From contig CP082844.1 of NCBI GenBank assembly GCA_019930625.1, forward strand, positions 6,572,001 to 6,636,000: 64,000 bases of DNA, given 5' to 3'. A program made the translations under genes and the position numbers. The DNA is from Nocardia asteroides (GTDB taxonomy: Bacteria > Actinomycetota > Actinomycetes > Mycobacteriales > Mycobacteriaceae). The notes beneath the pieces are model-generated. The model was not told the DNA's origin. It worked only from the letters and a program-made list of their open reading frames with translations, and made no database searches. Position 1 is the first letter of the stretch; each line of letters opens with the position of its first letter. Of this stretch, positions 1 through 64,000 are shown in pieces.

Positions 1-286
1 TGTCCTTCTGCCAGGTGCGGGGATCCGCCGGGAAGTGATCGGGATCGTTGAGGATGCGCAGCGCGGTGTGGTAGCCGATCACCAAAGTGGCGGGCACATT
101 CGGCGATAACTCGACCGGAACGAGCGGACCGTACTTGCGGCGCATTTCGTGGTAGGCCTTGTGCGGGTCCTGCGCGTATTCCTCCGAATACAGCGAATAG
201 CGAGGACCGTCGGTGTCGATCGGCGAGCTGTGTCGAACGGGGCACCCGTTCGCAGCGTCGGACGGCGGGAAGTGTGGCGTGGTCAA
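1..286 (-). CDS. CYP157-like cytochrome P450, N-terminal part only
   Basis: Only the first 95 codons are in the window; the rest runs off the left edge. The protein matches the N-termini of the two complete paralogues to its right: a short Ser/Pro-rich head, a GCPVRH-like segment, an LYSEEYA-like segment, then the conserved stretch around VPATLVIGYHTALRILNDP. The start is a TTG with GGAG about nine bases upstream, the same unusual start codon used by the two paralogues. It lies about 200 bp downstream of the preceding P450 gene on the same strand and looks like the last visible member of a conservon-linked P450 array. The heme loop cannot be seen, so activity cannot be judged. Confidence 0.8.
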   Translation of the reverse strand, partial: MTTPHFPPSDAANGCPVRHSSPIDTDGPRYSLYSEEYAQDPHKAYHEMRRKYGPLVPVELSPNVPATLVIGYHTALRILNDPDHFPADPRTWQKD

Positions 287-489
287 AAGACAGAGCTCCA
301 GAGAACAAGCAGTCGACGAACGCGTTCGCCGCGCACGTGCGCGCGCGACGCGGTGGGTCGACTCGATGCGTGGTTATCGGCGACAGGCCGGCGCGCACCC
401 TCGTCGGCATGTGCGCAGGCGGCCTCTGAGCGGCTGCCTCCCTTCTGAATCGCGATCCCGCGTTCCTACCATCGCCGGACGGCTCGCGG

Positions 490-1785
490 CTAGGCCGGTT
501 CGCTCCCCTGCTGGTCCGGGAAGACAGGCAACGGAGGGGATTCGGGGAAGACAATCGGCAGCGCGGTGAGCGAACGGTGAAACGGGCCCGGCCGCCAGGC
601 CAGTTCTTCGGCGGGAACGGCCAGCCGCATCTCGGGCAACGCGTCGAGCAGCTGATCAATCGCGTCCTGGGCGATCAGATAGGCCACCGATCGGGCCGGG
701 CAGGCGTGCGGCCCGACGCTCCATGCGAGATGAGACCGGTTGTCGGTGTATACGCCGGTGTTGATCGCGGGATCGTTGTTGCATCCGGCCATGCTGATGA
801 CCACCGGCTGGTGCGCCGGTAGCCACACACCGTCGATCAGGATCGGCTGACGTGGAAACGTGACGCAATAGTTCGACAGCGGCGGATCGGTGAACAACAC
901 CTCGTCCAACGCGTCCCGCGTCGACAGGCTGCCACCGATGATGCCGCCGGCGAACCGCTGGTCGGTGAGCATCAGCCGCAGGGTGTTGATGATCAAGTTC
1001 TGCTGCGGCTCGATGCCCGCGCCGTAGAGCATCAGCACCTGCTGGACCATCTCCGTGTCGTCGAAATCGACGGGGTGCTGCAATATGCGGGAGACGATGT
1101 CGTCACCGGGCTGGGATCGTTTCAGCGCCACCAGTTCCGACATCGCGTCATTGAACATCGCGTTGCCCTGCTCGGCCTCCACGCCCTCGAACATCGCGGC
1201 CAGTCCCATCGCGGCCCGCTGCCCGATGTCCGGCGGGCAACCGAGCATGGCGTTGATCACCGCGAACGACAGCGGAAACGCGTACTGTGCGATCAGGTCG
1301 GCCGAGCCGTCCCGGCAGAAGCTGTTGATCAGCGGAACGGCGATCCGCTCCACCGTGGCCTGCAGTGCGAATTGGTCGATCTCATCGATGCCCGCGACCG
1401 TGGCCTGCCGGTAACGGGTGTGCTCCGGGCCGGAGTTGCGGATCGCCGCCGGACGCCATTCCAGCAGCGGCAAGACCGGGCAGTCGCTGGGGACGTTCTT
1501 CTGCCAGGTCCGCGAATCGGCCGGGAAATGGTCGGGATCGTTCAGGATGCGCAAGGCGGTGTGGTAACCGATCACCAGCGTGGCCGGCACGCCGGGCGCC
1601 AGTTCCACCGGCACCAGCGAACCGTACCGGCGGCGCATCTCTCGATAGACACTATGGGGATCCGCGGCGAATTCATCCGAGTACAGCGCGACCCGGGGGC
1701 CATCGGGGCCGACCGGTGAGCCGTGCCGGACGGGGCAGCCGCCCGACGACAGCGCGGACGATGACGAGGACTGTGGGGTGGTCAA
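490..1785 (-). CDS. CYP157-like cytochrome P450 without a canonical ExxR motif
   Basis: A 431-residue P450. The heme-ligand loop is recognisable as WSVGPHACPA with Cys362, although the usual Phe before the loop is Trp and the Gly after Cys-x is missing. The K-helix position reads LDEVLF (residues 293-298), so the normally invariant ExxR arginine is Phe. The I-helix reads GAGIEPQQ (255-262) in place of AGxxT, so the acid-alcohol pair used for oxygen activation is absent. Loss of ExxR is known for the CYP157 family of Streptomyces conservons, which fits the neighbours. The start is TTG at 1785 with GGAG seven bases upstream; longer in-frame starts reach into unrelated sequence. Redox partners and substrate cannot be inferred. 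Confidence 0.88.
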   Translation of the reverse strand: MTTPQSSSSSALSSGGCPVRHGSPVGPDGPRVALYSDEFAADPHSVYREMRRRYGSLVPVELAPGVPATLVIGYHTALRILNDPDHFPADSRTWQKNVPSDCPVLPLLEWRPAAIRNSGPEHTRYRQATVAGIDEIDQFALQATVERIAVPLINSFCRDGSADLIAQYAFPLSFAVINAMLGCPPDIGQRAAMGLAAMFEGVEAEQGNAMFNDAMSELVALKRSQPGDDIVSRILQHPVDFDDTEMVQQVLMLYGAGIEPQQNLIINTLRLMLTDQRFAGGIIGGSLSTRDALDEVLFTDPPLSNYCVTFPRQPILIDGVWLPAHQPVVISMAGCNNDPAINTGVYTDNRSHLAWSVGPHACPARSVAYLIAQDAIDQLLDALPEMRLAVPAEELAWRPGPFHRSLTALPIVFPESPPLPVFPDQQGSEPA

Positions 1786-1940
1786 AACGTGACTCCAAAG
1801 ACGGAACGTTCGACGAGCAGGGTAGGCGCATGACACGTGCCCAGCCGGAGGCCGGGTCGTCGTGCGGACGTGGCTGGATCCGACTCTACGCCGTAATCCA
1901 CTGGGGCACAGCATATCTCGTGCGCGAAATCGAGGCGATC

Positions 1941-2001
1941 GGGTGTCGGCGGACACCCTCTCCACCCGCGGCGGAACACCGCGTATCCGCGAGGGATACG
2001 C
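1941..2001. repeat. Two perfect inverted repeats between P450 genes
   Basis: Two hairpin-forming repeats lie in the 290-bp gap between consecutive leftward P450 genes. The first has 7-bp arms GGGTGTC/GACACCC around GGCG (1941-1958). The second has 8-bp arms GCGTATCC/GGATACGC around GCGAG (1981-2001). They could terminate the conservon transcript after the canonical P450 gene, or act as operator sites for the next P450 gene. No T-tract follows either arm, so the terminator reading is uncertain. Confidence 0.45.
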
Positions 2002-2076
2002 GGGTGATCGAGTCCGGCACGGGACGAACGAACTCCGCTGCCGACAGGTGTGATCGCAAAGCCCGTACGGGCCGGA

Positions 2077-3306
2077 CTACTCCGCAGCCTCCAGGAACAC
2101 CGGCAGCTCGGAGTGACCGTTGGAGATGAAGCTGGGCACGGGGCGCAGCTCGGACGGGTCGGCCGCCAGGCGCATGTCCGGGAAGCGACGGAAGAGCGCC
2201 GGGAGGGCGATCTCGGCTTCCAGCCGGGCCAGCGGCGCGCCCAGGCAGTGGTGCGCTCCGTAGCCGAAGGCCAAATGCTCCTTGACCGACCGACGCACGT
2301 CGAACTCGCCCGCGGTGGCGCCGTGCACCTTCGGATCGCGGTTGGCCGCCACGTAGGAGGCCAGGATCGCCTCGCCCTTGGGAATCCGGACGCCCGCGAT
2401 GTCGATGTCCTCGACGGCGTAGCGCAGCGGCAGGTGCGCGACCGGCGCCTCGAAGCGCAGCGACTCCTCCACCACATCCGACCAGGGGGTCCGGCCCTCC
2501 GCCACGTCGGCTCGCTGATCCGGGCGAGTGAGCAACGCGTAGATGGCCTGATCGAGCAGGTTCACCGTCGTCTCGTGCCCGGCGTTGATGACCAGCATCA
2601 GCGTGTCGACGAGTTCCTTCTCGGCCAGCCGCGAGCCGTCCTCCTCGTCCCGGCTGGCGATCAGCACGCTCGTGATGTCGTCGCCGGGCGTCTCCCGACG
2701 GTATGCCACGAGTTCGCTGATCAGCCGGAACATCTCGAGATAGTTGGCCTGGGCCTCCTCCGGCCCGAACGAGGTGTCGAAGAACCCGTCGACGCATTTC
2801 CGCACGCCGGGGCCCAGATGTTCGGGCACACCCATCAGTTCGGTGATGACCTGGATGGGCACCGGGTAGGCGTAACCCTCACGCAGGTCGACCGCCGCGC
2901 CACGCGGGGTCGCCGCGAGGCGGTCGAGCAGCTCGGCGGTGATCGCTTCGATGCGCGGTCGAAGCGCCACGGTGCGACGGTGCGTGAACGCGGGCGCGAC
3001 CAGCTTGCGCAGCCGCCGATGTTCGGCGCCGTAGGCGGTGAACATATTGTCGACCGCCACCCAGGGGTGCAGCGGCCACTCCTCGGTGATCTCGCCGTTC
3101 ATGAACGCCGCCCAGTGCTGCCGGGGATCCTTCGACACGCGGGGGTCGGCCAGCAGGCTCTTCAGCACGACGGCATCGGTGATGGACCACGCGGGCACCC
3201 CGCCGGGCAGTTCCACCAGGGCCACCGGCCCGCGCTCGCGCAGCCGCGCAGCCTCGCCTTGGATATCGGAACCGGTCAGGTCCAAGACAATCGGCTCTTG
3301 CGACAT
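2077..3306 (-). CDS. Canonical cytochrome P450 (conservon partner, CYP154-like context)
   Basis: A 409-residue soluble bacterial P450 with all classical signatures: I-helix AGHETT (242-247), K-helix ExxR in EESLRF (Arg284), and heme loop FGYGAHHCLG with Cys354. It therefore differs sharply from the flanking P450s that lack ExxR. It begins with ATG behind AAGGAGAG only 12 bp after the stop of the upstream CYP157-like gene, so the two are almost certainly co-transcribed. In Streptomyces conservons a CYP157-type gene is commonly paired with a CYP154-type gene; this pair has that arrangement. The subfamily assignment rests on context, not on alignment. No ferredoxin gene is adjacent. Confidence 0.93.
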   Translation of the reverse strand: MSQEPIVLDLTGSDIQGEAARLRERGPVALVELPGGVPAWSITDAVVLKSLLADPRVSKDPRQHWAAFMNGEITEEWPLHPWVAVDNMFTAYGAEHRRLRKLVAPAFTHRRTVALRPRIEAITAELLDRLAATPRGAAVDLREGYAYPVPIQVITELMGVPEHLGPGVRKCVDGFFDTSFGPEEAQANYLEMFRLISELVAYRRETPGDDITSVLIASRDEEDGSRLAEKELVDTLMLVINAGHETTVNLLDQAIYALLTRPDQRADVAEGRTPWSDVVEESLRFEAPVAHLPLRYAVEDIDIAGVRIPKGEAILASYVAANRDPKVHGATAGEFDVRRSVKEHLAFGYGAHHCLGAPLARLEAEIALPALFRRFPDMRLAADPSELRPVPSFISNGHSELPVFLEAAE

Positions 3307-3318
3307 CGGACGCTCTCC

Positions 3319-4590
3319 TTACACCAGGTTCAACGGAGGGGACTTGGGGAAGACGACCGGCAGGGCCGCCAACGCCCGGTGGAAAGGGCCGGGACGCCAG
3401 ACCACTTCGTCCGCGGGTATGGCCAGCCGCATTTCGGGGAGAGCGTCGAGGAGCTGGTCGATGGCTTCTTGGACGACCACGGACGCCACCGACTTCGCGG
3501 GGCAGGCGTGCGGTCCGACCGCCCACGCCAGATGCGAGCGGTTGCCTGCGCGGTCACCGCCGCGGATGGCCGGGTCGTTGTTGCAGGCGGCGAGACTCAC
3601 CAGCACCGGCTGGTGCGCGGGCAACCAGGTGTTGTCGACCAGGATGGGTTGCCGCGGATAGGTGATGCAGAAGTTCGCCATCGGCGGGTCGTTGAACAGC
3701 ACCTCGTCCAGCGCGTCGCGCGTCGACAGGCTGCCGCCCAGAACCTCACCGCCGAAACGGTCGTCGGTGAGCATCAACAGCAGCGTGTTGGTGATCAGGT
3801 TCTGCTGTGGCTCGATCCCCGCACCGTAGAGGCTGATCAGGTTCGAGAGCATTTCCTCGTCGTCGAGCTTGGCCGGGTGATGGGCCAACCGGGACGTGAC
3901 GTCGTCGCCGGGCTCCGCGCGGCGCTGGTGGATCAGCTCCATCAATGCCTCGGAGAGCATCTGCATGCCCTTGGCCGCCTCGACGGTGTCGAACAGCATG
4001 GCCATACCGGTCGCGACCCGCTGCCCCAGTTCGGTGGAGCAGCCGACGATCCGGTTGAGCACCTCGAAGACGAGCGGGAACGCGTACTGCGTCACCAGAT
4101 CGGCGGAGCCCTTCGCGCAGAAGGTGTTGATCAGCGGAATGGCGATACGCTCGACCATCGAGTGCACCTCGTGCAGGTCGATGGCGTCGATGCTGGCGGT
4201 GTAAGCGCCCCGGTAGCGGGCATGCGCGGCGCCGCTGTTGCGGAGGGCGTTCGGGTACCACTCCATCATCGGCCGGATGGGCGAGTCCTCGGGAATGTTC
4301 TTCTGCCAGATGCGGGGATCGGCGGGAAAGTGCTCAGGATCGTTCAGGATCCGCAGGGCTTCCTGGTATCCGATCACCAGGGTGGCGGGGACTCCGGGCG
4401 ACAATTCGATCGGGACCAGCGAACCGTGGCGCCTGCGCATCTCCCGGTAGACCCCGTGCGGGTCGGCCGCGAATCCCTCCGCGTACAGCGGGATCCGGGG
4501 GCCGTCGGTGTCGATCGGCGATCCGTGCGCGACCGGGCAGGCGCCACGGGATAGGTGCGCGGGGTAGGTCGAGGACTGCGGCGTGGTCAA
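3319..4590 (-). CDS. CYP157-like P450 of the conservon (CvnE/RarE-type)
   Basis: A 423-residue paralogue of the leftmost P450s. The heme loop reads WAVGPHACPA, the K-helix position reads DEVLF in place of ExxR, and the I-helix has GAGIEPQQ without the acid-threonine pair. The TTG start at 4590 overlaps the stop of the preceding GTPase gene in a TTGA junction, with GGAG eight bases upstream, indicating translational coupling. In Streptomyces the equivalent operon position is held by RarE, a P450 acting with the RarA-D conservon proteins; a membrane-associated signalling or anchoring role is inferred from that. The missing catalytic residues leave open whether it performs normal monooxygenation. 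Confidence 0.9.
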   Translation of the reverse strand: MTTPQSSTYPAHLSRGACPVAHGSPIDTDGPRIPLYAEGFAADPHGVYREMRRRHGSLVPIELSPGVPATLVIGYQEALRILNDPEHFPADPRIWQKNIPEDSPIRPMMEWYPNALRNSGAAHARYRGAYTASIDAIDLHEVHSMVERIAIPLINTFCAKGSADLVTQYAFPLVFEVLNRIVGCSTELGQRVATGMAMLFDTVEAAKGMQMLSEALMELIHQRRAEPGDDVTSRLAHHPAKLDDEEMLSNLISLYGAGIEPQQNLITNTLLLMLTDDRFGGEVLGGSLSTRDALDEVLFNDPPMANFCITYPRQPILVDNTWLPAHQPVLVSLAACNNDPAIRGGDRAGNRSHLAWAVGPHACPAKSVASVVVQEAIDQLLDALPEMRLAIPADEVVWRPGPFHRALAALPVVFPKSPPLNLV

Positions 4591-5192
4591 ATGCGCGACT
4601 CCAAACGGTGGAACAAGAATTCGACTAGCGTGATCAGTGAGCGCAGGCAAGTGCCCCGGTCACGCGCGTCCAGCGTCGTCAGCGGCGTGCCGGGTTCCAG
4701 ATCGAGGGCATCGCGCACCTCGTCGAGCGGGTAGGGGCGCGCTCCTTCGAACTGGTTGACTGCCACCGAATACGGGACGCCGCGCTCCTCGAGCACCGAC
4801 AGCACCTCGTCGGACTTCTCGATGCGACGGGTGTCGACAAGCACGAGCGCGCCGAGCGCACCGCGAGCCAGCTCCTCCCACAAAGGGACGAAACGCTGCT
4901 GCCCCGGCGTGCCGAACAGGTAGAGGGCGAGTTTGGGACTGAGCGTGATGCGGCCGAAGTCCATCGCGACCGTGGTCTGCGACTTGCCGGGCAGCCCGGC
5001 CATATCGTCCACGCCGACGCTGGCCTCGGTGATGGTCTCCTCGGTGCGCAGCGGCTTGATCTCCGAGACGCTGCTCACGAACGTGGTCTTGCCGACACCG
5101 AAGTTGCCGGCCACCAGCAGTTTCACCGAGCGGGTCACGGTCTCCGGCACGTAGTCGACGGCGCGATCAGACGGCGAGAGCACGGAGCCCAT
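4587..5192 (-). CDS. cvnD: Conservon small GTPase (CvnD-like)
   Basis: A 201-residue Ras-like GTPase of the MglA/CvnD type. It has a P-loop GNFGVGKT (29-36), a GTPGQ switch II motif (94-98) and a VNQF segment (145-148) at the G4 position in place of NKxD, as is usual in this family. Conservon GTPases are thought to work with the Roadblock and sensor proteins in a membrane-associated, G-protein-like signalling complex. The gene overlaps the DUF742 gene upstream by 26 bp and the CYP157-like gene downstream by 4 bp, fixing it within one operon. No prenylation or signal motif is seen. Confidence 0.94.
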   Translation of the reverse strand: MGSVLSPSDRAVDYVPETVTRSVKLLVAGNFGVGKTTFVSSVSEIKPLRTEETITEASVGVDDMAGLPGKSQTTVAMDFGRITLSPKLALYLFGTPGQQRFVPLWEELARGALGALVLVDTRRIEKSDEVLSVLEERGVPYSVAVNQFEGARPYPLDEVRDALDLEPGTPLTTLDARDRGTCLRSLITLVEFLFHRLESRI

Positions 5193-5517
5193 TGAGTACC
5201 TCCTCCAGCAGAGCGATCTCCGGCAGGGACTCGGCCGGGGTGGGGGTGACCAGGTGCCCGCCGTCCATCAGATCGGACGTGACGATCTTGACGACGGACG
5301 GCGGCAGGTCGAGGTACGCCGCGATCTCGGCGATCGACAGCGCACCCCGACGGCTGCACAGGGCCATGACCCGGCGCGCATCGGGCGACGCGCCGGGGAG
5401 TGGATCTTTGGCGGTCAGGACCAAAGTGACCAGGTCCAGCTCGCGAGTGGGACGCGTACGCCCTCCGGTGCGCACATAAGCCCGGACGAGGTCCGGGTCG
5501 CGCCGCGGCTTGCTCAT
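5167..5517 (-). CDS. cvnC: DUF742 conservon protein (CvnC-like)
   Basis: A 116-residue DUF742 protein. A basic N-terminus (MSKPRRDPDLVRAYV) is followed by the family's Gly/Arg/Thr-rich segment and a helical region resembling a winged helix (roughly residues 50-90, SIAEIAAYLDLPPSVVKI). Such proteins are the third component of conservons, between the Roadblock protein and the GTPase, and this gene occupies exactly that position. Its biochemical role is not established; the helix-turn-helix-like segment suggests macromolecular binding. It starts 73 bp after the Roadblock gene stop and overlaps the GTPase gene. Confidence 0.92.
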   Translation of the reverse strand: MSKPRRDPDLVRAYVRTGGRTRPTRELDLVTLVLTAKDPLPGASPDARRVMALCSRRGALSIAEIAAYLDLPPSVVKIVTSDLMDGGHLVTPTPAESLPEIALLEEVLNGLRALAV

Positions 5518-5590
5518 GACGGCACCTCGCGCTTGCTCGGCTCCGTGATGCCCAGCGGCGCAGTACCTTTGACTCGCTCGCTGCGCTCGA

Positions 5591-6016
5591 TCATGGCATT
5601 TCGCTGCCGTCTACGCGCCTGCGCGGCTGGCTGCCGAGCTCGCGCCCGACCCGGCCTGCGAGCTCGTTCATCCGGTGTGCGACGAGGCCCACATCGATGT
5701 CGTTGGTGGTCGCGACGCCCAGTAGCGCGCCCTCCCCCGCCGCGGTGATGAGGATCATTCCCTGGTCGTACTCGGTCATGTTCTGCCGCACGCCGTTGGC
5801 GGAGTCGCCGCAGAACTCACCGAGCGCCTTGCCGAGTGAGCGCAGGCCGGAGGCCGCCGCGGAGAAGCGTTCCGCCTCGTCGCGAGCGATCCCCGCGGAG
5901 TGCGCGATCCGCAGGCCGTCGTCGGACAGCAACACCGCGAACCGCACACCCGGGATACTGAGATCTTCGAGTAGCCAGCCCAGTTTGTTGCTGCTGTCGG
6001 TCACGGGTGTGGCCAT
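5591..6016 (-). CDS. cvnB: Roadblock/LC7-domain protein (CvnB-like)
   Basis: A 141-residue Roadblock/LC7 protein. A helix containing LGWLLEDL is followed by a strand ending FAVLLSDDGL, then a helix rich in Ala/Glu and a second strand pattern MILITAAGEGALLGV, the order expected for the family. Roadblock proteins regulate small Ras-like GTPases, and in conservons they partner with the CvnD GTPase and CvnA sensor. The start overlaps the sensor stop by one base (TGATG), indicating coupled translation. Confidence 0.93.
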   Translation of the reverse strand: MATPVTDSSNKLGWLLEDLSIPGVRFAVLLSDDGLRIAHSAGIARDEAERFSAAASGLRSLGKALGEFCGDSANGVRQNMTEYDQGMILITAAGEGALLGVATTNDIDVGLVAHRMNELAGRVGRELGSQPRRRVDGSEMP

Positions 6017-7386
6017 CAGGATGTCATCCCTTCCGTGTCATCAGATGCGGCGGCGCGGCCGCTCTTGGAGCCGGTATGCCAAGCTGCGGCGACCTCGGGG
6101 CGAGCCAGCCCCGGTTCGGTGCGCGGCCCCACCGGGGCTAGCGCGACCGTCCTGCGTCGCCGCTTGGGTAACCCCCCGCTGGTGATCTCGCTCACCGTCA
6201 GCGAATGCTCGTCGTCGCCGGGCTGCTCGCTCGGCGCGGCGGGCGCGGGAACCGTTGCCGGCTCCGGTTTTGCCTCGGTCACGGGCGCGACCTCCTGGAC
6301 GTTCTGCGGTGTGACCAGCAGCGACTCCGGGATGTAGACCATCGCGCGCATGCCGCCGTAGACGTTCGGGCCATCGATGTAGACGGTGAAACCGTAGCGG
6401 CGGGCCAGCGCGGCGATACCCGGGAAGCCGACCTTCGGCGAAGGGCCGAGCTGGTGGATGTCGACGGGCCGCTCGTGCGCGAGCACTTGGCGAGCCTCCT
6501 CCATCTGCTCGGCGTTCATCCGCACGCCCGCGTCATCGATGATGACGGTGACGCCGTGATGGCCCTCCTGGAAGTTGACGTCCACGTAGGAAGTCGGCGG
6601 GGAGTACCGCAACGCGTTGTCCAGCAGGGTCGCCAGCGTGTGCACGAGCGGTTCCACCGCGCGGCTGATCACGACGCGGTCGAGCTGGTTGGGTCGCACC
6701 CGCAGGTATTCGCGGACGCGGCCGATGGCGCCGCCGACCACGTCGGTCAGCGTCTGCGCGGGCCAGCGACGGCCGGGCAGGCCACCGCAGACGATCACGT
6801 AGGACTGCGCCTGGCGGATCATCTGCTGCACGGTGTGGTCGATACGGGTGAGCGTTTCGTACACCTGGTCGTCGCGATGCTCACGCAGCGCGGCGCTCAC
6901 CACCTGGCTGACGTCCGCGCCGAGGCTGACCACGGAGGTGCCGAAGGAACGGACGGCGGCGCTGGTCGCCTGGCGCGACGCCGAGGCCACCTCGGTGCGC
7001 GCGGCCTCTTCGGCGGCCTTGATCGCCTGCTGCGCTTCGTTGTTGGTCAGGTCCCTGGTCTCCGAGCGGATGAGGCTCAGATCGTCGGCGTACCGCTCGG
7101 AGATCCACCGCAGGATCTGCGCGAGCCGCGAATTCTCCATGCCCGCCTGGACTTCGACCGGGGGAACCTGCGACTCGAACCGGCGGATCGATTCGGCCAC
7201 CGCGGGTAGCGTGGTGGCGGCGAACCGCTCGAGCGTGTCCTCTGTCGCGCGCTGTTCCCTGGTCAGGGCCTCGACCTTGGCTCGCTGAGCCTTGGCATAC
7301 TGCACTGCGTACAACGCCCCCGCTACGGCGATCACCAAAGCGGCGGCGAGGATCCATGAAAGCACCACGGCGATATCTTGATTCAT
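6016..7386 (-). CDS. cvnA: Conservon sensor ATPase (CvnA-like histidine-kinase-type protein)
   Basis: A 456-residue membrane sensor. One transmembrane helix (about residues 6-28) is followed by a long helical, coiled-coil-like cytoplasmic region to about 180. A DH dipeptide at 183-184 sits at the phosphoacceptor-like position, and an HATPase_c domain follows with N-box LLDNALRYSPP (Asn257) and G-box DDAG (284-287). The C-terminal 90 residues are Pro/Ala/Glu-rich and probably disordered. There is no large extracellular sensor loop, which suits a conservon protein sensing in or near the membrane. It is the first gene of the operon leading to the Roadblock, DUF742, GTPase and P450 genes. Confidence 0.93.
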   Translation of the reverse strand: MNQDIAVVLSWILAAALVIAVAGALYAVQYAKAQRAKVEALTREQRATEDTLERFAATTLPAVAESIRRFESQVPPVEVQAGMENSRLAQILRWISERYADDLSLIRSETRDLTNNEAQQAIKAAEEAARTEVASASRQATSAAVRSFGTSVVSLGADVSQVVSAALREHRDDQVYETLTRIDHTVQQMIRQAQSYVIVCGGLPGRRWPAQTLTDVVGGAIGRVREYLRVRPNQLDRVVISRAVEPLVHTLATLLDNALRYSPPTSYVDVNFQEGHHGVTVIIDDAGVRMNAEQMEEARQVLAHERPVDIHQLGPSPKVGFPGIAALARRYGFTVYIDGPNVYGGMRAMVYIPESLLVTPQNVQEVAPVTEAKPEPATVPAPAAPSEQPGDDEHSLTVSEITSGGLPKRRRRTVALAPVGPRTEPGLARPEVAAAWHTGSKSGRAAASDDTEGMTS

Positions 7387-8004
7387 CAGTTCTTTCGTCG
7401 TTGACTGGTCTCGAGGAATCGGCCCACTGCCATCCTGCTTCGCTCGCCTTCCCTCGCCTGCCGACCATGAACGGACCGGTCGGTGGGGTCCGCGTCGGAG
7501 TACCGGAAACCCCGCGGCGGCACCGGCACTCGCCGAGAGTGCCTACCGCACAGTGCCCGCAGGACAGGCGATTACATGTCAATCGCCGACCGCCCGGATC
7601 ATATCCGAACGGTAACCAGAACCCGACCATTCGCACATTAGCAGCATTCCGGAGAAGTCTCTGCCGATCCCACCGACACTTTCGGTTTCCCGGAGCTGGG
7701 ACGATACGTGCCGCCGATCGCGACATTGCTGCGCAATACTGTTGGGCTGCCATACAAGTCGTACCCCGTTTGCGCTGCAAACGGAACCGCAGGTCAGGTG
7801 GACTTCAGCGGAGGCGGGCCACCGCTGTCGACGACGGCGGCCCCCGGCGGCCGGAACCGCCCAGTGGAATGGACGCTCACTGACACATCAACAAAAGTAT
7901 TGCCGGCCGCTGGAATTCGACTACGAAGGGTCGTGTTCACCTCGGGGCCGAGCGTCCGCGCCCTCACAACGGGGCGGACCAGCGGTACCGGATACCATGC
8001 GCCC
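7387..8004. other. Gene-poor stretch upstream of the conservon
   Basis: This 618-bp gap separates the start of the conservon from the SRPBCC gene on the other strand, so both promoters should lie here. One perfect inverted repeat is visible at 7525-7543 (GGCACTC, five-base loop, GAGTGCC), about 140 bp upstream of the conservon start. The short open frames crossing the gap show no recognisable domain or good ribosome binding site. I see no RNA gene. Confidence 0.5.
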
Positions 8005-8436
8005 ATGGCAAAGCTGAAGGTCTCGGTCGACGTCCCGATCTCGCCGGAGGAGGCCTGGGCGCACACCTCCGACCTCGCCGAACTCGACAAATGGCTGACC
8101 ATGCACGAAGCCTGGCGCGGCGAGGTGCCCGCCGAGCTGACCGTCGGCACCCAACTGGTCGGCATCGCCTCGGTGAAGGGGCTGCGCAATCGGGTCACCT
8201 GGACGGTTCGGGCCGCCGAGCCGCCGAGCCGCCTGCATCTGACCGGCGCGGGCAAGGGCGGCACCAAGCTGGGCCTGCAACTGCTCGTCGCCCCGAAGGG
8301 CCCGGGCTCGGAGGTCACCGTCGACATCGAACTCGGCGGCGCGCCGCTGTTCGGCCCGATCGGCGCCGGGGTGGCCCGGGCGGTCAAAGGCGATATCGAA
8401 CGCTCCCTCGACCGCTTCATCGCACTTTACGGCTGA
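8005..8436 (+). CDS. SRPBCC-family protein of the Rv0910 type
   Basis: A 143-residue SRPBCC (START-like) protein. The sequence pattern (MAKLKVSVDVPI at the start, DLAELDKWLTMHEAW, LGGAPLFGPIGAGVARAVKGDIERSLDRF near the end) closely follows mycobacterial Rv0910, which is annotated as the toxin of the Rv0909-Rv0910 pair. No small antitoxin-like gene is adjacent: the downstream gene converges from the other strand. It is therefore either an orphan or a lipid/small-ligand-binding protein. I start it at the ATG preceding MAKLKVS because family similarity begins there; the upstream in-frame extension is low-complexity and lacks a ribosome binding site. Confidence 0.8.
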   Translation: MAKLKVSVDVPISPEEAWAHTSDLAELDKWLTMHEAWRGEVPAELTVGTQLVGIASVKGLRNRVTWTVRAAEPPSRLHLTGAGKGGTKLGLQLLVAPKGPGSEVTVDIELGGAPLFGPIGAGVARAVKGDIERSLDRFIALYG

Positions 8437-8445
8437 CCCCGGCCG

Positions 8446-9162
8446 TCATCCGCCCAAGGCATCGAAGACTTCTTCGGCCCGGTCGCGGGTGCGATACATC
8501 TGCCACGCCGTCTCGGCCAGCTCGTCCGGATCGAGGGTGTGACCTTCCGGGCTGCCGAAACGCGCCGGGTCGGCCGTGACCATGGTGTGGATGTCGCCGC
8601 GTTCGACGAGTCCGCCGATGGTGAGGGTGCCCGCGTAGACGTTGCGTCCTGTCAGCGCCGCGTTGAGGGTGAGGGCGTAGTTGCGCAGCGCGGCGGTCGC
8701 GAGGGCGAGGTGGCCGAGCATGGGCATGGGGCGGACGCTGGACAAGCCGCCGGCGAAGAACAGAGCGCCGTTCCCGCGATCGAGCATGCCGGGCAGCACT
8801 TCAGCCACCACGTCCACCGCGGGCCACACCCACTCGAAGGCCGTTCGCGCCGTGGCGGAATCGATGTCGGTGATCGGCACGGGCTGCTGCGTCGGCCCCG
8901 GCCCGTAGTAGACCGATCCGATCGGACCTTCGCGGCGGATGTCGCCGAGTACCGCGGCGAGCCGCGAGCGGTCGGTGACATCGGCGACGTGGGCGGTGGC
9001 GTCGATGCCGCGCGCCGCCAGGTCCGCGAGGTATCCGGCGTGCCGCGCATCGCTGCGCGAGATCAGCGCCACGCGGAACCCTTCCCTGCCGAAGCGGCGG
9101 GCCATCGACATCCCGAGGCCGGGGCCGACGCCGACGATCACCGCTGTTCCATGGTCCGACAT
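8446..9162 (-). CDS. SDR-fold oxidoreductase-like protein lacking the YxxxK motif
   Basis: A 238-residue short-chain dehydrogenase-like protein. The cofactor loop GVGPGLG (11-17) fits the SDR glycine motif, followed by SRSD at the end of strand 2, typical of NADP-binding forms. The catalytic Tyr-x-x-x-Lys is not found: the expected place reads HLALA (151-155), so His and Ala replace Tyr and Lys. It is divergent from a TetR gene, with a large palindrome between the start codons, so it is probably the target of that regulator. It may be a non-catalytic or atypical reductase. Confidence 0.85.
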   Translation of the reverse strand: MSDHGTAVIVGVGPGLGMSMARRFGREGFRVALISRSDARHAGYLADLAARGIDATAHVADVTDRSRLAAVLGDIRREGPIGSVYYGPGPTQQPVPITDIDSATARTAFEWVWPAVDVVAEVLPGMLDRGNGALFFAGGLSSVRPMPMLGHLALATAALRNYALTLNAALTGRNVYAGTLTIGGLVERGDIHTMVTADPARFGSPEGHTLDPDELAETAWQMYRTRDRAEEVFDALGG

Positions 9163-9173
9163 GTTCTCTCCTT

Positions 9174-9231
9174 AATCTGAGGCCCCCCTCGATTTATCAC
9201 CGTAGCATGAAATCGAGGGCGCCCTCAGATT
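9174..9231. promoter_or_regulatory. Long interrupted palindrome, putative TetR operator pair
   Basis: Two 22-base arms (9174-9195 and 9210-9231) are inverted copies of each other with two mismatches. Each arm contains its own near-palindrome; the right one has a perfect GAGGGCGCCCTC core (9215-9226). The element fills almost the whole 84-bp region between the divergent SDR and TetR genes, so occupancy would block both promoters. The natural candidate ligand is the adjacent TetR protein. Confidence 0.7.
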
Positions 9232-9246
9232 TTGTAGGATGGCAGC

Positions 9247-9801
9247 GTGACCAAACCGCTGCGCCGGGACGCCGCCCGCAACCGGGAGAAGTTGTTGCGG
9301 GAGGCGGCCGACGTTTTCACCGAGCAGGGCCTCGAGGGTTCCCTGGAGGAGATCGCGCGGCGCGCGGGCGTCAGCATCGGGACGCTGTACAACCATTTCC
9401 CGACCCGCGACACCCTGATCGAGGCCCTCCTGCCGCCGCGACTGGCGGCGGTGGACGAGATCGCCGCCCGCGCTGCGGCCGAGCCGGACGCGTGGACGGC
9501 GTTCACCGGGTTCGTCGAAGACCTGCTCGGCAGGCTGACCGGCGATCGCGGGCTGCTCGAGGCGTTCACCGGAGACCATCCCGCGGCCGCTCGGCTGGCG
9601 GAGGCGTGCCATCGCGGAATGTCGCATCTGTCGACGGTTCTCGCACGCGTCCGGGAAGCAGGCGAGCTGCGCGCCGACGCGACCGACGAAGACATCGTCA
9701 ACTTGGTGTGGGCGCTGTCGCTGCTCGGGGAGACCACAGGCTCGCCGTCGTGGCGACGCGCGGCGGAGATCGTGTTCGACGGCCTCCGAAGCCGACGGTG
9801 A
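9247..9801 (+). CDS. TetR-family transcriptional regulator
   Basis: A 184-residue TetR regulator. The N-terminal helix-turn-helix reads SLEEIARRAGVSIGTLYNHF (about residues 37-56), the standard TetR recognition helix, preceded by a basic RRDAARNREKLL segment. The remainder is a helical ligand-binding domain. The start is GTG. It is divergent from the SDR-like gene and converges on the MFS gene. The operator-like palindrome in front of it suggests autoregulation plus control of the SDR gene. Confidence 0.92.
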   Translation: MTKPLRRDAARNREKLLREAADVFTEQGLEGSLEEIARRAGVSIGTLYNHFPTRDTLIEALLPPRLAAVDEIAARAAAEPDAWTAFTGFVEDLLGRLTGDRGLLEAFTGDHPAAARLAEACHRGMSHLSTVLARVREAGELRADATDEDIVNLVWALSLLGETTGSPSWRRAAEIVFDGLRSRR

Positions 9802-9841
9802 ACACGCTCGGCGGTCCGGCTATGCCCCGCTCGATGCCATG

Positions 9842-9877
9842 GTCCCGGGATCGCCTGGCAGAAGGGCGATCCGGGAC
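9842..9877. terminator. Bidirectional hairpin between convergent TetR and MFS genes
   Basis: A 14-base arm (GTCCCGGGATCGCC) and a 13-base arm (GGCGATCCGGGAC) pair except for one bulged G, around a nine-base loop. It lies between the stops of the two converging genes, so it can end both transcripts. No long T-tract is present, as is common in actinobacteria. Confidence 0.65.
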
Positions 9878-9885
9878 ACCTACAG

Positions 9886-11424
9886 CTACGCGTGGACCAC
9901 GGTCACCGCGTCGGCCGCCTCCGGGTTCTTCGGCTTGGTGCGCGGCAGGAAGAACGCCGGGACCAAGGTCAGCACGATCAACACCAGCGCCACCACATAG
10001 GTCTGGCTGAACGCGTGCGCGGCCTGCTGCAGGCCGGTTTCCACTGTGCCCGGCGGAAGCTGGCTCGCCAGCGCCGGATCGAAGTTCGCCGCGATTGCCG
10101 GACGGGCGAGCGGCTCGTTGTTCAGCAGGTTGGTCAGCACCACCGACATGGTGGCCGTGCCGATGGAGCCCGCGGTCTGGTTGACGATGTTCATCAGGGT
10201 CGACCCCCGGGCCACCTGCTGGTGGGTCAGCGTCTGGATCGCCGCGGTCATGATCGGCATCATCGTGCAGCCCATGCCGAGGCCCATGACGAACAGGGCG
10301 CCGATCATGGGGAGATACGAGCTGTCCGCGTCGAGCTGGACGAAGTAGGCCGTCCCGATCGAGATCAGCGCGATACCGATGAGCACGATCTTGCCGGGGC
10401 CGATCTTGTCCACGAAACGGCCCGCGACCGGCATGCTGAGCATCGCGCCGATGCCCTGCGGCGCGAGCAGCAGACCCGCCTGCAGCGCCGACTCACCGCG
10501 CACCTGCTGCAAGTAGGTCGGCAGCAGCAGGCCCGCCCCGAAGAACGCGACGGCGAACAGCACCATCGTGAGCACCGCGAAGGTGAGCGCGCGGTTGCCG
10601 AACAGGTGCAAATCGATCAGCGGGTGCTCGGTGCGCAGCGCGTGGAACACGAACGCCGTCATCAGCAGCACGCCGATAGCGGCCGGGATGAGCACTTTCC
10701 CCGCGATCACCGTCCCCTCCTCCGGGATGGAGGAGACACCGAACAGGAACAGCGCGAGGCCGGGCGAGGCCAGCAGCATGCCGATGAAGTCGAACGACTC
10801 CGACGGCTCCGGCTTGTCACCCGGCAGCACGACGACCGCGAGCACCAGGGCGACCACGCCGATCGGCAGGTTGATCAGGAAGATCCAGTGCCAGCTGAAG
10901 TTCTCGATCAGCCAACCGCCCAGGATCGGGCCGCCGATCGGGCCGAGCAGCATCGGCACGCCGAGTACCGCCATCACCCGGCCGACCCGATGCGGGCCCG
11001 AGGCGTGGGTCATGATCGTCATGCCCAACGGCATCAGCATGCCGCCGCCGAGACCCTGGATCACGCGGAACGCGATCAGCGACTCGATGTTCCACGCCGT
11101 GCTGCACAGCAGCGAGCCGAGCACGAAGAAGACGAGGGCCATGATGTAGAGCCGCTTGGTGCCGAAGCGGTCGGCCGCCCACCCGGTCAGCGGGATCACG
11201 GTGGCCAGCGCGAGTGTGTAGCCGGTCATCGTCCACGCCGCGATGGCGTAGCTGGTGTCGAACTCCCGCTGGAAGGTCGGGATTGCGACGCTGACGACGG
11301 TGATGTCGAGAATCGACATGATCGCGCCGAGCACGACGACGCCCGCGATCTTGAAGACGGCCGCGTCGAGTTTGTCGGTCGTCGGGTCGGGCCCAGCCGC
11401 CTGGGTATCCGGAGGTTGTGTCAC
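9886..11424 (-). CDS. MFS multidrug transporter, DHA2 (EmrB/QacA) type
   Basis: A 512-residue integral membrane protein with about 14 hydrophobic segments. The DHA2 motif LDITVVSVAIPTF is in the first helix and the MFS loop motif GWAADRFGTKR lies between helices 2 and 3. It should export drug-like or other small amphipathic compounds using the proton gradient. The GTG start overlaps the stop of the DapA-like gene in a GTGA junction, so the two are translated from one message; upstream in-frame codons belong to the overlapping gene. The pairing suggests, without proof, that the exporter handles a substrate or product linked to the lyase. Confidence 0.92.
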   Translation of the reverse strand: MTQPPDTQAAGPDPTTDKLDAAVFKIAGVVVLGAIMSILDITVVSVAIPTFQREFDTSYAIAAWTMTGYTLALATVIPLTGWAADRFGTKRLYIMALVFFVLGSLLCSTAWNIESLIAFRVIQGLGGGMLMPLGMTIMTHASGPHRVGRVMAVLGVPMLLGPIGGPILGGWLIENFSWHWIFLINLPIGVVALVLAVVVLPGDKPEPSESFDFIGMLLASPGLALFLFGVSSIPEEGTVIAGKVLIPAAIGVLLMTAFVFHALRTEHPLIDLHLFGNRALTFAVLTMVLFAVAFFGAGLLLPTYLQQVRGESALQAGLLLAPQGIGAMLSMPVAGRFVDKIGPGKIVLIGIALISIGTAYFVQLDADSSYLPMIGALFVMGLGMGCTMMPIMTAAIQTLTHQQVARGSTLMNIVNQTAGSIGTATMSVVLTNLLNNEPLARPAIAANFDPALASQLPPGTVETGLQQAAHAFSQTYVVALVLIVLTLVPAFFLPRTKPKNPEAADAVTVVHA

Positions 11425-12356
11425 CGCTTGAGCGTGGCATCTCCGGGGCCGCAACACCAGTCGATGGCGGTTCCTTGTGCCGAGAATTCGGCGAGCGCGG
11501 TCAACGCGGCCCGCGTCGCGCCCTCGCTCGCAGGTAGCAGAGGCAATCGGACCGCAGGGCTCGGTATGCGACCCTGCGCCGCGAGCACCGCTTTGATCAC
11601 CGCGGGATTGGGTTCGGCGAACAGCGCGGCCGACAGCGTCGCGAGCCGGTGGCCCAGCGATCGAGCCGCGTCGAGCGGACCGGTGCGCCACGCGCCGACC
11701 AGCGCGGCGAACGACGAGGTGTGCACGGCTGCCGAAGCCGCGATCGCGCCGTCCGCGCCGAGGGCCAGCATCGGTGCGGCGAACAGGTCGTCACCGGCCA
11801 GCACCGCGAAGTCCGCGGGCCGGGCGCTCATGAACGCGATGGTGACGTCATCAATGGCCCCGACCGCGTGCTTCACCCCGATGACCCCGGGTATTTCGGC
11901 GAGCGCGAGCAAGGTGTCGAACCCGAGGGACAGGCCGGTCCGGTACGGGATGTGGTAGACGACCAGCGGCACGGGACCGGCTGCGGCGAGTTCGCGAAAA
12001 TGCGCGAGCACCCCCGCCTCGGACGGACGCGTGTAGTACGGGACCACGGTGAGCGCCGCGGTGCAGTGGGGGTCGAGGCCGGCGAGCGCTTCGACGGAAG
12101 CCGCCGTCGAGTTCGATCCCACTCCCACGATCAGCGGCGCGGCGCGTTCCCGGCAGACGCGCCCGCAGACGGCTACCACCTGCGCGCGTTCCGCGGCCGT
12201 CAGGGTCGCGGGTTCACCGGTGGTGCCGAGCGCGACTATGCCGGTCGCGCCGTCGTCGAGGACCTCGCGGGCGAGCCGCTCCAGCGCGTCTGCGGCCAGC
12301 GCGCCGTCGGCGGAGAACGGCGTGACCAAGGGGACGAAGAGACCTGCGAGCGTCAT
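11421..12356 (-). CDS. Dihydrodipicolinate synthase (DapA)-family aldolase/lyase
   Basis: A 311-residue class I aldolase of the DapA/NanA superfamily. It has the GTTGE motif (44-48), the conserved Tyr134 in VVYHIPYRTG and the Schiff-base lysine in VIGVKHAVG (Lys162). Members condense or cleave pyruvate with an aldehyde. Context argues against the housekeeping lysine enzyme: it is followed by an overlapping MFS exporter and faces a LysR regulator, with no lysine genes nearby. The exact substrate is unknown. Confidence 0.88.
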   Translation of the reverse strand: MTLAGLFVPLVTPFSADGALAADALERLAREVLDDGATGIVALGTTGEPATLTAAERAQVVAVCGRVCRERAAPLIVGVGSNSTAASVEALAGLDPHCTAALTVVPYYTRPSEAGVLAHFRELAAAGPVPLVVYHIPYRTGLSLGFDTLLALAEIPGVIGVKHAVGAIDDVTIAFMSARPADFAVLAGDDLFAAPMLALGADGAIAASAAVHTSSFAALVGAWRTGPLDAARSLGHRLATLSAALFAEPNPAVIKAVLAAQGRIPSPAVRLPLLPASEGATRAALTALAEFSAQGTAIDWCCGPGDATLKR

Positions 12357-12390
12357 AGGGACAAGCCTGAACGGACCGAACCATCAGATC

Positions 12391-12427
12391 CAGTTCACAT
12401 TTCTGTCGCAGACCATAAGGTGAACTG
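12391..12427. promoter_or_regulatory. Inverted repeat in the LysR/DapA-like divergent promoter
   Basis: Perfect 8-bp arms CAGTTCAC and GTGAACTG are separated by 21 bases, ending directly before the LysR start codon. The position between divergent genes fits a site for the adjacent LysR protein; the spacing is wider than the usual T-N11-A box, so it may be two half-sites. Confidence 0.5.
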
Positions 12428-13306
12428 ATGCTCGATGTCCGCAAGCTGAGCTTGCTGCGCGAACTGGCGCATCGCGAAACCATCGCCGCGGTCGCGGAAG
12501 CCCTCGCTTACACCCCCTCGGCGGTCTCCCAGCAACTCACCGCGCTGGAACGGGAGGCCGGTGTGCCGTTGCTGGCGCGAACCGGGCGGCGGGTCCGGCT
12601 CACCCCGGCGGCCGTGGTTCTCGTCCAGCACACCGAGCGAATCCTCGCGGTGCTCGAGCAGGCCACCGCCGATCTGGCCGCGACTCGCGCCGAACTGACC
12701 GGGACGCTGCGCATCGGCGCGTTCCCCACCGCCGTGCGGACAATCCTCTCTCCCGCGCTCGTCACGCTGAGCAGCGCGCATCCCAGGCTGGAACTGCGGG
12801 TCACCGAACTGGATCCGGCGCTGGCGCCCGACGCGCTGCGTGCGGGGACACTGGATGTCGCGCTGATCCAGGAGTACGACTACGTGCCGGTTCCCGCCGA
12901 TCCGGCCCTGCACAGCGAGCCGCTGTTCGAGGAGATCGTCTACCTCGCGGCACGTTCCACCGACTCGCTGTCGGCGCACCGTGAAAGCCCCTGGATCGCG
13001 AGCACTCCCGGCACGCTGTGCCACACGATGACCGTACGCGCCTGCGAAGCGGCCGGCTTCACACCCAGGATCCGGCACCACGCCGACGACTTCGGCACGG
13101 TCCTCGCGCTCGTGGCCGCGAGTCAGGGCGTCGCCTTGGTGCCGGAATTCGGCACCCGGGAATGTCCCGCGGGCGTCGTACTCGGCCCCCTGCCGACGCG
13201 ACGGCGCACGCATCTGGCCTATCGCCGCGGCGCGGGCCATCATCCTGCGGTGCGCGCCGCACTAGCGGCGCTGCGCGAATCGGCGGGACGCTCCCCCGGC
13301 CGCTGA
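12428..13306 (+). CDS. LysR-family transcriptional regulator
   Basis: A 292-residue LysR regulator. The N-terminal winged helix includes the family signature SAVSQQLTALEREAGVPLLAR (about residues 32-52), followed by the linker helix and a two-lobed ligand-binding domain starting near LRIGAFPT. It is transcribed away from the DapA-like/MFS operon with about 70 bp between starts, the standard arrangement for a LysR regulator and its target. Confidence 0.92.
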   Translation: MLDVRKLSLLRELAHRETIAAVAEALAYTPSAVSQQLTALEREAGVPLLARTGRRVRLTPAAVVLVQHTERILAVLEQATADLAATRAELTGTLRIGAFPTAVRTILSPALVTLSSAHPRLELRVTELDPALAPDALRAGTLDVALIQEYDYVPVPADPALHSEPLFEEIVYLAARSTDSLSAHRESPWIASTPGTLCHTMTVRACEAAGFTPRIRHHADDFGTVLALVAASQGVALVPEFGTRECPAGVVLGPLPTRRRTHLAYRRGAGHHPAVRAALAALRESAGRSPGR

Positions 13307-13311
13307 ACGAC

Positions 13312-13968
13312 TCAGCGCAACCGGTATCGACTGGTGGGCACCACATCCAGGTTCCGGTCGCCGCCGAAAGTCGCGACGCTGGCCATCAGGCGGTCGACTC
13401 GGCGAGCCAGCTCCGCCGCGTCGCCGCCGCTGCCATAGAAGGCGTGCGGATCGGTGAGGGCCTCGATCGGGAACAGCTCCTCCACGATCCCGGCGATCTC
13501 CGGCGCACCGGCCGTGGCGGGCCCCGTCACCAGATTCTGCACGTAGCCGAACGTCGCCTGGGTCTCGATGGCGATCGCGGTGTGATGGTTACGCCAGCGA
13601 TCCAGCCATTCGGCGTGTGACAGGTCATCCGGTTCGCGCAGGAAAGCGATGTTCGACAATCCCGGCGCCCGCTCGTGTAATGCGGTGACCGGCGGCGGAA
13701 TCGGCGTCGCCTCCTCGACGTGCCAGCCGGCTACCCGCTCCGCCACGGCGCCGAGCGCCCGCTCGGCCGCCTCCGGCTGCGGTGTTCCCGCCCACCAGAC
13801 GCTGACGACGGCCTGCACCGGCGCGTCGAACGTCGTGATCCGCAGCATCGCCATCTCGACCGCCGCGTCCGAGATGTTCGCCTGCACCGCGCCTGCACCG
13901 GACAGGCGAGACACCGGATCGGCGGTCAGCAGGTCGCCAACGCCCCACAGCGCATAGATCGTCTTCAT
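13312..13968 (-). CDS. EthD-domain protein
   Basis: A 218-residue protein of the EthD / dimeric alpha-beta-barrel type. The recognisable part is the central segment with LSHAEWLDRWRNHHTAIAIE and the following QATFGYVQN, a pattern typical of EthD proteins. The N-terminal half may be a second, more divergent barrel. EthD was first linked to cytochrome P450-dependent ether degradation, but the family is broad. A palindrome matching the KstR operator lies 16 bp before the ATG, suggesting leaderless or short-leader transcription under a KstR-type TetR repressor and a possible link to sterol or lipid catabolism. Confidence 0.8.
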   Translation of the reverse strand: MKTIYALWGVGDLLTADPVSRLSGAGAVQANISDAAVEMAMLRITTFDAPVQAVVSVWWAGTPQPEAAERALGAVAERVAGWHVEEATPIPPPVTALHERAPGLSNIAFLREPDDLSHAEWLDRWRNHHTAIAIETQATFGYVQNLVTGPATAGAPEIAGIVEELFPIEALTDPHAFYGSGGDAAELARRVDRLMASVATFGGDRNLDVVPTSRYRLR

Positions 13969-13983
13969 CGGCGGGCCACTTTC

Positions 13984-13997
13984 TAGAACATGTTTCA
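13984..13997. promoter_or_regulatory. KstR-type operator (TnnAACnnGTTnnA)
   Basis: The sequence TAGAACATGTTTCA matches every fixed position of the published KstR consensus TnnAACnnGTTnnA. KstR is the TetR repressor of cholesterol catabolism in mycobacteria and rhodococci. The site lies in the 114-bp region between the EthD gene and the divergent MFS permease, closest to the EthD start. A single match can arise by chance, so regulation remains a prediction. Confidence 0.6.
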
Positions 13998-14082
13998 GTC
14001 GCTGTGCGAGCCTAGCCGACCACGGCGGTTGGTCGCGGCGGCTCGGGGTAAACGAACCTCAGTCTTCTGAAGGTGGTGATCC

Positions 14083-15558
14083 GTGCGGACCATATCAACA
14101 GACATCCCCGCCCGGCTGGACCGCTTGCCGTGGTCGAAGTGGCACTGGATGGTCGTGATCGGGCTGGGATCGGTCTGGATCCTCGACGGGCTCGAGGTGA
14201 CCGTCGTCGGCAGTGTGGCCAGTAGATTGTCGGAACCGGACAGTGGCCTGAACATCACGGCCGCACAGGTTTCCGGCCTCGCCGCGGCCCTGTACGTCGC
14301 GGGCGCCGGCTCCGGCGCGCTCTTCTTCGGTTGGCTGACCGACCGATTCGGCCGGAAGAAGCTGTTCCTGATCACCCTCGCGGTGTACCTCTTCGCGACC
14401 GCGATGACAGCCCTGTCGTTCTCGATGTGGTGGTTCGTCTTCTTCCGCTTCCTCACCGGTTTCGGCATCGGCGGCGAATACGCGGCGATCAATTCCGCCG
14501 TCGACGAGTTGATCCCGAAGAGATACCGCGGACGCATCGACATCGTCATCAACGGCACCTACTGGCTCGGTGCCGTCGGCGGCGCGTTGCTGTCCATCCT
14601 CGCGCTCAACACCGATCTGTTCCCGCCGAATGTGGGCTGGCGGTTGACCTTCGCGCTCGGCGCCGTGTTCGGTCTGGTCATCCTGCTGGTGCGCAGGCAT
14701 GTCCCGGAGAGCCCCCGCTGGATGTTCATCCACGGACGCGAGGACCGAGCCGAACAAACCGTCGCCGCGATCGAGGAGGAGGTCCGGGCCGACACCGGCA
14801 CGGCGCTCGCGGATGTCTCCGATCAACAGATCCGGATCAAGCAGCGGCGCACCATCTCCTTCCGGGAGATCGCGGCAGTGATGGTGCGGCACTATCCACG
14901 GCGCAGTGTCCTCGGGTTGTCGCTGTTCATCGGGCAGGCATTCCTCTACAACGCCATCACGTTCAACTACGCGCTCATCCTGTCCAGATCGTTCGGCATT
15001 CCGGACGATCGGGTCGGCTACTACTTCGCGGTCCTCTGTTTCGGCAACTTCCTCGGTCCGCTGCTGCTGGGCAAGCTGTTCGACACGATCGGGCGCAAGC
15101 CGATGATCGCGGGCAGCTACCTCGGATCGGCGGTGCTGTTGCTGGGCACCGCATGGCTTTTCGCGGGCGGCCACCTGACCGCGACGACCCTCACCGCCTG
15201 CTGGACCGCCGTGCTGTTCGTCGCCTCGTGCGGCGCCAGCGCCGCCTACTTGACCGTCAGCGAGATCTTCCCGATGGAGACTCGCGCCATGGCCATCGCC
15301 TTCTTCTATGCGATCGGGACCGTCGCGGGCGGCGTCGCGGGACCGTTGGTGTTCGCCGAATTGTCCTCCGACGGAGACCTCGGGAAGACCGCCTTGGCGT
15401 TCACCATCGGCGCGCTCGCCATGTTCGCGGCGGGTTTGGTCGAACTGGCCTACGGCGTACGGGCGGAAGGGCGGTCGCTCGAGGAGCTGGCCGAGCCGCT
15501 GAGCGCTATGCGGGAGCCGGACGCGGCGCAGGCCGCTCAGCCGCCGCCGAGGGGGTAG
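14083..15558 (+). CDS. MFS transporter, sugar/metabolite porter type
   Basis: A 491-residue permease with about 12 membrane helices. Motifs include GWLTDRFGRKKLF after helix 2, RFLTGFGIGGEY, PESPRWM at the central loop and FDTIGRKPM in the second half, all typical of sugar-porter and organic-acid MFS proteins. The start is GTG behind GAAGG. It diverges from the EthD gene across the KstR-type box, so both could respond to the same repressor. Its 3' end overlaps the 3' end of the converging receptor gene by 22 bp. The substrate is unknown; uptake of a carboxylic acid or steroid-derived compound would fit the box. Confidence 0.88.
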   Translation: MRTISTDIPARLDRLPWSKWHWMVVIGLGSVWILDGLEVTVVGSVASRLSEPDSGLNITAAQVSGLAAALYVAGAGSGALFFGWLTDRFGRKKLFLITLAVYLFATAMTALSFSMWWFVFFRFLTGFGIGGEYAAINSAVDELIPKRYRGRIDIVINGTYWLGAVGGALLSILALNTDLFPPNVGWRLTFALGAVFGLVILLVRRHVPESPRWMFIHGREDRAEQTVAAIEEEVRADTGTALADVSDQQIRIKQRRTISFREIAAVMVRHYPRRSVLGLSLFIGQAFLYNAITFNYALILSRSFGIPDDRVGYYFAVLCFGNFLGPLLLGKLFDTIGRKPMIAGSYLGSAVLLLGTAWLFAGGHLTATTLTACWTAVLFVASCGASAAYLTVSEIFPMETRAMAIAFFYAIGTVAGGVAGPLVFAELSSDGDLGKTALAFTIGALAMFAAGLVELAYGVRAEGRSLEELAEPLSAMREPDAAQAAQPPPRG

Positions 15559-18257
15559 GGACGACACCGCGCCGTGTCCTCGGCGCTCGCCCGGCCGCAG
15601 CCGTAGATCATCACGGGTTCGGCGTTGGTCGAGGGATCCCAGATCTGCTCCACGCTGAGCATGCCCACCCACTTGTCGTGCGCCACCCGGCCGGCGTGGG
15701 CGCCCTGACTGACCGAGAAGTCCAGCACGCCACTGCTGGACTCGATCACCGGATGCCGGGGCAGGTCACGCAGGGCGGCCCACACCGCGGCCGCGCTGAT
15801 CGGGATCGGCTCGGTCCAGACCCCGGACACGGCCGGGGCCAGTGCTTGTACTGCCCGTACGAACAACCCGACCGCGTCGTAGGCCAACGCGACCCGCTCC
15901 CCCAGCGGATGCAGCTGGACGCGCTCGCCCAGCGGCTTGTCCGCCTCGGCGCAGGCGTTCCAGCTCGGGATGTCCGGGTCCACGGTGGTGGCGAGGTGGT
16001 AGAACTCGACCCGGCTGCGGAATCCCTGGCCTTTGTTCCGGCAGGTCACCAGGCTCGCTTTGGCCACGTAGACCAGCGGGCGCGCACTGTTGGCCGCCCT
16101 GCGCCGGTCCACGCTGGCCATGAACCGGTTGACCGAGTCGTCCGCGATCAGCATCACCCGCTGGTCGCCGCACGCTTTGTTGAGGCTCTGCAGGAAGTCG
16201 GGGAACTCCGAATCCCGGCCCGCGAAGAACAGCACCTCGTCGCATGCGTCGGTGTTGTCCGACCCGGTGAAGGCATCACGCTGGTCCCAGGAGCCGTCCC
16301 AGATCGCCCGGCCGTCGGCCGCGAGGATGTGCAGGTCCGCGGCCATGTTCTCGGTGTAGAGATCGGTCGGGTCGGGCCGATGGTAGATCCGGACGCCGCG
16401 CCCGGCCAGCCCGGGAAGGGAGTTCAGGTACTGCTTGATCATGTCGGCGATCGCGTGGTTCGGCGGGGCGATCTGGAAGTACAGCGGCGAGGACAGCACC
16501 ATCTCGTCGGCCGACAAACTGGGCGCCACCATCGGAATGCCGAGGCCGGTCAGCGAGTTGATCATCCCCAGCGTCGCGATCCGGCTCTGATCGAGCCCGA
16601 TCGCGCCGACGATGCTCGGCTCCGCCTCGATGAGCGGCGTCAGCAGCTCGACGACTTGGGGACCCTGCAGATTGGCCGGACCGGTATTCGCGAGCAGCAG
16701 CCGGATCAGCGGGACCGTGTCGGGCGTGACGGCGTCGGACAACGCGACCGATTCGAGCGCGTTGTACTGAGCCAGCGCCAAGCCCTCGATGTCCTCGCTC
16801 TGCGCGGGGTAATCGCCCGGAACGCCGGTCAACTGACCGAAATAGACGAGGGTGAACAGCGGCCGCGCCGGCTGCTGTGCGGCCAGCCGCTCGGCCAGCA
16901 GGTTCTGCTTGTACACCCGCCGCTGTGCTTCCACCAGGCGGCGACTGCCCGGTTCGTCGCGCGCGAACAGGAAGCCCCGCCCGCCGGAGTCGGGATCGTC
17001 CGGGTCGTATGCGCTGAAACCGACGCAGTTGCCGTCCGTACCGGGGACGACGCGCACCCACTCTACGGCCGTTCCGGTGGCGCACACGGGTTCCCCCGCG
17101 TGCCACGGCCGCCAGGTCGCGAACCCGCCCGCCGCCACCGCCAGCACCGCCACCAGGAACACCACGCTCGCCGACAACGCCCGTCGTGCCCACCACGGCG
17201 GCGCCGGGACCTCGATCCGGCGGAACGGGTCCGCCTCGTCGTCGTCGGAGCCGGTCGCGGGCACGGCGAACCACAACTGCCAGGCCCGCGGGCGCTGCCG
17301 CTGCCGCGCGACGGGCAACTCCTCCACCCAGATCTCGTACAACCGCCGCACCCGGTATGCGGGCCGCGCGGTGACGCCCGACGGCGCTGTCCGCGTGCCT
17401 GCCACCACCAGCAGCGGGTCGTCCTTGCCGGTCTCGTTGCGGATGTCGTTGATCAGATCCAGCAGCCGTGGACCGGCTTCGCCGTCGAGAGCGCGCAGGA
17501 TCACGACCGGATAGGTGGTGCGCCGTGCGGCGCCGATGCTCCACCATCGACGGCGGTAGGCGACCCGCAGGTCTTCGAGAAAAGCATGCACCAGCAGCTT
17601 GGCCAGATGCTCGGCGTGCTCTTGGCGGCGGGCGCCCTCGGTGAGACGGTGGGCGAATCCGACGAACTGGCTGGACTGTTCCGGCGCGAGATACTGCTGG
17701 CGCATGAACCACCGGAACTCACGTCCCACGCCGGGAATCCGCCCGCCCGTGCGCGCCCGGAACACCGCCGTGGGCAGAACGATACGCAAAACGCCCAACA
17801 GGATTCGTTGTACCGCGCCCACCGTGGCCTGGGCTTCGCCCAGCAATTCCTCGCCCCAACGGCCGAAGTCCTTGCGCAACAGCGACGCCAGTTCATCGAG
17901 CTCGTTGTCGGAACTCAGTTTGCGCGCCATCAACCATTCGGCCAACCGGTAGCGCCGGAAAGGCAATGGGCGCAGACGCCCGAAGCGGTCCGCCGACAAC
18001 CCCTTGCACATGTTGTAGAGCAGTTGCCGCAAAACGGTCAGGCCCGGCGTGGTGTCCTCGACCAGCGAGCTGCCCTCCGGCAAGGGGTCGAGGACGTCCA
18101 CGTCCACGGCCACGTGCACCGCGCCGCCGAGTGCCGAGCCGAACATATCCAGGCATGCCTCGACATTGGTGAGGTCACCGCAGAGACCCACCATCGGCAG
18201 CATCCGCTCCCCGCGCGGCGGTCGCCGCACCAACCAGCGCAGCAGGTCTTCGAGCAC
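15537..18257 (-). CDS. Membrane-anchored periplasmic-binding-protein-like receptor with cytoplasmic domain
   Basis: About 906 residues in three parts. The N-terminal ~350 residues are cytoplasmic; segments such as YPVVILRAL and DPLLVVAGTR resemble the strands of a STAND-like NTPase, but no Walker A loop is seen. One transmembrane helix follows (about 358-381). The C-terminal ~500 residues are extracellular and resemble type 1 (branched-chain amino-acid type) periplasmic binding proteins, with segments such as VGAIGLDQSRIATLGMIN and GIPMVAPSLSADEM. It probably senses a small ligand outside and signals inward. I prefer the GTG at 18257 because GAGGAG stands five bases upstream; an ATG at 18296 is the alternative. 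No transporter genes are adjacent. Confidence 0.75.
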   Translation of the reverse strand: MLEDLLRWLVRRPPRGERMLPMVGLCGDLTNVEACLDMFGSALGGAVHVAVDVDVLDPLPEGSSLVEDTTPGLTVLRQLLYNMCKGLSADRFGRLRPLPFRRYRLAEWLMARKLSSDNELDELASLLRKDFGRWGEELLGEAQATVGAVQRILLGVLRIVLPTAVFRARTGGRIPGVGREFRWFMRQQYLAPEQSSQFVGFAHRLTEGARRQEHAEHLAKLLVHAFLEDLRVAYRRRWWSIGAARRTTYPVVILRALDGEAGPRLLDLINDIRNETGKDDPLLVVAGTRTAPSGVTARPAYRVRRLYEIWVEELPVARQRQRPRAWQLWFAVPATGSDDDEADPFRRIEVPAPPWWARRALSASVVFLVAVLAVAAGGFATWRPWHAGEPVCATGTAVEWVRVVPGTDGNCVGFSAYDPDDPDSGGRGFLFARDEPGSRRLVEAQRRVYKQNLLAERLAAQQPARPLFTLVYFGQLTGVPGDYPAQSEDIEGLALAQYNALESVALSDAVTPDTVPLIRLLLANTGPANLQGPQVVELLTPLIEAEPSIVGAIGLDQSRIATLGMINSLTGLGIPMVAPSLSADEMVLSSPLYFQIAPPNHAIADMIKQYLNSLPGLAGRGVRIYHRPDPTDLYTENMAADLHILAADGRAIWDGSWDQRDAFTGSDNTDACDEVLFFAGRDSEFPDFLQSLNKACGDQRVMLIADDSVNRFMASVDRRRAANSARPLVYVAKASLVTCRNKGQGFRSRVEFYHLATTVDPDIPSWNACAEADKPLGERVQLHPLGERVALAYDAVGLFVRAVQALAPAVSGVWTEPIPISAAAVWAALRDLPRHPVIESSSGVLDFSVSQGAHAGRVAHDKWVGMLSVEQIWDPSTNAEPVMIYGCGRASAEDTARCRPYPLGGG

Positions 18258-18774
18258 ATCGACTCCTCGGAAGGAGACAGCTCTGGTGCCGGACATGACG
18301 CCCCCGTGTCCTCGGCCGATTCTGACCACCCATTGAAGCAGACGCCAAACCTGTTGGGGCTCCGAGACACGAGCGCCGACGGTTCGGCGGGAAGGCAGTA
18401 GGCAACCACGTGGACAGCACACCGAACGAGCCCCGCAATTCGCGAGACTCGTTCGGGGCGGGCGTCTTCGACGATTCGGCGGAACTCGACCGAACCTTCC
18501 ATTTCGAACGGCTCGAAGATGTATGTCGCAGAGGCGCTCAGCGAATTTTGTGGCCCTCGTGCTGTCGTGCGCATGCCACGACAAGCGATTTACGTCACCG
18601 GCACGTCGGCGCGGCGTTTCCGGCCCTGCGGCGCAAACACTTTCACGGGCGGTATTCGGACTACGGCGCTATAGAGCAGCGCACAGCCCGCAAATACGCG
18701 CCGATGCCGCGGCCGCCGATGCCGGCCCGCACACGGCGTTCGTCGCGTACCCTCCGCACGTCGCGAAAGGTGGA

Positions 18775-18790
18775 CGAACCCGCCGGTTCG
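18775..18790 (-). terminator. Short hairpin just after the small ORF
   Basis: Arms CGAACC and GGTTCG with a four-base loop start two bases beyond the stop codon of the small leftward ORF. The stem is short and without a T-tract, so termination is only possible, but its position supports the ORF as a discrete unit. Confidence 0.35.
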
Positions 18791-18792
18791 GG

Positions 18793-18954
18793 TCAGTTGT
18801 GCCGCGGGTCCGCGGCGGAGGTGTGTGGCCGGGTGATCCGGCGATGGGCCATGACTTCGGCCCACCAGCCGCTGAGCGGGCTCGGGTCGGGCCATACGAT
18901 CCGATCTCGTTCTTCGTCGTCCGCGGCGACGGGCGCTTCGGGCTTCTCGATCAC
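18793..18954 (-). CDS. Small unrecognised ORF (53 residues) with good ribosome binding site
   Basis: A 53-codon frame starting with GTG, preceded by AGAGGA eight bases upstream. The peptide begins MIEKPEAPVAADDEERDR, then has a Trp/Pro-rich centre (VWPDPSPLSGWWAEVMAHR) and a His/Pro/Thr-rich tail. About four fifths of its third codon positions are G or C, as expected for coding sequence here, and a hairpin follows the stop. No family is recognised. It stands alone upstream of the receptor gene on the same strand, about 535 bp from its start. It could be a conserved small protein, a peptide precursor or chance. Confidence 0.45.
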   Translation of the reverse strand: MIEKPEAPVAADDEERDRIVWPDPSPLSGWWAEVMAHRRITRPHTSAADPRHN

Positions 18955-19851
18955 GATGACGTTCCTCTGCGCTGGTGCACGTAGTCGTACACATTCTTGC
19001 GGAGAGCCCTCGTGTTCGTGCGCCGCCGGTAATCAGCGACAGAGCGCTTCGAATCGGCTGAACGTCGAGCAGCGCGGGTTCCTCGCCCCGTTTATCGGAC
19101 GACCGCGCTGTCGATCCGATACCTCCACATTTACCACAGCCCACCTGAAACAAACCGATCTTTTCGGTTTACGATCCGGACACCAAGCGGTTGCTTGGGT
19201 GATTGCGGCCCGCTGAACAGTAAAAACGGACATTCGAACAGCTTTATTACACGAAACCGAAAAAGAGCAGGACGCCGAAAATCGCTCACCGCGCCGGGCT
19301 CGAGTCGCCCGCCCCCCGACCGCGTTGGACTCCTCGATCCGCGGCTTCGTGCGGCCGGGCCGCCCTTCCTCGCGGTCGGCCGCGTTCGGATCGGCGAAGT
19401 TCGCCGGTGCCCGCGGCCTGCGGCGACGGCCCCACCTTTCGCAGGTGGCCGCTCCTCAATGGCCGAACGATTGCCGAACCGGGCAGCGTCGCGGGGCCAA
19501 CTCTCGCGGATTGATCCCGAGTGGTGACCACCCATCGGCGAGCGGCGCTCACAACCGTCCCCCGAACCTCACCCACCGCCGCTCCGAGCCGATGGAAAGT
19601 TGGCCGAAACCACTTCGCGCACAACGAAACAGCAGAATGATCACGATTCCGTACACCGTGCCCGCAGATCCGGGTGCCCTGATTCGGCACGACACGCCGG
19701 GGTACTCACCCACTGTGGTTCGCCGAATCGAAGCCTTCGGGACACACGACGAAGTCACTCGAGCGCGAATTTCCCGGGCCGAGCGAACGCTAGACGTTTG
19801 CCGAAGCTCCCGAGCGAGAGCGTCCATGGCCAGGGAAACCAGGTGATACCG
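18955..19851. other. Long gene-poor stretch with two inverted repeats
   Basis: Nearly 900 bp without a convincing gene. The region around 19100-19270 is clearly AT-richer than its surroundings and holds two perfect inverted repeats: AAACCGA/TCGGTTT (19152-19170) and CCAAGC/GCTTGG (19183-19198). These could be promoter elements or operators. Open frames on both strands here have Arg/Ser-rich shadow-like composition and no ribosome binding sites. The promoter of the rightward Vms1-like gene must lie at the right end. Confidence 0.45.
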
Positions 19852-20928
19852 ATGGCGGACCTCCGGCGGATACTCTCGAAGCACGGCCCCTTCGCATCGG
19901 TCTGTTTCGACACTTCCCACGACACCGAGGGCGCGGGCGGTCCGTCCGAGCTGCATTGGCGCTCGATCGACGCCGAGCTGGACCGCAGCGGGGCCCGGCC
20001 ACGGATCCGGCGGCTGCTGGCCCAGGCGATCACCCTGCACCCAGCGGCGCGAGGGCGCTACGGCAGGCTGCTCATCGCCGACGAGACCGAGGTGCTCGCC
20101 GACGAACGCTTGCCTTGGCCACCGGACACCGAGACCGTCCGGGTTTCGCCCCTTCCCTACCTGCTACCCCTCATCGAGATGCAGGCCGAGAAGGTCCCGC
20201 ACGTCGTCGCACTCGTGGACCGGGTGGGCTCGGAACTCTATTCGCTCGACGGTCATGGCAGCGAACTGGAGGAATCCCTCCGGTGCCTGGACCAGCCGGT
20301 GCCCGAGCTCCGGCGCGACGACCGGTCTCGTCGTACGATTCGCCACCACGTCGAGGACACCGCGCATCGCGACATTCGCCAGTTCGCGCACGAACTGGAC
20401 CGGCTGGCCGACACCGTGCACGCGGAAGTGGTCGTGCTCGCCGGAGAAGCTCGGGCTCGCGCGCAGCTGCGCGGGGCGTTCGACGCGAAGGGCCGGGACG
20501 TCATCGAGGCCCGATCCGGCACGCTGACACCGGCTTCGGACCCGAAGGCCCTCGACGCGGAGGTTCGCGACATCCTGCACCGCGTGGTGGCGCAGCGACG
20601 CCGTCGGGTGCTCGAGCGCTTCACCGCCGAGATCGAGCGCCCGGACGGCCTGGCGGTGGCCGGGCTGGCCGCGACCACGACCGCGTTGCGCGCCGCCACC
20701 GTGGAGCGACTACTGCTGGACCGCACGGCGCTGGGCGACCGCTTGGTGCTCGCCGGTACCGCGCCGAACTTCGTGATCGGCTCGGCCACGAACGGCTCGA
20801 CCGGTGAGATGCGCCGCGCCGACGAAGCCCTGCCGGTGGCCGCGTTGGCCATCGGGGCCGAGATCACGCTGGTCGACGCCGTGGCCGGCCTGCGCGACGG
20901 GGTCGGCGCCGTGCTGCGCGGCCACTAG
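19852..20928 (+). CDS. Vms1/Ankzf1-type release-factor-like protein (Rv2629-like)
   Basis: A 358-residue protein resembling mycobacterial Rv2629, now placed with the bacterial archaeo-eukaryotic release-factor (Vms1/Ankzf1 peptidyl-tRNA hydrolase) families. Supporting features are length (Rv2629 is about 374 residues), the start around LRRILSKHGPFASVCFDTSHD, and the C-terminal eL8/eRF1-like domain with LVLAGTAPNFVIG and a long helical middle region. In M. tuberculosis Rv2629 belongs to the dormancy (DosR) regulon; whether that applies here is unknown. I chose the ATG at MADLRRI, behind AGGTGA; the upstream extension is not coding-like. Confidence 0.8.
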   Translation: MADLRRILSKHGPFASVCFDTSHDTEGAGGPSELHWRSIDAELDRSGARPRIRRLLAQAITLHPAARGRYGRLLIADETEVLADERLPWPPDTETVRVSPLPYLLPLIEMQAEKVPHVVALVDRVGSELYSLDGHGSELEESLRCLDQPVPELRRDDRSRRTIRHHVEDTAHRDIRQFAHELDRLADTVHAEVVVLAGEARARAQLRGAFDAKGRDVIEARSGTLTPASDPKALDAEVRDILHRVVAQRRRRVLERFTAEIERPDGLAVAGLAATTTALRAATVERLLLDRTALGDRLVLAGTAPNFVIGSATNGSTGEMRRADEALPVAALAIGAEITLVDAVAGLRDGVGAVLRGH

Positions 20929-20959
20929 GCCGGAATCGCGTGGTGCCGACGATCCGACA

Positions 20960-21646
20960 TCACGACTTCGGGACGCGCTCGTGCAGAGTCAGCAGCATGT
21001 GGTCGAAGGCGGTCTGCACCGATGGCGGAGCCGGGGGCAAGTCGTCGATCTCGGCGATGAGCTGGGCGGCCAAGTCGCGCAACTTGACGTTGGTCTCCTG
21101 CGAACGCCACTGCAAGACGTGGAAGGCCTGGTCGGCGTTGATCCGGTAGATCCGCATCAGCACCCCCTTGGCCTGCTCGATCAGCGCGCGTGCCTCGAAC
21201 AGTTTCGGCAGGGTGCCGTCGAGGAGATCCTGCCGCTCCTCGGCGATCGTGGCCGTCAGATCCACGTAGTAACCCGCGGTGCCGACTACGGTGCCGTCCT
21301 TGTCGGTCATCGTGTCGCCCAGCACGATGACGTGGTGCGGCGCACCGGCGGTGTCGATGATGCGGTGGCGGCTACAGAACGGTTCGGCGTTGCGAACCGA
21401 CTTCTCGATCGCCTCGGCGACATGATCCCGGTCCTCGGGGTGTTTGTGCGCGAGCAGCAACTCTGTCGTCGGCGTCACCGTGTCGGGCGCGTAGCCGTGC
21501 ATCGCGGCGACTTCGTCCGACCACTCCCACCGCTGATCGGCGAACCAGAACCGGAAGCTTCCCGTCGTCTGGGGCGTCCCCGCCCCGACCACCCGGGCTA
21601 CCGCTCCTTCAGCCGTGTCCACGATTCGGTCGCCCGATTCGTTCAT
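20960..21646 (-). CDS. PAS and ANTAR domain RNA-binding regulator
   Basis: A 228-residue protein with an N-terminal PAS domain (about 25-135; FRFWFADQRWEWSDEV, HPEDRDHV and GTAGYYVDLT are characteristic) and a C-terminal ANTAR domain (about 138-195) with LIEQAKGVLM and DQAFHVLQWRSQETNVKLRDLA. ANTAR domains bind twin hairpins in nascent RNA to prevent termination. Such PAS-ANTAR proteins, common in actinobacteria, couple a small-molecule or redox signal to antitermination. It converges with the Vms1-like gene, leaving about 30 bp between stops. Confidence 0.92.
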   Translation of the reverse strand: MNESGDRIVDTAEGAVARVVGAGTPQTTGSFRFWFADQRWEWSDEVAAMHGYAPDTVTPTTELLLAHKHPEDRDHVAEAIEKSVRNAEPFCSRHRIIDTAGAPHHVIVLGDTMTDKDGTVVGTAGYYVDLTATIAEERQDLLDGTLPKLFEARALIEQAKGVLMRIYRINADQAFHVLQWRSQETNVKLRDLAAQLIAEIDDLPPAPPSVQTAFDHMLLTLHERVPKS

Positions 21647-22000
21647 CGCGTCAGTATGCTCCTACCTGCAGCGTCTCACCGTGAATCCCGCCGATCGAAG
21701 CGCAACGTCCCGACCGCTCACCTCCCGAGGTGACAACATCATCTTATTCTGCGGGGGACGCGGTTCACGCCGAGTAACACCAGAACTCGGCTATTGCCCG
21801 AGGGGGTCTCCGCACCCGGATCGCGGCGCCGACGACGACAGTGGCGACCGGCCCCTCGCATCGGTACGCGGCGCGCCGGATGCCCGCGCACGTGCTGCCG
21901 GGTAACTCATGACGACCCCGACGTGGTGGTCGGGCCGGAGTCGGGAGTCCCGCGCCGAGCCGCACCATGCGCCGTACGCCCGGCCGCGATGGTGATGGCG
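21647..22000. other. Intergenic stretch without a recognised gene
   Basis: It presumably holds the promoter of the leftward PAS-ANTAR gene at its left end, then GC-rich sequence leading into the tandem repeat. The short frames present lack ribosome binding sites and recognisable domains. No RNA gene is seen. Confidence 0.4.
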
Positions 22001-22068
22001 GCGGTTCTCACGACGCGGCGGTTCTCACGACGCGGCGGTTCTCACGACGCGGCGGTTCTCACGACGCG
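22001..22068. repeat. 17-bp tandem repeat, four perfect copies
   Basis: The unit GCGGTTCTCACGACGCG is repeated four times head to tail without a mismatch. The stop codon of the leftward glycosyltransferase gene (TGA at 22061-22059) lies inside the rightmost copy, and the other three copies lie downstream of it. Perfect identity points to recent amplification by slippage, so copy number may vary between strains. Only the last codons of the gene fall inside the array. Confidence 0.95.
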
Positions 22069-23063
22069 GAACAAAGGCCGCGTGCGTCGATCTCGTTGAC
22101 AGCCGCCGCGGCTCGTGCCGCCGCACCCCGGGTATGCCACCACCGCCAGCGATCCGTATCCAGCGCCCGCGCCCGCTCCACGAGCGCGGGCCAGTCGTCG
22201 AGGTCCGGCCGGCGGTCGAGGGTGAGCGCCATGCCCGCGGCGGCCAGAGCGCGACCGGTCGCGTGCTGCTCGCCGAACGGGCGCTCCGCCGGGATCAGGA
22301 TGGCCGGTTTGCCCGCGGCGGCGATGTCGGCGACAGCGCTCTGACCGGCGTGCGAGACGATCACGTCGGCCTCGCACAGCTGCGGCCACGGGTCGTCGAC
22401 CCAGTCACCCGATCCGAGAGTGCGCCACCGGTATCGGCGGTGGCGCTGCGCGCACGCGCGAACCATCGCTGCGGTGAACGGTGCGCCGCCCGCTCCCGCC
22501 AGTACCAGGACCACAGGGCGCTCGTCCCCGCGGACCGCCCGGGCCGGCACGCGCTCGGCGAAGCGGGTGATGCCGCCGACGTAGTGGGTCTTGTCGGCAT
22601 ACGGGTGCAGCCACGACGGGTCGTAGAGCCCGCGCGGCCACGCCGCGATCAATCGTTCGGCGATGCGGTGCAGCATCTGATGTGCCGGGTCCGTCCGGGT
22701 ACCCGGCAGCGCCATCGCCACGACCGGCACACCGTGCAGCCTGGCCAGCAGCGCCACCTCCACCGACACGTCCACCACCAGGGCGTCGGGGCGGGTGTCG
22801 GCGATCCAGGCGGCGACCGCCGCCATCCGATCGGCGAGGCCGGGATCACGGCGTGGCACCCAGTGCAGCATCCCGCCCGCGGTCGGGTCGTCGGCTCCCG
22901 CGGCCCGGTCGCCTGCGGGCAACTCCACCGTGTCGTCGAAGCCTTGGTGGCTTGCCGGCGACAACGAGGACAGCGCGACGACCGGTTGATCGATGTGCGC
23001 GCGAATACATTGCGCTCGCAGCAGGTGCCCGCAGCCGTGGTGATGGATGTAGTAGCCGATCAC
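22059..23063 (-). CDS. Glycosyltransferase, MurG/UGT-like (GT-B fold)
   Basis: A 334-residue GT-B glycosyltransferase-like protein. The N-terminus (MIGYYIHHHGCGHLLRA) carries the His/Gly-rich opening found in MurG-like and UGT-like enzymes. The C-terminal half contains the nucleotide-sugar-binding pattern ADVIVSHAGQSAVADIAAAG, followed by PAILIPAERPFGEQ. The sugar donor and acceptor are unknown. The start is GTG. It stands alone, leftward, and ends within the 17-bp tandem repeat. Confidence 0.8.
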   Translation of the reverse strand: MIGYYIHHHGCGHLLRAQCIRAHIDQPVVALSSLSPASHQGFDDTVELPAGDRAAGADDPTAGGMLHWVPRRDPGLADRMAAVAAWIADTRPDALVVDVSVEVALLARLHGVPVVAMALPGTRTDPAHQMLHRIAERLIAAWPRGLYDPSWLHPYADKTHYVGGITRFAERVPARAVRGDERPVVLVLAGAGGAPFTAAMVRACAQRHRRYRWRTLGSGDWVDDPWPQLCEADVIVSHAGQSAVADIAAAGKPAILIPAERPFGEQHATGRALAAAGMALTLDRRPDLDDWPALVERARALDTDRWRWWHTRGAAARAAAAVNEIDARGLCSAS

Positions 23064-23378
23064 GCCGCCCCCGGATTCGCCGACGGTGACCGCGCGCCGA
23101 TCAGCGCGCGGAAGCGGCGGGGGTCGAGCCTGACAACCATGGCATCGGGCCTTCCGGGACTGAGGGCTGACGTGTGCCGGTTCTACCCAGGCAAATGTCT
23201 AGCAAACATTCATGAGTGCCGACGCGGCATGGAAGGCACGAGGTCGACCGCCCAGCATCGGCGGACCTGGGCACAGGCCCGCGAACCAGCCGAGATGCGC
23301 GGGCGTGGCCACCGCGACACCTCCGCTCGAGCCTCCACGAGAGTGAGCCTTCACCCGAGGGCGGATAGGCTTACGGAC
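23064..23378. other. Gap upstream of the glycosyltransferase
   Basis: About 315 bp that should contain the promoter of the leftward glycosyltransferase. Part of it (about 23150-23230) is less GC-rich. I see no convincing open frame, repeat or RNA element. Confidence 0.4.
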
Positions 23379-23409
23379 GTGCCGGGGCAGGTGGAGTCTG
23401 CCCCGGCAC
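23379..23409 (-). terminator. Strong GC hairpin downstream of the S1-domain gene
   Basis: A perfect 12-bp stem, GTGCCGGGGCAG with CTGCCCCGGCAC, around a seven-base loop. It begins 14 bp beyond the stop of the leftward S1-domain gene. No T-tract follows, but the stem strength and position fit an actinobacterial terminator. Confidence 0.8.
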
Positions 23410-23423
23410 GCCCGCGTGGACCG

Positions 23424-23678
23424 TTATTCAGCGTGCGCCAGAGCCACTCGCTGCCTCTCGGTATCGATATCGAGGATGCGGACCGTCAGAGTGGCGCCGA
23501 TTTGCGGCTCGGTGGACCACTCGGTTCGGTGCAGCAACCCGTGGATTCCTGGAGCGACCTCCAAGAACGCGCCGAACGGCACGATCTCTACGACAGTCGC
23601 CTCCAGCACTCTGCCCTGAGCGTGCGCGGCGACGAAGTCCGGCCAGCCGCGCTGCTGCGGCGTTTCCGAAGGGGACAT
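23424..23678 (-). CDS. Small S1-domain RNA-binding protein
   Basis: An 84-residue protein that is essentially one S1 (OB-fold) domain, with VLEATVVEIVPFGAFLEVAPG followed by HGLLHRTEW and a final strand pattern VRILDIDTERQRVALAHAE. Single S1-domain proteins bind RNA and often resemble cold-shock or general stress proteins. The start ATG has a near-ideal AGGAGG seven bases upstream, implying strong translation. It is monocistronic: its own terminator lies downstream and a hairpin lies in its 5' region. Confidence 0.88.
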   Translation of the reverse strand: MSPSETPQQRGWPDFVAAHAQGRVLEATVVEIVPFGAFLEVAPGIHGLLHRTEWSTEPQIGATLTVRILDIDTERQRVALAHAE

Positions 23679-23732
23679 ATGTTCACCTCCTTCCGATGTC
23701 CCTGTAGTACATGGGATTTCGCGAAGAAGGAG

Positions 23733-23751
23733 GGCGGGCCCCTGGCCCGCC
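23733..23751. repeat. Hairpin in the leader region of the S1-domain gene
   Basis: Perfect 8-bp arms GGCGGGCC and GGCCCGCC with a three-base loop, about 40 bp upstream of the AGGAGG of the leftward S1-domain gene. It could be a 5'-UTR structure, an attenuator, or the terminator of a rightward transcript. Confidence 0.5.
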
Positions 23752-23936
23752 GGATGATCACAGCGCGGCCGGGCGACCGTTCTGTGCGCGGCGTGTCGCC
23801 GACCCGGCAGTCATGACGACGACCTTAACTCAGCACATCACGCGCGGCAAGACCGGCCTACGCCGATGCGGGAATCACTGCCCGCGAACACTATTCACCG
23901 AATCGCGGAGATCGCTTCGATCGACGCGGGCGGGGC

Positions 23937-25538
23937 TCAGCGTTCCCGTTCGGACCAGAACGCACAGTGGTGCCTGATGGCGAAGTCCTCGATTACGACG
24001 CTGCCGGTTGCCCGCATGAGCAGCGTCGGCCCGTCGGAACTCTGCCCTGCCGACTCCGGCCACGCCGGCCATTGGGACGCGCCTGGACCGTTCGGGTCAC
24101 CGGTATGGGCGAAAGTGGTCCACCATCGTTGCATTTGCGCCGCGAACGCGGCGGACGCCCCGGTCCATGGGATGGGCACTCCCATGAGACCGGTGAACAG
24201 ATACGGAAGTTCGGCGGCGTGGAAGGCGCCGGGCAGGACCGGATCGGCGTCGCCGAACGGCGCCTGATCGAATTCGTACTGCCACAGGGGATGTCCCGTG
24301 TCGCGCGCGGTGCGGCTGGTGAACAGCGCGGGACAAGCGAGAAGACCGTCGGTGATCACCGCGGTCTGAGCGGCTGCCGGTGAGGGATACCGATCGAGGG
24401 GGTAGCGGGCGAGTACGCGATCGGCATAACCGCCGAATGATTGGCGGACGTAGCGCTCGTAGCTCGCCGCGTCCGGGACGTGGCCGCGGGCGTAATCGGA
24501 TTCCGCGACGAACAGCGCGCCTTCCGCGCTGTTGCTCCCCACGATGAGCGGTCTCTTGCGCTTGTCTCCTGCCAGGGCTTCGGCGAGTGTGCGGGTGACG
24601 ACGACGCCGTCGATGCTGGGCACCCAGACGGGGGTCGGCCCGTCGAATCGGACGGTCGGCGAATCCAGGAGCTTCGCGGCGGGAAGCGCGCGAAGGCAGC
24701 TCGAACGTGTCGCGGCGTCGCCGCATCCGATGCTCTCCGCGTAGCGCTGTGAGCGTGCGAAGGCATCGTCCCGATTGCCGGGGACCAGCGGTGACTGTGC
24801 GCACGAGCCGCTTTGGACGATCGCTTTGGCGAACAGATCGTCGGAGCCGGGTGCGGCGAAATGTGTGCAGACGCTTCCGCCACCTGCCGATTCACCGAAG
24901 ATCGTGACAGTGCCCGGATCGCCGCCGAAGGCACGCGCGTTCTCGCGCACCCATCGCAGAGCGGCTTGCTGGTCCTGGATGCCGACCGTTCCGGTGGCCC
25001 CGCCGGACTCGGCGGCCAGTTCCGGGAGCGACATGAAGCCGAACGGGCCGAGGCGGTAGTTCGGGACTGCGACGATGACGTCGCCGTCGGCGACCATCCG
25101 CGTGGGGGCGTCATATTGACTGTTGGAGCCGGTGACGTAGCCGCCGCCGTGGAGAAACACCATGACCGGCAACAGTCGGCCGGGTGCCCGGTCCGGCGCG
25201 TACACATCGATGGTCAGGCAGTCCTCGCTGGTGGGGCCGGTCGGTGGTAGGCCGGGCAGGTAGCCGTTCTGCGGACATTGCGGACCGTGGTGGTGAGCAG
25301 GCCGCACGCCGGGCCACGGCGGTACCGGACGCGGGGGGCTGAACCGCGCTCCGCCACCGGTGGGGGCCGCGAAGGGAATACCCAGGTATTCGACGATGCC
25401 GTCGGCGGCGTGGCCGGAGATCTCGCCGCCGGTCACGATCACCACCAGCGGCATGGACGCCACCGCCGGAGTACTCGCCAACCCCAGACCGCCGGCGAGG
25501 ATCAGGGAGATCGCGGCTCGCACGCTCGAGCGAATCAT
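23937..25538 (-). CDS. Secreted type-B carboxylesterase
   Basis: A 533-residue carboxylesterase/lipase (alpha/beta hydrolase). A signal peptide spans about residues 1-28, ending ASTPAVA. Family signatures are EDCLTIDVYAP, the oxyanion HGGG (130-133), the nucleophile elbow GESAG with Ser217, a Glu in the GSNSAEG segment and the catalytic His in GAFHAAELPYLF. All triad residues appear present, so it should hydrolyse carboxyl esters outside the cell or at the envelope. It stands alone, leftward, with no adjacent regulator. Confidence 0.93.
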   Translation of the reverse strand: MIRSSVRAAISLILAGGLGLASTPAVASMPLVVIVTGGEISGHAADGIVEYLGIPFAAPTGGGARFSPPRPVPPWPGVRPAHHHGPQCPQNGYLPGLPPTGPTSEDCLTIDVYAPDRAPGRLLPVMVFLHGGGYVTGSNSQYDAPTRMVADGDVIVAVPNYRLGPFGFMSLPELAAESGGATGTVGIQDQQAALRWVRENARAFGGDPGTVTIFGESAGGGSVCTHFAAPGSDDLFAKAIVQSGSCAQSPLVPGNRDDAFARSQRYAESIGCGDAATRSSCLRALPAAKLLDSPTVRFDGPTPVWVPSIDGVVVTRTLAEALAGDKRKRPLIVGSNSAEGALFVAESDYARGHVPDAASYERYVRQSFGGYADRVLARYPLDRYPSPAAAQTAVITDGLLACPALFTSRTARDTGHPLWQYEFDQAPFGDADPVLPGAFHAAELPYLFTGLMGVPIPWTGASAAFAAQMQRWWTTFAHTGDPNGPGASQWPAWPESAGQSSDGPTLLMRATGSVVIEDFAIRHHCAFWSERER

Positions 25539-25994
25539 GGCTGGCCAATACCTCCGATGCGGTCGCTACGGTCGGCGGCGAGGTTTCGTCCTCGTCCGCG
25601 GTAGCCGGCACGATCGGATCGGTCTCGCGGTGGTTTCCGATGCGGTGCCGCAAAGCCCACTCGAAACGAGCCGAATCGCCGCTCGAACCCTCACCCGGCG
25701 GATCACACGCCTGTGGCGCCGTAAAACATTCCGGCCGTACACGTCGACGAGGTCCGTACCCGCCCGGCGCCTGCGGCAGCGAACTCGTGCCCGGCCCTCA
25801 TCGCCCGCCCGGACTCCAGACCCGCGAAGCCGCCGCTATGGGCTCGAGCTGGAGTAATGGCATCTCGGACCGATGCTACAGCGGTCCGGGGCACGTGGAG
25901 GTGCACGACGCAGCGGGCGACGAGCCGATGACGTCGCCGTCATCGACACGGCCACCCCGGCCGCGCATCCGTCTCGGACGCGCTGTCGGCGGTC
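25539..25994. other. Gap between carboxylesterase and polyketide synthase genes
   Basis: About 450 bp holding the promoter of the leftward carboxylesterase at its left side and a hairpin at its right end. No open frame here has a ribosome binding site or recognisable domain. Confidence 0.4.
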
Positions 25995-26020
25995 GCTGAC
26001 CGGCCGGCTCGCCGGTCAGC
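25995..26020 (-). terminator. Hairpin terminator of the polyketide synthase operon
   Basis: Perfect 10-bp arms GCTGACCGGC and GCCGGTCAGC around a six-base loop, overlapping the stop codon of the leftward synthase gene. It probably ends the ligase-ACP-synthase transcript. Confidence 0.75.
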
Positions 26021-29000
26021 TCTCCGCGAGCAGGGCGAGTTCCTCGGCGAGAACCTTGACGGTCTCGCGAATCTGGTCCTCGGTGTGGCAGGCGGTGACG
26101 AAGAACCGCAGCCGTGCGAGGTCTTCCGGCACCGCCGGATACAGGATCGGGTTGACGTTGATGCCGCGGCGCAACAGCGCGTTCGACAGTCGCAACGTCT
26201 TCATCGAGTCGCCCACGATGCACGGGATGATCGGCGTGTCGTGGCTGTCGCCGGCGTCGACCCCCACCTCCCGGGCCAATCGCAGGAACAGTCGAGAATT
26301 GCCGCGCAGACGTTCCAGGATGGCGCCTTCGGACCGCAACTGACGGATCGCCGCGGCCGAGGCGGCTGCGTTCATCGGCGTCATGCCGACGCTGTAGACG
26401 AATCCTGGCGTCGTGTACTTCAGGAATCGGATCAGTTCCGCGCTGCCCGCGACGTACCCGCCACAACCGGCGAGCGCCTTCGATGTCGTCCCGGACCACA
26501 ATTCGACGTCGTCGCGATCGACGCCGAAATATTCGCCGATTCCACCGCCGCCCGCGCCGAGCACGCCGACGCTGTGCGCCTCGTCGATCATCAACAGCGC
26601 CTTGTGCTTCTTCTTGACGGCGATGATCGCGGGCAGATCGGGGATGTCGCCGTCCTGGCTGTAGACGCCTTCGATCAGGATCAGCACCCGCCGGTACTGA
26701 TGGCGGATCTCGGTGAGCAGTTCGTCGAGGGCGGCGTGATCGTTGTGCGGGAACGGGCGGCGGGTCGCGCCCGACAGCTTGCAGCCTTGCATGATGCTGT
26801 CGTGCGCGAGGCTGTCGTGGATGACGAGGTCCTCCGGTCCTACCAGATGCCCGATGATCGTGACGTTCGTGGAGTGGCCGCCGACCAGTGCGATGGCGTC
26901 CTCGGTGCCGAGCAGGGCCGCGAGTTCGGCCTCGAGTTCGCGGTGCACCGGCTTCTCGCCGGAGAGGATCCGGCTGGCCGAGCACGAGCTGCCATAGCGG
27001 GCCACCGCGTCCTGCACGGCGGCGACGACCGCCGGATGGCCGGACAATCCGAGGTAGTTGTAGCTGGAGAAGTTGATCACCGAGGCGCCGTCGATGACCG
27101 AGGTGTCCTTGGTGACACCGTCGTTGACCAGGAAGTAGGGATTGGACAGGCCGAGCGATTCGGCGCCGGCGAGCCGGTCCGCGATCGACTTCACCTCCGC
27201 GAAATCCGAGATCCGGTACTCCGGCTCGGCGACCTCACACGACGGTTCGGGCATCCCGCCGGCCGCAGGGCCGGCTGCCTGCTGCGGGACGGGCGCACCC
27301 ACTCGACCGGTCAGGTAGGAGGTGACGTCGCCGAGCGTCGCCGTGGGCGTGAATCTGCTCGGGTCGACGGTCAGGCGGGGTAGCTTGCGAACGAGCGCGG
27401 CGATCAGGTCGGTCAGCATGAGCGAGTCGAAGCCCAGGTCGTCACCGAGCGTCTGGGCATCGCGGAGCCGGTCGGCCGGGAATCCGCTCACCCTGGAGAA
27501 CTCCGCGCGCACGACGCTCGCGACGGCTGCGGGGGGCATCGGCGGGTCCGCGGTGGCCGTGCCCACCGCGGTCGTCGGGGTCACGATGTCGTGCGGTGTG
27601 ACCGTCTCGGTCGCGACCGGCGCCGCCCCTCTGGGCTGTGGAACGTGCCCGGCGGACGGAGCGCCGACCAGACTCGCCAGGACGGCGTTCTGTTCGCGGA
27701 AGAGTGCGATCAACTGGTCCATGGAGGTTTCCTCGGATTGAGCGGAAGGCGTTGCGGTATTGCGTGATTCGACCCAGAACCGTTGGTCGGTGGAGAACTC
27801 GTATCCGGGCAGCCTGCGGCGGACGCGCTGCGCCGGCTCGTAGAGCCGGTCCCAGTCGGGGTCGAGTCCGTCGCGGTACAGAGCGGCGACGGTCTCGGCG
27901 AATGCGCCGCCTGTCGCACCTGGTCCCGGGCTGGGCGTCAGGCAGCGCGCCGCCAGATCCGGGCGGGTCCGGCCGACCATCGTGGCCAGGACACGACGCG
28001 GCCCGATCTCGACGACGTGGCTGGGCTCGGTGCCGAGAGCGGCTTCGATGGCCTCGCCGAAGCGGACGGTGGCGCGGACGTGCTCGACCCAATACGCGGC
28101 GTCCATCGATTCGCTGGCGTCGAGCAGGCGACCGTGGACGGTCGAGTAGAGCGGAAGTGCGGGTGTGCGATAACCGCATTCGCGGGCGACTGCCTCGAAC
28201 TGCTCCAGCATGGGTTCCATCAGCGGGCTGTGGAAGGCGTGGGAGACGTTGAGGACCGTGGTCTCCACCCCGCGAGCCGTGAGCGCGTCCCGCCCCCGGG
28301 TGATCGCCGATGCCGCACCGGAAAGCACGATCTCCCGCGGTCCGTTGACGGCGGCGAGCGCCATCTCCGGTTGGTCGGCGAGCAATTCGGCGACCTCGGC
28401 CGCGTCCGCCCGCACGGCGAGCATCGCCCCGCCCTCCGGCAACCGTCGCATCAGCTCCCCTCGTGCGACGACGAGGCGGCACGCGTCGTCCAGGTCGAAC
28501 ACTCCCGCCACCGCCGCGGCCGCGAACTCGCCGATGCTGTGCCCGATGACCCACGCGGGCCGGACGCCGACGTCGGCCAGTGCCTTGGCCAGGGCGTACT
28601 CCATCGCGAAGATCGCCGGTTGCGCGAGATCGGTGCGGTCGATCTCGGTGTGCTCGTCGAGCGTCAGCTCACGTACCGAGTGACCGAGATGAACCGTCAT
28701 GACCTGGTCCACCATCGCCAGAGCGTCCCGGAACAACGGGACTTCCGCGTCGAGCGCGCGCGCCATGCCTGTGAATTGCGAACCCTGGCCGGTGAACATC
28801 CAGCCGACGCCGACCGGTCCCACGACCCCGGTGTCCGCGCCGGCGCGCAGCCGCGCGACGGCGGCGTCACGGTCGGCGGCCACGACGGCGAGCCGGGCGC
28901 GGCCGGAGGACTTGACCTGGTTGCTCGTCCAGCACAGTTGCGCGAATTCCTCCGGCGGGGTGGAACCCAGCGCGTCGGCCAGGCGACGGGCGTTGCGCCG

Positions 29001-30332
29001 CAACCCTTCCTCGTCGTTCGCCGACAGCGTGAGCACGCCGCCCCCGGAGGACGTGGGGGTCTCGGCGGCAGGAGCGCTGCCCAGCACAACATGGGCATTC
29101 GTGCCGCCGATGCCGAAGCTGCTGACTCCCCCGTATCCGGGTCCCTCCAGCGGCATCGGTTCGGTGAGCAGACGCAAACCCTGCTCGGCCATCCGCAGCC
29201 GCGGATTCTCCTGATCGGCGAACCTCGACGGCGGGACGATACCGTGCCGCAAGCTGAGAGCGACTTTGAGCAGGCCCGCGACGCCCGCCGCGCCTTCGGT
29301 GTGACCGAGATTGCCCTTGATCGATCCGACGCCGCAAAGCCGCCGCCGGTTGCGTGCGTGCAGCTGTCCCAGTGCTTTGACCTCGATCATGTCGCCGAGC
29401 ACCGTTCCGGTGCCGTGTGCCTCGAGGAAGTCCACCTCCTCGGGCCGTACCCCGGCGCGCTCGCACGCCTCGCCGATCACCTGCTGCTGCGCCCAGCGGT
29501 TCGGCGCCGTGATGCCGTTGCTGCGCCCATCGGAATTGACCGCGCTGCCCTTGATCACCGCGTAGATCGGCAGACCCGCGGCCTGCGCGTCGGCGAGGCG
29601 CCGCAGCACGAGCACCGCGACGCCCTCGCCGCGCACGATTCCATCGGCGTTGCCGCTGAACGGCTTGCACCGCGCGTCCGGCGCGGAGAGACCGGCCTGG
29701 GTGTAGAACACCCCGACGGCGGGCGTGAGCACCAAGTTGACACCACCGGCGACCGCTTGATCGCATTCGCCGGAAGCCAGTGCGCCGCAGGCGAGGTGGA
29801 TCGCGACCAGCGACGACGAGCACGCCGTGTCGACCGCGACACTCGGCCCTTTCAGGTCGAACTGGTAGGACAGCCGGTTGGCGGTCATGAAATATCCGTT
29901 GCCGGAACCGTGCTGCGGGGTGATCGCGGCATAGTCGCTCATCTGCAGGTTGGCCCATTCGTTGGCCATCACCCCGACGAAGACCCCGGTACGGGAACCG
30001 GCCTCGGCGCGCGGATCGAGCGTGGCGTCTTCGAAGGCCCGCCAGGTGGCGTGCAGCAGCAACCGCTGCTGCGGATCCATCGCCTCGGCTTCGCGCGGGG
30101 TGATGCCGAAGAATTCGGCGTCGAACGCGTCCGCGTCGTCGAGGAAGCCGCCGCTGCGGGTGTTGATGGTGCCGGGGGCACCGGCCGGATCGTGGTACTC
30201 GGCGGCATTCCAGCGGCTCGCCGGAACCTCGGAGATCACGTCACGTCCGTCGATCAGCAGCCGCCACAGCGCGGCCGGATCGGGTGCTTGCGGGAATCGG
30301 CAGTCGAGGCCGACGATGGCGATGTCGGTCAT
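26016..30332 (-). CDS. Type I PKS fused to alpha-oxoamine synthase (KS-AT-ACP-AOS), RedL-like
   Basis: A 1438-residue megasynthase. KS (about 1-420): Cys171 in TACSSS, His306 in EAHGTGT, His344 in NLGHTEG. AT (about 510-800): GHSIG with Ser599 and the HAFH motif (699-702... in NVSHAFHSPLM) of malonyl-specific domains. ACP (about 935-1010): LGFDSL with Ser970. C-terminal PLP-dependent oxoamine synthase (about 1040-1438): DEAHS (1250-1254) and Lys1285 in TTSKALAGCGGY. No KR, DH or ER. Expected reaction: one malonyl extension of an ACP-bound fatty acyl chain, then decarboxylative condensation with an amino acid, releasing an aminoketone. The ATG overlaps the preceding ACP stop (ATGA). The domain order equals the C-terminal part of RedL. 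Confidence 0.94.
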   Translation of the reverse strand: MTDIAIVGLDCRFPQAPDPAALWRLLIDGRDVISEVPASRWNAAEYHDPAGAPGTINTRSGGFLDDADAFDAEFFGITPREAEAMDPQQRLLLHATWRAFEDATLDPRAEAGSRTGVFVGVMANEWANLQMSDYAAITPQHGSGNGYFMTANRLSYQFDLKGPSVAVDTACSSSLVAIHLACGALASGECDQAVAGGVNLVLTPAVGVFYTQAGLSAPDARCKPFSGNADGIVRGEGVAVLVLRRLADAQAAGLPIYAVIKGSAVNSDGRSNGITAPNRWAQQQVIGEACERAGVRPEEVDFLEAHGTGTVLGDMIEVKALGQLHARNRRRLCGVGSIKGNLGHTEGAAGVAGLLKVALSLRHGIVPPSRFADQENPRLRMAEQGLRLLTEPMPLEGPGYGGVSSFGIGGTNAHVVLGSAPAAETPTSSGGGVLTLSANDEEGLRRNARRLADALGSTPPEEFAQLCWTSNQVKSSGRARLAVVAADRDAAVARLRAGADTGVVGPVGVGWMFTGQGSQFTGMARALDAEVPLFRDALAMVDQVMTVHLGHSVRELTLDEHTEIDRTDLAQPAIFAMEYALAKALADVGVRPAWVIGHSIGEFAAAAVAGVFDLDDACRLVVARGELMRRLPEGGAMLAVRADAAEVAELLADQPEMALAAVNGPREIVLSGAASAITRGRDALTARGVETTVLNVSHAFHSPLMEPMLEQFEAVARECGYRTPALPLYSTVHGRLLDASESMDAAYWVEHVRATVRFGEAIEAALGTEPSHVVEIGPRRVLATMVGRTRPDLAARCLTPSPGPGATGGAFAETVAALYRDGLDPDWDRLYEPAQRVRRRLPGYEFSTDQRFWVESRNTATPSAQSEETSMDQLIALFREQNAVLASLVGAPSAGHVPQPRGAAPVATETVTPHDIVTPTTAVGTATADPPMPPAAVASVVRAEFSRVSGFPADRLRDAQTLGDDLGFDSLMLTDLIAALVRKLPRLTVDPSRFTPTATLGDVTSYLTGRVGAPVPQQAAGPAAGGMPEPSCEVAEPEYRISDFAEVKSIADRLAGAESLGLSNPYFLVNDGVTKDTSVIDGASVINFSSYNYLGLSGHPAVVAAVQDAVARYGSSCSASRILSGEKPVHRELEAELAALLGTEDAIALVGGHSTNVTIIGHLVGPEDLVIHDSLAHDSIMQGCKLSGATRRPFPHNDHAALDELLTEIRHQYRRVLILIEGVYSQDGDIPDLPAIIAVKKKHKALLMIDEAHSVGVLGAGGGGIGEYFGVDRDDVELWSGTTSKALAGCGGYVAGSAELIRFLKYTTPGFVYSVGMTPMNAAASAAAIRQLRSEGAILERLRGNSRLFLRLAREVGVDAGDSHDTPIIPCIVGDSMKTLRLSNALLRRGINVNPILYPAVPEDLARLRFFVTACHTEDQIRETVKVLAEELALLAES

Positions 30333-30598
30333 GCGGCAAGGGCGAATTCGGTGGCGATGTAAGCGGCGATGTCGGCGATGGTGGGGTACTCGAAGACCAG
30401 GACCGGGTCGACCTCGAGTGACCATCGGTCCTCGATCTCGCCGCACAGGTTCACGGCCGAGACGGAGTCCAAGCCCAGTTCGGCGAGCGGGACGACCGGA
30501 TCGACGTCGCGGGCCGCGCGTTCGGTGTAGTCCGCCACGCGCTCCACGAGCCAATCCTCGATCGTCGTCGTCGGGCGAACGGCTGTGGTGCTGAACAT
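30329..30598 (-). CDS. Acyl carrier protein
   Basis: An 89-residue ACP. The phosphopantetheine site is LGLDSVSAV with Ser45, within the usual four-helix pattern. The ATG is preceded by AGGAG seven bases upstream; a longer frame starting with TTG overlaps the ligase stop but has no such site. It lies between the acyl-AMP ligase and the synthase and overlaps the latter by four bases. It probably receives the activated fatty acid from the ligase and presents it to the KS, replacing the internal first carrier domain of RedL. Confidence 0.92.
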   Translation of the reverse strand: MFSTTAVRPTTTIEDWLVERVADYTERAARDVDPVVPLAELGLDSVSAVNLCGEIEDRWSLEVDPVLVFEYPTIADIAAYIATEFALAA

Positions 30599-30627
30599 GT
30601 TTCGGCTCCTCGGCTGGTATGGGTGGA

Positions 30628-32292
30628 TCAAGCGGTCAGAGTTCGGGTCAGCGCCGGTTCGAGATCCTCGTGCAGGACACCCTCGACACGATGTGCGAGC
30701 AGCGAGTCCCGCATCGCGGCGCGCTGGACCTTCCCGCTGGTCGTGCGCTGAACGGCCCGGGGCTCGACGAGCACCACGTTCGGCGCCGATACGTCGAATC
30801 CGCGGGCGACGGCGATCTTGATCGCCGAGGTCAGCTCGGCCAGTGTCGTGGCGCCTTGCCGCGCCGTCTTGACGCCCTGCACCACGACGAGTCGTTCCCG
30901 GCCGCCCGTGTCGACGGAGACTGCGACACCGGCGGCGCCGAGCGCCGGATGCAACCCGCGCACGAGTTCTTCGATGTCCTGCGGGTACAGGTTGCGGCCG
31001 TTGACGATCAGCAGATCCTTGTGGCGCCCTGCGACGAACAGCTCGTCCTCGTGCAGCAGACCGAGATCTCCGGTGCGCAGGAATGGGCCCTCGGCATCGA
31101 GGTACGCACCGAATGTCTCGCGCGACTCGTCGGGGCGGTTCCAGTAACCCGCGGCGACGCTCGGGCCCGCGATCCAGATCTCTCCGACCGTGTCGTCCGG
31201 AACCTGCCGTCGCGTGTCCGGGTCGACGATGCGGATGTCCAGACCGGGGGCCGCTCGTCCGCAGCCGACGAGCCGGGCTTCGCGACCCACGTCGAGGTAG
31301 ACCGGCGCCGCGTCGATGGATCCGCCGCTGGCCAGCAACGTCACCTCGGCCAGCCCATAGGCGGGAAGCAACGCCGTGGGTCGCAGACCGGCGGGCGCGA
31401 ATCGCCGCGACACGGCCGCGATGGTTCGTTCACGGACCGGCTCGGCGCCGCTCAGGGCGATCTCGACGCTGCTCAGATCGAGTTCCGCCAACTGTTCGTC
31501 GGTCACCCTGCGGACGATCAGGTCATAGGCGAAGTTCGGTGCGGCGGTGAAGGTCGCGCGGTATTCGCCGATGGCGCGCAGCCAGCGCACCGGATGCTTC
31601 AGAAAACTCGTCGGCGCCATGAAAACCAGGTCCGCCCCGACGTACAGAGACCCGAGCAGCGTGCCGATCAGGCCCATGTCGTGGAAGTGCGGGATCCAGC
31701 TGACGCCGATCGAGGCATCGCTCAACCCGGCCGAGGCGATGGCGGCTTCGTTGTGCATCAGGTTGCCGTGCGTGACGACGACACCCTTGGGGTCGCCGGT
31801 CGACCCCGACGTGTACTGGAGGAAGGCGATCGTCTCGGGGCCGATGTCGGGCATGCGCCAGTGGTCGGGGTCGCCGAGCGGGCGGTCGGTGGCGACGACG
31901 GCCGCGCTGGTCGCGGTCTCGAGCAGCGGCTGGACGTCGCCGGTCGTGAGAACCAGCTCGGCGCCGGAATCCGCGACGATGCCCGCTACGCGGCGGGCGC
32001 TGCCCTCGTCGTGCGGCAGGGGCGCGGGGACCGCGATCACGCCCGCGTACAGGCAGCCGAGAAACGCGCGCAGGAACGCCAGCCCGTCGTGATAGAGCAG
32101 CACGACGGGCTGCGCCGATTCCGGGCGGTCGGTCAGCCAGACTGCGACAGCCCTGGCGTCGCGGTCGAGTTCGAGGTAGGTCGATACCTCCTCGCTCAAC
32201 TCCCGCCCGACCTCGTGCAGGTAGGTGAACGACCTGTTCACACCGTAGGTAGAAGTTTGCTGCCTTACGTGGTGAACGAAACTCGGCTGCAT
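30628..32292 (-). CDS. Fatty acyl-AMP ligase (FAAL-type)
   Basis: A 554-residue adenylating enzyme. Signatures are YTSGSTGDPKG (160-170), the FAAL-like SWIPHFHDMGLIG (198-210), a GLAEVTLLASGG segment, and the C-terminal RTGDLGLLHEDELFVAGRHKDLLIVNGRN split by more residues, ending near TSGKVQRAA. FAALs make acyl adenylates and hand them to an ACP instead of CoA. It is the first gene of the operon with the ACP 29 bp downstream, so it should load the starter fatty acid for the synthase. It corresponds to the N-terminal ligase domain of RedL. Chain length cannot be inferred. Confidence 0.9.
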   Translation of the reverse strand: MQPSFVHHVRQQTSTYGVNRSFTYLHEVGRELSEEVSTYLELDRDARAVAVWLTDRPESAQPVVLLYHDGLAFLRAFLGCLYAGVIAVPAPLPHDEGSARRVAGIVADSGAELVLTTGDVQPLLETATSAAVVATDRPLGDPDHWRMPDIGPETIAFLQYTSGSTGDPKGVVVTHGNLMHNEAAIASAGLSDASIGVSWIPHFHDMGLIGTLLGSLYVGADLVFMAPTSFLKHPVRWLRAIGEYRATFTAAPNFAYDLIVRRVTDEQLAELDLSSVEIALSGAEPVRERTIAAVSRRFAPAGLRPTALLPAYGLAEVTLLASGGSIDAAPVYLDVGREARLVGCGRAAPGLDIRIVDPDTRRQVPDDTVGEIWIAGPSVAAGYWNRPDESRETFGAYLDAEGPFLRTGDLGLLHEDELFVAGRHKDLLIVNGRNLYPQDIEELVRGLHPALGAAGVAVSVDTGGRERLVVVQGVKTARQGATTLAELTSAIKIAVARGFDVSAPNVVLVEPRAVQRTTSGKVQRAAMRDSLLAHRVEGVLHEDLEPALTRTLTA

Positions 32293-32505
32293 CTCGTAGT
32301 TCCTCGATAGCGATCGACATCAGGTTCAGCTACTACTGTCCGCCGTGTACATCCCCATAACCAGTGACCTCAGGGAGCATCCAGCAACCCCCGGGGGTGG
32401 ACGAATAGCCACCCTTGGGTTCGTGGTCGCGGCCCCAAGAGGCCGATAGCCGCGCATCTCTGTCATCACCCACCCCCGCAGCCTTCGACGCGGGCGGCGC
32501 CGTCC

Positions 32506-32560
32506 ACTAGTTGCTTAGGTCAAGCAACTACTATATATTTGCGTAGCGCAAGTAACTAGT
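32506..32560. promoter_or_regulatory. Overlapping MarR-type operators at the marR-MFS promoter
   Basis: Arms TAGTTGCTT and AAGCAACTA form a perfect 9-bp inverted repeat (32508-32530). A second one, TTGCG/CGCAA, lies at 32539-32551, and the outer flanks ACTAGTTGCTT and AAGTAACTAGT mirror each other with one mismatch. A TATATAT stretch (32532-32538) between them looks like a -10 region. The site lies just upstream of the MarR gene, and the divergent ligase start is about 200 bp away, so the regulator may control both operons. Confidence 0.75.
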
Positions 32561-32574
32561 GGTCTGGAGTAGAC

Positions 32575-33072
32575 ATGGCAGTCTCGCCCGATACGGCCCA
32601 GAGCCTGATTCGAGAGCTCTACCTGATGGGCCGGGCCATCCGTATCGCGCTCGCACACCCGGAAGAAGGGCAATTGCTTCCGGGCGGCATCGGGGTACTG
32701 GGCGCCCTCGAATCCAAAGGCTCGAGTCGGCAAGGGGACCTCGCCGCGGACTTGTGCATCAGTCCCAGCGCATTGAGCAGGCACATCACCGAACTCGTCG
32801 GCGCCGACTACATCAGCAGGCACGCCGATCCCACCGACGGCCGGGCCACCCTGGTCCGGGTGACCGACGAGGGGCGCGATCTGCTGCACCGCGTGCGGGC
32901 ATCGCGGGCCCGGGGATTGCAGAACGTCCTGGCCGACTGGAGTGAAGACGACGCCGAGCAGGCCTGCCTCGCCGTCCAGAAGCTCCGCGGCGCACTGACC
33001 ACGCACGCCCACAGCACCCCCGTCGGCGCTCACCAGCCGGTTTCGAAAGAAAGTCAGGAAGTGGATGTCTAG
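32575..33072 (+). CDS. MarR-family transcriptional regulator
   Basis: A 165-residue MarR regulator. The winged helix-turn-helix includes GSSRQGDLAADLCISPSALS followed by RHITELVGADYISRHADPTDGR, the conserved wing with the Asp-x-Arg pattern. The ATG has GGAG upstream. It overlaps the MFS gene by eight bases, so both are one operon, and operator-like repeats precede it: the usual autoregulated efflux arrangement released by a small ligand. It faces the ligase-ACP-synthase operon. Confidence 0.93.
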   Translation: MAVSPDTAQSLIRELYLMGRAIRIALAHPEEGQLLPGGIGVLGALESKGSSRQGDLAADLCISPSALSRHITELVGADYISRHADPTDGRATLVRVTDEGRDLLHRVRASRARGLQNVLADWSEDDAEQACLAVQKLRGALTTHAHSTPVGAHQPVSKESQEVDV

Positions 33073-34714
33073 TTCAGTCGAGGCGGTGACGCGACGCGAC
33101 CCGTACGCGATGACCCACCGTGAAGTCTTGGAGGCGATGACCGGGCTGCTCGCGGCGTTGTTCACGGCGCTGCTCAGCACGACGATCGTCGCCACCGCGC
33201 TGCCCACCATCATCGGCGATCTACAGGGGTCGCAGACCGCCTACGCCTGGGTCATCACCGCGGCGCTGCTGGCGAACGCGGCCTCCACGCCGATCTGGGG
33301 CAAATTCGCCGACCTGTTCAACAAGAAGCTGCTTGTCCAATCCGCCATCGTCATTTTCGTGGTCGGCTCGGTCATCGCGGGCTTCGCAGGCGATGTCGCC
33401 CTGCTGCTGGTCGCGCGCGTCGTTCAGGGCGTCGGCATGGGCGGGTTGACCGCGCTCGCCGTCGCGATCATCGGCTCCATCGTCGCGCCGCGCGAACGCG
33501 GGCGATACTCCGGCTACATGGGCGCCGTCATGGCGGTTTCGATGTCCGGTGGGCCCATCCTCGGCGGCGTCATCGTCGACAGCCCGCTGGGCTGGCGCTG
33601 GTGTTTCTTCGTGTGCGTGCCGCTGGCGGTGATCGCACTGGCGCTCTTGCAGCGGACCCTGCGGCTGCCTACCGAGCGCAAGGACGGGGTGTCGATCGAC
33701 TGGCTCGGCGCCGCTGCGCTGACCGGCGGCGTGTCCGTGCTGCTCATCTGGGTGTCGTTCGCCGGAAAAGCCGGTTACTACGACTGGGTGTCGCGGGAGT
33801 CGGCGCTCTACGTGACCGCCGGCGTGCTGCTGCTGATCGCGACCGTGTGGGTCGAGTCCCGCGCCGAGTCGCCGATCATCCCCTTGCCGATCGTCACCGA
33901 ACGCACCACGGGCCTGGCGATCATCGCCTCGATCGCGGTCGGCGTCGGCATGTTCGGCGCGACCACCTTCCTAGGCCAGTACTTCCAGACCGCGCGCGGC
34001 TACTCCCCCACCGCCGCGGGCGTGCTGACCATCCCGCTCGTCGCGGGCATGCTGATCGCCTCGATCGGCTCCGGACAGCTGATCACCCGGCGCGGAAAGT
34101 GGAAGGCTTTCGTGGTCGCCGGAGCCGCGCTGCTGGTGGCCGGGTTCACGCTGCTCTCGACGATCGACCACGCGACGAGCCTGTGGCTGGTCGGCGGATA
34201 CATCACCGTCGTCGGACTCGGCGTCGGCATGATGATGCAGAACCTCGTCCTGGCCGTGCAGAACACGGTGAGCGTGCACGACATCGGCGCCGCGTCCAGC
34301 AGTGTCGCCTTCTTCCGCACTTTCGGTGGCGCGATCGGTGTCTCGGTGCTGGGTTCCGTGCTGGCCACCCGGGTCGGTGAACTGTCCGCGGAGGGATTCG
34401 GCAGGCTCGGTATCCGGACCGAGTCCTCCGGCGGCGGCAACCTGGATATCGGCGCACTTCCCGCGCCCATCGCGACCATCGTGCGCGCCTCCTACGGCGA
34501 CGCGACCGGGCGGATTTTCCTCATCGCCGCGGCCGCGACGGTGGTCGCGCTCATCGCGGCCGCGCTGCTGCCGAACCGCCCGCTGCGCCGCACCATCGAC
34601 ATCGATCCGGCAGTGGACCCGATGCAGTCCGACGCTCGCACCACCACTCGGCAGGCGGGTTCGGGGAGTCCCGCGCAGCAGGCTGACGCCGGACAACCGG
34701 CTCTGCTCAACTGA
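33065..34714 (+). CDS. MFS drug exporter, DHA2 (14-helix) type
   Basis: A 549-residue exporter with about 14 hydrophobic helices. Motifs include TTIVATALPTIIGDL in the first helix, GKFADLFNKK after helix 2 and RVVQGVGMGGLTALA. The last 40 residues are polar. It overlaps the MarR gene and so is probably induced when MarR is released. Its place next to the RedL-like operon suggests export of, or resistance to, that product, but general drug efflux is equally possible. Confidence 0.92.
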   Translation: MSSSVEAVTRRDPYAMTHREVLEAMTGLLAALFTALLSTTIVATALPTIIGDLQGSQTAYAWVITAALLANAASTPIWGKFADLFNKKLLVQSAIVIFVVGSVIAGFAGDVALLLVARVVQGVGMGGLTALAVAIIGSIVAPRERGRYSGYMGAVMAVSMSGGPILGGVIVDSPLGWRWCFFVCVPLAVIALALLQRTLRLPTERKDGVSIDWLGAAALTGGVSVLLIWVSFAGKAGYYDWVSRESALYVTAGVLLLIATVWVESRAESPIIPLPIVTERTTGLAIIASIAVGVGMFGATTFLGQYFQTARGYSPTAAGVLTIPLVAGMLIASIGSGQLITRRGKWKAFVVAGAALLVAGFTLLSTIDHATSLWLVGGYITVVGLGVGMMMQNLVLAVQNTVSVHDIGAASSSVAFFRTFGGAIGVSVLGSVLATRVGELSAEGFGRLGIRTESSGGGNLDIGALPAPIATIVRASYGDATGRIFLIAAAATVVALIAAALLPNRPLRRTIDIDPAVDPMQSDARTTTRQAGSGSPAQQADAGQPALLN

Positions 34715-34784
34715 GCCGCCGATCCACGGGCGGCCGGCGAAGCTCCGCGGCTCTGCGCCCGCCTGCTGCGCGCGCGACGGCGAA

Positions 34785-35135
34785 TCAGCGTGGCGGCCGC
34801 TCCACGGAGCGCAGGTCCACGGTCGTCGCGGAGGTGAGGGCAACGGCCAAGCAACGCAGTTCCCCCGGAATCAGCACCGATCGGATCGCCCCCTGGAAAC
34901 ACTCCAGCATCGCGCCGTCGCACCACCGCACGTCGTAGCGGTACCAGCACCGGCACGCGCCCCCGGCGCGCTGGATGTCGCGCTCGACCCGGACGGCCAG
35001 TTCGGTGAGCGCGGCGCGCACCTGGCTCGGCTCGCCGGTGCTCGCGATCTTCCACCACGGCCGGTTGAAATAGCCTGGTTCGGAGATCTCGACCAGGTAG
35101 AGCAATGGCATCCCCACGGCGTCGGAGGCGGTCAT
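34785..35135 (-). CDS. Conserved-looking protein of unknown function
   Basis: A 116-residue protein I do not recognise. It has codon usage like its neighbours and alternating hydrophobic segments (PLLYLVEIS; AMLECFQGAIRSVLIPGELRCLAVAL) suggesting a compact alpha/beta fold, with two Cys-Arg/Cys-Trp stretches in the middle (GGACRCWYRY). No signal peptide or transmembrane helix. It is leftward, converging with the MFS gene. Confidence 0.6.
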   Translation of the reverse strand: MTASDAVGMPLLYLVEISEPGYFNRPWWKIASTGEPSQVRAALTELAVRVERDIQRAGGACRCWYRYDVRWCDGAMLECFQGAIRSVLIPGELRCLAVALTSATTVDLRSVERPPR

Positions 35136-35204
35136 ACCGCTCAGACTGCCCCAAACCGGACTGGACGTATGGGTGAAACGCCGGGCTTCCGACCGTCGCC
35201 CGGG

Positions 35205-35615
35205 TCACGATTCGATGTAGTCCAACAGCCAGGTCGGACCGACCACCTCCGCCCCCAGCGCCGCGACGCGCTCGCGCAGTTCCCGGTCCGCCGTCACCAC
35301 CGTGATGGGACGGCTGCCGTCGTTCGCGCGCGCCGCGGCGACCGCGCCGACGATCGCGTCATCGCCCGAACCGTCCGCCCGCACCACGCGCAAGCCGGCG
35401 AGGTCCCGATCCGTCGCCCGGTCGACCGCGGCCTTCGCCGCCCCCTCGAGCACCACGATCACCTCGGTGGGATTCGTCATCCGCTCCGGCAGCATGGCCA
35501 CTTTCCCGAGTAAGCGACGAGCAGCGCCGGCCCGGTCGCGCCACCAACCGTCGGGCCGCGAACCGACGACATTGGCGGCATCCACGACGATCAGCCGAAC
35601 ACTGTCATCCGCCAC
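35205..35615 (-). CDS. NYN/PIN-like domain protein
   Basis: A 136-residue protein of the NYN (PIN-like nuclease) type. It begins with the strand RLIVVDAANVVGSRPDGWW containing the first acidic residue. It continues with EVIVVLEG, a DDAIVGAV segment with paired Asp, and TVVTADRELRERV, giving the expected set of acidic residues of a metal-dependent RNase fold. I chose the GTG preceded by GGGGAG nine bases upstream; a GTG 13 codons earlier has no such site. The RNA target is unknown. Confidence 0.75.
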   Translation of the reverse strand: MADDSVRLIVVDAANVVGSRPDGWWRDRAGAARRLLGKVAMLPERMTNPTEVIVVLEGAAKAAVDRATDRDLAGLRVVRADGSGDDAIVGAVAAARANDGSRPITVVTADRELRERVAALGAEVVGPTWLLDYIES

Positions 35616-35678
35616 TTGCTCAGTCTCCCCTACCCCGCGGTGGTACACCGCCACCTGCGAAGGGCGGCGTTCGGTGGG

Positions 35679-37334
35679 TCACCGTACCGGCAAGGGACTA
35701 GGGATCGCGGGCTCGGCCGCCCGCACTGCGGCGAGCGCGTTCACCCTGCCGTACCCGTACTTGTCGCTGTGCCCGTCGGCGTCGTAGCCGCCGCCCTGCG
35801 GATCGATCTTGTCGCAACTGCCCTTCAACAGGTCTTTCACCTCGGTCCACGTCAGATCCGGATTCACCGACAGCATCAGGGCCACCACCCCGGCGGCGCC
35901 CGGGCAAGCGCTGGAGGTGCCGCCGAAGTCGTTGGTGTAGTCGCCCGCCGCATCCCCCGACGCCGCCGTGCCGGGGTTGTAGCCGCGGGCGCCGTGCCGG
36001 TCCACCGTCCAGATTCCCGGCGTGCGGGGGTCGGGATGTCCGAAGGGCCGGTGCCCGAAGTCGCTGCTGGGGAACGCGCACCACACCGCTTTACCGAAAT
36101 CGCTGTACACACTGCGTTTGCCGGTGTCGTTGCACGCCGCGACCGCGATCACTTTCGCGAAACCGGCATAGCCGTCGTTGTCGACGGATTCGTTGCCGTT
36201 GCCCGCTGCGAACAACACCACACAACCCTTGCCCGCACGTCCGGCGCCGACGGCGTGTTCGATCGCCAACCTGGTGCTCGCCGGTAGCGGCACCACCCGG
36301 TTGTGCACCGGATCGTTCGGCTCGAACCATTTCCCGTCGGCCGGCCCCCAGCTGCACGAGATGACGTCGGCGCCGTGATCGGCGGCCCACACGAAGGCGT
36401 CCGCCTCGGCCTGCGATCCGAGTCCGGAGGCGAGCCGGATGGGCATCAGCGCGGCCTGCGGCGCCACGCCCGACGCTGCGCCCGTGCCGTTGGCGCAGGC
36501 CACACCCGCGCATGCGGTGCCGTGGTTGTCACCGTTGTCGGGACCGGTGCCGAAGGTGTCCTTGGGACGCGGATCGCTGGTCTTCGACGTCACGTCCCGC
36601 GGTGCGACCACCTTACCGGCGCCCGCGAATTCGGGATGGTCGATATCGACACCGTCATCGATGACGGCGATCGTCACCCCGGCCCCACGGGTGTGGGCAT
36701 GAGCGGCTTCCACTGCCGCGTGCGCGTCGATCGTGACACCGTCGATGGTGGTCTTCTTCAAATGCCATTGCTGAGGAGAGATCGCCTTCCTTGAACGGCG
36801 CCGGATCAACTCCGGGTGGCAATTCTCCACATCGTCGCGATCGAGCAGCGCGTTGGCGATATCGAAGACCCGCTGGCCGGTGCCCTCCGGCGCTGCCGTG
36901 AAGTAGGCGTTCCTCGCATACGAAACCCTCTGCTTCACAGTAAGATCCGCTGCGTCCAGCACGGCGAGACAATGCTCGTGCGCTACGCCGTCGACGAACT
37001 TCACGAAGATGTTCTCGGTGTAGAGCACCGGTTCCTCGGTGCCGGGGTCGACCAGGACGTGCCCGGCGAACCGCACCTCCGGCGCGGCTTCGAGCACCGG
37101 CTTGCGTTCTTCCACCGACCTCGACCCCGCGGGCAGCCGATATACCTCCACCCCGGCCTCCGGGTAGGCCTGCACCAGCGTCGCGTCATCGAGTTCGCCA
37201 CTGAGCGGTGTGGGCACCGACCCCGATTTCCGCCGGATCCCGCGACCGCTGTGCGTGCGCACCACGATCAGATCGGGGCTCTGCTCGAGTTCGAAACCGG
37301 GATCTTCTCTCGTACCGAAATTCGCTGTGGGCAC
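35679..37334 (-). CDS. Subtilase (S8) family serine protease without signal peptide
   Basis: About 551 residues. The S8 catalytic set is complete: Asp in VIDDGVDIDHPE (near 226), His in NHGTACAGV (near 271), oxyanion Asn in FAAGNGNES (near 379) and Ser in GGTSSACPG (near 474). About 200 residues precede the protease domain; they contain repeated beta-like segments and may act as propeptide or binding domain. No signal peptide is visible at either candidate start. I prefer the GTG at 37334 because AAGGAG lies six bases upstream; an ATG at 37352 is six codons longer and lacks one. Cytoplasmic action or non-classical export are both possible. Confidence 0.9.
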   Translation of the reverse strand: MPTANFGTREDPGFELEQSPDLIVVRTHSGRGIRRKSGSVPTPLSGELDDATLVQAYPEAGVEVYRLPAGSRSVEERKPVLEAAPEVRFAGHVLVDPGTEEPVLYTENIFVKFVDGVAHEHCLAVLDAADLTVKQRVSYARNAYFTAAPEGTGQRVFDIANALLDRDDVENCHPELIRRRSRKAISPQQWHLKKTTIDGVTIDAHAAVEAAHAHTRGAGVTIAVIDDGVDIDHPEFAGAGKVVAPRDVTSKTSDPRPKDTFGTGPDNGDNHGTACAGVACANGTGAASGVAPQAALMPIRLASGLGSQAEADAFVWAADHGADVISCSWGPADGKWFEPNDPVHNRVVPLPASTRLAIEHAVGAGRAGKGCVVLFAAGNGNESVDNDGYAGFAKVIAVAACNDTGKRSVYSDFGKAVWCAFPSSDFGHRPFGHPDPRTPGIWTVDRHGARGYNPGTAASGDAAGDYTNDFGGTSSACPGAAGVVALMLSVNPDLTWTEVKDLLKGSCDKIDPQGGGYDADGHSDKYGYGRVNALAAVRAAEPAIPSPLPVR

Positions 37335-37604
37335 CGTGATCTCCTTCGCCATGGGGACCGAGCACCTGTGAACCTAGCTCCGGCCACCACGAAAATACCG
37401 AGTAGCGCGGTACTCGCCTTTCGGCAGGTTCGGACTCGGCACACTCGCTCGGCCGTCACGCCGCTTGCACCCGGCGACCGGACCTCGGTCGGGGACACCC
37501 GCCCACGGCGCGAGCAGCCGACGGGGATTCTCGCCGCGGATCCGTATTCTCCACGCGAATCCACGGCGAGAGCCGGCCTGCGCGCGGACGAGCCGCGCAA
37601 TCGG

Positions 37605-38546
37605 TCAGCGGAAGGCCCGCCGGTACGCCTGAGGCGTCACACCCACGGTCTTGCGAAAGACCTTCCGGAAGGCGGCCACCGAAGAGAAACCCGTCTGGCC
37701 GGTGATGCATTCCATCGTGAGGATGGTCGTCTCGAGCAATACCTGGGCCTTTCGCACCCGGGCGGTCTGGAGCCACTCGTTCGGCGTCATCCGGACCTGC
37801 TCGTGGAAGCGCCGGATCAGCGTGCGCTTGCTGACTCCGGCTCGCTCCGCGAGATCGAGCACGGTGATCTTCTCACCGAGCATCGTCTCCGCCCACTCCA
37901 ATGTGGGATTGATCGACTTGCTGTCCGCCTCCGAACGCGGACGTTCCGCGATGAACTGCGCTTGCCCCCCGTCGCGTGTCAGTGGCATCACCGAGAGCCG
38001 GGCGGTATCCGCCGCGACAGCGGTGCCGTAATCCTGCCGAACCATATGGAGGCACAGATCCAGTCCCGCCGCGGCGCCGGCCGAGGTCAGGATGCTCCCG
38101 TTGTCCACGTACAGCACCGTGGGGTCCACGCGGACCCGCGGATAGCTCCTCGACAATTCGGTAGCGGCCATCCAATGCGTCGTTGCCCGCCTGCCATCGA
38201 GCAGGCCGACCGAGGCGAGCGTGAACGCACCCAAGCAGATCGATGCGACCCTCGCGCCGCGCTCATGGGCACGCATCAATGCCCTTCTCAATCGCTCCGA
38301 TGGCTGCGCCCGGTAACTCATCGCTCCTGGGACGACGACGGTTCCGGCCTCCTCCTCGAGGAATTCGATGTCACCGAGGCATGAGATCCCGAAGAACTTC
38401 GACGGAACGTCGGAGCGCACCCCGCATACCTCGACTCGGTATGCGGGCTCGCCATCCTCCTGTCGGGCACGGCCGAAGATTTCGATGGGCACCGAGAGAT
38501 CGAACGGAATCACATCATCGACGGCCAGAACAGCCAATGACCTCAT
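37605..38546 (-). CDS. AraC-family regulator with DJ-1/PfpI domain (GlxA type)
   Basis: A 313-residue GlxA-type regulator. The N-terminal DJ-1/PfpI-like domain (about 1-190) contains the nucleophile-elbow-like SICLGAFTLA and RRATTHWMA. The C-terminal AraC helix-turn-helix pair (about 215-313) contains LAERAGVSKRTLIRRFHEQV and ITGQTGFSSVAAFRKVFRKTVGV split around the second motif. It is the last gene of the isonitrile-halogenase operon, starting about 10 bp after the halogenase stop, so it is the likely pathway-specific regulator. Confidence 0.92.
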   Translation of the reverse strand: MRSLAVLAVDDVIPFDLSVPIEIFGRARQEDGEPAYRVEVCGVRSDVPSKFFGISCLGDIEFLEEEAGTVVVPGAMSYRAQPSERLRRALMRAHERGARVASICLGAFTLASVGLLDGRRATTHWMAATELSRSYPRVRVDPTVLYVDNGSILTSAGAAAGLDLCLHMVRQDYGTAVAADTARLSVMPLTRDGGQAQFIAERPRSEADSKSINPTLEWAETMLGEKITVLDLAERAGVSKRTLIRRFHEQVRMTPNEWLQTARVRKAQVLLETTILTMECITGQTGFSSVAAFRKVFRKTVGVTPQAYRRAFR

Positions 38547-38555
38547 GTCCTCGAC

Positions 38556-40352
38556 CTAAACGACTTGCTGGTCCGCTTCCGGCCCGGCAATCACCAACCC
38601 CGCTCGGATCAAGCGCTTCAAGGCCCGCCCCTGCAACACCGTCAACTGTGGCGCCAGCTCCGACCACCGGGCGGGGCCTCGGGTCAGCGTTTCCCATAGT
38701 TCCTTGCCGCCGTCCCGTTCCAGGCACCGCACCTCGATCTCGGGGTCCGCCGCGGAATAGATCCGGTGGCACGGCACGGTGTCGGCCAGTGGCGAAGGCG
38801 CGGCGTCACCGTTGGCGAGGAGGTCTCGCCAGTACGCGGCCAGCCCGTCACGCGCCTCCTGGGGGATCTCGAACGGCGGCGACATGCCTTTGAAGCCCGG
38901 TATGTCGGCTCCCATGCCCGAGCGGATCCGTGCGTCTTCCGACAGCGCCACGATGTCGCCCTGCGCCAGTTCGACCGCGTCCGCGGCGGTGAAAGCCCGC
39001 AGATAAGGTCCTTCGGTGGCGAGGTCACGCGGGTCACGGGTCCCCTTCGTCATGATGTTCAGCAGGTCGGGCACCAGCGCGGTGTTCAGCAGCGCCTGGA
39101 ACGTCCCTTCGGTGGCGTTGTCGACCTCCACTCGCCGCCCTTGCGCGCTCCAGTACGGGCTGTCGGGATGCGAACGCGAGATCTCGTGGTACCACTGGTC
39201 GATGCTCAGCGCCCATGTCTCCGCCATCCCGCGCCACTCGACGTCGTAATCACGCCAGAGGTCTTGCTTGGCTTGCTCGTCCAACTCCTTGTCGAACGTC
39301 TTCCGCAGGACCAATGCGGCCGCCCAGGCTTGGGTGACGGCGAAGGACATCCCGGAAGAGAACAGGGGGTCGACGAAGTACGACGCGTCCCCGACCGCCA
39401 TCCAGCGATCCGAGTACGAGCCGAAGCACTCGCTGATCCGGGAATAGTTGGTCGCCGTCAGCATCTCGGGACGAATCGGTTCGGCGTCCGCGACCAGGTC
39501 CTGCAGTACCGGGATCGACTTGATGGTCTTCAGGAAGATGTCCGGGTCACGCAGATCCACGCGGGCGATCGATTCCGGATTGGTGACGATACCGATCGAC
39601 CACACGGTTTCCCGAGTGCCATCGACCAGACGAGGCGTCGGGATGTACCACACCCACCCGTGCTCGAAGGCCACCGCGTAGATCGGCGACAGATCCTCCG
39701 CCCGGAAGACGTTCCAGTCACCCGCAGCCCGTTGCGCCGGCACGCAGTTGCGGTAATGCGACCAGACGGCCACATTGCGGTACTCCGAAAGCCATTGCTT
39801 GTCCCGCTGCGAACCGCGGGCGGCCACCTGATTCGCCCGGCCGGACGCGTCGACGAAATACCCGGCCCTGACCTCGGTGCCGTCTTCCAGGACGACCGTG
39901 GCGTCCTTCGCACCGGGGAGGAACCGCACGATCCGCACTCCCTGGAAGACGTGCGCACCACAGGATTCGGCGTGATCGAGCAGAACGGTGTCGAATTCGG
40001 CGCGATTGACGTGAACCGACCATCGGTACACGCCGTCGACCAGGTAGTCCGAGTGCTCGAAGAAGCCCACGAACGGCCGCTGGGTGTCCCACTGGTAGAT
40101 ACCGCCGAACTTCTGGATCCAGCACTCGCTCGCGAGCACCTTCTCGAGAGCGCCGCTGGCTTGCAGGACGGGAACCAGTGGATGCGCTCCCGATTCCCCG
40201 ATGTGCTCGCGGGGGAACACCTCGCGGTCGAAAATCGCCACGCGCAGGTCTGTTTCGCGGCACAACATCGCGGCGAGAGTGGACCCCGCGGGACCACCGC
40301 CCATGATGACGACGTCGTACTCGGTTGCTGGTCTGGAAACTTGTGGAGCCAT
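38556..40352 (-). CDS. Flavin-dependent halogenase
   Basis: A 598-residue FAD enzyme. The N-terminal dinucleotide site is GGGPAGS (18-24). The halogenase signature WxWxIP is present as GWVWYIP (232-238), and a Lys in IQKFGGIYQW (Lys81) sits where carrier-type halogenases have their catalytic lysine. GDASYFVDPLFSSG (321-334) is the second FAD motif. The last ~100 residues form an extra region resembling a small winged helix. It should halogenate an electron-rich aromatic using FADH2 and halide; free versus carrier-bound substrate is open. It follows the dioxygenase gene by 27 bp behind AGAGGA, in one operon. A plain FAD monooxygenase is the alternative. Confidence 0.85.
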   Translation of the reverse strand: MAPQVSRPATEYDVVIMGGGPAGSTLAAMLCRETDLRVAIFDREVFPREHIGESGAHPLVPVLQASGALEKVLASECWIQKFGGIYQWDTQRPFVGFFEHSDYLVDGVYRWSVHVNRAEFDTVLLDHAESCGAHVFQGVRIVRFLPGAKDATVVLEDGTEVRAGYFVDASGRANQVAARGSQRDKQWLSEYRNVAVWSHYRNCVPAQRAAGDWNVFRAEDLSPIYAVAFEHGWVWYIPTPRLVDGTRETVWSIGIVTNPESIARVDLRDPDIFLKTIKSIPVLQDLVADAEPIRPEMLTATNYSRISECFGSYSDRWMAVGDASYFVDPLFSSGMSFAVTQAWAAALVLRKTFDKELDEQAKQDLWRDYDVEWRGMAETWALSIDQWYHEISRSHPDSPYWSAQGRRVEVDNATEGTFQALLNTALVPDLLNIMTKGTRDPRDLATEGPYLRAFTAADAVELAQGDIVALSEDARIRSGMGADIPGFKGMSPPFEIPQEARDGLAAYWRDLLANGDAAPSPLADTVPCHRIYSAADPEIEVRCLERDGGKELWETLTRGPARWSELAPQLTVLQGRALKRLIRAGLVIAGPEADQQVV

Positions 40353-40379
40353 TGACGTTCCTCTCCGATGGCTGATTGC

Positions 40380-41183
40380 TCAGATGATTTGAATGCGCTG
40401 AAGATGCCGCGAGACCGATCCGGTGAACGCATTCCTGCCGTGCAGCAGAGCGTGGTTCTCGACCACGACGATGTCGCCGGTCCGCCACTGGTGGGCATAG
40501 CAGTAGCGCGCGTCGTGCAGCCGCTCGCGCAGGTCCTCCATGACGCGCACCCCGTCCTCGGCCGAGATTCCCTCGACGGTCAAGAACAGCGGATTGGCGT
40601 AGCGCGCCGGATCCAGCGGCTCGGCGTATCGGATCGTCGTCTCGCCCGTGACGGGATGCGTTCCGAGCAGCGGCCATTCGGCCGAGCCACCGTAGTGCGC
40701 AAGTTTGTCGGTCCGGTATGTGATCGTGGTGCGAGCCCAGAGCTCCTTCAGATCTTCCGGCGCCTCCCGGTAGACCTGAACGCTGTCACAGAACACGGTC
40801 TCGCCGCCGGCGCCCTCTCCTCGCACGCACTGGAAGAGGAAGAACCGCGGTACGTGCTCGGCGAACGCCCCGTCCCAGTGGAACGGGACATCGTCCCGGT
40901 CGAAAAGGTAGTTGTCGGGAGTGTCCCGGACCACCAGATCGAGAATCGACCCGAAGTTCCACTGAAGGATCTCGCCGGCCGCGCGGCAGTAGTTCTCCAG
41001 TTCCGGTTTGCCGAGCAGGCCGAATCCGCGCAGCACGACCACTTTCTCGCTGAGCGTCGTTGCGAGCAGCTCCTCGATCGGCACGTCGGCGAGGGTCTGC
41101 CCCTCCGTCGCGGACGCCACGAGACGGCCGAACGGCCGAAGCCGCTGCCCTCCCAGCAGCAATTCGCTCGAACTTTTCATCAT
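40380..41183 (-). CDS. Fe(II)/2-oxoglutarate dioxygenase, PvcB/IsnB-like
   Basis: A 267-residue TauD-type dioxygenase. The iron triad is visible as HWD (His102, Asp104) and a distal His in LLHGRNAF (His248), with a 2-oxoglutarate-binding Arg in SRHLQR (259). Next to an isonitrile synthase, this family converts the isonitrile amino acid to a vinyl isonitrile by oxidative decarboxylation (PvcB/IsnB type). I start at the first ATG of an ATGATG pair, behind GGAAGG; upstream frame overlaps the synthase gene. It begins 25 bp after the synthase stop. Confidence 0.88.
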   Translation of the reverse strand: MMKSSSELLLGGQRLRPFGRLVASATEGQTLADVPIEELLATTLSEKVVVLRGFGLLGKPELENYCRAAGEILQWNFGSILDLVVRDTPDNYLFDRDDVPFHWDGAFAEHVPRFFLFQCVRGEGAGGETVFCDSVQVYREAPEDLKELWARTTITYRTDKLAHYGGSAEWPLLGTHPVTGETTIRYAEPLDPARYANPLFLTVEGISAEDGVRVMEDLRERLHDARYCYAHQWRTGDIVVVENHALLHGRNAFTGSVSRHLQRIQII

Positions 41184-41208
41184 GACCTTATGACCTTCCT
41201 TACACTCG

Positions 41209-42234
41209 CTAGGAATCGGTTTGCGGCGTCCTGCCGAGGACGAAGTGACTGGGGCGACTGTTGCGCCATACCAAGCGAGCGCCCAATTCCTCGGCATGCA
41301 TCCGCTTGACCAGCGTCTGGCTGGTTCCGTCGTCGAGCACCACGCCGTGCCACGGCGTCAGCCAGCTGTCCTGGGTCCGCAGGAGATGGAAACCGATCTT
41401 CTCGGAATGATTCGCCTGCGGATGAATCGACAGTCGCACCGCCTCGGTGAAGATCTCCGCCATCAGGCGGCTCCACGCTTGGCTGCGCTGCACCACTTCG
41501 TACGCCGTCTCCTTCGACCGGTTCCGCCGTTGGGTGGCGGACAGGTCGGGCAGCAGCACGGCATTGTCCTCGACCATGAAACGGTGGATTCCGTTGAACA
41601 TTCGCCGTGCGGCAGGATCGGTGCGCACCGCTGCGCGTAGTGCGCCGATGCCGTCCGAGTACTCCGCCAGCAGACGCCGCCTGCGTTCGTCCCAGGTCAT
41701 CTCGGGCATCGCGTCCCGCAATCCGTACAGGCCGATGGAGCCGCCGCCGGTCGACCGGATCATCCGGCGAAGCTCCGTACCGTAGTGATCGACGTGCACG
41801 TCCGGGATTCCGAGCGTGTCGCTGAAGACATGGCCGTCGGAACAGATGGTCACGATCGCGCCCGGCCGGTAGACCGACGAGATCTGGTCACAGAATCCCT
41901 GCAGCGACTCGATCGCCAGTGCCTCGGCCATGTCGGGCAGACGACCGAGCGTCTTGCGGCGGTTACGCGACTTCGCCGGGAACGCCGGAATGACGAAATG
42001 GACCGGCGTACCTGCCTCGATGTACCGGATCACCTTGGGCAGGTGCGGTGCGAAACACTCCGCGCACGGAGCCAGCTCACACACCGACTTCGGCTCGGCG
42101 CTTCGCCGGCGCGCGAAGACCATGCGAAGTATCTCGGTGGCAACCGATTCCGCGTCATGGTCGTGTCTGGAGTAGGACTGTTGTCGCCCGAGCTCGTGGA
42201 GACGCTCGGACCCGTTGTCGACAGTCGTATTCAT
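41209..42234 (-). CDS. Isonitrile (isocyanide) synthase, PvcA/IsnA/DIT1 family
   Basis: A 341-residue member of the PvcA/DIT1 family, which converts an aromatic amino acid (Tyr or Trp) to its isonitrile using ribulose 5-phosphate. Signatures are VIPAFPAKS (81-89), LGRLPDMAE (96-104), the SDGHVFSD motif (132-139) and a Trp-rich C-terminal segment (SWLTPWHGVV). The length matches the family. The start ATG has GGAAGG upstream; longer frames begin in non-conserved sequence. It heads the operon with the PvcB-like dioxygenase, halogenase and AraC regulator. Tyr versus Trp preference cannot be read from the sequence. Confidence 0.92.
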   Translation of the reverse strand: MNTTVDNGSERLHELGRQQSYSRHDHDAESVATEILRMVFARRRSAEPKSVCELAPCAECFAPHLPKVIRYIEAGTPVHFVIPAFPAKSRNRRKTLGRLPDMAEALAIESLQGFCDQISSVYRPGAIVTICSDGHVFSDTLGIPDVHVDHYGTELRRMIRSTGGGSIGLYGLRDAMPEMTWDERRRRLLAEYSDGIGALRAAVRTDPAARRMFNGIHRFMVEDNAVLLPDLSATQRRNRSKETAYEVVQRSQAWSRLMAEIFTEAVRLSIHPQANHSEKIGFHLLRTQDSWLTPWHGVVLDDGTSQTLVKRMHAEELGARLVWRNSRPSHFVLGRTPQTDS

Positions 42235-42555
42235 TACTACCTTCCGAACATACGACACAGCGAGCGCACACAACCGGACCGCACGGCGCATTTCCGCGAT
42301 TCACGCGGACCGGACCGTCGGTGAATTGTCTGCGATCAGAATGCCTGAGCGGGATTCGAAATCAGGAAGGAGAATCCGTTCGAAACCCCGTATATGCGAA
42401 CCCTAAAAGTTCATAACCAGATGCGATTCACGTAATTCATTTGATCGAGCACCCCCCATATTCAGAACTCGTTCCCTGACTCAGAACACATCCCAGGATA
42501 CCGCCGAGGCGGCGGCGAGGCAACCGAATTGTTCCCATCGTCGATAAAACGTGAA
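42235..42555. other. AT-richer promoter region of the isonitrile operon
   Basis: About 320 bp between the isonitrile synthase start and the terminator of the next operon. The part near 42340-42470 is noticeably AT-richer than the genes around it and is the likely promoter zone of the leftward operon. No open frame with a ribosome binding site is seen. Confidence 0.5.
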
Positions 42556-42587
42556 TCGGAGGCCCGTGGCGCACCACGAGCCTCCGA
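42556..42587 (-). terminator. Terminator after the acyltransferase 3 gene
   Basis: A 14-bp stem with one G-T type mismatch (TCGGAGGCCCGTGG against CCACGAGCCTCCGA) and a four-base loop lies 40 bp past the stop of the leftward acyltransferase gene. In that direction the stem is followed by a T-rich stretch, the best intrinsic terminator on the left of the window. It separates the two leftward operons. Confidence 0.85.
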
Positions 42588-42626
42588 CCGGAAAATTTCC
42601 GCTGATTTCGAGAGCGATCCGAAGGT

Positions 42627-43772
42627 CTAACCGACCACCCTTTCTTCGACGCTGGGAGCTCGCCTCGGCCGAGCGAACCGACGCATAGCAGGTGCTTCCA
42701 CGAAGGTGAACAACATCCAAGCGGCGAGGATGTTCAAACAGAATAGAAGGACGATTATCAGCACGGCGACCGGCACACTGAACGTGGCGGCATCCATGAG
42801 GCGGCGGACATAGAACAAAGTGACGCCCTGACAGATATAGAAGGCGAAGGAGATCTCACCGAGCTTGACCGAGAGCCGGCTCGACAGGAACCGCGACGTC
42901 CCCTCGATGTCGGACTGGGCGGCCGATCCGATCAGCAGGGCGAGCGGAACCGCGGTCGCCAGGACGAAGCCGACGTAGAACGGCGTGTACATCGCCACCA
43001 CGTAACCCACCCCGACCGCGGCCACCGCGGCCCAGAGCGGAATCCGTATCCATCGCCCTTCCATCACGATGCGCGCCACGAACACACCGAGGAAGAATTC
43101 GAACAGACGCGACGGAGGAAAGAGGTAACCGAACCACAGCTGCAGAACGGGAATCGGCGTGAGTTCGGATTTCTCGGAGCCGGGGACGACGAAGGCCGTC
43201 AAGAGGACGATCACGGCAATGCCCGCCACCATGGCGGCGGCTCCGTGCCACAGATACTTCCTGTCGATTCGCAGCACCGCCGGTATCACGAATGGAAACA
43301 GAATATAGAACAGCAGCTCACAGGACAACGTCCACGACGGCGTGTTGACTCCTGCATTGATGTAGTTCTGTGGGAACCACGCATGGAGGAGGAAGAGATT
43401 CGGCAACCAAGCTTTCCATGGCGTGATAGCCGCGGCGAAAAGAACCATCGACGCCACCCAGAGCGTGAGGTGGTTGGGGAATATCTTGACCACTCGTCGC
43501 CGGATGAACTGCAATTTGCTCGATCCCGGTTTCCACGACCAGGTCAGGACGAAGCCGCTCAAAATGAAGAAGAAGGACACCCCGAGGAATCCCAACTTCC
43601 CTACAGCCCACGCCGCGTCGTACGCGACGTCCGGATCGGCGAAAAGATTGACCGGCTTGTAGGGAGGTATCGGCGAGTTCGGCAGCATCACGTGGAAAAC
43701 GAACACCGAGAGCGCCGCGAAGAACCGCAGTCCGGTCAGGGACGGCAGCCGTTTGCGCTTGTCGACTTCCAT
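42627..43772 (-). CDS. Acyltransferase 3 family membrane protein
   Basis: A 381-residue membrane acyltransferase with about ten hydrophobic helices. The N-terminal family pattern LTGLRFFAALSVFVFHV carries the conserved Arg and His, and FFFILSGFVLTW follows. Members O-acylate sugars, lipids or natural products at the membrane. It is the last gene of a three-gene operon, four bases after the flavoenzyme gene. Modification of the pathway product or of an envelope polymer are both possible. Confidence 0.9.
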   Translation of the reverse strand: MEVDKRKRLPSLTGLRFFAALSVFVFHVMLPNSPIPPYKPVNLFADPDVAYDAAWAVGKLGFLGVSFFFILSGFVLTWSWKPGSSKLQFIRRRVVKIFPNHLTLWVASMVLFAAAITPWKAWLPNLFLLHAWFPQNYINAGVNTPSWTLSCELLFYILFPFVIPAVLRIDRKYLWHGAAAMVAGIAVIVLLTAFVVPGSEKSELTPIPVLQLWFGYLFPPSRLFEFFLGVFVARIVMEGRWIRIPLWAAVAAVGVGYVVAMYTPFYVGFVLATAVPLALLIGSAAQSDIEGTSRFLSSRLSVKLGEISFAFYICQGVTLFYVRRLMDAATFSVPVAVLIIVLLFCLNILAAWMLFTFVEAPAMRRFARPRRAPSVEERVVG

Positions 43773-43776
43773 CGGA

Positions 43777-44955
43777 TCAGCCCAGCCCTACGACGAACGG
43801 GAACTCCGGCCTGCCGCCCATCAGGAAGGCTCCGGTGGACTGGATCACCTGGTCGTGCGCGATGATGTGCCGCGCCATCGTGTTCATGTCGCGCAGCCAG
43901 ATATCCAGCGGATCCGGCCGGTAGATCGAATCCGTACCCACCAGCTCGCACAGGCGGGAGACGATCCGCAGCGCGGCGCGGAAAGCATGGGTCCTGGCCA
44001 GCGCGGTCGCGATCCTCGTGTCCGGTGGCAATTCCGCGAAACGGTTGCCCTCCAGAGCGTCCCACAGTGCCTCCACCGTGTTGACGACGGCGCCGCGCGC
44101 GACGATGTACTCCATCTCGCACTCGCCCAGCAGGTACTGCGCACGGTAGTTGTCCGCCCATTTCTGCCCGGCCGCAGGCACTGTCTTGCCGTCCGCGAGT
44201 CCGCGGACGTAGTCCAACGCCGCGCGCGCCGTACCCAGCGGTACGCCGGGCATGATCCGGGCCAGCGCTTCGGGCTCGGCCAGCTTCCCGCTACAGCTCT
44301 TCCTTTCGCCGAACGCGAAGGAATGATGCTCGGGGACGAAGAGGTCCTCGACCGCGTAGTCGTTGCTTCCGCTGCCACGAAGACCTGTGGTGTCCCAGGT
44401 GTCGAACACGGTGACCTGATCGCGGCGCATGAAGAAGAGCCGGACGACCGGCCTGCCGTCCGCGGTCGCCTCCGGGATTCCTCCCGATGTCACGAATGCC
44501 CCGCCGATGACCAGGTCGGCATGCGTGATCGCGCTGCCGAACTTCCATCGTCCGGTCAGTCGATAACCACCGGGGGTGCGCTCGGCACGGCCGGCCGGGA
44601 AGATCAGACCCGCCGTGATCAGGTCCTGGCTCGGCATGAGCTCCGCGATCGCCTGCTCGTCGAGATATCCCGCGTAGATGCCGGTGGCGGCGCCGATCAT
44701 GGCACACCACCCGGTCGCCGTGTCGCCGTACGACAGGGCCTCGACCACTTCCAGTTGCTCGAGGGAGGTCAAGCCGGGACCGCCGATCTCCGAGCTGAAA
44801 CCCATTCGGTAGACGCCGATCTCGCGGAGTCGCTCCACGATGTCCACCGGAAGCTTGCGCTCGGCATCGATCTCGCTGCGGCGTGCCGCCAAATCGGGCG
44901 CCAGGGAACGTACCGCCTCCAGCAGGGAGGTCGCCGAAATTGTTGCTGCAGTCAT
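43777..44955 (-). CDS. Acyl-CoA-dehydrogenase-fold flavoenzyme (probable monooxygenase type)
   Basis: A 392-residue protein of the acyl-CoA dehydrogenase fold, closest in feel to the HsaA/flavin-dependent monooxygenase branch: ALSYGDTATGWCAMIGA near residue 80, YRLTGRWKFGSAITHAD near 140 and WDTTGLRGSGSNDYAV near 185. The catalytic Glu of true acyl-CoA dehydrogenases is not apparent. Such enzymes hydroxylate aromatics or amines with reduced flavin from a partner. The ATG lies 11 bp after the SDR stop. It may oxidise an intermediate of the neighbouring isonitrile pathway; that link is inferred from proximity. Confidence 0.82.
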   Translation of the reverse strand: MTAATISATSLLEAVRSLAPDLAARRSEIDAERKLPVDIVERLREIGVYRMGFSSEIGGPGLTSLEQLEVVEALSYGDTATGWCAMIGAATGIYAGYLDEQAIAELMPSQDLITAGLIFPAGRAERTPGGYRLTGRWKFGSAITHADLVIGGAFVTSGGIPEATADGRPVVRLFFMRRDQVTVFDTWDTTGLRGSGSNDYAVEDLFVPEHHSFAFGERKSCSGKLAEPEALARIMPGVPLGTARAALDYVRGLADGKTVPAAGQKWADNYRAQYLLGECEMEYIVARGAVVNTVEALWDALEGNRFAELPPDTRIATALARTHAFRAALRIVSRLCELVGTDSIYRPDPLDIWLRDMNTMARHIIAHDQVIQSTGAFLMGGRPEFPFVVGLG

Positions 44956-44966
44956 CGTTCGATTTC

Positions 44967-45782
44967 CTATGCCAGAGAGGTTTCGTGCGATTCGGACCGA
45001 TCGCGCAGGAGCAGCTCGATCGCCGAGGTGGTCTGCTCGGGTCCCAGCGCGGAGTAGCCGCCGTCCACGGTCCACTCGGCGCCGGTCACGAAGCTCGCCC
45101 TGGACGAAGCGAGAAAGGCGGCCACCTCACCGATTTCCCGGGCATCGGCCGCCCTGCCCAGCATGTGGAATCGGGAGGCCACCGCGTCGGTCCGCGCCCG
45201 GTCCCCTTCGGTGATCTCATCCATCACACGCGACCAGGTCCAGCCCGGCGAGACACTGTTGACGCGGATCCCGTCACCGGCGTATTCCAGCGCGAGACTT
45301 CGGGTCAGTTGCAGCAACCCGGCCTTGCTCACCGGGTATTGCACTCGCCCGGCCTGCGCGATCCGTCCACTGGGCGAGGTGAAGTTGACGATGGACCCTC
45401 CCGCGTCTCGCAGAGCGGATCGCGCCTGTCCGCACAACATCGCCGTACCGACGACATTGGTGTTCAGCACCTCCAGCCACTGTGCCCGTATGTCCGCGGT
45501 GGAGCCGTCGTCGCCGTAGACGCAGGCGATGTTGACCAGAGCGTCTATCCGGCCGTGCCGGTCGACCGCGGTCGCGACGAACGACCTGATGGACGAATCG
45601 CTGCGGAGATCGATCGGCACGAAGACGGCGCGATCGCCGATACCGGCGGCCGTCCCCTTCCCGCCGTCCGCATCGATGTCTCCCAGCACAACATTCGCGG
45701 AATACCCGGCGAAGACCCGAGCGACCTCCGCGCCGATTATGGTTGCCGCACCGGTTACGAGTACCGTCTTACCTTCGAACAA
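44967..45782 (-). CDS. SDR-family oxidoreductase
   Basis: A 271-residue classical SDR. The cofactor loop TGAATIIG (10-17) is followed by GDIDAD at the end of strand 2, suggesting NAD(H). The active site is intact: Ser in NFTSPSGR, then YPVSK with Tyr149 and Lys153, and PGW after the catalytic region. The TTG start has GGGGAG six bases upstream. It is the first gene of the operon with the flavoenzyme and acyltransferase, divergent from the antiporter gene. It should reduce a carbonyl or oxidise an alcohol in the pathway. Confidence 0.92.
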   Translation of the reverse strand: MFEGKTVLVTGAATIIGAEVARVFAGYSANVVLGDIDADGGKGTAAGIGDRAVFVPIDLRSDSSIRSFVATAVDRHGRIDALVNIACVYGDDGSTADIRAQWLEVLNTNVVGTAMLCGQARSALRDAGGSIVNFTSPSGRIAQAGRVQYPVSKAGLLQLTRSLALEYAGDGIRVNSVSPGWTWSRVMDEITEGDRARTDAVASRFHMLGRAADAREIGEVAAFLASSRASFVTGAEWTVDGGYSALGPEQTTSAIELLLRDRSESHETSLA

Positions 45783-46092
45783 CGTCGACTCCCCTCAGCT
45801 GCGCCCTCCGACTGGCTCCAGCCATAGATCGAAGTATTCACAACCAAAAGAGCGACCAGCCAGTCCGATTCGCGACAGACATGCACTCCTTTGCGCCACA
45901 CGCTCCGGACCCCGTACCGAACGTGGCGTAGGTCACTCTCCCCCCTCATTCGCCGCGCGGTTGCGATATCGTCTCGATGCAGGTAGTCCGTCTTTCGGGG
46001 GTTTCCGCACCGCGGTTCGACGTACGGACAGACCGCCTGCGAGGGTCGAATCCGACCTCGCGATCTCCTCAATGCCGAACGGAGTCGAGGCG
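45783..46092. other. Divergent promoter region (SDR operon / antiporter operon)
   Basis: About 310 bp between the leftward SDR and the rightward antiporter; both promoters must lie here. I see no clear repeat or RNA element, and open frames crossing it lack ribosome binding sites. Confidence 0.45.
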
Positions 46093-47361
46093 TTGCCGAG
46101 CAACCAAATGATCTTGTTATTGCTGGACCTCGTACTCATCGTGGCCGCGGCCCGGCTGCTGGGATGGCTGGCCGAGAAATGCGGCCAACCCCCGGTTATC
46201 GGCGAGATCGTGGCAGGAATACTCGCGGGGCCGACGATCCTCGGCGCGGAGCTGTCCGCAGCGGTGTTTCCGCACGACATCCGGTCGTATCTCACGGCTT
46301 TCGCCAATGTCGGCGTGATGATCTTCATGTTCTCGGCAGGCCTCGAGATGGATCTCCGGTCGCTCGCCGGTCGCAGGCGGTCGGTCACCGCTGTGGCGGT
46401 TTCGGCCTACGTCGTTCCCTTCGCGCTCGGTTCCGCGATCGCGATCTGGGCGCTGGCACGGCACGGTGAAGGAAATCGGCTGACATTCGCCCTCTTCATC
46501 GGGTGCGCGTTGGCCGTGACGGCGTTTCCGGTGCTGGCCCGCATCCTGCACGACCGCGGGCTGCTGGGCACCCGCCTGGGCCAGTCGGCGATGACCAGCG
46601 CCGCATTCGACGACGTACTCGCCTGGTGCGTTCTGGCGGTAGTCATCGGTATCGCGCAGCCCGACCTCGATCACCAGTGGCGGATACTACTGTTCATCCC
46701 GCTGGTCATGGTGTTGTGGTGGGCGGTGCGTCCGGCGCTGTGCCGTATCGCCCGCAGCGGGTCCGAGAAGAACACCGGCAACATGGTATTCATCGGCGTC
46801 GCGGGCGCTCTGCTATTGGGAGCCACCACCGAGTGGCTGGGCCTGCACCTGATCTTCGGCGCGTTCCTGTTCGGTGTGGTCTTCCCCCGGCCGCTGCGCA
46901 CGGCCGTCGAGGACGGCGCCCGACTGCTGAGCAGTATCTTCCTGCCTGCTTTCTTCGTGGTCGCCGGCCTGCAAGTGGATCTCGGCGCGCTCGACCGCGC
47001 GGGCGTCGTCGAGTTCGTCGCGATCATGTTCGCCGCCCTCGTTGGCAAGCTGGGCGGCACCTACGTGGCGGCCCGCTGCGGCGGAATCGACCGGGTGGAG
47101 TCCGCGGCCCTCGCCGCGCTGATGAACACCCGGGGGCTGACGGAGCTGGTGATCCTGAACATCGGACTGACGATCGGCGTCATCGGCCAGCAGTTGTACT
47201 CGCTGCTGGTCATCATGGCCTTGGTCACCACCGCGATGACGGCACCGTTGCTGAGAATCTGCGGCGTCACCCGCGCGGTGCGGCACGGTGACCCACCGTC
47301 GGCTACAAAAGAGCCGGAACAGGAGGTCGACGCCGCCGCGCAGACCGAGGCTCGAGCATGA
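46093..47361 (+). CDS. Cation:proton antiporter, CPA2/Kef type
   Basis: A 422-residue membrane antiporter with about 12 helices. Characteristic segments are GQPPVIGEIVAGILAGP in the second helix region, FMFSAGLEMDL, the AFDDVLAWCVLA helix with paired Asp, and MNTRGLTELVILNIGL. It should exchange Na+ or K+ for H+. I use the TTG with GGAG eight bases upstream; an ATG at 46072 adds seven codons without a clear site. It overlaps the following HAD phosphatase by four bases. Divergence from the SDR operon does not by itself tie it to that pathway. Confidence 0.9.
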   Translation: MPSNQMILLLLDLVLIVAAARLLGWLAEKCGQPPVIGEIVAGILAGPTILGAELSAAVFPHDIRSYLTAFANVGVMIFMFSAGLEMDLRSLAGRRRSVTAVAVSAYVVPFALGSAIAIWALARHGEGNRLTFALFIGCALAVTAFPVLARILHDRGLLGTRLGQSAMTSAAFDDVLAWCVLAVVIGIAQPDLDHQWRILLFIPLVMVLWWAVRPALCRIARSGSEKNTGNMVFIGVAGALLLGATTEWLGLHLIFGAFLFGVVFPRPLRTAVEDGARLLSSIFLPAFFVVAGLQVDLGALDRAGVVEFVAIMFAALVGKLGGTYVAARCGGIDRVESAALAALMNTRGLTELVILNIGLTIGVIGQQLYSLLVIMALVTTAMTAPLLRICGVTRAVRHGDPPSATKEPEQEVDAAAQTEARA

Positions 47362-48065
47362 CGCCGCCCAGAGAGCCGGACCCGGGATCCTTCCCCGCGC
47401 CGGAGCTGATCGATCGAAAGGTCGCTGTCCCAGCTGTTTTCGTCGACGTCGATGAAACGCTGGTCCGGAGCGTAACCTTCCTGTCCCTGTTCGTCTTCGA
47501 CGCGCGGCGCCGGGGGCACGGCGCCGAAGCCGACGCCGTGCTTCGAGAGTTCCGGACGCTTCGTGCGGCAGGCATGAGCCGCGGCGAATCACATCGGTGG
47601 TTCTATCGGCACTGGGCCGGCCGTGACACCGCCGACCTGCGGCGTACCGGAAGAGACTGGTTCGCCTCCAGTTCCGCGGACCCGGCTTTCTTCAATGCCG
47701 CCGTGCGGCGACGACTGGACGAGCTCTCCCGCACCGGCAGTCGCATCGTGCTGGTCTCCGGCTCGATCGCCCCGGCGCTGGAACCGATCGCCGAAGCCGT
47801 TGGCGCGGCAACGGTTCTGTGCACGAAGATGGAGACGGCCGCCGGAAAGTACACCGGCGACGTCCTCGCGACGATGGTCGGTACCGACAAGTCCGCCGCC
47901 CTGCTGCGGTATGCCGAACAAGCGGCCATCGATCCCAAGGCGTGCATGGCCTTCGGCGATCATCATTCCGATGTCGCGATGTTCGAGCTGGTGGGTCATC
48001 CGGTCGTCGTCGGCGACACCGACCCACGACTGCGCGATTATCCCGCGCAACGGCTTCCCGGCTAG
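47358..48065 (+). CDS. HAD-IB family phosphatase
   Basis: A 235-residue HAD hydrolase. Motif I is FVDVDETLV (nucleophile Asp30, Asp32), motif II is LVSGS, and motif IV is GDHHSDVAMF. The helical cap between motifs I and II is of the subclass IB (SerB-like) type. It acts on a small phosphorylated compound. The ATGA overlap with the antiporter gene indicates coupling, an uncommon pairing whose purpose is unclear. Confidence 0.9.
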   Translation: MTPPREPDPGSFPAPELIDRKVAVPAVFVDVDETLVRSVTFLSLFVFDARRRGHGAEADAVLREFRTLRAAGMSRGESHRWFYRHWAGRDTADLRRTGRDWFASSSADPAFFNAAVRRRLDELSRTGSRIVLVSGSIAPALEPIAEAVGAATVLCTKMETAAGKYTGDVLATMVGTDKSAALLRYAEQAAIDPKACMAFGDHHSDVAMFELVGHPVVVGDTDPRLRDYPAQRLPG

Positions 48066-48106
48066 GGCCCGAGCCCCCGGCCGAGCAGTTCCCGGAGGCG
48101 CGCCGT

Positions 48107-49057
48107 TCAGTTCCCGACCGTGAACATGCGCCGGTACTGGCCGGGGCTGACGCCCAGATGACGTTTGAACACCGCCCGGGTGTTGGCAGGGTTGCCGAGG
48201 CCGACGCGGTAGCCGATCTGATCGACCGGGAGGCCGGTGGTCTCGAGCAGCTCTCGAGCCTGATTCAGGCGCGCGCTGGTGATCCACACATGCGTGGAGG
48301 TTCCGGTTTCTTCGCGAAAGCGCCGGATGAAGCTACGGCGCGAGAGATTGGAACGCCTGGCGAGGTCCTCGATCGAATGCCTGCGATCGAGGTTCGCGAG
48401 AATCCACGCGCGTGTCTCGGCGAGCACGCCGGAGGAGGTCTGCGGCGAGAACTGCCGGGTGTACTGCGCTTGGCCGCCCTCACGGACCGGCGGCGCCACC
48501 AGGTCGCGGGCACGTTCGTTCGCGGCCGCCGCGCCGACGTCCTTGCGCACCACGTGCAGGCAGAGATCGATTCCGCTGGTGACCCCCGCGGAGGTCATCA
48601 CGTCGCCATCATCGACGAACAATCGATCGGAATGAACGTCGATGTCGGGGTATCGGCGCTGAAGCAACGGCGCGGCGCGCCAGTGCGTCGTAGCGGGCCG
48701 GCCGGCCAGCAGGCCCGCCGCGGCGAGCGCGAAAGTGCCGGTACAGATCGACAACATTCGCGCACCCCGTGCGTGGGCGTCGCGAAGCGATCGGATCACG
48801 GGGTCCGGCAGTGGCTGCTCGTAGGTGGAATAGCCGGGCATTATCACCGTATCGGCATGGCGGAGAGCCTCCAGCCCGGCCGTCGCCACACACGACAGCC
48901 CAGGAATCGAGGTCGGCACGGTCGGCGATGCCGCGCACACTTCGAGGCGATAGTGGGGGTCGGAACCGAACACGTCGATCGGAATCGCGGCGTCCAGAAC
49001 CACTACTTCGTCGGGAATGACGACCGTCACACGACGCGTTCCCCCATCCGGTTGCAT
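48107..49057 (-). CDS. AraC-family regulator with DJ-1/PfpI domain (GlxA type)
   Basis: A 316-residue GlxA-type regulator, the second in the window. The DJ-1/PfpI-like domain contains SICTGTFALAAAGLL and RPATTHWRA. The AraC domain contains LARRSNLSRRSFIRRFREET and IGYRVGLGNPANTRAVFKRHLGV split around the second helix-turn-helix. It converges with the HAD gene and diverges from the lone ketosynthase gene across about 105 bp, so that gene is a plausible target. The ATG at MQPDGG is chosen because upstream residues run into the ketosynthase region. Confidence 0.9.
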   Translation of the reverse strand: MQPDGGTRRVTVVIPDEVVVLDAAIPIDVFGSDPHYRLEVCAASPTVPTSIPGLSCVATAGLEALRHADTVIMPGYSTYEQPLPDPVIRSLRDAHARGARMLSICTGTFALAAAGLLAGRPATTHWRAAPLLQRRYPDIDVHSDRLFVDDGDVMTSAGVTSGIDLCLHVVRKDVGAAAANERARDLVAPPVREGGQAQYTRQFSPQTSSGVLAETRAWILANLDRRHSIEDLARRSNLSRRSFIRRFREETGTSTHVWITSARLNQARELLETTGLPVDQIGYRVGLGNPANTRAVFKRHLGVSPGQYRRMFTVGN

Positions 49058-49163
49058 GGCCCGATCGTAGCGGTGATCGGCACTCGGGCTACTACCCCGC
49101 GGTTCCGGCACGCGCATAGCCTCGCTGGAGCATCTGAGCCGACGAGCCGAAAGAAGGGGTTTG

Positions 49164-50423
49164 ATGTCCGATTTGGCGGACTTCTCTACCAGCAACGGAG
49201 GATTCCGGGGTGTGGTCGTGACTGCTATCGAGATGTCGACCGCTGTCGGCGCCGACACCGACGCCACCTGGAAAGGACTCCTCGCCGGCGAAACCGGGAT
49301 CGCCAAGGTACAAGACCCCGACTTCGAGCGCTTCAAGGTTCCCGTCGACATCGGCGGCCAGTTCAAACTGGATCCGACCGACGAACTCAGCCGCGTCCAG
49401 AAGCGACGCATGTCGTATGTCCAGCAGATCGCCTACGTCATGGGCAACCGGATCTGGGACACCGCGGGCCGGCCGGAAGTCGATCTCGATCGACTGGGCG
49501 TCTGCATCGGCACCGGCCTCGGTGGCGCCGACACGATCATCGAGTCCAACGACCAGATGCGAGAGGCGGGCTACCGCAAAGTGTCCCCGTTCGCGGTGCC
49601 CATGGCCATGCCCAATGGCGCCGCGGCGGTGGTCGGGCTGGAACTCGGCGCGCGAGCCAGCGTGATCACGCCCGTCTCCGCGTGTGCTTCCGGATGCGAG
49701 GCGCTGGTGCACGCGTGGCGTTCGATCATCCTGGGCGAAGCCGACATCGTCGTGGCGGGGGGCGTGGAGGGCCGGATCAATCCGCTCGCGGTGGCCGGGT
49801 TCTCGATGATGCGGGCGCTGAGCACACGGATCGATGAACCCGAGCGCGCGTCACGCCCGTTCGATCGGGACCGAGACGGTTTCGTCTTCGGCGAGGCCGC
49901 GGCCCTGTTCGTGCTGGAGTCGGAGGACCACGCACGGGCTCGGGGGGCGAAACCGCTGGCTCGCCTGATGGGCGCGGGCCTCACCGCCGACGGGTACCAC
50001 ATGGTTCTCCCGCACCCGGACGGCGCGGGAAACATTCGAGCCATGCGTCGTGCGCTCGAAACGGCGGGGGTGAGCGCTTCCGACATCGATCACGTCAACG
50101 CCCATGCGACAGCCACTCCCTTCGGCGACCTAGCGGAGGCCAGGGGAATCCGAGAGGCGGTGGGCGACCACGCATCGGTCTACGCGCCCAAATCCGCTCT
50201 GGGCCACTCGGTGGGCGCGGTGGGCGCGGTGGAAGCCGCCCTGACCGTGCTCAGCGTGCGGGACGGCGTGGTGCCGCCCACGTTGAATCTCGACAATCAA
50301 GATCCCGAGATCGATCTCGATATCGTCCACGGCAGCGCCCGGACTCAGAAGATCGAGTACGCGCTGAACAACTCGTACGGTTTCGGTGGCCACAACGCGG
50401 CCGTCGTGTTCGGCCGCTGCTGA
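49164..50423 (+). CDS. Beta-ketoacyl-ACP synthase, KasA/FabF type
   Basis: A 419-residue condensing enzyme. The active site is complete: Cys174 in SACASG, His314 in [11 protein letters not shown], Lys343 and His348 in [12 protein letters not shown]. The wording of these motifs is that of mycolic-acid-type KasA/KasB ketosynthases. It stands alone, without ACP or malonyltransferase genes, in contrast to housekeeping kasA-kasB operons. It may be an accessory elongating enzyme or serve one of the nearby pathways. The ATG is chosen over the adjacent TTG because of the AAGGGG spacing. Confidence 0.9.
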
Positions 50424-50441
50424 CGGAGTCGTTGCGTGCGG

Positions 50442-50849
50442 TCACCCGTAACGGGCTTGTCCGTCGGCATCCGCTGTGCCGGTTCGATCGGGCTCGGCGC
50501 CGCGGCGTGCTCGTTTTCCGCGAGCGATCTCCGTCGCGAGAGCGTCGAGCGGTTGGGCGAACCGATGTAGCGGGTCCGTCAGCCCGGTCAGCCAGGCCCG
50601 GGCGGCGTCGACGCCCGCGGGGTCGAGGGTGTACAGCCGTCGAGTGCCCTCGGCGCGGACGTGCACCAGCCCGGCATCGCGCAGCACCTTGAGATGTTGT
50701 GAGACGCCGGGCTGGGAAATCGGCGTGTGCTCTCGCACGGCCGCGACCAGCGCACCCGCGGGCTGCTCGCCCGCCGCCACCACTTCGAGGATGAACCGGC
50801 GAACCGGGTCACCCAGTGCCTCGAAGATCTTCGCCGGAGACCTGTCCAT
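50442..50849 (-). CDS. ArsR-family transcriptional regulator
   Basis: A 135-residue ArsR-type winged helix protein: ALGDPVRRFILEVV near the start, then ISQPGVSQHLKVLRDAGLV as recognition helix region and RAEGTRRLYTLD as wing. There is no obvious metal-binding Cys cluster. The ATG overlaps the stop of the SRPBCC gene by one base (TGATG). An ArsR gene coupled to an AHSA1/SRPBCC gene is a common actinobacterial pair. Confidence 0.92.
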   Translation of the reverse strand: MDRSPAKIFEALGDPVRRFILEVVAAGEQPAGALVAAVREHTPISQPGVSQHLKVLRDAGLVHVRAEGTRRLYTLDPAGVDAARAWLTGLTDPLHRFAQPLDALATEIARGKRARRGAEPDRTGTADADGQARYG

Positions 50850-51505
50850 CAAACCTGAGAGCCGCCTTCCGAGGCGCCGGTATAGAACGCGACGGTTCGC
50901 AGCGCCGCCGCGTTCGCGGCAGCCGGGTCGTCACCGCCGCCCACTGCGGCCTCTGCCCAGCCGAGAGCCGCCGTGCGGATGAAGGCCGCTCCCTCGGGCG
51001 TCGTCGGAAACGCCATGGCCTCGGCCTGGTCCACCGGAACTCCGCTCGACAAGTGCAGCCCCAGTCCCATCAGGCCGAGATCCCACCCGACGCCTACAGC
51101 ACCCGGTCCGTACTGCGACCAGAACTCGGGATCGACCGGAGCCTCGTGTACCAACTCCAACTCGGTGCCGTCTCCGGAAGGCGTGAGATCCACCGTCAGC
51201 CAGGAGATCTGCGGCCCCATCTCCCATGTCACGGCGAACCGCCTCGGCGCATCGCACTGTTCGACGACACCGTTGGCATTGCCCTCGAGCTGATAGCGGC
51301 CGCCGACCCGCAGGTCACCGCTGACGGGCAGGAACCAGCGTGGGATCCGCTCGATGTCGGTGAGGGCGTCCCAGAGATCCGCCTGATCGGTCGGATACGT
51401 GCGCCGGGCGACAGCGATCCTGGTCGGCGTGCCGTCGCGAGATCCGGTGCGGACCTCACGGGTCACGAGCCCGGCGATGGCGGCGGGATCGGTCAGCAGT
51501 GGCAT
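50849..51505 (-). CDS. SRPBCC (AHSA1-like) protein
   Basis: A 218-residue START/AHSA1-like protein with the family pattern RTYPTDQADLWDALTDIERIPRWF split after the helix, then a GGRYQLEGNANG strand pair and LVHEAPVD. Members bind small hydrophobic ligands. A strong GGAGG precedes the ATG. It is the first gene of the operon with the ArsR regulator, behind an ArsR-like inverted repeat, so expression is probably autorepressed. Confidence 0.88.
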   Translation of the reverse strand: MPLLTDPAAIAGLVTREVRTGSRDGTPTRIAVARRTYPTDQADLWDALTDIERIPRWFLPVSGDLRVGGRYQLEGNANGVVEQCDAPRRFAVTWEMGPQISWLTVDLTPSGDGTELELVHEAPVDPEFWSQYGPGAVGVGWDLGLMGLGLHLSSGVPVDQAEAMAFPTTPEGAAFIRTAALGWAEAAVGGGDDPAAANAAALRTVAFYTGASEGGSQV

Positions 51506-51518
51506 GGCATCCTCCTTG

Positions 51519-51534
51519 ATAAGCCTTGACTTAT
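51519..51534. promoter_or_regulatory. ArsR-type operator upstream of the SRPBCC-ArsR operon
   Basis: Arms ATAAG and CTTAT separated by six bases, directly upstream of the ribosome binding site of the SRPBCC gene and next to a TAATAT stretch that could be a -10 region. Size and position fit an ArsR-family site. Confidence 0.55.
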
Positions 51535-51621
51535 ATTAGGCTCCGATGCGGCGAACGCAATACCCCGGAGCCCTTCCGGCATCGGCGCGCGTACGACCGG
51601 AACACATGCCCACCGAGCACT

Positions 51622-52254
51622 TCAGCCGTTGCGGGTCAACCCCGCGATCGCGCGCAGCGCCGAGATCATCCCCGTCACCGGGATGCCGGGATCGATCGAC
51701 CGGAACAGGCCCAGCCCGACACCGAGCGCCAGCACCGCGACCGCGGCCTCGGCCCGCGATCGCTGGATTTCGAGGTCGTCCGGGGTTCCCAGGGCCGCGC
51801 CGACCATGCCGACGATATTGTCGAGCCGGGTCGCGAGTTCGTCGCGGAGGTGGTCATCGCGCCGAGCATGGACACTGAACTCCAGCTCCAGTTGCGTCCA
51901 GTTCGGATCACCGACAACCCGTTCGGCCCATTCCGTCATCCGTTTCAGACGGTCGGTCGCCGTAGGCGCCGCGATGATTTCGGCGACCTCCGCCGCTCGC
52001 TCGGCGTGAATTTCGTCGAGCACCGCCAGGCACAGGTCGTCTTTGGTGCGGAAGTTCGAATACACCGCCCCTTTGGTGAAACCGGCGGCCTTCGCGACCT
52101 TGTCCAGAGTCGTCGCCTGATACCCGTCCCGCAGAAAAAGCCGTTTTGCGGTGGCCATCAATTCGTTGCGCGTACGCGCCTGGCTCTGCGCTCGAGTCGG
52201 CCGCGAACGCCCTGTCCCCCGCAGCGGCCGACACTCATCGATATTCCCAGACAA
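51622..52254 (-). CDS. TetR-family transcriptional regulator
   Basis: A 210-residue TetR regulator. The helix-turn-helix is in GYQATTLDKVAKAAGFTKGA followed by VYSNFRTKDDL. The remainder is a helical ligand-binding domain. I chose the TTG start because AAGGGG lies six bases upstream; the ATG 42 codons earlier would run across the divergent promoter. It is divergent from the secreted lipase gene with an operator-like repeat between them. Confidence 0.9.
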   Translation of the reverse strand: MSGNIDECRPLRGTGRSRPTRAQSQARTRNELMATAKRLFLRDGYQATTLDKVAKAAGFTKGAVYSNFRTKDDLCLAVLDEIHAERAAEVAEIIAAPTATDRLKRMTEWAERVVGDPNWTQLELEFSVHARRDDHLRDELATRLDNIVGMVGAALGTPDDLEIQRSRAEAAVAVLALGVGLGLFRSIDPGIPVTGMISALRAIAGLTRNG

Positions 52255-52269
52255 TCCATACCCCTTACA

Positions 52270-52284
52270 GATACTCTCAGTATC
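52270..52284. promoter_or_regulatory. GATAC-type palindrome between tetR and lipase genes
   Basis: GATACT, three bases, AGTATC: a perfect inverted repeat just upstream of the TetR ribosome binding site and about 45 bp before the lipase start. It is probably the TetR operator. A sister site with the same core occurs downstream of the lipase gene. Confidence 0.65.
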
Positions 52285-52330
52285 CGATTCTAGATGCCAT
52301 GGGTATCCCAATCGCAGGAAGGATCGCATC

Positions 52331-53653
52331 GTGAGGAGTCGAATACTCAGATTGGCCACAGCCCTGACGGGAACCCTCATCGTGGCCGGGAGCGGGGCGG
52401 TCTCGGCCCCACACGTGTGGGCGGAACCAGCCGCGGAAGCGGTGGCGGGCGACGAGTTCTACATTCCACCGGCATCGCCCGGGGGCGCGCCGGGCTCCAT
52501 CATCCGGACCGAAGCGTCACGGCTGGCGATTTCCGTCCCGGGAATCGGCGGATCGATCCCGGCTTCGTCGACCCGCATCATGTACGTCAGCAGCGATACC
52601 CACGACGCCAGGACGACGGTGGTCGGTACATATCTGGAGCCGGCAGCGCCGTGGACCGGCCCCGGTGAGCGCCCGCTGATCGCGTACGCGGTCGGCACGA
52701 AGGGGCAGGGCGACCAATGCGCGCCTTCGAAACTGCTCGCGCAATTCATCCAATACCAGCCTCCGTTCGACGTCATCGTGGAATACGACGTACTGGCGCT
52801 GTACACGCTGCTGGCCCGCGGCATAGCGGTGATGGTGACCGATTACCACGGGCTGGGAACGCCCGCGGTGCACGACTACCTCAACCGTAAAGCTCAGGCC
52901 TACGCCCTGCTCGACTCCGCGCGTGCGGCGCTGCAATTGCCGGGCACCAGCCTCAACCCCGGCTCGCCGGTCATTCTGTACGGGTACTCCCAGGGCGGCA
53001 TGGCGTCCGCGGGCGCGGCCGAGTTGCAACCTGCTTATGCCCCTGAGCTGAACGTACAGGGCGCTTACATCGGCGGGCCGGTGGTGGACGACCAGTACTT
53101 CATCGGGTTCAACGATGGCCGAGCTCCACTCGGACCGGCTTTCGCGTGGATCCTCAACGGCATCGCGGCCAACTATCCCGAAACCCGCCCGGTGCTCGAG
53201 TCCGAACTCAACGACACCGGCAAAGCGATCCTGCGGGAGTCCATGGAGAAGTGCGCCGTACCGCTGGGACTGGCACAGCAGTTCCCGAACACGTCGCAGT
53301 GGACCACCAGCGGGCAACCGCTCACCGCGGTGATCGATCAGTCCCCGGTGTTGAAGTCGGCGTTCAGCCAGCAGCGAGTCGGCACGCTCACCCCGCAGGT
53401 TCCCGTCCTCATCTCCTCGAGCCCGAGCGACGAGGGTGCGCCTTATGTGCCCGTTCGCGAGATGGCCGCGGGGTGGTGCGCCAGCGGCGTGCCGGTGCAG
53501 TTGAACGCGAACGTCGAGCTGCCCAGTGTCATCACCGGGTTGCGGGCCACCCACGTGCTGGCGTTCTTCCCCTCGCTGGTCGGATCGCAGCAGTGGATCA
53601 CCGAGCGGCTCGCCGGACAGCCCGCACCGACCAACTGCGGGGCCCTGCCCTGA
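52331..53653 (+). CDS. Secreted lipase, LIP family
   Basis: A 440-residue secretory lipase. A signal peptide spans about residues 1-31 (ending PHVWA), the mature part starts around EPAAEAVAGDEFYIPP, and the nucleophile elbow is GYSQGG with Ser220. The segments VTDYHGLGTP and YVPVREMAAGWC are typical of the LIP (Candida-type secretory lipase) family, common in Nocardia and mycobacteria. The GTG start has GGAAGG eight bases upstream. It is probably controlled by the divergent TetR. A strong hairpin follows at about 115 bp. Confidence 0.92.
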   Translation: MRSRILRLATALTGTLIVAGSGAVSAPHVWAEPAAEAVAGDEFYIPPASPGGAPGSIIRTEASRLAISVPGIGGSIPASSTRIMYVSSDTHDARTTVVGTYLEPAAPWTGPGERPLIAYAVGTKGQGDQCAPSKLLAQFIQYQPPFDVIVEYDVLALYTLLARGIAVMVTDYHGLGTPAVHDYLNRKAQAYALLDSARAALQLPGTSLNPGSPVILYGYSQGGMASAGAAELQPAYAPELNVQGAYIGGPVVDDQYFIGFNDGRAPLGPAFAWILNGIAANYPETRPVLESELNDTGKAILRESMEKCAVPLGLAQQFPNTSQWTTSGQPLTAVIDQSPVLKSAFSQQRVGTLTPQVPVLISSSPSDEGAPYVPVREMAAGWCASGVPVQLNANVELPSVITGLRATHVLAFFPSLVGSQQWITERLAGQPAPTNCGALP

Positions 53654-53676
53654 TTTGCGAAAACACGCCCGACTCG

Positions 53677-53691
53677 GATACCTTCGGTATC
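53677..53691. promoter_or_regulatory. Second GATAC-type palindrome, downstream of the lipase gene
   Basis: GATACC, three bases, GGTATC: a perfect inverted repeat sharing the GATAC-N5-GTATC core with the site between the TetR and lipase genes. It lies 24 bp past the lipase stop, before the terminator. It may be an auxiliary operator or chance. Confidence 0.4.
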
Positions 53692-53767
53692 TCGATCGGA
53701 GACTCGGCGCAGCGCCGCGCGCAATCGCGCAGCATCGGCTCGTAGCGCCGCGATCTCCATGCACAAT

Positions 53768-53809
53768 GGTCGGCCGCGGTTCGGTTTCACGACCGAGCCG
53801 CGGCCGACC
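53768..53809 (+). terminator. Very strong hairpin downstream of the lipase gene
   Basis: Two 18-base arms (53768-53785 and 53792-53809) pair at 17 positions around a six-base loop; the core is GGTCGGCCGCGG with CCGCGGCCGACC. It is the strongest stem in this part of the window and should end the lipase transcript. Confidence 0.85.
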
Positions 53810-54405
53810 TGCCTGCCAGGGTCGTCACAGATCCCCGCACGGCAGGCGAGTTCCGCCAGAAGGTCCAGCCCGAGGCGTCCCAGCTGCAGAGCCGGTGGAC
53901 TGATTGCAGGAAATTTGCTGTTTGAGGTATCGCGTGACTGGTCGAGATCGGCACAGAAAGGGTCGCATGTCGGAGTTGGCTCACCCCCGCCGACCTGAGC
54001 CGCTCAGGTGCGCACACCGGTGATACTCGGAGATCCGGCGCGGATCCATCCGTGTCCGACACCGCATCGCCGACTGCAGGAAGACCGGAAGTCGATGCCT
54101 TACTGTCGAAATATTCACCTCGACTATGCCACCGACGACGACCGGCCGACGACGACCGAGCTCGCCGAATCCGGTCACCGGGCACCGAACCAGACACCGG
54201 TCGCACGAGGCCGCTACCCCCGGCAGGTCGCGGCCGACCTCGCCGCACCGAATGATCGTGAGTCGGACACTGCCCGCTCAGAGGGCGCTTTCGATAGTTT
54301 TCCGCCATCCAGCGAACTTCCAGTTATCCTGGATGAGCGTGCAAAAAGTCCGCGTTGTCCGCAGTCAGAACTGTCGGTTGAGTGTCCTCCTGATGGATCG
54401 GCGAG
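53810..54405. other. Region upstream of the alkane hydroxylase gene
   Basis: About 600 bp with no convincing gene; open frames are Arg/Ser/Pro-rich and lack ribosome binding sites. It should contain the alkB promoter. An inverted repeat CATCCAG/CTGGATG (54306-54335) about 70 bp before the alkB start is the only notable element. Confidence 0.4.
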
Positions 54406-55629
54406 ATGACTATGACGATCTTCGAGCACACGAAAGCCCGTGATCCCAAGCGATACCTGTGGCTTCTGGGTTTGATCGCCCCGGGTTGCGCCTTGCTTCC
54501 CTCCCAACTGGTGTTGCTCACCGGGTTGGAGGTGTTCTGGTGGATCGGCCCCATCATCGTGCTGGTTGTGATTCCACTGTTGGATTGGGCGGTCGGCGAC
54601 GACGGAAGCAATCCTCGCGACGAGGATTACGAGGCGCTGTCCAACGACCGCTATTACCGGTGGTGCACCTTTATGTTCCTGCCGATGCAATTCATCGGCC
54701 TGCTCATCGCCGGATATCTGTGGAGCAGCCACGAGTTGAGCCTGGCCGACAAACTGGGCTTGGCCGTGACTCTCGGCTTCGTCTCCGGTATCGGCATCAA
54801 CGCCGCGCACGAACTCGGGCATCGCGCCGAACGCCTCGAACGCTGGCTGGCCAAGATCGCGCTCGCCCAGTCCGGGTACGGCCACTTCTTCGTCGAGCAC
54901 AACCGCGGCCACCACGTTCGCGTCGCCACACCCGACGACCCCGCCAGCGCCCGCTTCGGGGAATCACTGTGGCAATTCATGCCGCGCACCATCGTGGGCG
55001 GATTCCGTTCCGCCCTCGAGCTCGAGCGTCAGCGCCTGGCCCGCAACGGCAAACGCTGGTTCAGCCCCACCAATCATCTTCTGCAAGCCTGGGCGATGAG
55101 CGCGGCGTTGTTCATCGGCTTGATCGCGGCCTTCGGCCCCGCCATCATCCCCTACCTCGCCCTGCAAGCACTCATCGGCGCAGGTCTGCTGGAAACCGTG
55201 AACTACGTCGAACACTATGGATTGCTGCGCGCCCGCCGCCCCGACGGCCGCTACGCACGCTGCTCACCGCGCGACAGCTGGAACAGCGACCGTCTGGTGA
55301 CGAACATCTTCCTGTTCCACCTCCAGCGCCACAGCGACCATCACGCCAACCCCGGCCGCCGCTACCAGACCCTGCGCAGCTCCGAACAGGCCCCCCAGCT
55401 GCCCGCCGGTTACGCCACGATGGTCGTGCTCGCCATGATTCCCCCGCTGTGGCGCGCGGTCATGGATCACCGCGTCTTCGCCCATTACAACGGCGACATC
55501 ACGCGCATCAATATGCAGCCTCGCAGGCGGCGGCTCCTGCTGCCGATCCGGCATGCGCGCAACGACGCGCAGCCTGCCGCGGACCCCCGCGCCCACAGCA
55601 TGAGCCAGTCGACCCAGTCGGACCGATGA
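54406..55629 (+). CDS. alkB: Alkane 1-monooxygenase (AlkB)
   Basis: A 407-residue integral membrane diiron hydroxylase with about six helices. All histidine boxes are present: HELGHR (135-140), EHNRGHH (164-170), NYVEHYG (266-272) and LQRHSDHHA (306-314). It oxidises the terminal carbon of medium-chain alkanes using electrons from rubredoxin and rubredoxin reductase. Neither gene is adjacent, unlike many actinobacterial alkB operons, so electrons must come from elsewhere in the genome. The C-terminal tail after about 385 is polar and probably disordered. Confidence 0.95.
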   Translation: MTMTIFEHTKARDPKRYLWLLGLIAPGCALLPSQLVLLTGLEVFWWIGPIIVLVVIPLLDWAVGDDGSNPRDEDYEALSNDRYYRWCTFMFLPMQFIGLLIAGYLWSSHELSLADKLGLAVTLGFVSGIGINAAHELGHRAERLERWLAKIALAQSGYGHFFVEHNRGHHVRVATPDDPASARFGESLWQFMPRTIVGGFRSALELERQRLARNGKRWFSPTNHLLQAWAMSAALFIGLIAAFGPAIIPYLALQALIGAGLLETVNYVEHYGLLRARRPDGRYARCSPRDSWNSDRLVTNIFLFHLQRHSDHHANPGRRYQTLRSSEQAPQLPAGYATMVVLAMIPPLWRAVMDHRVFAHYNGDITRINMQPRRRRLLLPIRHARNDAQPAADPRAHSMSQSTQSDR

Positions 55630-55652
55630 CGGGCGGCGAGAGCCGCCGAGCC

Positions 55653-56477
55653 TCAACGGCGCAGGCGCTCGAACTCCGTCGCGCAGTGCGCGGAGAACAC
55701 CGTCACCGTGTCGGCATTGTCGCGGACGAGTTCCCGTAGCCGCTGCTGGTTGTCGATGCGAGACGGGCGCCGAGTGTCCATCGCCCACTGAAAGGCGCGT
55801 AGCCCCGGGGGCATCGACGGCTTCTCGGCCATCTGCCCGTGGAAGGTATAGGCGTCCCCGGCGTGCAACAACCAGCCGTTCCCGGTGTCCACAGCGACTC
55901 CGACGTGACCGCGTGTGTGTCCCGCCAGCGGAACAATAAGAATCTCCGACGGCAGACCGCGCAGTTCGCGCACCGCCCGGAAGCCGAACCAGCGCTCCTC
56001 CCGGCTGTCGGACTCGTCATAGACCGACCACCTGGGTCCGTGCTCGAACTGCACCGGCCGATACCGGATCTTTTCGCGACGGCCGTACGCCCCTTCGACA
56101 GCCTCCAACTCGTCCCGGTAGACATGCACGGCCGCCCGGGGGAAGTCGGCGAGCCCGCCCGCGTGATCGAGATCGAGATGCGTCACGATGATGTCGCGTA
56201 CATCGTCGCGGGAGAATCCCAGCGCTTCGACCTGACGCGCGATCGGCTGGTCGAGAACCGGATTCGACCGGCGGATGAGTTGCCGCCCCACCCAGACATC
56301 CGGCCGAACCAGCGCCTGCTCGCCGTAACCCGTATCGACCAGGGTCAACCCAGCAGAGTGCTCGACCAACAAGCAATGACACGCGCCGGCTGCTCTGCGC
56401 AGCACCCCCGGGCGGCCATCGAACAAGCGGCCACCCGAAGGACGGGTTCCCCCAGCATCCAAGTGATGGACACGCAC
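55653..56477 (-). CDS. MBL-fold hydrolase, lactonase-like
   Basis: A 274-residue metallo-beta-lactamase-fold protein. The metal motif HLDLDH (100-105, HxDxDH type) is followed by further ligands in LAGHTRGHVG and LLHAGDAY. The N-terminal region (HCLLVEHSAGLTLVDTGYG) resembles AHL-lactonase-like members. The GTG start has GGAG eight bases upstream; the longer frame is Arg-rich and unlikely. It converges with alkB. Substrate unknown: lactone, ester or thioester. Confidence 0.88.
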   Translation of the reverse strand: MRVHHLDAGGTRPSGGRLFDGRPGVLRRAAGACHCLLVEHSAGLTLVDTGYGEQALVRPDVWVGRQLIRRSNPVLDQPIARQVEALGFSRDDVRDIIVTHLDLDHAGGLADFPRAAVHVYRDELEAVEGAYGRREKIRYRPVQFEHGPRWSVYDESDSREERWFGFRAVRELRGLPSEILIVPLAGHTRGHVGVAVDTGNGWLLHAGDAYTFHGQMAEKPSMPPGLRAFQWAMDTRRPSRIDNQQRLRELVRDNADTVTVFSAHCATEFERLRR

Positions 56478-57174
56478 CAGTCCCACTCCTATCCGTGCCG
56501 GCCACGCTACACGCCAATTTCGAATGCGGCGAGCCCGAAGGCGCCGAATCGACTGTCGCACTTCGACTACCGGCATCACAGTTGTCCCTGCTATCGATGC
56601 GCGCACCGTGAGTGCGTCAGCGCCCCGGTGCTCATGATCCCGCAACCGAAGCGACGGACAGCGATCCCATCGACGGTCGTGCAGATACCGTCATCGGACG
56701 CGATCGACGCGCACGATCGCGGTCACCGGCGGCTGACACCACTTCTTTCGAGGGCGCTGCCTCACTGGCTGAATGGTCCACTGCCGGACCGGACCGCTGT
56801 CCCAGATTGTTCGCGCTGCGAACGATGACGGAAATGAGTATGCTCCCTCAGCGTTAGTCGAATTACGCTGCGGTCGAATACGTTTGGGCAAACCAGTCGG
56901 TTTGACTACCGGGTTCGGCCGCGGCGCCAATTGCCGACGGCATAGCAGGGGAGTTCAGAAGTGTCGAGGTCGTACCGGGCACGCGGATCGTCAGGATCCA
57001 CGACGCGCCCAGCGGGCCGGCGACGATCCGCGCCACCCGCGTGTCATCGGCCTCCCGTACTCGGCTTCCCGCGGTAGCCGACTCAGCTATTCCTCACACG
57101 GCCGGACCCGCCTACGCCAGAGAAGCCGTGCGGATCCTGTCGATGATTTCGTATTCGCTTTTCAGGAGCCTGTT
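56478..57174. other. Gene-poor region upstream of the solitary P450
   Basis: About 700 bp without a recognisable gene. The part from 56820 to 56920 is AT-richer and may hold promoters. Open frames here are shadow-like. The right end holds AGGAG (57164-57168) in front of a GTG that begins the disrupted leader of the P450. Confidence 0.45.
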
Positions 57175-57273
57175 GTGACTATTTCGTCGTCTCTCGTGCT
57201 GGGAGCGAGACCACCGGGACGTCCGGCGCTCCGCCCGTCCGCGCCGCACGATCGCTACGGTGCGCGCCGGTGA
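57175..57273 (+). pseudogene. Out-of-frame original N-terminus (leader ORF) of the solitary P450
   Basis: A GTG with AGGAG six bases upstream opens a 32-codon frame beginning MTISSSL, which resembles the MTTPQSS opening of the paralogous P450s. The P450-like N-terminal pattern (GAPPVR against GGCPVR, then LYSDEF) instead continues in another frame from about position 57225. The leader frame stops at a TGA overlapping the in-frame GTG at 57270. The simplest reading is an indel that separated the native start from the P450 frame, or a sequencing error. A coupled leader peptide is the alternative. Confidence 0.55.
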
Positions 57274-58454
57274 AACTGTATTCTGACGAGTTCGCGGCCG
57301 ACCCCCATGCCGCCTACCGGCGAATGCGCACCGATCACGGCCCGCTGGCCCCGGTCGAGGTAGCACCGGGAGTGCCGGCGACATTGGTCATCGATTACCG
57401 CACGGCGTTGAGCGTCCTCACCGATCCTTCCCGTTTCTCGGCTGATCCGAGCCAATGGGAAGAAAGTGCGGCCACGCGGTGTCCGGTGCCGTGGGCGATG
57501 CGGTGGCGGCCGGACGCGTTGCGCACCGCGGGAGACGCGCACTCCCGCTACCGAACGGCTGTGACCGACAGCCTCGATCGGATCGACCTGCACGCGCTGC
57601 GTCACACGGTCGAACGCACCGCGGTGTCGCTGATCAACGGTTTCTGCGCGGACGGTTCGGTGGATCTGCTCAGCGAGTACGCGATCCCGCTCACCGTCGG
57701 GGTGCTCGAGCAGGTACTGGGATTTCCGCCGGGGACCCGGCAGAACGCGTACACGGCGATGACGAACTTGCGCGACGCCGTCGACGAGACCTCGGTGGAA
57801 TCCGGTCATCGAATGCTCACCTCGGCGATGCTCGAGGTGATCTCCGCCAGACGGGTAGCACCGGCCAGGGATGTGGCGTCCTGGCTCGTCCAGCATCCGG
57901 CTCGATTGAGCGAGACCGAACTCGTGCATCAAATGGCCATGTTGTACACGACGGGCGCCGAACCGACGTGGAACCTGATCGCGGTCACCGTACTGTTGCT
58001 CGTTACCGACGAACGCTTCGGTGGTGAACTGCTCGGCGGAGCGCTGTCCACCCGGGACGCGATCGATGAGGTGCTGTTCACCGATCCCCCCGAGTCGATT
58101 TCCTGCATCAGATATCCGCGTCAGCCCCAGATCGTCGGGAATATGTGGCTGCCGCAGCATCAACCGGTGCTGATCGGTTTGGCGGCATGCAACAACGATC
58201 CCGCCGCGGTGGCCGACGATCGCCAAGGCAACCGTTCGCACCTGGCGTGGGGCGCCGGGGCACACACCTGCCCCGCCCAGTCGGTCGCCATGGTCGTCGT
58301 CCAGGAAGCGCTCGACCAACTACTGGACGCCCTGCCGGAGATCCGGCTGGCGGTCCCCGCCGAGGAATTGCGGTGGCTACCGAACTCCTTCCACCGCGCC
58401 CCGGCCACCGTCCCGGTGACCTTTCCCCCGTCCCCACCTCTACCTTTCCCTTGA
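57270..58454 (+). CDS. CYP157-like P450, solitary, N-terminally shortened
   Basis: A 394-residue frame closely resembling the three conservon-linked P450s: heme loop WGAGAHTCPA, DEVLF in place of ExxR, and I-helix TTGAEPTWN without the acid-Thr pair. It lacks the first ~30 residues of the paralogues. The visible GTG overlaps the stop of the leader frame (GTGA), so expression could be coupled. No conservon genes are next to it, suggesting dispersal by duplication or transposition. If the 5' disruption is real it may be a decaying copy, though the rest of the frame is intact. Confidence 0.85.
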   Translation: MKLYSDEFAADPHAAYRRMRTDHGPLAPVEVAPGVPATLVIDYRTALSVLTDPSRFSADPSQWEESAATRCPVPWAMRWRPDALRTAGDAHSRYRTAVTDSLDRIDLHALRHTVERTAVSLINGFCADGSVDLLSEYAIPLTVGVLEQVLGFPPGTRQNAYTAMTNLRDAVDETSVESGHRMLTSAMLEVISARRVAPARDVASWLVQHPARLSETELVHQMAMLYTTGAEPTWNLIAVTVLLLVTDERFGGELLGGALSTRDAIDEVLFTDPPESISCIRYPRQPQIVGNMWLPQHQPVLIGLAACNNDPAAVADDRQGNRSHLAWGAGAHTCPAQSVAMVVVQEALDQLLDALPEIRLAVPAEELRWLPNSFHRAPATVPVTFPPSPPLPFP

Positions 58455-58627
58455 CACGACGACTCCTGCGCGAACAAGGCCGCGCCATCACCGACAAGTA
58501 GGCCGCTTGCCCACCACCTACCCCTCCGCACCGGTCGACCACCCCCCACAACACACTCTGACTAGGCGATTAGCACCGCCCCCACCTCGTGCGGTAATCT
58601 CTTCGAGCGCCCGCACAGCGGACGCAA

Positions 58628-58701
58628 CGGGCTGTGGCGCAGTTTGGTAGCGCACTTGACTGGGGGTCAAGTGGTCGCAGGTTCAAATCCTGTCAGCCCG
58701 A
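58628..58701 (+). tRNA. tRNA-Pro (anticodon GGG)
   Basis: Cloverleaf is complete: acceptor CGGGCTG pairs with CAGCCCG, the D-arm contains GGCGCAGTTTGGTAGCGC, the anticodon stem CTTGA/TCAAG encloses loop CTGGGGG with anticodon GGG, and the T-arm has GCAGG TTCAAAT CCTGT. CCA is not encoded. An integrase gene follows 43 bp downstream, so the 3' half is the likely attachment site of the mobile element. Confidence 0.96.
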
Positions 58702-58706
58702 CATAG

Positions 58707-58742
58707 AAAAATCCCCTCCGACCTGCATCGGAGGGGATTTTT
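58707..58742. terminator. Strong bidirectional terminator between tRNA-Pro and integrase
   Basis: A perfect 15-bp stem (AAAAATCCCCTCCGA with its complement) around a six-base loop, with A and T tracts on either side, so it can terminate both the rightward tRNA and the leftward integrase transcript. It is the clearest classical rho-independent terminator in the window. Confidence 0.92.
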
Positions 58743-58744
58743 TC

Positions 58745-60010
58745 CTATGGGACCGCCCGCAGAGTTGGGGCCAATCTGGGGCCAGACTTGCCCCGCAGGT
58801 GCCGCGACAGCTGATTGCCGTCCTCCTGCAATGCCGCGATATCCGGGTGTAGGTACCGCTGCGTGATCCTGGGATCAGTGTGCCCGGCGATCCGCTGAAG
58901 CCGATGCAGCGGAACCCCGGCATCCGCGAACCATGTCAGCCCGGTATGCCGGAGATCGTGACGCCGCAGATGCTCATATCCGAGCTTCGTCACAACCTCG
59001 TCCCAATGGGTCGCATCCCGCAGCACTCCCGTTTGGATGCGACCTCCCCGAGGCCCGACGAACAGCCGAGCATCCAACAGCGCCTCTCGCCGCTGCTTCT
59101 CGCTCGCCTCCTCCTGGCCACGTTCAACGCGGGCGCGCGCCTCGTTGATCCGCCTGAGGATCAGCGGACGAATCTCCTCGATCAACGGAATCGGACGCGA
59201 CCGCTTGCCCTTCGTGCCCTTGTCTTGCAATCCACCCGGCCCCGGCGTCGTCTGCCGCCGCAACGTCCACACCCACTGCTCGGTGTCGATATCCCGGACC
59301 CTGCAACCCGAAACCTCCCCGATCCGGGTCGCCGTGCAGGCCGCGAACATCACCACATCGCCCCAGCCGCGAAATCGGCCGGCCGATGCTTCCGTGAGCG
59401 CCGTCATCAACTGCTCGAGCGTGGCCCAATCCGGCAACGCCAACGCGCGCGGATCGTCGAGCTCGTCCTCGCGCCGCGCCAGCTGCCGACGCCACCCGCT
59501 CACGTCGACCCGGTTGCGATCGATCACTTCGTCGCGCACGGCTTGATCCAGGACCCGCGCCAGTGCTGCCAAGGTGTTCTTGATCGTGGACTCTCCGCAG
59601 CCGTCCGCGATCCAGCCCGTCACCGCCCGATCGGCCAAACCGGTTGTGATCATGGTGACCGGCAGATGACCCAGTGTCGGCACCACCCGACGCCGCCAGC
59701 CCGCCCGATACGGATCGAGCGTCTTCGGCTCCACGCCCCGCATCGCGGTATCCCAGTGCGCATTCCCGTACTCGGCCAGCGTCGCAGTCGCGGTCTTCGG
59801 ATCTACACCGCGCAGGGCCGCCTGCTCGATCCCCGAAATCCAGTTCTCGGCTTCCTCCTGGGATTCGAACGTCTTCGACCTCGTGTCCCGGGCCTTCGCC
59901 ACTGGATCGGTCCAGCGGACCCGAGCCCGAACCATCCCGCTTTTGCCTCGGACCTCGATATAGCCTCGGACTGCGACCCCGAGCGGAATGGCGTCGATGC
60001 GGTCGCTCAT
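58745..60010 (-). CDS. int: Tyrosine-type site-specific integrase
   Basis: A 421-residue phage/ICE integrase. Domain order: N-terminal AP2-like arm-binding region (to about 65), SAM-like core-binding domain (about 75-180), catalytic domain with Arg229 in CTATRIGE, His351 and Arg354 in RRHDLRH, His377 in IAGHTDP and nucleophile Tyr386 in RITQRYLH. It catalyses integration and excision at tRNA-Pro. I use the ATG that overlaps the excisionase stop by one base; a GTG one codon earlier is the alternative. Two Trp/Leu-rich ends show no truncation. Confidence 0.95.
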   Translation of the reverse strand: MSDRIDAIPLGVAVRGYIEVRGKSGMVRARVRWTDPVAKARDTRSKTFESQEEAENWISGIEQAALRGVDPKTATATLAEYGNAHWDTAMRGVEPKTLDPYRAGWRRRVVPTLGHLPVTMITTGLADRAVTGWIADGCGESTIKNTLAALARVLDQAVRDEVIDRNRVDVSGWRRQLARREDELDDPRALALPDWATLEQLMTALTEASAGRFRGWGDVVMFAACTATRIGEVSGCRVRDIDTEQWVWTLRRQTTPGPGGLQDKGTKGKRSRPIPLIEEIRPLILRRINEARARVERGQEEASEKQRREALLDARLFVGPRGGRIQTGVLRDATHWDEVVTKLGYEHLRRHDLRHTGLTWFADAGVPLHRLQRIAGHTDPRITQRYLHPDIAALQEDGNQLSRHLRGKSGPRLAPTLRAVP

Positions 60011-60234
60011 CACGCCGCCTTCGGATCGATGCGCCTGCTCGACAGGTACTCCATCACGTCGGCGCCGCTGTAGCGGATCACACGATCGGAGATGGCTACG
60101 AACGGCGGCCCTTGCGGCGCCTGGCCGGTGCGCCAGCGGCGGAGGCTGGAGGCATCCACCTTCAGCAGCGCAGCAACCTCCTCGGTTGTGTACCAGGCTG
60201 TCGGGTCCAGGTGCAAGTAACGATCCGTGTCCAT
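60010..60234 (-). CDS. xis: Excisionase-like helix-turn-helix protein
   Basis: A 74-residue MerR-like HTH_17 protein: YTTEEVAALLKVDASSLRRW is the helix-turn-helix and VIRYSGADVMEYL the closing strand-helix. Such proteins next to ICE integrases act as recombination directionality factors. It is translationally coupled to the integrase gene (stop and start overlap). Confidence 0.9.
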   Translation of the reverse strand: MDTDRYLHLDPTAWYTTEEVAALLKVDASSLRRWRTGQAPQGPPFVAISDRVIRYSGADVMEYLSSRRIDPKAA

Positions 60235-60626
60235 ATCGAAAGTCCTGTCTGTTCGTTATTCCAAGATTTGGGGAGCGCGCGGTGCACTATCCCCACCAGT
60301 AATGGGGGTGTGTGTCTGGGTTGGGGCTATGCCTGGTGGCCGGATCGCCCGGACATCCGGGTCCATGAACGCTCCGTATCTGCACAGTCGTCAACTACCC
60401 TCTCCTCCAACGGGTCTAATGCCCTGCCGGCCGATCCGGTGTGGGTCCGGGGCCGACCCCCACTGCTATCGCGGCAGCGGGCTATTCAGGGCGGGTTACG
60501 TCCCAGCCGTATGACCGGACAGCATCGGGTGGACGGCGGTCGGGGTTGTCCGGTGCGGTGACGCGGCGGGCATATACTCGTTGGGCGGGCAGAGTCGAAT
60601 GGTTCAGGCTGCGCGGTTCTCGAGCA
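60235..60626. other. Gap between the VirB4-like gene and the excisionase gene
   Basis: About 390 bp containing the promoter of the leftward excisionase-integrase pair. AT content is raised near 60235-60270. A weak repeat CCCCA/TGGGG surrounds 60287-60305. No gene is recognised. Confidence 0.4.
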
Positions 60627-63545
60627 TCACCTCCTCCTGCGCATCGGCATCGGTGTCGCGTTCGCCGCGGGGGGCCGTGACTGTCTCGGGATCGTGGGGT
60701 CGGTGAGCGGGGGTCGCGGTGCAGCAGCGTCGATTTCAATGTCGGTGTCGCCGTCGTTATCGGCGAGTTCGCCGGGATTGGTGGTGATGAGCGCATTTTC
60801 GGCGGGCGAGGCGAGAGACCCGAACACCGCCCGGTCGGTGCCGGTGACCGCGAGCAACCCCGATCCCCGTGCCGCGGAGAGTAGGAACTGCTTCTCGCCG
60901 TCGGAGAGCTGGAAGGCGGTAGCGACCTCGTCGATGGCCTGAGGTGCCTGCCGTAGCAGGATTTGGGTCGCGGCGTTGGACACGATCGCGCGCCCCAGCT
61001 CCGTCGACAGCACATCAGCGCAATCCTGCGTCGCGACGGTGAGCCCGGCCCAATGCTTGCGGAACGACTTGGCTGCCCGGAACAGGAATTGTGCTCCTGC
61101 CTGCTCGCGCAGGAGCAGCCACGCCTCGTCCACGGTGACCATGCGGGGCCGCCGCTGTCCCGGATTCGACACCCGCCGCCACGTAGCATCCAAAACCAAC
61201 AGATTGCCAATGGTTTTCAGCTCCTCGGGCAGATCCCGTAGCGAAAACACGACTAATCCGCCCTCGGGCTCGGTGGTGGTCGGCCCGTCGATCACGCTGG
61301 CATAGGCACCCTCGCCGACGTAGGGGTGCAGTCCGGCGGCCAGCTCGGCACCGGCGGCCGTGCCGAGTCGGGTGAGCTGGTCGCGCAGTCCGCTCAGGGT
61401 GGGCGCGGGCCGGGTCCAGGTGGCGGGGTCGTCGGTGATCCCTACGGCGGCGTAGGTGGCGGCCAGCGCGGCATCCAGGGCGGCCCGCTGTGCGGCGGTC
61501 TGTTCCCCCAGCAGCACCTGGATCAGCCTGTGTAGGAACAACTTGCGTCGGGTGAGGGCATCGGTGGGGGCGCTGCGGCGGCCGTCGGCTCGGCTGTGGA
61601 CCTCCAAGTCGAGGGGGTTGATCCTGACTCCGGGTGCGCCGAGGCGGATGTGGGTGCCGCCGACGGACTCGGCGAGGCGCCGGTATTCGTCCTCGGGATC
61701 GATGACGACCTGCTCGATCCCGCGATACAGCGAGCGCAGGATCTCTGTCTTGACCAGATAGGACTTGCCCGAGCCACTGCGCCCGAGAACGACGAGGTTG
61801 TGGTTATGGGCCTCGGGCCCGAACCGGTCCACGAACAGCAACCCTGCTGCGGCGTCACGCCCGACGAGAACACCCTGCGGTCGGTCGGCTCGGGCGGGAT
61901 CGGCAGCGGCTAGCTGGGGTGAGTCGAAGGGGAATGCCGCGGCGAGGGCGGTGGTGTCGAAGGTCCGGTGGACCCGGAGCAGGTCGAGCCCGAGGGGCAA
62001 CGTGGTCACCCAGGCTTGAGCTGCCCGGTAGGACAGGGTGCAGGTGTCCACGAGCAGGCTCGCCGCCAGAGCGCGGACAGCGGCGACCTCTTCGGTCAGT
62101 CCGGTCTCCGTCTCGGCGTGCACGGTCAGATACACCCCGACCCGGAACAACCGGGCTTCGGCGCGTGCGACGCGCGCCGACAGGTCGGCGGCATCCTCGA
62201 CGGCGACGTCGATCTGTGGGTCGGTCAGGCGGCCCCGGCCGAGATCGTGCATCCGGGAGGATTCGAGGCGGGCCTGCTGGCGGCGCAGCCGGGTGGCGGC
62301 AGTGGCCGGGTCGATCGGCTCGACGTGCACGGCGACCTCGACTCTGCCCGGGTGAGTCAGCAATGGCGCGAGCCAGCCGGCCGTGACCTCGCGCGGATAG
62401 CCGGTAACCGCAAGGGTCGCACTCCAGTCGGAGCCGATCTCGAGATGGCGGGTGCCGATGGTGAGGGACTCCGGCGCGAACCGGTCGAGGCCCTCGGCGA
62501 ACGGATCCGGTGATCGGCTGTCGGGGTCGGTAGTGATGACCGTGTCTGTGGCGGCGATGTCGGCGGCGGCGGACACCACGCTCTCTGGGTTGGTGCAGCT
62601 GGCCAGCACAACGGTGGCGGCGTCGTTGTCGAGGGCGGTCACCGAGATCCCGAGGGGGGAAAGGACATCGGCGGCCTCGGTCATCCGGCGCAGCAACCGG
62701 GACTCGGCCGCCCGCCGCGCACCACCCGACAGCACCCGTCCCGCGCGTCTGCGGCCGGGCAACCGAGCCCGCAGTCCGGTCGCGGTCAGGGGCTGGGTCT
62801 GTTCGCGCCAGATCAGCAGTACCTGCCGGTGCACCGGGGCCTCGCGGGCAGCCAGTTCGGTGAGGTGATCGGCGTGGTCGAGGGCCGCCGCGGCGAGGTC
62901 GGCTGACATCTGGGCGGCGGCGGCGTGCAGGCCGGTGATGTGCTCGGTCAGGTCCAGGCGGGCCGAGCGGATGAGGATTTGCACGGGTTGGCGGAGAGTG
63001 TGTAGCCAGCCAGCGAGTTGGCCGACGAGGCTGTCCTGTTCGGTCGGGGTGCGCAAGCTCAGGTTGAGGGTGCCTGCGACAGCGATGGCGGCGAGCCCGT
63101 CGGCGCCGAGGTCGATCACCCCGACACCACCACTGCTGCTGGCGGTGACCGATTCCGGTAGTCGAGCCGCCTGCGTTGTCAACGCTGCCGGGGCGGGCAT
63201 GCGGGGCCGGGTGGTGGTGGCACGGCGGGAGATCCACTTCGGGGCCACGTGAACGCGAGTCCGGACGAGGTGGCGTGGGCGGAGGCGGTGACGGATGGCG
63301 GCCACGAGCAGCAGGTCGGCCGACAAGCCGTCGCGGCGGGTGAGCACCGCGACCGCGACGACGACGAACACCAAGGCAGCGGCGACGGCGAACACCGGCA
63401 GAGGCAGCAGGGATCGGGTCGCCGCCCAGGTCGAATACAGCAGTACGGCGGTGGTGGCGAGGACAACGAGCTGGCGGGCGGTGAAGGGCCCCAGCAGCCG
63501 GTCGGAGCGGTCGACGTCGGCGGGGATGCGCACGATGGTGCTCAC
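60627..63545 (-). CDS. VirB4-like type IV secretion ATPase with PrgI-like N-terminus
   Basis: A 972-residue conjugation ATPase. The N-terminal ~85 residues have two transmembrane helices (about 25-42 and 47-69) and resemble the PrgI/SCO6880-type membrane domain. A long VirB4 N-terminal domain follows, then the ATPase core with Walker A GRSGSGKS (588-595) and Walker B MVTVDEAWLLL (802-812). The last ~50 residues are Pro/Arg-rich. It should power DNA or protein transfer at the membrane. It overlaps the upstream proline-rich gene by four bases (ATGA). Confidence 0.92.
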   Translation of the reverse strand: MSTIVRIPADVDRSDRLLGPFTARQLVVLATTAVLLYSTWAATRSLLPLPVFAVAAALVFVVVAVAVLTRRDGLSADLLLVAAIRHRLRPRHLVRTRVHVAPKWISRRATTTRPRMPAPAALTTQAARLPESVTASSSGGVGVIDLGADGLAAIAVAGTLNLSLRTPTEQDSLVGQLAGWLHTLRQPVQILIRSARLDLTEHITGLHAAAAQMSADLAAAALDHADHLTELAAREAPVHRQVLLIWREQTQPLTATGLRARLPGRRRAGRVLSGGARRAAESRLLRRMTEAADVLSPLGISVTALDNDAATVVLASCTNPESVVSAAADIAATDTVITTDPDSRSPDPFAEGLDRFAPESLTIGTRHLEIGSDWSATLAVTGYPREVTAGWLAPLLTHPGRVEVAVHVEPIDPATAATRLRRQQARLESSRMHDLGRGRLTDPQIDVAVEDAADLSARVARAEARLFRVGVYLTVHAETETGLTEEVAAVRALAASLLVDTCTLSYRAAQAWVTTLPLGLDLLRVHRTFDTTALAAAFPFDSPQLAAADPARADRPQGVLVGRDAAAGLLFVDRFGPEAHNHNLVVLGRSGSGKSYLVKTEILRSLYRGIEQVVIDPEDEYRRLAESVGGTHIRLGAPGVRINPLDLEVHSRADGRRSAPTDALTRRKLFLHRLIQVLLGEQTAAQRAALDAALAATYAAVGITDDPATWTRPAPTLSGLRDQLTRLGTAAGAELAAGLHPYVGEGAYASVIDGPTTTEPEGGLVVFSLRDLPEELKTIGNLLVLDATWRRVSNPGQRRPRMVTVDEAWLLLREQAGAQFLFRAAKSFRKHWAGLTVATQDCADVLSTELGRAIVSNAATQILLRQAPQAIDEVATAFQLSDGEKQFLLSAARGSGLLAVTGTDRAVFGSLASPAENALITTNPGELADNDGDTDIEIDAAAPRPPLTDPTIPRQSRPPAANATPMPMRRRR

Positions 63546-64000
63546 TGGAGGGTGCCTCCTCTCGGGGCGCGGGGCGCGCGGCGGCGCACGGGCAGATCGG
63601 GCATGGGCAGATGCAGCTGCCGACCTGCCGGACGCGGCGGTGCGGGTGGTTGTGGTGGGTTCGGTGGCGGTGCAACGGGTTTGACCCGGGTGACGGGGAA
63701 CGGCAGCGGGTACTGGCCGCTGCGCGTCGGGCGAAGACGCGCGTACGGGTCGGCCGGGGTGGGCTCGGTGAAGTCGAAGGCGAGCTGTTGCGGTGTTGCA
63801 CGGCGACCGGGACGCTGCGGCGGCGGCTCGGGAGCCGGTGGTGATGTTCGGATCCGGCGCACCGGGATCGGGAGCGGGTACTGTCCCCCGGCCCCGGCGC
63901 GGATGCCCCGGTACGGGTCGGGCTCACGGAAGTCGAAGGCGAGCTGGCGTCCCCTCGCCGACCGGGTGGGACGTGGCGGTGGAGTGCCGGTCGCCTCGGC
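63542..64000 (-). CDS. Proline-rich protein with internal repeats, 5' part beyond the window
   Basis: The frame is open to the right edge, so the N-terminus is missing; 152 codons are visible. Two copies of a repeat are seen, built from QLAFDF, an EP-x-DPY segment, an Arg-rich linker and GQYPLP followed by PVxR (about 63815-63960 and 63690-63795). Between and after them are Pro-rich linkers. I do not recognise the family; Pro-rich partners of VirB4-like genes occur in actinobacterial ICEs. The stop overlaps the VirB4-like start, so both are one operon. Confidence 0.75.
   Translation of the reverse strand, partial: AEATGTPPPRPTRSARGRQLAFDFREPDPYRGIRAGAGGQYPLPIPVRRIRTSPPAPEPPPQRPGRRATPQQLAFDFTEPTPADPYARLRPTRSGQYPLPFPVTRVKPVAPPPNPPQPPAPPRPAGRQLHLPMPDLPVRRRAPRAPRGGTLQ

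What the first reader, a model, noticed from the sequence alone, without database searches (positions are those of the whole stretch)
37605..42234. Isonitrile synthase, dioxygenase and flavin halogenase in one operon
A PvcA/IsnA-type synthase, a PvcB/IsnB-type Fe(II)/2OG enzyme, a halogenase with WxWxIP and a candidate catalytic Lys81, and a GlxA-type regulator are packed in one leftward operon with gaps of 10-27 bp. The first two predict a vinyl isonitrile from Tyr or Trp; the third predicts a halogenated aromatic ring. I do not recall a characterised actinobacterial pathway with this combination, so the product could be new.
Basis: partly seen in the sequence, partly recalled or inferred. 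Interest (0 to 1): 0.82.

Follow-up and report, generated by a model that had tools for sequence, protein, structure and literature searches.

The report
Nocardia isonitrile cluster with flavin halogenase
This stretch of a Nocardia genome holds a real, evolutionarily conserved set of genes that most likely makes a halogen-bearing isonitrile compound; the set is larger and more widespread than first seen, and it sits beside a spare copy of a fatty-acid enzyme that may hint at what the compound attacks.

Summary
Confirmed. At 37605-42234 (minus strand) lie isnA, isnB, a 598-aa flavin halogenase and a GlxA/FtrA-like regulator, 25, 27 and 9 bp apart. K81 and WxWxIP are invariant in the 120 halogenase homologues listed, and the predicted fold matches flavin halogenases. 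The pairing is not chance: all 17 halogenase copies in 16 of 150 Nocardia genomes lie within 2.7 kb of an isnA; the trio recurs in Streptomyces. The whole block (37426-45918) is missing from a syntenic relative, as are a nearby exporter and phosphatase.

The 'vinyl isonitrile' is not secured: IsnB has Ala at both published diagnostic positions and fits neither known type. Tyr versus Trp, halide and halogenation site are unresolved.

Most novel lead: a KasA-type ketosynthase beside the cluster. In one relative the cluster-side copy is a fast-evolving duplicate of that strain's own housekeeping-type KasA, as expected of target self-resistance; but a relative without the cluster keeps the window-type gene. 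Verdict: new variant of a known kind of pathway, with an open, testable product and target.

The parts
37605..38546 (-). GlxA/FtrA-like regulator (DJ-1/PfpI + AraC-type HTH), reg1
   Evidence: Pfam; FtrA model 314.5 bits, below its cut-off 425
38556..40352 (-). flavin-dependent halogenase, 598 aa; K81, WVWYIP 233-238, FVDPLFSSG 326-334
   Evidence: PF04820; PDB PltA 1.2e-40, CmlS 1.8e-34; motifs in the 120 listed homologues; fold
40380..41183 (-). IsnB-type Fe(II)/2-oxoglutarate enzyme, variant with Ala at both diagnostic positions
   Evidence: PF02668; PDB 7tcl 5e-51, PvcB 4e-44; alignment
41209..42234 (-). isonitrile synthase IsnA/PvcA family
   Evidence: PF05141 257.8 bits; PvcA 3e59 8e-66
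42554..42589 (-). terminator-like stem (16 pairs) between the acyltransferase unit and isnA
   Evidence: the number of such sites in the region (5) is at chance level (4.4)
42627..43772 (-). acyltransferase-3 family membrane protein
   Evidence: PF01757; kept upstream of isnA in the same Nocardia subtype
43777..44955 (-). acyl-CoA-dehydrogenase-type flavin monooxygenase (HsaA/XiaF-like)
   Evidence: scanned with an over-long N-terminus; start ATG 44955
44967..45782 (-). short-chain dehydrogenase, not in the finding
   Evidence: found by tblastn with a relative's SDR; NCBIfam
46072..47361 (+). CPA2 cation:proton antiporter, probable start 46072; sits beside this halogenase family also in some Streptomyces loci
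   Evidence: PF00999; start
47358..48065 (+). HAD-IB phosphatase, conserved neighbour; missing in G015 with the cluster
48107..49057 (-). second GlxA/FtrA-like regulator, reg2; only remnants in G015 (start uncertain)
49161..50423 (+). KasA/KasB-type beta-ketoacyl-ACP synthase beside the cluster (possible self-resistance gene; membership uncertain)
   Evidence: NF005916 623 bits over cut-off 560; KasA PDB 9e-170
33065..34714 (+). DHA2-type multidrug MFS exporter, nearly all of it missing in G015 together with the cluster

Best explanation
The block 37426-45918 is a compact, conserved Nocardia gene cluster for a halogenated aromatic isonitrile. IsnA converts the amino group of L-Tyr or L-Trp into an isonitrile (known chemistry of the family). 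IsnB, a variant of its family, oxidises the isocyano acid; whether it gives a vinyl isonitrile, an isocyanoacrylate or something else is open. The flavin halogenase adds Cl or Br to the small molecule, through a hypohalite relayed by Lys81 (family chemistry); a ring carbon is the likeliest site. The monooxygenase, SDR and acyltransferase, on a probable second transcript, tailor the product; the MFS pump exports it; GlxA-type regulators control it. Shown here: gene content, motifs, conservation, joint absence in one relative. Inferred: every reaction, the substrate, the halide, the order of steps.
For: Families. Lys81 and the W, W, I, P of WxWxIP are invariant in 120 of 120 listed homologues (120 best of 386); the predicted fold (pLDDT 87.8) matches CmlS, FasV, CndH, PltA, RadH, CtcP. 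Trio: 14 of 16 loci carry isnA, isnB and hal, 12 of the 14 in the order isnA-isnB-hal; in the other two (L010, L011) the antiporter gene lies between isnA and hal; the two loci without isnA are an Aquimarina and a Streptomyces with 41% and 29% halogenase relatives. 17 of 17 Nocardia halogenase copies lie within 2.7 kb of isnA. 25 of 119 halogenase homologues share their contig length with an isnA homologue, against a mean of 0.2 when lengths are shifted. A syntenic Nocardia, G015, lacks the block reg1 to SDR, plus nearly all of the MFS and the HAD, marking the unit's borders. The gaps between the block's genes are 4-27 bp except 392 bp before isnA, so a carrier protein gene is unlikely and a free substrate is expected; small ORFs were not searched for.
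Against: No chemistry is known. IsnB departs from both characterised types. The CmlS-like fold allows a non-aromatic target. Of 10 Streptomyces-group halogenase copies 2 are adjacent to isnA, 2 about 12 kb away, and 6 over 100 kb away or on another contig, so the halogenase family is not tied to isonitriles everywhere. No flavin reductase turned up among the genes scanned, and none was searched for by itself.
Confidence: 0.7

Rival explanations
1. The FAD enzyme is a hydroxylase or other monooxygenase that kept halogenase motifs, and the product carries no halogen.
For: NCBIfam also gives scores to the QhpG (113.7 bits) and LodB (102.9 bits) families; the monooxygenases RslO9 and PieE appear lower down among the fold matches.
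Against: QhpG and LodB scores are far below their cut-offs (240, 400), as is CmlS's own (144 against 900). Lys81 and WxWxIP are invariant in 120 of 120. Of the 40 best Foldseek rows all are named as halogenases, chlorinases or brominases except six rows of the structural-genomics entry 3nix (with the name of 8zop).
Confidence: 0.13
2. The halogenase acts on a non-aromatic carbon (side chain or an acyl group later moved by the acyltransferase), like CmlS, rather than on the aromatic ring.
For: CmlS is the best fold match (1.6e-28) and the best NCBIfam hit (144 bits). A cation antiporter also sits in the chloramphenicol cluster (cmlN; PMC4249514, passages) as CPA2 does here; whether the two antiporters are related was not tested.
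Against: PltA, a pyrrole chlorinase (recalled), is the best sequence match; the CmlS cut-off of 900 is not met; no carrier protein gene was found in the block.
Confidence: 0.17
3. The nearby KasA-type ketosynthase is self-resistance: the product inhibits KasA/FAS-II condensing enzymes.
For: KasA-family model passed. KS within about 9 kb of hal in 12 of 13 clusters of the acyltransferase/monooxygenase/SDR subtype and 0 of 4 other Nocardia halogenase clusters. In G120 the cluster-side KS is sister (100/99) to that strain's own copy in the housekeeping-type clade, with a longer branch, 0.12 against 0.013. In G067 a KS lies inside the operon. Precedent: thiotetronate clusters carry a KASI/II gene (PMC5518548, passages).
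Against: 10 of the 12 are close relatives with shared synteny. G015 has no cluster but keeps the KS at 92%. The same KS clade (70% or more) occurs in 10 of 28 genomes without hal, 5 of these without PF05141. The catalytic residues are intact, so a biosynthetic or lipid role is possible too.
Confidence: 0.2
4. An ordinary known isonitrile cluster (paerucumarin, rhabduscin, xanthocillin or hapalindole type) with a bystander halogenase.
For: isnA and isnB are clear family members.
Against: The trio is conserved down to about 50% identity, in Streptomyces too; the isnB class differs; the tailoring genes differ (recalled for the known clusters).
Confidence: 0.05

Closest known systems
Paerucumarin / rhabduscin-type isonitrile pathways (PvcA-PvcB, IsnA-IsnB)
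   Same: Homologous isonitrile synthase and Fe/2OG partner in tandem
   Different: IsnB diagnostic residues Ala/Ala instead of K/R+N/H or L+C; flavin halogenase in the operon
Hapalindole / ambiguine / welwitindolinone clusters of cyanobacteria (PMC4236562, seen in search listing only; details recalled)
   Same: Isonitrile synthase plus Fe/2OG enzyme plus halogenation in one pathway
   Different: There the halogenase is a non-haem iron enzyme acting on an aliphatic carbon (recalled); here a flavin enzyme
Flavin halogenases CmlS, PltA, RadH, CndH, CtcP
   Same: Fold and motifs (that the motifs mark the class is recalled)
   Different: Own family of about 600 aa, none of the solved ones close (16-28% identity in the 40 best Foldseek rows)
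Brasilidine A and other Nocardia indole isonitriles (brasilidine: a reference title seen in PMC12671133; indisocin recalled)
   Same: Nocardia is a known source of indole isonitriles, which favours Trp slightly
   Different: No gene cluster or halogen known to me for them
Thiotetronate clusters with cluster-borne KASI/II (PMC5518548, passages)
   Same: A ketosynthase copy linked to a biosynthetic cluster
   Different: Here the link is positional and phylogenetic only; no target shown

Membership tests
Isonitrile synthase IsnA/PvcA | PF05141 domain above curated cut-off | tested here: met
   257.8 bits, cut-off 26.4
Isonitrile synthase IsnA/PvcA | NCBIfam L-tyrosine isonitrile synthase PvcA equivalog (NF045653) cut-off | tested here: not met
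   217.8 bits, cut-off 600: family member, not a called PvcA orthologue
Isonitrile synthase IsnA/PvcA | Makes an isonitrile from Tyr or Trp | not testable with these tools
   needs enzyme assay
PIsnB-type (vinyl isonitrile) Fe/2OG enzyme | K/R at PIsnB K107 and N/H at N188 | tested here: not met
   Ala at both (rule from PMC9467999 section 12; the place of N188 is inferred from the alignment, where 7tcl has N and PvcB has C)
PvcB-type (isocyanoacrylate) Fe/2OG enzyme | Leu and Cys at the same two positions | tested here: not met
   Ala at both
IsnB/PvcB family in general | TauD domain, HWD...H metal motif, Arg that holds the carboxylate | tested here: met
   PF02668; HWDG, LLHGR, RHLQR present in the window enzyme (roles from PMC9467999)
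Flavin-dependent halogenase | FAD GxGxxG, WxWxIP, catalytic Lys | tested here: met
Flavin-dependent halogenase | Halide incorporation | not testable with these tools
   needs assay
CmlS (chloramphenicol halogenase) | NF033113 cut-off | tested here: not met
   144.4 bits, cut-off 900
KasA/KasB ketosynthase (gene at 49161) | NF005916 cut-off and Cys-His-His | tested here: met
   623.1 bits, cut-off 560; residues intact
Target-duplication self-resistance gene | Extra target copy linked to the cluster and absent or less tied without it | tested here: inconclusive
   12 of 13 subtype clusters linked; but kept in cluster-less G015

The most novel reading that the evidence does not exclude
The cluster makes a halogenated (perhaps acylated) aromatic isonitrile, formed by a third functional class of IsnB, whose target is the mycolic-acid/FAS-II ketosynthase KasA; cluster-linked KasA copies, evolved independently at least twice, protect the producer.
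Probability: 0.15. Interest if true: 0.87.

Novelty: new variant of a known kind. Interest (0 to 1): 0.6.

Why it matters
It joins isonitrile formation to flavin-dependent halogenation in a gene set conserved in part of Nocardia and found in a few Streptomyces; I found no report of such a pathway in the searches listed. The Ala/Ala IsnB class is a direct test of the published rule for desaturation outcome. The cluster-linked KasA copies give a cheap, decisive way to ask whether the product hits the mycolic-acid condensing enzyme, reported as a druggable tuberculosis target (PMC9519891, abstract start and passages).

Tried and rejected
Vinyl isonitrile as a firm forecast: rejected, residues fit neither class. 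HAD-PvcA fusion P0209 as a link between the phosphatase and isonitrile synthesis: dropped; its N-terminal part has no significant match to the window HAD (best E 0.99) and looks like a frameshifted, unrelated phosphatase. A wide phylum draw gave little: 1 of 396 genomes with the halogenase (the window's own; at most 3 candidates a genome scored in the rows shown), 4 of 396 with PF05141 (own included). Promoter scan: none found, 1.3 expected. The first ORF choices for the monooxygenase, antiporter and reg2 were too long at the N-terminus (searches used the long forms; searches used slightly trimmed forms of antiporter and reg2); likely starts are (reg2 remains uncertain). Tyr versus Trp could not be settled: the one paper listed was not read. 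The diazo paper PMC13061610 concerns another cluster (passages). Papers: PMC9467999 abstract, first part of Results and section 12; PMC4249514, PMC5518548, PMC8269204, PMC9519891, PMC12671133, PMC13061610 passages only; all others search listings only.
Full report
Observation. The window lies in a genome of 7.4 Mb that is Nocardia by its closest relatives. The four genes of the finding are real and in place: isnA 41209-42234, isnB 40380-41183, halogenase 38556-40352 and regulator 37605-38546, all on the minus strand, with gaps of 25, 27 and 9 bp. isnA is a clear PF05141 protein close to solved PvcA (8e-66). isnB is closest to 7tcl and to PvcB. The halogenase is closest by sequence to PltA, Mpy16 and CmlS.

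The halogenase. Among the 120 best listed of 386 homologues, Lys81 and the W, W, I and P of WxWxIP (233-238) are invariant, and so is FVDPLFSSG except for position 333 (Ser in 118 of 120). A confident model (pLDDT 87.8, pTM 0.90) is closest to CmlS, then FasV, CndH, PltA, RadH and CtcP. NCBIfam models of the related QhpG and LodB proteins score far below their cut-offs, and so does CmlS. I take it to be a true halogenase. The CmlS match and the absence of a carrier protein gene leave the site of halogenation open.

IsnB. PMC9467999 (section 12) separates vinyl-isonitrile enzymes (K/R at position 107, N/H at 188) from isocyanoacrylate enzymes (L, C), and says that single mutations at these places did not switch the product of one enzyme, so the rule is a correlate. 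The window enzyme has Ala at both (the place of N188 inferred from the alignment). Of 53 aligned rows besides the window, many of them repeats of one locus, 46 have Ala at the second position; every halogenase-linked row has Ala at both. Of the other seven rows (no halogenase relative in the short stretches held), five have R with N or H and two have V with L. The metal ligands and the carboxylate-binding Arg are kept in the window enzyme. So this is a third sequence class whose reaction the published rule does not forecast; it also includes Nocardia and Streptomyces-group enzymes without an adjacent halogenase. The M105A/Y106F changes against PIsnB would widen or reshape the ring pocket (inference), compatible with an indole or an already halogenated ring.

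Extent of the cluster. Relatives exposed an SDR gene at 44967-45782 that overlaps over-long ORF calls. SDR, monooxygenase (best solved relatives Rv3094c and XiaF; XiaF's activity on indole is recalled) and acyltransferase form a second unit; a 16-pair terminator-like hairpin at 42554-42589 separates it from isnA (though such sites occur at chance number in the region). In G015, a syntenic genome without a PF05141 match or this halogenase, window 37426-45918 is missing with about 60 bp in its place; 32397-34662 (nearly all of the MFS exporter) and 47282-48779 (HAD and most of reg2) are missing too, while the S8 protease, antiporter and ketosynthase stay. This marks the unit's borders and, on one genome's evidence, ties the exporter and the phosphatase to it. 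Whether G015 lost it or never had it is not shown, but reg2 remnants favour loss.

Spread. Halogenase (E <= 1e-60): 16 of 150 Nocardia genomes, 17 copies, all within 2.7 kb of isnA; PF05141: 28 of 150. Named carriers include N. asiatica, abscessus, arthritidis, exalbida, gamkensis, niwae, altamirensis (two copies), amikacinitolerans, aurea and pseudobrasiliensis, and Streptomyces sp. SAJ15. In 343 Streptomyces-group genomes 8 have the halogenase (10 copies; a lower bound, since 3 candidates a genome were scored) and all 8 have PF05141, against 69 of 343 overall; 2 copies are adjacent, 2 about 12 kb away, 6 over 100 kb away or on another contig. 25 of 119 homologues share a contig length with an isnA homologue, against 0.2 by shifted control. 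A phylum-wide draw found the halogenase in 1 of 396 genomes, the window's own, so it is rare outside these groups. Variants in relatives: styrene-monooxygenase-like, MFS and LysR genes (L012 scanned; L013 by homology), a luciferase-like gene in L012; P450 and UbiA prenyltransferase (L016); UbiA and NUDIX with isnAB but no halogenase (L086). So the core is isnA-isnB-halogenase with exchangeable tailoring.

The ketosynthase. The gene at 49161-50423 passes the KasA/KasB model (623 over 560) and is one of four KasA-type genes found in the genome at E <= 1e-110. It lies within about 9 kb of the halogenase in the 10 window-clade genomes (window included), inside the operon in G067, and a different KasA-type gene lies 3 kb away in G120: 12 of 13 clusters of the subtype with acyltransferase, monooxygenase and SDR (the exception is G009, whose nearest copy sits at the end of another contig), and 0 of 4 other Nocardia halogenase clusters. 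In G120 the cluster-side copy is a separate event: it is sister (100/99) to that genome's own copy in the housekeeping-type clade and has a longer branch (0.12 against 0.013). It differs at 20 columns that are fixed in 10 rows of that clade, one next to the gatekeeper Phe404 of KasA (NNSFAFGG instead of NNSFGFGG; gatekeeper named in PMC9519891; the placing is mine). Window-type copies read NNSYGFGG in 18 of 18 PF05141-bearing genomes and in G015, and NNSFGFGG in the 4 from genomes without PF05141, but those 4 form one clade. This resembles target self-resistance as proposed for thiotetronates (PMC5518548). Against it: the window-type gene stays in cluster-less G015 (92%), the clade occurs in 10 of 28 genomes without the halogenase (13 of 16 with it; Fisher 0.005, not corrected for kinship), and catalytic residues are intact, so it may serve lipid or product synthesis. 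That the G120 copy at 4.71 Mb is the true housekeeping gene is inferred from the tree, not tested by its neighbours.

Verdict. Substrate, halide, order of steps and bioactivity are unknown. Novelty: new variant of a known kind.

Noticed in passing
window 46072-47361: A CPA2 cation antiporter sits beside this halogenase family also in Streptomyces-group loci without an adjacent isnA (L076, L081, L083, L084), much as cmlN sits in the chloramphenicol cluster (PMC4249514, passages); why halogenase clusters carry antiporters is unclear.
   Followed up: partly
L085, L086, L088, L089: Nocardia isnA-isnB loci without the halogenase carry a UbiA prenyltransferase (L085, L086, L088) and/or a NUDIX gene (L085, L086, L089); only L086 was scanned, the others by homology. 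They may make prenylated indole isonitriles (inference).
   Followed up: no
L012 and L013: Two Nocardia isnA-isnB-hal loci have a styrene-monooxygenase-like gene (L012 scanned; L013 by homology), suggesting epoxidation of a vinyl group.
   Followed up: no
L010 1947-2801 and its relatives in L011 and L092: A rhodanese-domain protein lies near the isn genes in three loci (L010 scanned, the others by homology); rhodaneses could meet cyanide or isonitrile toxicity.
   Followed up: no
L076 3382-4659: One Streptomyces locus has a second halogenase-family protein (425 aa, 26% identical) next to the antiporter gene and about 4 kb from the 600-aa halogenase.
   Followed up: no
L015: An Aquimarina contig encodes a 41% halogenase relative with no isnA in its 17.8 kb.
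   Followed up: no
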